From Nanobdellota archaeon (GTDB lineage Archaea; Nanobdellota; Nanobdellia; Pacearchaeales; GW2011-AR1): DNA of 14,202 nt. Below the pieces are notes generated by a model, which had not been told where the DNA came from, did no database searches, and saw nothing but the letters and a program-made list of their open reading frames with translations. Positions 1-14,202 of this stretch are shown here, in pieces. The first letter of the stretch is position 1, and every line of letters starts with the position of its first letter. The DNA lies in NCBI GenBank assembly GCA_020056045.1, contig JAGVIM010000129.1, positions 1-14,202 on the forward strand. Direction: 5' to 3'. A program made the translations under genes and the position numbers.

Positions 1-55
1 AGACAAAACCTCTTGTTATTTATGTCAGATAATTCAAAGTAGCTCAGGTTTCTTA

Positions 56-104
56 AATAAAAATATGGAGATTTATCTTGTCCATAGTCCAAAGATAAAT
101 TTCT
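56..104 (-). terminator. Stem-loop with T-rich tail, possible minus-strand terminator
   Basis: Positions 67-79 and 92-104 pair around a 12-nt loop. The inner 9 bp are perfect, and the outer 4 pairs include two G-U pairs when read on the plus strand (A-C mismatches on the minus strand). On the minus strand the stem is followed by ATATTTTTATTT (67 down to 56), which looks terminator-like. The G-U pairs argue instead for a plus-strand RNA structure, so the working strand is uncertain. Confidence 0.3.
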
Positions 105-160
105 AATTTCTTAGTTATTGTAAATAAATATTATAAATGTGTATAGTGAAAAGAAGAATC

Positions 161-208
161 GCTTAATGAATAGATTACATAACTGATATTTTATTGGGCT
201 ACTAATAA
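161..208 (-). repeat. Intergenic element, copy A (related to 3277-3333)
   Basis: Read on the minus strand, this stretch has, in order, TTATTAGTA (208-200), AGTTATGTAATC (184-173), TTCAT (170-166) and TAAGC (165-161). The same words occur in the same order on the plus strand at 3277-3333, with nearly the same spacing: 24 versus 26 nt, then 14 versus 14 nt, then a 7-nt gap. It could be a small RNA gene, a regulatory element or a decayed mobile element. It has no open frame of note. Confidence 0.45.
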
Positions 209-272
209 TTCTTCAGAAGAAATAATCTTCTACGAAGTCAGGTTATATTCAATTTGTAAGAATTGGATAGAC

Positions 273-303
273 AGAGAATTTTTCAAATTCTCTTTATTTT
301 TTC
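273..303 (+). terminator. Perfect 9-bp stem-loop followed by a T-tract
   Basis: AGAGAATTT (273-281) pairs with AAATTCTCT (285-293) around a 3-nt loop, followed by TTATTTTTTC. This is an intrinsic-terminator shape on the plus strand. It would end a transcript arriving from the left, either an upstream gene or a small RNA starting after the ATTATAAATG stretch near 130-139. It lies 74 nt before the next start codon. Confidence 0.5.
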
Positions 304-347
304 ATTGATAGCTTTAGAAAACAGTGCAATTACAATAATTCTAAAAA

Positions 348-356
348 CTTATAAAG
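348..356 (+). promoter_or_regulatory. TATA box of the GLUG-repeat gene
   Basis: CTTATAAAG, preceded by a purine run (AAAAA) that could serve as a BRE. Its centre is about 25 nt before the ATG at 377. That is the usual archaeal TATA-to-start-site distance, so the mRNA probably begins at or next to the start codon. No Shine-Dalgarno sequence is seen before this ATG. Confidence 0.6.
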
Positions 357-376
357 ATTAAAATCCTATTTCTTTT

Positions 377-1831
377 ATGAAAAAGATGGTGAAAGCTCAG
401 AGTACTATAATCTCTTCAGTTATTATTTTATTAATTATATTTGTATGTATTTTAATAGTTTGGAATGCAGTTCATTTTTTAGTTAGTGAAAAAAGTAATC
501 AAATAGGTATTGATCAATTTATAACAAAAATAAATATTTATTCTACCCCTGTTATAAATAATAATTGTGTTGATCTAAGTATAAAAAGAGATGCAGGTGG
601 GGGAAAGTTATCAGGAATAAACTTTATGTTTAAAAATGACTCTAATGATCAGGAAAATTATATTGAAAAAGAGGAATCAAAACTTCCAAAAGAACTTGAA
701 AGAAAAGATTTTCAATTTTGCTATCCTGTTAATCTAAACATATCTAATGTAACAAAAGTATCATTTTCTCCAATGTTTGGCAATGGTGGAACTGATTATT
801 ATGGAATTATTTCTGAAGAAAATCCTATTAAAGAAATTCTTAAAGATCCTATATCTATTTCTAACTGTGCTGCTCTTCAAAATATGCGGTTTAATTTAAC
901 TGCAAATTATGAATTAATTAATGATATTGATTGTTCTGATACTATTAATTGGAATAATGGGAAGGGATTTAGTCCTGTTGCAAACGGAACAATTCAACAA
1001 TCAATTTGTTCTGGAAATGGTTTCATTGGAAATTTTAATGGAAAAGGCCATAAGATTTATAATTTATACATTAATAATTATAGTGGAACCTGTCTGGGAT
1101 TATTTGGAGATTCAAGAGGCAATATATCTAATGTTGGTCTAATTAATGTTACTATTTTTGCCAATAGCAGTTTAAAATTAATGGCTGGAGGAGTTGTTGC
1201 TTCAAATTATGGAAATATAAAAAATTCCTATTCAATCTATAATATTCAGGGAAAAGCTTATGGAGGTTCTGCATTCTTAGGAGGATTAGTTGGAGACAAT
1301 CATGGAAATATAACAAATTCTTATTCAATTGGTAACCTTAGTGGAGGCACTTATAGTCCTTTCTTTTCTTCTTATATCGGAGGGCTTATTGGACTTGCTT
1401 GGCGTGGCTCCAATATTTCAAATTGTTATTCTGTTTCAAGTGTTAATTTATCAAATGGATCCTGGACTTATGCAGGAGGATTGGGGGGACTAGTTGGAAA
1501 AGCATATCACTATAATGAGGGATTAGATAAATTTATAGAAAACTCTTTTGCTGTCCCAAGCATAAATATGAATTATACACTTAATGTCGGAGGAATATTA
1601 GGTTTGTATACCGTATCTACCTGGATAATCAATAGTTATTGGAATAATAACTCTAATAATCCAGTATTCGGATGCTATTCCAAATATAATGGTGTTATGG
1701 AAAATATCAACTGCACTGCAATTCAAAATAACCCTTCATATTTTTATTCTAAAAATAATGAGCCAATGGCTAGATGGAATTTTGAAACTGATTGGCAAGA
1801 AAATCCTGGAAGCTATCCTACATTAAAATGA
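377..1831 (+). CDS. Membrane-anchored GLUG-repeat surface protein
   Basis: A 484-residue protein, probably anchored at the cell surface. The N-terminus has a charged start, then K-A-Q-S-T and a hydrophobic stretch to about residue 32, which is the form of an archaeal class III (pilin-like) signal; cleavage would fall before Gln. Residues 170-235 have the F-x-G-x-F-x-G-x-G-H-x-I-x-N-L pattern that often precedes GLUG repeats. From 239 to about 421 there are six units that begin with a G-[LVI]-x-G type core (near 239, 270, 301, 334, 369 and 404), several continuing as G-N-I-x-N-S-Y-S. Known GLUG proteins are extracellular and predicted to form beta-solenoids, often in adhesins. The Asn-rich sequence offers many N-glycosylation sequons. 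The ATG at 377 is chosen because of the TATA spacing. The stop overlaps the next start in ATGA, so the two genes are probably translated together. Adhesion is an inference. Confidence 0.8.
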   Translation: MKKMVKAQSTIISSVIILLIIFVCILIVWNAVHFLVSEKSNQIGIDQFITKINIYSTPVINNNCVDLSIKRDAGGGKLSGINFMFKNDSNDQENYIEKEESKLPKELERKDFQFCYPVNLNISNVTKVSFSPMFGNGGTDYYGIISEENPIKEILKDPISISNCAALQNMRFNLTANYELINDIDCSDTINWNNGKGFSPVANGTIQQSICSGNGFIGNFNGKGHKIYNLYINNYSGTCLGLFGDSRGNISNVGLINVTIFANSSLKLMAGGVVASNYGNIKNSYSIYNIQGKAYGGSAFLGGLVGDNHGNITNSYSIGNLSGGTYSPFFSSYIGGLIGLAWRGSNISNCYSVSSVNLSNGSWTYAGGLGGLVGKAYHYNEGLDKFIENSFAVPSINMNYTLNVGGILGLYTVSTWIINSYWNNNSNNPVFGCYSKYNGVMENINCTAIQNNPSYFYSKNNEPMARWNFETDWQENPGSYPTLK

Positions 1832-2517
1832 AAAAACCTTACATAAAAAAAATTTATGAAAAGAATGGAAATAATTTCTTTTATGTTGATGGAGCATGGA
1901 TAAGGGAAAATATTGATGAAGAATTTATTACCTATTCAGACCATTTAAAATTTAAATTTATACCTCCAAGAGAAGTATGGATTGAAGAGGAGTTTAGTAA
2001 AAAAGAATGGAAGTATTATGTTAAGTATTTTGTTGCAAAATTAAAATATTTAGGGGAGTGTTATGAATACTGGGAAGCAGTAAGGCTTGCTAATGTTGTT
2101 GAACAAAATGCAAGAAATAAAAATCCCACTGTTAAAAAATTAAAAAAACTTCCAAGATATGAACAGGTAAAAGCAATTCATAAAAAGTTACTCAAAAAAT
2201 ACAGCAATGATAAAGTTAAGGTTTGGATGGCTAATGGATTTTTAGTAAGAAGTTTATATTATCTTGATTATTGTGCAGGAGGACATGACAAAGTATATCA
2301 CTTTGTTCCTCGCGGAGAAATCTGGATTGATGATGCTATTAATCCTAAGGATTTTAAATGCACACTAATTCATGAAGCTCATGAAAGAAGACTCATGGCA
2401 AAAGGAATGACCTATGATAAAGCACATCACCGTTCAAGCAGACTTGAATTATCCTGCAGAAAACATCCTAGAAAAATAGACAGAGTTCTAAGAAGAGAAT
2501 TAAGAAAACAGAAATAA
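1828..2517 (+). CDS. Putative HEAHE metallopeptidase-like protein with an internal duplication
   Basis: A 229-residue, charged, probably cytoplasmic protein with no signal peptide. Residues 159-207 read F-V-P-x-G-E-I-W-I-D-D, then L-I-H-E-A-H-E-R (His182, Glu183, His185, Glu186), G-M-x-Y-x-x-A-H (His200) and Glu207. This looks like a small putative zinc-peptidase family seen in phage and environmental genomes; the link is from memory of the motif and the substrate is unknown. Residues 44-98 align with 159-213 without gaps (F-[IV]-P, E-[VI]-W-I, a shared Lys, Tyr, Ala, Glu and Arg), but the His/Glu ligands are replaced, so the N-terminal half appears to be a dead copy. An in-frame ATG at 1792 is rejected: the ATG at 1828 gives the ATGA overlap, and the family-like sequence starts after it. 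The overlap implies coupling to the GLUG protein. Confidence 0.7.
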   Translation: MKKPYIKKIYEKNGNNFFYVDGAWIRENIDEEFITYSDHLKFKFIPPREVWIEEEFSKKEWKYYVKYFVAKLKYLGECYEYWEAVRLANVVEQNARNKNPTVKKLKKLPRYEQVKAIHKKLLKKYSNDKVKVWMANGFLVRSLYYLDYCAGGHDKVYHFVPRGEIWIDDAINPKDFKCTLIHEAHERRLMAKGMTYDKAHHRSSRLELSCRKHPRKIDRVLRRELRKQK

Positions 2518-2713
2518 AATAAATAATATTAATAATTTACAACTTCAATTAGTAATATTAATTAAAAAGAAGTAAAAATATAGTGAGTTTGCTACAATGA
2601 TTAGCTTACTGCAAAAATACCCTTAATAAACAATTATTTATAATAGATATTTGTTACCCCTTTGTAGTTTATACAATAAAAAGATTTATAAATATGCAAA
2701 ATTTAAGAAAACA
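2518..2713. other. Non-coding gap before the Gly/Tyr-repeat gene
   Basis: This AT-rich gap of 196 nt ends in a TATA box (2685-2693). Around 2583-2612 a weak bulged stem-loop is possible: AGTGA with TTACT, and GCTA with TAGC. On the minus strand it contains TTGCAG-TA-AGCTAAT, which resembles TTGCAG-AC-AGCTAAT at 3250-3264, a possible further trace of the intergenic element. I see no gene. Confidence 0.4.
2685..2693 (+). promoter_or_regulatory. TATA box of the Gly/Tyr-repeat gene
   Basis: TTTATAAAT after an A/G-rich run, centred about 25 nt before the ATG at 2714. The distance fits a leaderless transcript and supports 2714 over the TTG at 2651, which lies upstream of the promoter. Confidence 0.6.
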
Positions 2714-3181
2714 ATGAAAAAAGCATTATTATTTGGCTTAGTACTGAGTATTTTATTAATTAATTCTATAGCAATTGCTTCTGCTGCATCTTCTATTTAT
2801 AATAATAGATATCTCGGAGATCCAAATGAACCATCAACCTCTTATTATTCTTATACTGGAAAATCATCTTCTGGATCTGGAGGAGCTAGTTCTTCAACTT
2901 ATACATCAAGCAGACCTATTACTTTATTCAAAGGACCTTATACTGAACATTATATTTATAAAAGTCAAAATGGAATTCAGATACCTAGTTCTTCTCTTTC
3001 AACATCTGGTTATTTTAATAATGGAGGAGGTTATGTACCTTATAGCTACTACGGAGGTTACGGAGGTTATGGAGGTTATGGTGGATACAGAGGTTATAGT
3101 GGATATGGTTATTATGGTAGTGGTTATGGTGGATATGGTTGGTTTGGTGGGTATTATGGTGGAAGTTTTGGATATTACTGA
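2714..3181 (+). CDS. Small secreted Gly/Tyr-repeat protein
   Basis: A 155-residue protein with a clear Sec signal peptide: M-K-K, a Leu/Ile-rich core, and A-S-A near residues 21-23. The middle is Ser/Gly/Tyr-rich (residues about 45-75). The last 50 residues are almost only Gly and Tyr, built from G-G-Y, R-G-Y, S-G-Y and G-Y-Y-G steps, with single Trp and Phe residues near the end. I do not recognise a family. The composition resembles disordered, adhesive or self-assembling Gly/Tyr-rich proteins (silk-like or phase-separating), which suggests a surface coat or matrix role only by analogy. A start at TTG 2651 is possible in frame but would put non-signal residues before the signal peptide and lies before the TATA box. 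It appears to be a single-gene unit with its own promoter. Confidence 0.7.
   Translation: MKKALLFGLVLSILLINSIAIASAASSIYNNRYLGDPNEPSTSYYSYTGKSSSGSGGASSSTYTSSRPITLFKGPYTEHYIYKSQNGIQIPSSSLSTSGYFNNGGGYVPYSYYGGYGGYGGYGGYRGYSGYGYYGSGYGGYGWFGGYYGGSFGYY
3053..3106 (+). repeat. Six tandem 9-nt units inside the Gly/Tyr gene
   Basis: Units GGAGGTTAC, GGAGGTTAT (twice), GGTGGATAC, AGAGGTTAT and AGTGGATAT follow each other in frame and encode G-G-Y four times, then R-G-Y and S-G-Y. Looser copies continue to about 3171. The array can expand or contract by slippage without breaking the frame. Confidence 0.8.
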
Positions 3182-3276
3182 TAAAGATAGCAATTAAAAA
3201 CTAATAATTGATTAGGTTTCTTCAAATTATTATTAAAAAAATTATCGCCTTGCAGACAGCTAATTTTTCCAATACT

Positions 3277-3333
3277 TTATTAGTATCTTCAATATCTATG
3301 AGAGTTATGTAATCAGTTCATAATCTATTAAGC
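3277..3333 (+). repeat. Intergenic element, copy B (related to 161-208, minus strand)
   Basis: This stretch contains TTATTAGTA (3277-3285), AGTTATGTAATC (3303-3314), TTCAT (3317-3321) and TAAGC (3329-3333), collinear with the minus strand of 208-161. The 12-nt core is identical. Sequence just upstream (GCTAATTTTTCC) also loosely resembles the matching flank of copy A. In this copy a terminator-like hairpin follows 46 nt later. Confidence 0.45.
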
Positions 3334-3378
3334 ATATCATCCATAGCTCAATTACCATTACACTAACAATGAATTTGG

Positions 3379-3418
3379 AAACTTTTCTTTAACGAAGTTT
3401 GAAAAGTTTTTATTTTTC
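3379..3418 (+). terminator. 9-bp stem-loop followed by a T-tract
   Basis: AAACTTTTC (3379-3387) pairs with GAAAAGTTT (3401-3409) around a 13-nt loop, then TTATTTTTC follows. The loop also holds AAGTTT (3395-3400), which can pair with AAACTT at 3379-3384 as an alternative fold. It would end the Gly/Tyr mRNA (stop at 3181) or a small RNA in the gap. Confidence 0.5.
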
Positions 3419-3453
3419 TTCTAAAATCCGGAGTAAATACAAATATTAACAAA

Positions 3454-3462
3454 GTTTAAAAC
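3454..3462 (+). promoter_or_regulatory. TATA-like box for the pilin-like/giant gene pair
   Basis: GTTTAAAAC is centred about 26 nt before the ATG at 3484. It is a weaker match than the other two TATA boxes, but the spacing again fits a leaderless transcript. Confidence 0.4.
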
Positions 3463-3483
3463 ATAATTATTCTTATTAAATAT

Positions 3484-4248
3484 ATGTTAAAAAGAGGGGG
3501 AAGTATAAAAGCGCAGGTTACTATTTTTATTGTAGTTGTTGTTTTGATAATTGCAATAGGAGGGGTTGCTCTTATTTTTAAAAATAATATAAATATTCCT
3601 GGAATATCAAACCCAAATACAATGTCTCCTGAAATTCAGAGCATTAATTCTATTATTAAAACATGTACAGAACAAAGAGTTATTGATGCAATAAGAATTG
3701 TTGGATTGCAGGGAGGTTATGTTAATCTTCCTAGTAATTATCTTAAAACAAATCTTTCGAGTGTTGCCTATGGATATTATAATGGAAAGAATACACTTGC
3801 TTCTAAATCAACAATTGAAAAAGAAATTTCTTTATATGTTCAATTTACAATGCCATTTTGCATTGAAAATGAATTTGAAAATTTTAATATAACAAAATCA
3901 AAAGCAACAGTGAACACTAAAATCAATGATGATTCTATTATTGTTTCTTCAAAAATGCCGATTTCTGCTACAAAAGAAGATAAAATATTTACATTAAATA
4001 ATAATTATGAATTTGAAGTACCTGTTAGACTTGGAAATATGATTAATGTTGCAAATGAAATTGTAAAAAAAGAAATTGAAGATCCAAAACATATTGATTT
4101 AACATATTTAGCTGGAATTGACTACTATGTGCTGACTTCTCCTGAAAAAGAGAATAATCTTATTTATATTCTAACTGATGATAAAATAAAACTCGATGAT
4201 ATTCCCTACAGCTTTATGTTTGCAAATAAAATTGGAGCAATCATATGA
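3484..4248 (+). CDS. Pilin-like class III signal membrane protein
   Basis: A 254-residue protein. The N-terminus (Lys/Arg/Gly-rich, then K-A-Q-V-T and a long Val/Ile stretch to about residue 32) is an archaeal class III signal like that of the GLUG protein. It is probably held in the membrane or processed by a prepilin peptidase before Gln. The rest (residues 45-254) would face outside. It has Cys at about 60 and 128 that could form a disulfide, and mixed alpha/beta sequence with no family I can name. Proteins of this form are common in DPANN genomes. The ATG at 3484 is supported by the TATA-like box and by the signal. Its TGA overlaps the start of the giant secreted protein (ATGA), so both are probably made together. 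It may be a membrane partner or anchor for the giant, which is inference. Confidence 0.7.
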   Translation: MLKRGGSIKAQVTIFIVVVVLIIAIGGVALIFKNNINIPGISNPNTMSPEIQSINSIIKTCTEQRVIDAIRIVGLQGGYVNLPSNYLKTNLSSVAYGYYNGKNTLASKSTIEKEISLYVQFTMPFCIENEFENFNITKSKATVNTKINDDSIIVSSKMPISATKEDKIFTLNNNYEFEVPVRLGNMINVANEIVKKEIEDPKHIDLTYLAGIDYYVLTSPEKENNLIYILTDDKIKLDDIPYSFMFANKIGAII

Positions 4249-7200
4249 AAACAAAAAAGATTCTTTTTATCTTAATTATTAATATATTTATTAGTATTCT
4301 ATTATGTAGTCTTATACTGGCAGATGTTAGTATTGAAGTACAAAAAAAGAATCCTGATGGAAGTCCAGTACTAATTAATGACCTTAGCTCACAAACAAAA
4401 GCAAATATTAATTCAATTATTGATTATGCAAAAACAAGCTATTCTCAAGGGCGGATAATTGTTGATGAAAACGAAGTAACAACTTTAAGTAACAATGGAA
4501 AAATTGTTCTTTCAATACCTAAGGGTATTAAATTGGAAAATAAAAATAGTGTTTTGACAGTTACTGGAAAAATTGTGCCTATAATTAATTATCCTGAAAG
4601 GCCTGATATAAAAACTATTCCTAAACTTTCAATAGGAGAACTTGAATTAAATAGTGAAAAAGAAATTTCTTTAAATTTTAAAGAAAATATTGAATCAGGT
4701 ATTCAAACTATTTCCTTTAACGGAGATAAAATAAATCTTCAGGATTCTGCAGTAATTAAATCAAATACATTTGAATTTGGATTAGGTGGATTTGGTGTTA
4801 ATGGAGATGTTAAAGAAGGAACCATTGTCATAGACTCAAAAAATAAGAAAATTAATTCAATTGATGTTAAGTTTAAAGAAGGAACTGATGGTACAATTAG
4901 AGTAGCTAAAGAAAGATCAGGCAACTTAAATACAAAAAATAATATCAATGAAGTTTTTTCTAAATTTAATGAATATAACAATCTAAAAGAAGCTTCTTTT
5001 AAATTAAATAAGGGAGAAACTGATTATGCGTCTTTAACTTCATCAAAAGGAGGATCATATTCTTTTAATTACAAAGGGAAATCATTTATATTCAAAGCTG
5101 AAAAAAATGGCCATATTGTTTTTAATCCTCTTGAAGGAAAAATTTCTGGAGAAAATAGTGAACTAGCATTTGAAGGTGGAAAAAATATTAATTCATTTAA
5201 AGGATTTAGCGGAGTTATTGATGAAAATGGAAATATAAAAAATATTGATTTAAAAGAAGGGGGGTGGTATTCTGATTCTACAAATAGAAAATACTCTTCT
5301 ACTAAAGGGGATTTAAAATTATTTTTTAATGGAGAAGCAATAAAAGGAATTGAGGGGAATGTAGTTTCTTTTGATAAAGATGAAAAAGTATATTTAAAGG
5401 GGTTTGTAAAAACAACAGGTTATCCTGAATATGAAGGAAAAAGTGATAATGCATATACTGAATTTAATCCAAAATTTAAAAAAGAAGATGGAACTATCCC
5501 TTTTTTTGATGTTAAAGAAGGAAATGCTGATTTAAACAATGGAAAACATAAAATAATTATAGAAAATGGAAAAGCAAAACTTGAATTAAACAAAGGACTT
5601 TTTAATGTTTATGATCAAAATCCAATTTCCTATGGATTTGCAATTTATAATAATGGAGAAAAGATTGAAGGATATTTAGATGAGGGTAAAAAAGAATATA
5701 ATCTTATTGTATATAATAAAAATGGGGAGAAAACCATTAGATCAATGGAGTCTTCTAAATGGAGTAATGAACTCGGCACTAAAAAACTTAATTCTCAAAA
5801 AGAAAAAGAAACAATATCAACTATTGGGGCCATAGATAAAAGAGTTATTGAATTAAAAAATGAACTTAATGGGAAAACTTCTAAAGAATTAGATAGCTTG
5901 GAACTCTATAAAATTTATCTTGAAAAACAATTAAGAGATATTTATGGAGAACCTAGGGATGAGGTTGTAGTAGAACTTAAAAAATATTTAGAAAATGAAA
6001 GAAATCTAGAATCTAAGGCAAATGCTCAGTTAATGCTAGGAGAAATGTTAAATCAAAAAATAATTGCAAGCACTCCTCCGAAAGAAATTGCATATCTTTT
6101 TCCAGAAGTATTTTCTTCAGGACCTGTTGCATCTGTTAGTTATAAAGAAGGTCTTTATTTTAGAACAGATAGAAATGGAAATATAATAGGTTATTCTCCT
6201 GATGGAACTAATTATGTTGGAACTGATTATGATCCTGCTAATTTTCCTTCTGGTAAAATAAGTTATGATAGTATTTCAGTTATTAATGAGCTTAAACAAA
6301 AAGGTTGGACTGTTGATTCTTTACTTCAAGATAGAATTGTTGATAAGGGACTTGCAAAAGACTCTTATGAATATAAACAAATAGAAACTTCTGCAAAAGA
6401 AACAAGAGATTTGCTTTCTGCTGCAAAAGAATATTTTCAAAAAAATAGTGATAGTAAAAGTGCTGGAATGGCTGATATTTATATTGCACAAAGCTATCAA
6501 AGCACAGATAGTTCTAGTACTTTAAATGAATTTGAAAGAATAATTAGAGAAAACACAGATAGTTCTATTAAATCAGAAGCAACAAGACTAATGGCTCTTT
6601 CTAATTTTGAAGTATCTCCTAGCAATAATGCTGGACTAGTGATGCAACAACTTAGACAAGCTATTTTACTTGATCCTAATAATAAACAAGCTCTTTATGA
6701 TTTAGATAAAATAAGTAGCTCATTTTTAGATTCAAGAATAAAAGCAGGTTATGCAGAACCTGAAAAAATAATTTCAGATGTTTTTGCAAAAATTGGAGAA
6801 GGTTCTACTAATCCATATGCTGAAAAATTAAAAGATGGAGTTTTTCATCCTGTAAGAGCAATTTATTCTCAAGCAACAGGAACAGAAGAATTAGTATCAA
6901 CTGTCAAGTCAAGACTTGATGAAAATGATCGTACTTTACTTGGTGCACAGGGCATAAGAGTTCTTACAAAAAACAGTTATGATGTTTCAAACTATCTAAC
7001 TTCTTCTGAAGAAAATAAATTTGAAACAATTTCTAGATTAAATGGACTTGATAGTGTAATTTCTACAGACAAAATAAAAGATTATATGACAAGATCTGGA
7101 TTTGATTTTAATGCTGAAGATATTAATTCACAATCAAAAAAACTTTTTGATTTAATTGCAAAAGAAGAAGGAGATAGTAAAGCAAATCTATATTTTAATA

Positions 7201-10178
7201 ATTTTAATCGTGCAACAACCATAATGGGGGCTATAAGAGAATCTGTTCAAAAAGATCCTGCACTTTATTTAATCGCAACTAATGGTGAAGAAATAAAAGG
7301 AATAACTTATACTGGTGAAGAAAAAGATTTTGATAGTGCATTTACAAGAGACAGGGTTGGAAAATCTATTGATAGAACCTGGGGAGATACTGCAATAAGC
7401 ATTGGAGATTTTGGAGTTAGTAGTATTGCTCTTACTGGTGCAGGGGGTTATATTGGAAGGGGAATTGGTGCTGCTGCAGAATTTATTCCTGGATTAAGTA
7501 AAGTTGTAGAAGGTGCTAATGTAATTATTAATCCTGGACAGCTTATTGCTGCAAAAACTCTTTCACAGGAAGCTGGTTTTATATCAAGAATTACTGTTTC
7601 TGCTCCTTTTGATATTATTTCTCAAACAGGAATTATTACAACAAGCAATATTGCATTAGGTCCTTTAGGGGGAACTGTTAGTGAGATCCTTACTTTTATG
7701 AATCCTGCTGCTGGACTTGAAAGAAAAATTGGAAAAGAAATAGGGATACTAAGAGCAGGAACAGAAGAAATCATAGAATCAAGAGTATCAAAAGAAGCTT
7801 TAAAAAATGCTGAAAAAATTGGATTTACAAAAGTATCAGAAAGTGTTTATGCAGGAGTTGATTCTTCTGGAAGAAATTTTGTTGTTTATGCAGGAGAAAA
7901 TATTCCAAGGGAACTTAAAGAAATTGGATTTAGTAGAATTACAAGTCAAGAGGCTGAAGAAAGAATAGGACAAATTATTGAAGAAAATTCTAGGAGAAAT
8001 ATAGAAACAGTTAGTGAACAAGCTCTTGATACACAAAGTGAACTTGCCATAAGAAATATTGGTAGAGGAAGTTTGGGAGAATCTGAAATAATTAAAAATT
8101 TTGGTGAAATAAATCCAAAATATTATTTTGATCTAGGGGAAAAATCAAAAGATTTAGTTCCAGGTATAAGTCAATCAGGAATGAGAGAAACAATTAATGT
8201 TGATGGAATTCCAAATGGATTAAAGCAAACAATAAATGATAAGTTTGATTCTACAATTGGAAGTTTAGGACCTGATGCTAGTTATAATGATTATTTGAAA
8301 CAGGCAGTGTTATTTTCAAAAGAAATGAAAGAATCGCTTCCTTTTTTAGGTTATGAAAATATATATGAAGCAAGAGCTGAAATTGCAGATCAAAGAACTT
8401 TATTTTATGAATATTTAAAAAAATTAGAAAATGGTGATGTAAAACTAAGTGGACTCATTAAAACAAATGATCTTGATTGTAATGGTCAAGCACTTACAAT
8501 GTATTTAGCACTTGGAGGAGAAAAAAGTGGATTTAATCTTTATGGTGGTATTAGTAGTACTGGAGAAGATAGAGTTCATTCATTTCTTGCAAAACAAATT
8601 GAAATAAATGGGGAGAAAAATATGCTTATAATAGATCCAACAGAACTTGATTTATATGTTAATGCAGTTGGAATAAATCCAGGTTATCTTAGGTCTCATA
8701 GTTTAGTTGTAGCAGAAGAAGAATTTAAGAGAATTGGTTATAATATGCATGATTTAAGTACTGGAGTTGGAAGTATTGATGTAATTGCTGAAAATAATTT
8801 AAAAGAAAGAACAATAGGTATTGAGAACGGAGCTAAAACAGTTAGTGAATTTACTCAGGGAGATTTAATGGTTTATCCTCCGACTTGTTTTGTTGCAGGA
8901 ACTATGATTTTAATGTTTGATGGATCAAGTAAACCCATAGAAAAAATAAAAATAGGAGATTTTGTTAAATCATATAATTATGATTTTAATGAAATTAATT
9001 CAAAGGTATTAGAATTAGAATCTCCAATAAGGGATGGGTATTATAATATTAATTTTGATGATGGCTCTAATTTAAGTATAACTGATGAACATCCTATTTA
9101 TATTATAAAAAATAATTATTCTGGATGGGCTTCTATAAACCCTAAAAAAACTCAAAAATATTACTATTCATTTTTTGGTCTTGAAAAAATTGAAATTGGA
9201 GATTATGCCCTTCAAATTAAAAATAAAACAATAAAAATAAATGGAATTAATTTTATTAACCAAACAATAAAAACTTATAATCTTAAGCATATTAATAGCA
9301 GCCATACCTTTTTTGCTAATTCTTTTTTAGTTCATAACAAAGCATTATCTGCTACTCAAGAAAAGATTCTTAGCACACAACCTATTGATACAGTAAACAC
9401 TATTGTAAATCCAGGAGTTATGTATTCAGATGAGATGGTGAGTGTTCAAAGGGACTTTACAAAATTAACTCCTGAAGCAAAGGTTGAATTAATGGATCGT
9501 ATTGGTTTTATAGATAATGAAGAATATTTAGATTTACTTTCTGAACTCCTTCATCCTAATTCAGATACTTATTTAAAAGTTAGAAAATTTGAAGACCAAC
9601 TTTTTGCAAGTAAAACCATATGGAATGATCCTGCTTATAGAATAGGTGTTAGTGAAGAAATATTTAGATATGTTCAAAATCCCAATAATATGGAAATGCT
9701 TGTTACTCCAATGACTAATAAAAATTTTAATAATTTCATTAAAACTGCAAATATAGAACCACAATTAGCAACTCCAGAAAGCATTACTAAACAAGTTGAT
9801 ACTGTTCTTAGAAGTGATATGAAAACTGAGTTTAATGTTAATTATTATGTTAGTAGCCCTGAAGAAGCTGAAAAAGTTGGAAGAGAACTTTTAAATAAAT
9901 ACATAGTTGAGCCCTATGGAAGTAATAGTTTAGATATGGCTGCTTCTCATTATAGTTTAGAGTTAAAAAATCCTGATCTGCCTAATTCTTATGTAGGCAG
10001 AATAAGAAGAGATGTTCAGGGGGATTATCAACAATTTACATTAAAAGATGGAACAACAAGACAGATGCAATTACCCCCTCATATAAATGTTGAAATTCCT
10101 AGGGCAAGAGTTATAAAGGGAGATGGAACTTTTACAGAAGCAGACATAACAATACATGTATTTTACAAACCAATTTAA
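4245..10178 (+). CDS. Giant secreted multidomain protein with transglutaminase-like and Hint domains
   Basis: A 1977-residue protein. A Sec signal peptide covers residues 1-26. Residues 30-505 are beta-rich with many short D/N-G turns and look like a repetitive beta-structure. Residues 515-610 are charged helices, and about 735-830 are TPR-like. A Gly/Ala/Ile-rich hydrophobic stretch lies at about 1046-1155. A transglutaminase-like core follows: D-C-N-G-Q-A (Cys1412), V-H (His1445) and I-I-D-P-T (Asp1464). Then come a Hint domain (1548-1698) and a C-terminal domain of 279 residues I do not recognise, with His at 1902, 1946 (P-H-I-N-V-E) and 1971. The layout resembles polymorphic toxins, where Hint self-cleavage releases the C-terminal part. 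The substrate of the transglutaminase-like core (crosslinker or protease) cannot be told. The start overlaps the pilin-like gene (ATGA), and GGAG lies 7 nt before it. The frame is intact throughout. Domain calls are from motifs only. Confidence 0.8.
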   Translation: MKTKKILFILIINIFISILLCSLILADVSIEVQKKNPDGSPVLINDLSSQTKANINSIIDYAKTSYSQGRIIVDENEVTTLSNNGKIVLSIPKGIKLENKNSVLTVTGKIVPIINYPERPDIKTIPKLSIGELELNSEKEISLNFKENIESGIQTISFNGDKINLQDSAVIKSNTFEFGLGGFGVNGDVKEGTIVIDSKNKKINSIDVKFKEGTDGTIRVAKERSGNLNTKNNINEVFSKFNEYNNLKEASFKLNKGETDYASLTSSKGGSYSFNYKGKSFIFKAEKNGHIVFNPLEGKISGENSELAFEGGKNINSFKGFSGVIDENGNIKNIDLKEGGWYSDSTNRKYSSTKGDLKLFFNGEAIKGIEGNVVSFDKDEKVYLKGFVKTTGYPEYEGKSDNAYTEFNPKFKKEDGTIPFFDVKEGNADLNNGKHKIIIENGKAKLELNKGLFNVYDQNPISYGFAIYNNGEKIEGYLDEGKKEYNLIVYNKNGEKTIRSMESSKWSNELGTKKLNSQKEKETISTIGAIDKRVIELKNELNGKTSKELDSLELYKIYLEKQLRDIYGEPRDEVVVELKKYLENERNLESKANAQLMLGEMLNQKIIASTPPKEIAYLFPEVFSSGPVASVSYKEGLYFRTDRNGNIIGYSPDGTNYVGTDYDPANFPSGKISYDSISVINELKQKGWTVDSLLQDRIVDKGLAKDSYEYKQIETSAKETRDLLSAAKEYFQKNSDSKSAGMADIYIAQSYQSTDSSSTLNEFERIIRENTDSSIKSEATRLMALSNFEVSPSNNAGLVMQQLRQAILLDPNNKQALYDLDKISSSFLDSRIKAGYAEPEKIISDVFAKIGEGSTNPYAEKLKDGVFHPVRAIYSQATGTEELVSTVKSRLDENDRTLLGAQGIRVLTKNSYDVSNYLTSSEENKFETISRLNGLDSVISTDKIKDYMTRSGFDFNAEDINSQSKKLFDLIAKEEGDSKANLYFNNFNRATTIMGAIRESVQKDPALYLIATNGEEIKGITYTGEEKDFDSAFTRDRVGKSIDRTWGDTAISIGDFGVSSIALTGAGGYIGRGIGAAAEFIPGLSKVVEGANVIINPGQLIAAKTLSQEAGFISRITVSAPFDIISQTGIITTSNIALGPLGGTVSEILTFMNPAAGLERKIGKEIGILRAGTEEIIESRVSKEALKNAEKIGFTKVSESVYAGVDSSGRNFVVYAGENIPRELKEIGFSRITSQEAEERIGQIIEENSRRNIETVSEQALDTQSELAIRNIGRGSLGESEIIKNFGEINPKYYFDLGEKSKDLVPGISQSGMRETINVDGIPNGLKQTINDKFDSTIGSLGPDASYNDYLKQAVLFSKEMKESLPFLGYENIYEARAEIADQRTLFYEYLKKLENGDVKLSGLIKTNDLDCNGQALTMYLALGGEKSGFNLYGGISSTGEDRVHSFLAKQIEINGEKNMLIIDPTELDLYVNAVGINPGYLRSHSLVVAEEEFKRIGYNMHDLSTGVGSIDVIAENNLKERTIGIENGAKTVSEFTQGDLMVYPPTCFVAGTMILMFDGSSKPIEKIKIGDFVKSYNYDFNEINSKVLELESPIRDGYYNINFDDGSNLSITDEHPIYIIKNNYSGWASINPKKTQKYYYSFFGLEKIEIGDYALQIKNKTIKINGINFINQTIKTYNLKHINSSHTFFANSFLVHNKALSATQEKILSTQPIDTVNTIVNPGVMYSDEMVSVQRDFTKLTPEAKVELMDRIGFIDNEEYLDLLSELLHPNSDTYLKVRKFEDQLFASKTIWNDPAYRIGVSEEIFRYVQNPNNMEMLVTPMTNKNFNNFIKTANIEPQLATPESITKQVDTVLRSDMKTEFNVNYYVSSPEEAEKVGRELLNKYIVEPYGSNSLDMAASHYSLELKNPDLPNSYVGRIRRDVQGDYQQFTLKDGTTRQMQLPPHINVEIPRARVIKGDGTFTEADITIHVFYKPI
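8478..8636 (+). other. Transglutaminase-like catalytic core within the giant protein
   Basis: The spacing Cys1412-x32-His1445-x18-Asp1464 matches the transglutaminase/papain-like core. Cys sits in D-C-N-G-Q-A at a helix start, a Leu/Gly-rich stretch follows, His comes after a G-x-S loop, and Asp is in I-D-P-T. The same D-C-x-x-x-A / H / D-P-T words recur in bacterial and archaeal transglutaminase-like proteins. Some members crosslink proteins, others cut peptide bonds. Confidence 0.6.
8886..9338 (+). other. Hint (intein-like) autoprocessing domain within the giant protein
   Basis: The 151 residues begin with Cys1548 (C-F-V-A-G-T-x-I, then K-P-I-E-K-I-K-I-G-D), carry the block B motif T-D-E-H (Thr1613, His1616), and end in S-H-T-F-F-A-N and V-H-N (His1697, Asn1698). 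All residues needed for the N-S acyl shift and Asn cyclisation are present. The next residue is Lys, not Cys/Ser/Thr, so normal intein splicing is unlikely and cleavage is expected, as in bacterial intein-like or polymorphic-toxin Hint domains. It has no room for a homing endonuclease. Confidence 0.85.
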
Positions 10179-10191
10179 TAAATTATAACAA

Positions 10192-11034
10192 TTATATTTT
10201 TTTTCTCAACCATTTATAAAAATAAAAAAATAAATCTTGAACATCCCCTTTATTGAGAAATAATAATTCTAAAGATTTTATTGTTCCTGCTTTAATTTCC
10301 TCTTGATTTTGGTTAACTAAACTTTGCAGACTTTTTCTAACTATTTCTTCAATTGAATCAGGAGTTACCGGTATAGGTCCTTTAGAAAGTAAAGGTATTG
10401 CTAACTCAAAATGTCCATCTCTTAAATAAGAAGTTTTAGGATCATAGCCAAAATATTCTGTTTTTTCTTCAGGAATTTCTGGATTTTGAAAATTTAAATT
10501 AAAAGGATTATTATCAAATCTTTCTATAGAATATCTTATAAGACCATTAGAAGGTATTGTTATAGTATCTGTCACAAACCTAGGATTAAAACTTAAAATC
10601 TCTTTAGGATCTGTATTTCTATATATAGGGGATTTTTTTAAAATGACTCTTTCTTCATAAACATTTTCAAAAACTTGTTTTATTGCCTTAATTTCTTCTT
10701 GATTTGGTTGATCGTGAGATATTGCTTCTTGAAACAATCTTAAAAATTGTCTTGTTTTTCTTGCCCCATATTGTTTTTGGGCTGTTAAAGATTTAAGATT
10801 ATATTTATCTAAACTTAATTCTCTTAGATAATGAACTTCAACTTGCTGATCATCAGTATTAGTACCAAGAACTCTTGAATAAGAATGGGCTAATCCGGTT
10901 CTTGATGAAATCCATAGGGGAGGAAAATCTTTTGATTGATCTTTTTCAGGTACTGACTCTGCTAAACTTTCAGCTAAAATTTCTAAGTCAGTTTTATAAT
11001 TTCTTTCTGTAGATGGGAGATTCATTGAAAACAT
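10192..11034 (-). CDS. Hypothetical protein, last gene of the RtcB/ARH operon
   Basis: A 280-residue protein I do not recognise. It has no signal peptide or membrane segment. Residues 1-110 are mixed and polar, with an R-T-G-L-A-H-S-Y-S-R segment near 45-54. About 105-130 is helical and acidic. The middle (145-215) is rich in Asn, Pro and aromatic residues with likely beta-strands, and the C-terminal 50 residues are helical, ending in a basic tail (K-W-L-R-K-K-I). The first Met is 2 nt after the stop of the RtcB-like gene; Met4 (11025) is an alternative. Placement at the end of the operon suggests a partner of the RNA ligase or the ADP-ribosylglycohydrolase, but no catalytic motif is visible. 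It converges on the giant gene with 13 nt between stops. Confidence 0.7.
   Translation of the reverse strand: MFSMNLPSTERNYKTDLEILAESLAESVPEKDQSKDFPPLWISSRTGLAHSYSRVLGTNTDDQQVEVHYLRELSLDKYNLKSLTAQKQYGARKTRQFLRLFQEAISHDQPNQEEIKAIKQVFENVYEERVILKKSPIYRNTDPKEILSFNPRFVTDTITIPSNGLIRYSIERFDNNPFNLNFQNPEIPEEKTEYFGYDPKTSYLRDGHFELAIPLLSKGPIPVTPDSIEEIVRKSLQSLVNQNQEEIKAGTIKSLELLFLNKGDVQDLFFYFYKWLRKKI
10197..10204 (+). terminator. T8 tract after the giant gene
   Basis: Eight T residues follow the stop at 10178 by 18 nt. T-tracts are the usual archaeal termination signal. It lies inside the 3' end of the convergent gene, where it encodes the C-terminal Lys codons on the other strand. No strong hairpin precedes it. 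Confidence 0.4.
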
Positions 11035-11036
11035 TT

Positions 11037-11999
11037 TTAACTAATACTTACAAGAGGTTTAAATTGAGCAACTTCAGATACATAGGGTTTTATTAAAGGA
11101 AAAATCTCTTCAAGATTTCTATAGCAAAGAGTATGTTCTGATGGAGAATTTGAATTTTTCTTGGAGGGTAGATATACTTCTCCATTTAAATTTTCTGGTT
11201 CAAAATTAAATTCTTTTGATTCACTTCTTGATAATTTTCTCCCTGTTCCATGGGACATTGAATATTCAATATCTGCTATTTGGGGAAGGGCTCTAACTAA
11301 AACGGCAGTTCCTAGATATGTAGAAGGAATAATTGCAAGTTCTCCTGGATTAATTCTTACTGCTCCTTTCCTATAAACAACTTGATTATTTTCTCTTGAA
11401 ACTTGATTATGAACAGAGTCTAATACGATTTCCAGTTTAGCTCCTGATAATCTTTCAACAAGATGAGTAAGTTCTTTTCTGTTTTTTCTTGAAAAATCAA
11501 TTGCATTATTATGTGCTTTAAAATATTCATCTCCCCTATACCCTGCTTCAAAAACTCTTTTACCTTCTAATCTGCTTCCAGTATGAATCAAAACAAATAA
11601 GTCTTTGTCTTGAAAATCGGTTGAATCAGATGATGTAGGCCGATATAAATTTAAAAAATGATTTCCCCCACCTAGACTTCCTAAATTTGTTTTTTTAATT
11701 CTTAACTCTTGGTAGATTCTATCAGCTAGTTCTCTTAAGTCCATATTTATGGGACTCACAAATTTAGTCAACATCATACCGCAACCAATATCTGGGCCAA
11801 TAAATCCTGGATTAATAACATGTTCATTTCCAAATATTGCTACAGATCCTGTTGGAATAAGCCCCTTACCAGGACAATAGTCTGGAAGAACAACTAATTT
11901 CTTCATACCTTGAGTATAAAAATTATATTCTAATCTGTTTCCAGACAAGTTGATAATCTTAGGTTTTTTTGTCATTTTTAGGAAACTTTTAATTGTCAT
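11037..11999 (-). CDS. Compact RtcB-family RNA ligase
   Basis: A 320-residue RtcB-family protein. RtcB joins RNA 2',3'-cyclic phosphate or 3'-phosphate ends to 5'-OH ends, using Mn2+ and GTP through a guanylylated His. All signature blocks are present: P-D-x-x-P-G-K-G (39-46), D-I-G-C-G-M (Asp70, Cys73), G-G-G-N-H-F (Asn113, His114), H-T-G-S-R (His139), V-H-N (His197) and S-H-G-T-G-R (His250, the expected GMP acceptor). It is shorter than usual RtcB (about 380-480). Only 41 residues separate Cys73 from His114, where the archaeal enzyme has roughly 100. The C-terminus ends F-K-P-L-V-S-I-S without the family's final Lys-Gly. It may be a specialised paralogue, like the short RtcB forms linked to peptide release factor H, rather than the tRNA-splicing ligase. 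The start at 11999 overlaps the upstream gene by 11 nt; Met9 (11975) is an alternative. Confidence 0.85.
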   Translation of the reverse strand: MTIKSFLKMTKKPKIINLSGNRLEYNFYTQGMKKLVVLPDYCPGKGLIPTGSVAIFGNEHVINPGFIGPDIGCGMMLTKFVSPINMDLRELADRIYQELRIKKTNLGSLGGGNHFLNLYRPTSSDSTDFQDKDLFVLIHTGSRLEGKRVFEAGYRGDEYFKAHNNAIDFSRKNRKELTHLVERLSGAKLEIVLDSVHNQVSRENNQVVYRKGAVRINPGELAIIPSTYLGTAVLVRALPQIADIEYSMSHGTGRKLSRSESKEFNFEPENLNGEVYLPSKKNSNSPSEHTLCYRNLEEIFPLIKPYVSEVAQFKPLVSIS

Positions 12000-12975
12000 T
12001 TATTATTTGATTTATTATTTTTTGAGAGTATGAAAATCTGCTTCTTGTTGAATTAACAACATCAAATAATTTTTTTGCTTTTTCTTTTAATAGTTCATGA
12101 TCTTCTAATTGAGATTTCCATTGTTCTGGAATTTGTGAATAACCATATTGTAAACCTGCTAATGAACCTGTAATGGCTGCCCTTGAATCAGCATCTCCAA
12201 ATCCATTTGCAGCAAATAAAACAGAATTTCTAAAATTATTTGCTCTTAAAACAGAATAAATTGCAGAATAAACAATATCTTCAACAAAACCAGAATCTCC
12301 TATGGTCTCTATAGCACTTGTTGGATCAATTGAACGATTCTGAGATAGATCTAATACTTGTTCTAATTTTTTTCTATATTTTTTATTTAAAAAATTATCT
12401 TCGTCCACTATCTGAAAAGTTACTGCTTCAGATGATTTTCCTTGAGCCATTTCCTGAATATAATAATTAACTAAACTTCCCATTCTTGCAACATCTTTAT
12501 GAGCATGGGTTACACCTAAAATCCTTTTTTCATTTCCAGAGGTTAGTTTAACTTCATAGGGAACTAATGCAGAGTATAAACAATAGGGAATTAATCTTGC
12601 TAAAGCAAGTGAGCCACAGGCATTTTGATGATCAATTCCTGATTTTTCTGGAGGAACTCTTTTTTTCAAATTTTGAATTGCCTGTTCTGTTGTTCTTCCA
12701 ATTGAACGAGGATTTGCTGAATACCACTGTATTAATCTTTTTCCAATATTATCTAAATCAATTGCACCTTGATTTTCAATTAAAGAATCTAATGAAATTA
12801 TTAAATGTTGAGTATCATCTGTATATTGTCCTGCTTTTAACCCTTTTCTATAGGCAGGTTCAAAATCAGTTACAGGTTTTGGAATTTTTGCAAATTCTAC
12901 AGGAGCTCCTAGTGCATCCCCTATTAAAAAACCAACAACACTTCCCATTAATCTATCTAATTCTTTATTTTTCAT
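11989..12975 (-). CDS. ADP-ribosylglycohydrolase (ARH/DraG family)
   Basis: A 328-residue cytoplasmic enzyme. The family removes ADP-ribose from proteins (Arg or Ser), from free O-acetyl-ADP-ribose, or, in some members, from nucleic acid ends, using two Mg2+/Mn2+ ions. Motifs: G-x-x-x-G-D-A-L-G-A-P-x-E (Gly15-Glu27), Y-T-D-D-T (Thr52-Thr55, metal ligands), T-H-A-H near the middle, and F-G-D-A-D-S-R-A-A-I-x-G-x-L-A-G (Asp261, Asp263, Ser264). The last motif is normally G-G-D-T-D-T; here Gly-to-Phe and Thr-to-Ser changes keep both Asp residues and a hydroxyl, so activity is likely. The length is usual. The start overlaps the SGNH gene (ATGA), and AGGAG lies 7 nt before it. With RtcB downstream, an ADP-ribosylated RNA or RNA-processing protein is a possible target, but this is inference. 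Confidence 0.88.
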   Translation of the reverse strand: MKNKELDRLMGSVVGFLIGDALGAPVEFAKIPKPVTDFEPAYRKGLKAGQYTDDTQHLIISLDSLIENQGAIDLDNIGKRLIQWYSANPRSIGRTTEQAIQNLKKRVPPEKSGIDHQNACGSLALARLIPYCLYSALVPYEVKLTSGNEKRILGVTHAHKDVARMGSLVNYYIQEMAQGKSSEAVTFQIVDEDNFLNKKYRKKLEQVLDLSQNRSIDPTSAIETIGDSGFVEDIVYSAIYSVLRANNFRNSVLFAANGFGDADSRAAITGSLAGLQYGYSQIPEQWKSQLEDHELLKEKAKKLFDVVNSTRSRFSYSQKIINQIINDN

Positions 12976-13568
12976 TGTTTTTCTCCTGGAAGTAATTTAT
13001 AAACTTCTTGTGCAATTAATCTTGCACCTTCTTCATTTGGATGAAGAGCATCAAAAAAATGCTCATCCTTTAAAACAGAACAAATATCTGCTAAAGGAAT
13101 ATTTCTAGTAGCACAATATTCACTTAGTTTTTGATTATGATAATCTCTTTTTTGTTTTGCTTGTTCTATAAATTTTATTGAAAATGGATTATCTAAAGTA
13201 GCAACAATATTGGGAACATTAATCAATATTGGTTTTGTTGATTTTGATTTAGCTATTTCATTAATCATTTGATTATAATTAGTTATTATTCTTTGACTTG
13301 TTAATTCAAGATTATGACCTTCACCCAAATCATTTGTTCCAAATCCTAAAATAACATATTCTGGATTTGGAAATCTTTGCATTGCTCTTGTTAAACATTC
13401 TAAACCTTCTCTACTATAAAGTCCGGGCATTCCATAATCTCTAACATTAAATCTTTCTCCAACTAATTCTTGAAGAAATTGAGGATATGTTGGAATTCTA
13501 ACAATAGAACTATTCCAACCAGTTATGCTATCTCCTACACAAACTATTTTAGGATTAAAATTTGTCAT
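12972..13568 (-). CDS. SGNH/GDSL-family hydrolase
   Basis: A 198-residue intracellular hydrolase of the SGNH (GDSL) fold; members cleave esters, thioesters, acetyl groups or some phosphodiesters. Block I is V-G-D-S-I-T with the nucleophile Ser14, block II is Y-G-M-P-G (Gly49), block III is G-F-G-T-N-D (Asn79), and block V is F-D-A-L-H-P-N with Asp173 and His176. All four catalytic positions are present, and the length fits a single-domain enzyme. No signal peptide is seen, unlike secreted lipases of this fold. It overlaps both neighbours by 4 nt (ATGA), so it is translated with the unknown upstream gene and the ADP-ribosylglycohydrolase. In this setting it might remove an acyl group from O-acyl-ADP-ribose or from RNA, but the substrate cannot be read from the sequence. 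Confidence 0.88.
   Translation of the reverse strand: MTNFNPKIVCVGDSITGWNSSIVRIPTYPQFLQELVGERFNVRDYGMPGLYSREGLECLTRAMQRFPNPEYVILGFGTNDLGEGHNLELTSQRIITNYNQMINEIAKSKSTKPILINVPNIVATLDNPFSIKFIEQAKQKRDYHNQKLSEYCATRNIPLADICSVLKDEHFFDALHPNEEGARLIAQEVYKLLPGEKQ
12983..12987 (-). promoter_or_regulatory. Shine-Dalgarno site of the ADP-ribosylglycohydrolase gene
   Basis: AGGAG on the minus strand, 7 nt before the ATG at 12975 and inside the last codons of the SGNH gene. It is the clearest ribosome binding site in the operon and supports this start. The other genes of the operon lack one. Confidence 0.55.
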
Positions 13569-14202
13569 TGTATTCTAAATTCTAATAAGTTTGAAGTTTG
13601 TGCTTCAACTGTTAATTTATTATCTATAGCTTTTGTGTTTAATAACTGCCAGTGAATTAAAGGATTAAAAAATACTGCCTGAGCAGGATCAGCTACAAAA
13701 GTATATGGAGTTACTTTTCTATTTCTAAATTTAGGATCATTTATCTGAAATAAATTTGGATTTAATTTAAATCTTTCTTTTGTCATAACAGATCCACCAA
13801 AATCTAAATGACTTGCCCCTTCATTTGCAATAAATTCTTGAACAACTTGAAGATAGGTCAAAGCAGGTTGAACTGATTTTGCAACTAGTGACTTTTTTTT
13901 AGTCTGCCTATAAAAAGAATTAAGTGCTGTCCACATTTTAACAATATCAAATTGAGGAATATTTTCTATTACTTTATTCCAATATTCTTTAGGACTTGAA
14001 AAAACATCTTGTTGTTTTAATCCTATTACTACTTGATATTTATCTTTAGAATGATCTAATAAAGTTATATTTTCTAAATTATATTGTTCTCTTGAAAGAG
14101 GTTGCTCTGGAATATTTGGAAGATAATTTTGTCTAAAGTATTCTAAATCTTTTTCTAAATCTCCTTTTAATAAAAAAGATACTCTTTTGTTTACATCAGA
14201 TA
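13565..14202 (-). CDS. Hypothetical protein, 5' end outside the window
   Basis: The frame stays open to the window edge at 14202, giving at least 211 residues with no start needed. The Met at 13936 is internal, because in-frame coding-like sequence continues before it without a stop. The visible part has no signal peptide or membrane segment. The N-terminal portion (about 85 residues) is charged, with a Y-Q-V-V-I-G-L-K strand near 14018-14041. The C-terminal portion contains H-L-D-F-G-G-S (near 13800), R-x-R-K-V-T-P-Y-T-F-V and F-F-N-P-L-I-H-W segments. I do not recognise a family. It overlaps the SGNH hydrolase gene by 4 nt (ATGA), so it belongs to the same operon, whose promoter must lie beyond the window. 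Confidence 0.75.
   Translation of the reverse strand, partial: SDVNKRVSFLLKGDLEKDLEYFRQNYLPNIPEQPLSREQYNLENITLLDHSKDKYQVVIGLKQQDVFSSPKEYWNKVIENIPQFDIVKMWTALNSFYRQTKKKSLVAKSVQPALTYLQVVQEFIANEGASHLDFGGSVMTKERFKLNPNLFQINDPKFRNRKVTPYTFVADPAQAVFFNPLIHWQLLNTKAIDNKLTVEAQTSNLLEFRIQ

Follow-up and report, generated by a model that had tools for sequence, protein, structure and literature searches.

A row of RtcB, ADP-ribosylglycohydrolase and SGNH hydrolase genes as a probable immunity array in a polymorphic-toxin-like locus of an archaeon

Results

The stretch of DNA analysed here (the window, 14,202 nt from a Nanobdellota archaeon) carries five packed minus-strand genes, for an RtcB-like RNA ligase, an ADP-ribosylglycohydrolase (ARH), an SGNH hydrolase and two proteins designated A and B, which converge with the gene for a giant, polymorphic-toxin-like protein. 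We read the row as a probable immunity array, built up by accretion at a polymorphic-toxin-like locus of an archaeon and working partly by damage reversal. We observed the gene content and convergent layout themselves, the modularity of body and C-terminus among the giants, the linkage of SGNH, B and a domain of the giant in a second genome, the recurrence of ARH genes on the 3' side of genes that are large or toxin-like, and, in a third genome, an RNA ligase of another, distant kind at this position.

Layout of the locus

Recomputing the coordinates returned the overlaps of 4, 4 and 11 nt and the single 2-nt gap given in an earlier note on this DNA. The 11-nt value, on the RtcB side, hinges on the choice of RtcB start, and a start at 11975 leaves a short gap instead. 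The earlier note had taken the gene row alone, leaving out the plus-strand giant gene (4245-10178), which is convergent with the row and lies 13 nt from its last stop codon. It had also read the first gene as 123 aa (13565-13936); the frame is really open to the window end, giving at least 211 aa. The enzyme identities that it proposed were confirmed: RtcB matched PF01139 at 129 bits (cut-off 27), ARH matched PF03747 (ADP_ribosyl_GH) at 189.3 bits (cut-off 26.2), and the SGNH protein matched PF13472 (GDSL/SGNH) at 72.3 bits (cut-off 32.9). The same is true of its two proteins of no assigned family, since a Pfam scan gave no family at cut-off for A and listed none for B, scanned as 123 aa and as 211 aa.

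The giant protein and its relatives

The giant protein (1977 aa) resembles polymorphic toxins and looks secreted, judging from the relatives of its body and a signal-like N-terminus seen by eye. Body relatives are present in 10 of 165 other, related genomes. When six giants were compared, their bodies matched in all 15 pairs (E 3e-9 to 2e-112), and their last 350 residues did not match (best E 0.014); relatives truncated at contig ends (L251, L253, L257) or with a Hint match only (L255, L256) were excluded from this comparison. Immediately 5' of the giant gene, on the plus strand, lies the gene for a 254-aa protein (3484..4248) that we call pilin-like by eye and that has no Pfam family above cut-off. 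Where a locus includes the 5' end of the body relative, a homologue of this protein immediately precedes it (7 of 7 loci).

The putative toxin domain is the C-terminal domain of 279 aa (9339..10175, plus strand), which follows a Hint-like domain (residues 1548-1698; 8886..9338, plus strand) ending in LVHN. The Hint-like domain shares 42% identity with the Hint parts of L255 and L256, and ORFs in L227, L250 and L261 passed PT-HINT. Its match to PF01079 (26.3 bits) is under the cut-off of 29.7, which counts against the immunity-array reading, as does the Hint start motif being found in 2 of the 6 giants; the giant of genome G009 stops inside its own Hint domain. At E 0.001, a search of 184 other genomes found no relative of the C-terminal domain; the domain matched no Pfam family, and a fold search with a poor query model (mean pLDDT 50.5) returned nothing at E 0.001.

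An internal domain (8109..8760, plus strand) carries Cys-His-Asp-type motifs (LDCNG, VHSFL, IDPTE) and is 42% identical to a separate ORF in G009. Its enzyme-type reading was made by eye; it matched no Pfam or NCBIfam family, and its structure model is poor (mean pLDDT 45.9). PDB sequence searches with the C-terminal and Cys-His-Asp-type domains gave nothing useful. Family scans recognised no ADP-ribosyltransferase in the window's giant, which again counts against the immunity-array reading.

In G003, an NTase-like protein and a TIGR01209-like RNA ligase are convergent with a body relative, which favours the immunity-array reading. This distant ATP-type ligase scored 47.9 bits against a cut-off of 136.9 and falls below both curated cut-offs, which counts against that reading. 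In G001 (L248), the body relative is followed by a BtpA-family gene, which is not immunity-like and counts against an immunity array. Two further readings, both by eye, are that the G003 ligase has a PIN-like tail and that the triad in the HIT-like protein of G201 is degenerate.

SGNH hydrolase and protein B recur together

The SGNH/GDSL hydrolase (198 aa; 12972..13568, minus strand) contains GDSIT, GTND and DALHPN, starting at residues 12, 77 and 173, which we take to be SGNH-family motifs. Protein B (at least 211 aa; 13565..14200, minus strand) is encoded by a frame that runs off the contig end at 14202; its gene pairs with the SGNH gene and is a candidate for an immunity function. Homologues of both adjoin each other in G009, a genome of the same genus, at L250:11722-12354 (47% identity to SGNH, E 2e-49) and L250:10970-11707 (28% identity to B, E 2e-21). 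This pair, without RtcB and ARH, is convergent with a stand-alone ORF of the giant's internal domain. In profile searches, the internal domain and B were both confined to the same 2 of 166 genomes, with the window genome counted.

A DarG-like Macro protein (103.5 bits, cut-off 250; PF01661 35.1 bits, cut-off 22) is encoded second in a G009 row that is convergent with a PT-HINT gene, which favours the immunity-array reading. By-eye guesses of RelE-like and ART-like types for two G009 cassettes were dropped, and these types are not claimed, because family and PDB sequence searches gave only Hint/intein.

ARH genes recur beside large or toxin-like genes

ARH (328 aa; 11989..12975, minus strand) has TDDT and GDADS motifs and matched PDB 1t5j at E 2e-27. 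A large, Hint, RHS or PRTase-CE gene has ARH on its 3' side for 6 of the 8 other ARH genes examined (L213, L222, L225, L227, L228, with two genes between, and L229). The neighbour matched PRTase-CE in L222 (29.4 bits, cut-off 27), PT-HINT in L227 (49.2 bits) and RHS core in L229 (49.3 bits, cut-off 32.5), the last with R-S-E-like motifs seen by eye and no family match there. The large proteins of L213, L225 and L228 have no Pfam domain above cut-off, the L227 giant is the only body relative of the window's giant among the six ARH neighbours, and the other two ARH genes (L223, L226) sit elsewhere; each of these observations counts against the immunity-array reading. That the L227 giant is a body relative at all counts in its favour. 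ARH lay at most 3 genes from the 3' side of an ORF of at least 900 aa, a bar chosen after the loci had been seen, in 4 of 7 cases, compared with 4 of 165 background genes.

These counts bear on the proposal that the overlapping genes may be unrelated housekeeping genes or passengers, packed together by chance in a compact genome. In its favour, RtcB, ARH and SGNH all belong to widespread families, this exact combination was met once, and the ARH of L226, from the same genus, lies among NAD-metabolism-like genes (product names read by eye). However, two genomes have SGNH and B together next to one and the same toxin-like domain, the nearness of ARH to giant genes exceeds the background, and we regard chance packing as unlikely.

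RtcB and protein A

The RtcB-like RNA ligase (11037..11999, minus strand) is compact, with 320 aa, or 312 aa if translation starts at the second Met (11975). The shorter length is that of its database copy, and the N-terminus of its nearest relative, P0005, falls within a few residues of that Met. In an alignment of 24 sequences, and with PDB 1uc2 also aligned, the D, C, GNHF-type, H, HN and HGTGR-type positions are invariant or nearly so; presumably these are metal, Cys and guanylylated-His residues. The family test asks for these motifs together with a PF01139 match, and the window protein has them all.

As the earlier note had proposed, we looked for a conserved neighbourhood around RtcB relatives, in 160 loci (80 genomic, 80 viral) that include non-compact RtcB too. 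The row was not conserved there: relatives of SGNH, A or B occurred in 0 of 160 loci at E 0.01, and ARH relatives in 1 of 160, more than 5 kb away from RtcB.

Protein A (280 aa; 10192..11034, minus strand), whose gene faces the giant gene across the 13-nt gap, is a candidate direct immunity protein. Its sole relative besides itself was P0003 (50% identity), on a 1643-nt contig. Homology of A to B was rejected after direct comparison gave none, and neither protein was homologous to the small ARH-side genes of G036 in the pairs compared. Weak matches of the L222 first ORF to RtcB (E 3e-4), of a 127-aa ORF of L223 to B (E 0.009) and of an L216 ORF to ARH (E 0.003) came from BLAST against the five query proteins only, a tiny database for such E-values, and were set aside as noise.

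Conservation of the row and alternative origins

The five-gene set as a conserved operon was absent from every other locus examined. The exact combination was seen once, in the window, as was the RtcB/A pair, which counts against the immunity-array reading. Parts of the row occur separately, SGNH and B with the giant's domain, and ARH next to further genes of the large, Hint, RHS or PRTase-CE kinds. A phage origin of the row was rejected: 35 phage records have ARH relatives and 160 have RtcB relatives, all with less than 60% identity, and phage searches found no relatives of SGNH or A. A viral scan by SGNH alignment returned a single locus, L283.

The row could instead be part of an anti-phage or general defence island that mends tRNA or protein damage from viruses or host abortive systems, the proximity of the giant being incidental. 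ARG-centred systems countering viral ADP-ribosylation are proposed in the available part of PMC9503650, but no weighty PADLOC family was found among the five (ARH matched part of Cas12d at E 0.0021, the best value, and B matched a homing endonuclease model at 0.048), and ARH genes lie near large or toxin-like genes repeatedly and more often than background genes do, which makes this explanation quite improbable. A single dedicated pathway, with ARH taking ADP-ribose and SGNH an acyl group off RNA ends or translation factors, RtcB rejoining the RNA, and A and B serving as sensors or scaffolds, is very unlikely, because despite the tight packing and the discussion of ADP-ribose-processing domains alongside viral RNA repair in that part of PMC9503650, the five-gene set was not found elsewhere, the G009 SGNH/B pair lies beside a toxin-like domain without RtcB and ARH, and ARH occurs without RtcB in the other ARH loci read. 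The damage-reversal idea of the earlier note thus survives in part: enzymes undoing damage, by ADP-ribose removal and RNA resealing, fit the locus, and a single five-gene route from de-ADP-ribosylation to resealing is unsupported. The note would have called the grouping chance if the genes were not neighbours elsewhere. The set was indeed not found elsewhere, yet the toxin-like neighbour is the common factor, and therefore the grouping is better accounted for by an immunity array than by either a single repair pathway or chance.

Discussion

As an immunity array, the locus might work as follows. The giant gene product would comprise a secreted body, the Cys-His-Asp-type domain, the Hint-like domain and a variable C-terminal domain, which the Hint domain would free. 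The convergent row would shield the producer and its kin. Protein A, encoded nearest the 3' end of the toxin gene, would bind the C-terminal domain; RtcB would rejoin the RNA 2',3'-cyclic phosphate and 5'-OH ends left by an RNase-type toxin; ARH would strip ADP-ribose put on by transferase toxins; and SGNH with B would counter the Cys-His-Asp-type domain. We infer every toxic activity, each toxin-immunity pairing, Hint release and the resealing of RNA by the window's RtcB. RNase activity in the C-terminal domain is a guess, since this domain matches no family or fold, and this too counts against the immunity-array reading.

Published cases of enzymatic protection favour the immunity-array reading. 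The passages of PMC3482391 available to us present ARG as an enzyme that confers immunity to ART toxins, and there Zhang et al. 2012 state that they know of no enzymatic immunity protein other than ADP-ribosylglycohydrolase. According to the available part of PMC9223846, RtcB2 protected E. coli from colicin E3, and the RtcB2-PrfH module gave no protection from the tRNA-cutting colicins E5 and D, which counts against the immunity-array reading. In the open-licence literature searched, PMC9503650 was the one paper to combine RtcB with immunity proteins and polymorphic toxins, and it names RtcB once, in its reference list.

A broader reading is possible, though we hold it tentatively: a class of small archaea may resist its own polymorphic toxins mainly by repair, with RNA ligases of unrelated superfamilies and ADP-ribose hydrolases as cognate immunity proteins. 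Such repair-type immunity, as tentatively, might include the compact RtcB of the window, the ATP-type ligase with a nucleotidyltransferase in G003, ARH and Macro, and would replace or accompany toxin-binding inhibitors. Should ARH, Macro and RNA ligases of two kinds indeed occupy immunity-like positions in one family of loci, repair would become a general immunity strategy, and competition among small archaea could be tested directly on such loci.

Comparison with known systems

Like the polymorphic toxin systems described in the available part of PMC3482391, the window has a large secreted-looking protein with a conserved body, a Hint-like domain and a variable C-terminus, together with immunity-like neighbour genes and, in a related genome, separate Hint/C-terminus ORFs. 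That source reports a general paucity of the classical systems in most archaea; unlike them, the window locus is archaeal, most of its neighbour genes are convergent, and several encode repair or reversal enzymes. Archaeal polymorphic-toxin-like loci have been reported (Makarova et al. 2019 mBio, as cited in the accessible text of PMC8416519). The archaeal loci in the available part of PMC6393860 likewise combine toxin domains with dark-matter neighbours, and toxin loci in archaea are thus in themselves no novelty; unlike the window, those loci are named there with colicin D and PD-DExK toxins, and that part does not mention RtcB or ARH. The window shares an RtcB-family ligase with RtcB2-PrfH, in which, from the accessible text of PMC9223846, the ligase protects against an RNase toxin. 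It differs in that a Pfam scan found no release-factor family (the prfH partner) among the five proteins, and in that its RtcB is compact (312-320 aa) and lies beside a toxin-like gene.

The window also resembles Imm-ARG/Tri1-type immunity in having an ADP_ribosyl_GH protein near toxin-like genes, with Tri1 as its best NCBIfam match. Unlike that type, its ARH scores 126 bits against the Tri1 cut-off of 490, and no ADP-ribosyltransferase was recognised in the window. Finally, an RNA-repair 'syntax' of ligase plus nucleotidyltransferase is reportedly the subject of gkw722. The NTase-like protein and distant ATP-type RNA ligase of G003, at the position of the window's row, resemble this syntax, and differ from it in being tied to an archaeal toxin-like locus.

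The operon and its genes

Five genes occupy the minus strand from 10192 to the contig end. As the earlier note had it, they are tightly packed, overlapping by 4, 4 and 11 nt at three junctions and separated by 2 nt at the other. Protein A (10192–11034) had no Pfam family above the cut-off and a single relative besides itself. In the compact RtcB-like RNA ligase (PF01139, 129 bits), the motif positions of the D/C, GNHF-type, H, HN and HGTGR-type are conserved, as judged from an alignment of 24 and from PDB 1uc2; TDDT and GDADS motifs are retained in the ADP-ribosylglycohydrolase (ARH; PF03747, 189.3 bits) and GDSIT, GTND and DALHPN in the SGNH hydrolase (PF13472, 72.3 bits). Protein B reaches the contig end with at least 211 residues, open to the end of the window, and has no Pfam family; the protein search gave no relative, though one is present in a stretch of genome G009. 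The closest relative of the compact RtcB, P0005, shares 66% identity in the aligned set; some two dozen others among the 120 best listed are roughly 35–46% identical. Because another RtcB, of full length (475 aa, 489 bits), is encoded elsewhere in the window genome, the compact RtcB is an extra copy. The genome is archaeal, encoding TFIIB, a family matched in 4 of 14 control genomes, all four archaea.

As a conserved neighbourhood, the five-gene set was not found again in the RtcB, family or phylum searches. The comparison covered 160 loci carrying an RtcB relative, namely the 80 best of 464 in genomes and the 80 best of 546 on viral contigs. At E 0.01, relatives of A, B or SGNH occurred in 0/160 of these loci, and ARH relatives occurred in one (L099), more than 5 kb from RtcB; because many of the loci are short and not all encode a compact RtcB, distant partners could be missed. 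At E 1e-15 the compact RtcB was confined to the window genome among 181 genomes of the family. Counting the window genome, it was present in 9 of 371 phylum genomes, and the set was absent from all eight other phylum RtcB loci read. At E 1e-40, a class search with an RtcB alignment matched 4 of 378 genomes, among them the window's own.

The genes of a second compact RtcB subfamily (298–333 aa by ORF calls) converge with that of a conserved protein of 273–285 aa. This pairing was seen in eight of the ten loci read (L214–L220 and L083, from G461, G297, G278, G381, G369, G482, G115 and a named Woesearchaeota record) and was lacking in L221 and L262. The two genes overlap by 4 nt in six of the eight, and the partners are mutually homologous in all 28 pairs (28–42% identity).

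A modular giant protein facing the operon

Tail to tail with the operon, with 13 nt between the ends, lies the gene for a secreted-looking giant of 1977 residues (4245–10178, plus strand). A Hint-like domain, matched below Pfam's cut-off, spans residues 1548–1698 and is followed by a C-terminus of 279 residues. Relatives of the giant's body occur in 10 of 165 other genomes, and in two of the ten (G207 and G080) the match is confined to the Hint region; stretches from all ten were examined. A homologue of the pilin-like gene at 3484–4248 is directly upstream of the body relative in all seven loci that contain its 5′ end (L248–L252, L254 and L257), a count that leaves aside L253, which starts inside the gene, and the Hint-only loci L255 and L256. 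The pilin-like protein might have a role in delivery. Near the toxin-like locus, 377–1831 encodes a protein of 484 residues that looks secreted and carries a GLUG motif (29.2 bits, cut-off 20.5).

We compared six giants, from the window, L248, L249, L250, L252 and L254, omitting those cut by contig ends. Their bodies were alike in 15/15 pairs (E 3e-9 to 2e-112). The last 350 residues gave no match between giants (best E 0.014), in a comparison that includes the giant of G009 (L250) though it terminates within its own Hint domain. Only two of the six have the Hint start motif. The C-terminus of the window's giant had no relative in 184 other genomes, and structure models of this region and of the internal Cys-His-Asp-type domain were too poor for naming a fold.

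Operon homologues beside toxin-like genes

In G009, of the same genus, the genes after the body relative form a row made up of Hint fragments with differing C-termini, opposite-strand small genes and MNT/HEPN-like genes (products by eye). The L250 ORF 10242–10835 is 42% identical to the internal domain of the window's giant, whose Cys, His and Asp motifs it keeps, and is convergent with homologues of B (28%, E 2e-21) and SGNH (47%, E 2e-49), in the reverse of their order in the window. With profiles built from the window and G009 sequences, the internal domain and B were each found in the same two of 166 genomes. This linkage in G009 is the strongest evidence that SGNH and B belong to the toxin-like domain of the giant. 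In the same genome, a row convergent with a PT-HINT gene has in second place a Macro protein that resembles DarG (PF01661, 35.1 bits, cut-off 22). Several ORFs in L250 and L261, on G009 contig C47, combine a hydrophobic signal-like start, the C-terminal half of Hint and differing C-termini, and look as if they were cassettes stored for swapping in.

Eight other ARH genes were considered, seven found at E 1e-10 when 200 genomes of the order were searched and one on contig C214 of G000. Six of them are located 3′ of a gene that is large or encodes a Hint, RHS or PRTase-CE domain. The neighbours in L213 (1422 aa), L225 (903 aa) and L228 (1983 aa, two genes between) have no Pfam domain above cut-off; that in L222 has a PRTase-CE domain (29.4 bits, cut-off 27), and its C-terminus is homologous (E 4e-31) to that of the PT-HINT neighbour in L227, the only body relative among the six. 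In L229 the gene directly upstream, in the same orientation, encodes an RHS core and, by eye, R-S-E-like motifs. The two exceptions (gene names by eye) are L226, where the neighbours are NAD-metabolism-like, and L223, where they are of other kinds. The L226 stretch 971–4701 (G006) places ARH among NAD synthase-, NAD kinase- and nicotinate-nucleotide adenylyltransferase-like genes (by eye).

ARH was within three genes of the 3′ side of an ORF of at least 900 aa in 4 of 7 loci (L213, L225, L227 and L228), the window and C214 being excluded and L222 and L229, whose contigs end, scored as misses. The same held for 4 of 165 control genes from 20 contigs picked by number, a background with only three giants of at least 900 aa, and the binomial chance is about 3e-5, for a 900-aa bar chosen after the loci had been seen.

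The row convergent with the body relative of G003 (L249, same genus) encodes a 548-aa relative of RNA ligases, together with proteins resembling an NTase (18.3 bits, cut-off 26.9) and a beta-propeller (34.1 bits, cut-off 133). The ligase has ligase-type motifs by eye and, being below curated cut-offs (PF09414, 23.5 against 27 bits; TIGR01209, 47.9 against 136.9) with nothing found in a PDB sequence search, is a distant relative. This ATP-type ligase relative (824–2467) has a long C-terminal tail, PIN-like by eye. In G201 (L252), the second protein of the convergent row is HIT-like (27.7 bits, cut-off 21.5). Two loci are counter-examples: what comes after the body relative is a BtpA-family gene in G001 (L248) and two small same-strand genes of no named product in G058 (L254).

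A polymorphic-toxin-like locus

Together, the comparisons establish the layout, modularity and linkages of a toxin-like locus. A new five-gene pathway of RNA repair and de-ADP-ribosylation, as the earlier note proposed, is not borne out: the set was not refound in the loci and genomes searched, and elsewhere SGNH/B occur beside a toxin-like domain and ARH beside large or toxin-like genes. Judged from sequence, the operon is best read as part of an archaeal polymorphic-toxin-like locus, with immunity-like genes rich in damage-reversing enzymes. The giant would be delivered to neighbouring cells, Hint would release its C-terminus, and the operon would protect. In accreting arrays the newest immunity gene is expected nearest the toxin's 3′ end, and A is for this reason a putative inhibitor, which would act on the giant's present C-terminus. 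RtcB would reseal RNA cut by this C-terminus or by a past toxin. ARH would counter the family's ADP-ribosylating toxins, as SGNH/B would the Cys-His-Asp-type domain.

The general kind of archaeal toxin locus is already known (PMC6393860), and the giants, with bodies alike and C-termini unlike, share the pattern outlined for polymorphic toxins (PMC3482391). In PMC9223846, RtcB2 protected E. coli from colicin E3, even alone when overproduced, although the RtcB2 module gave no protection from the tRNA-cutting colicins E5 and D. RtcB2 is a precedent for the role proposed for the window's RtcB.
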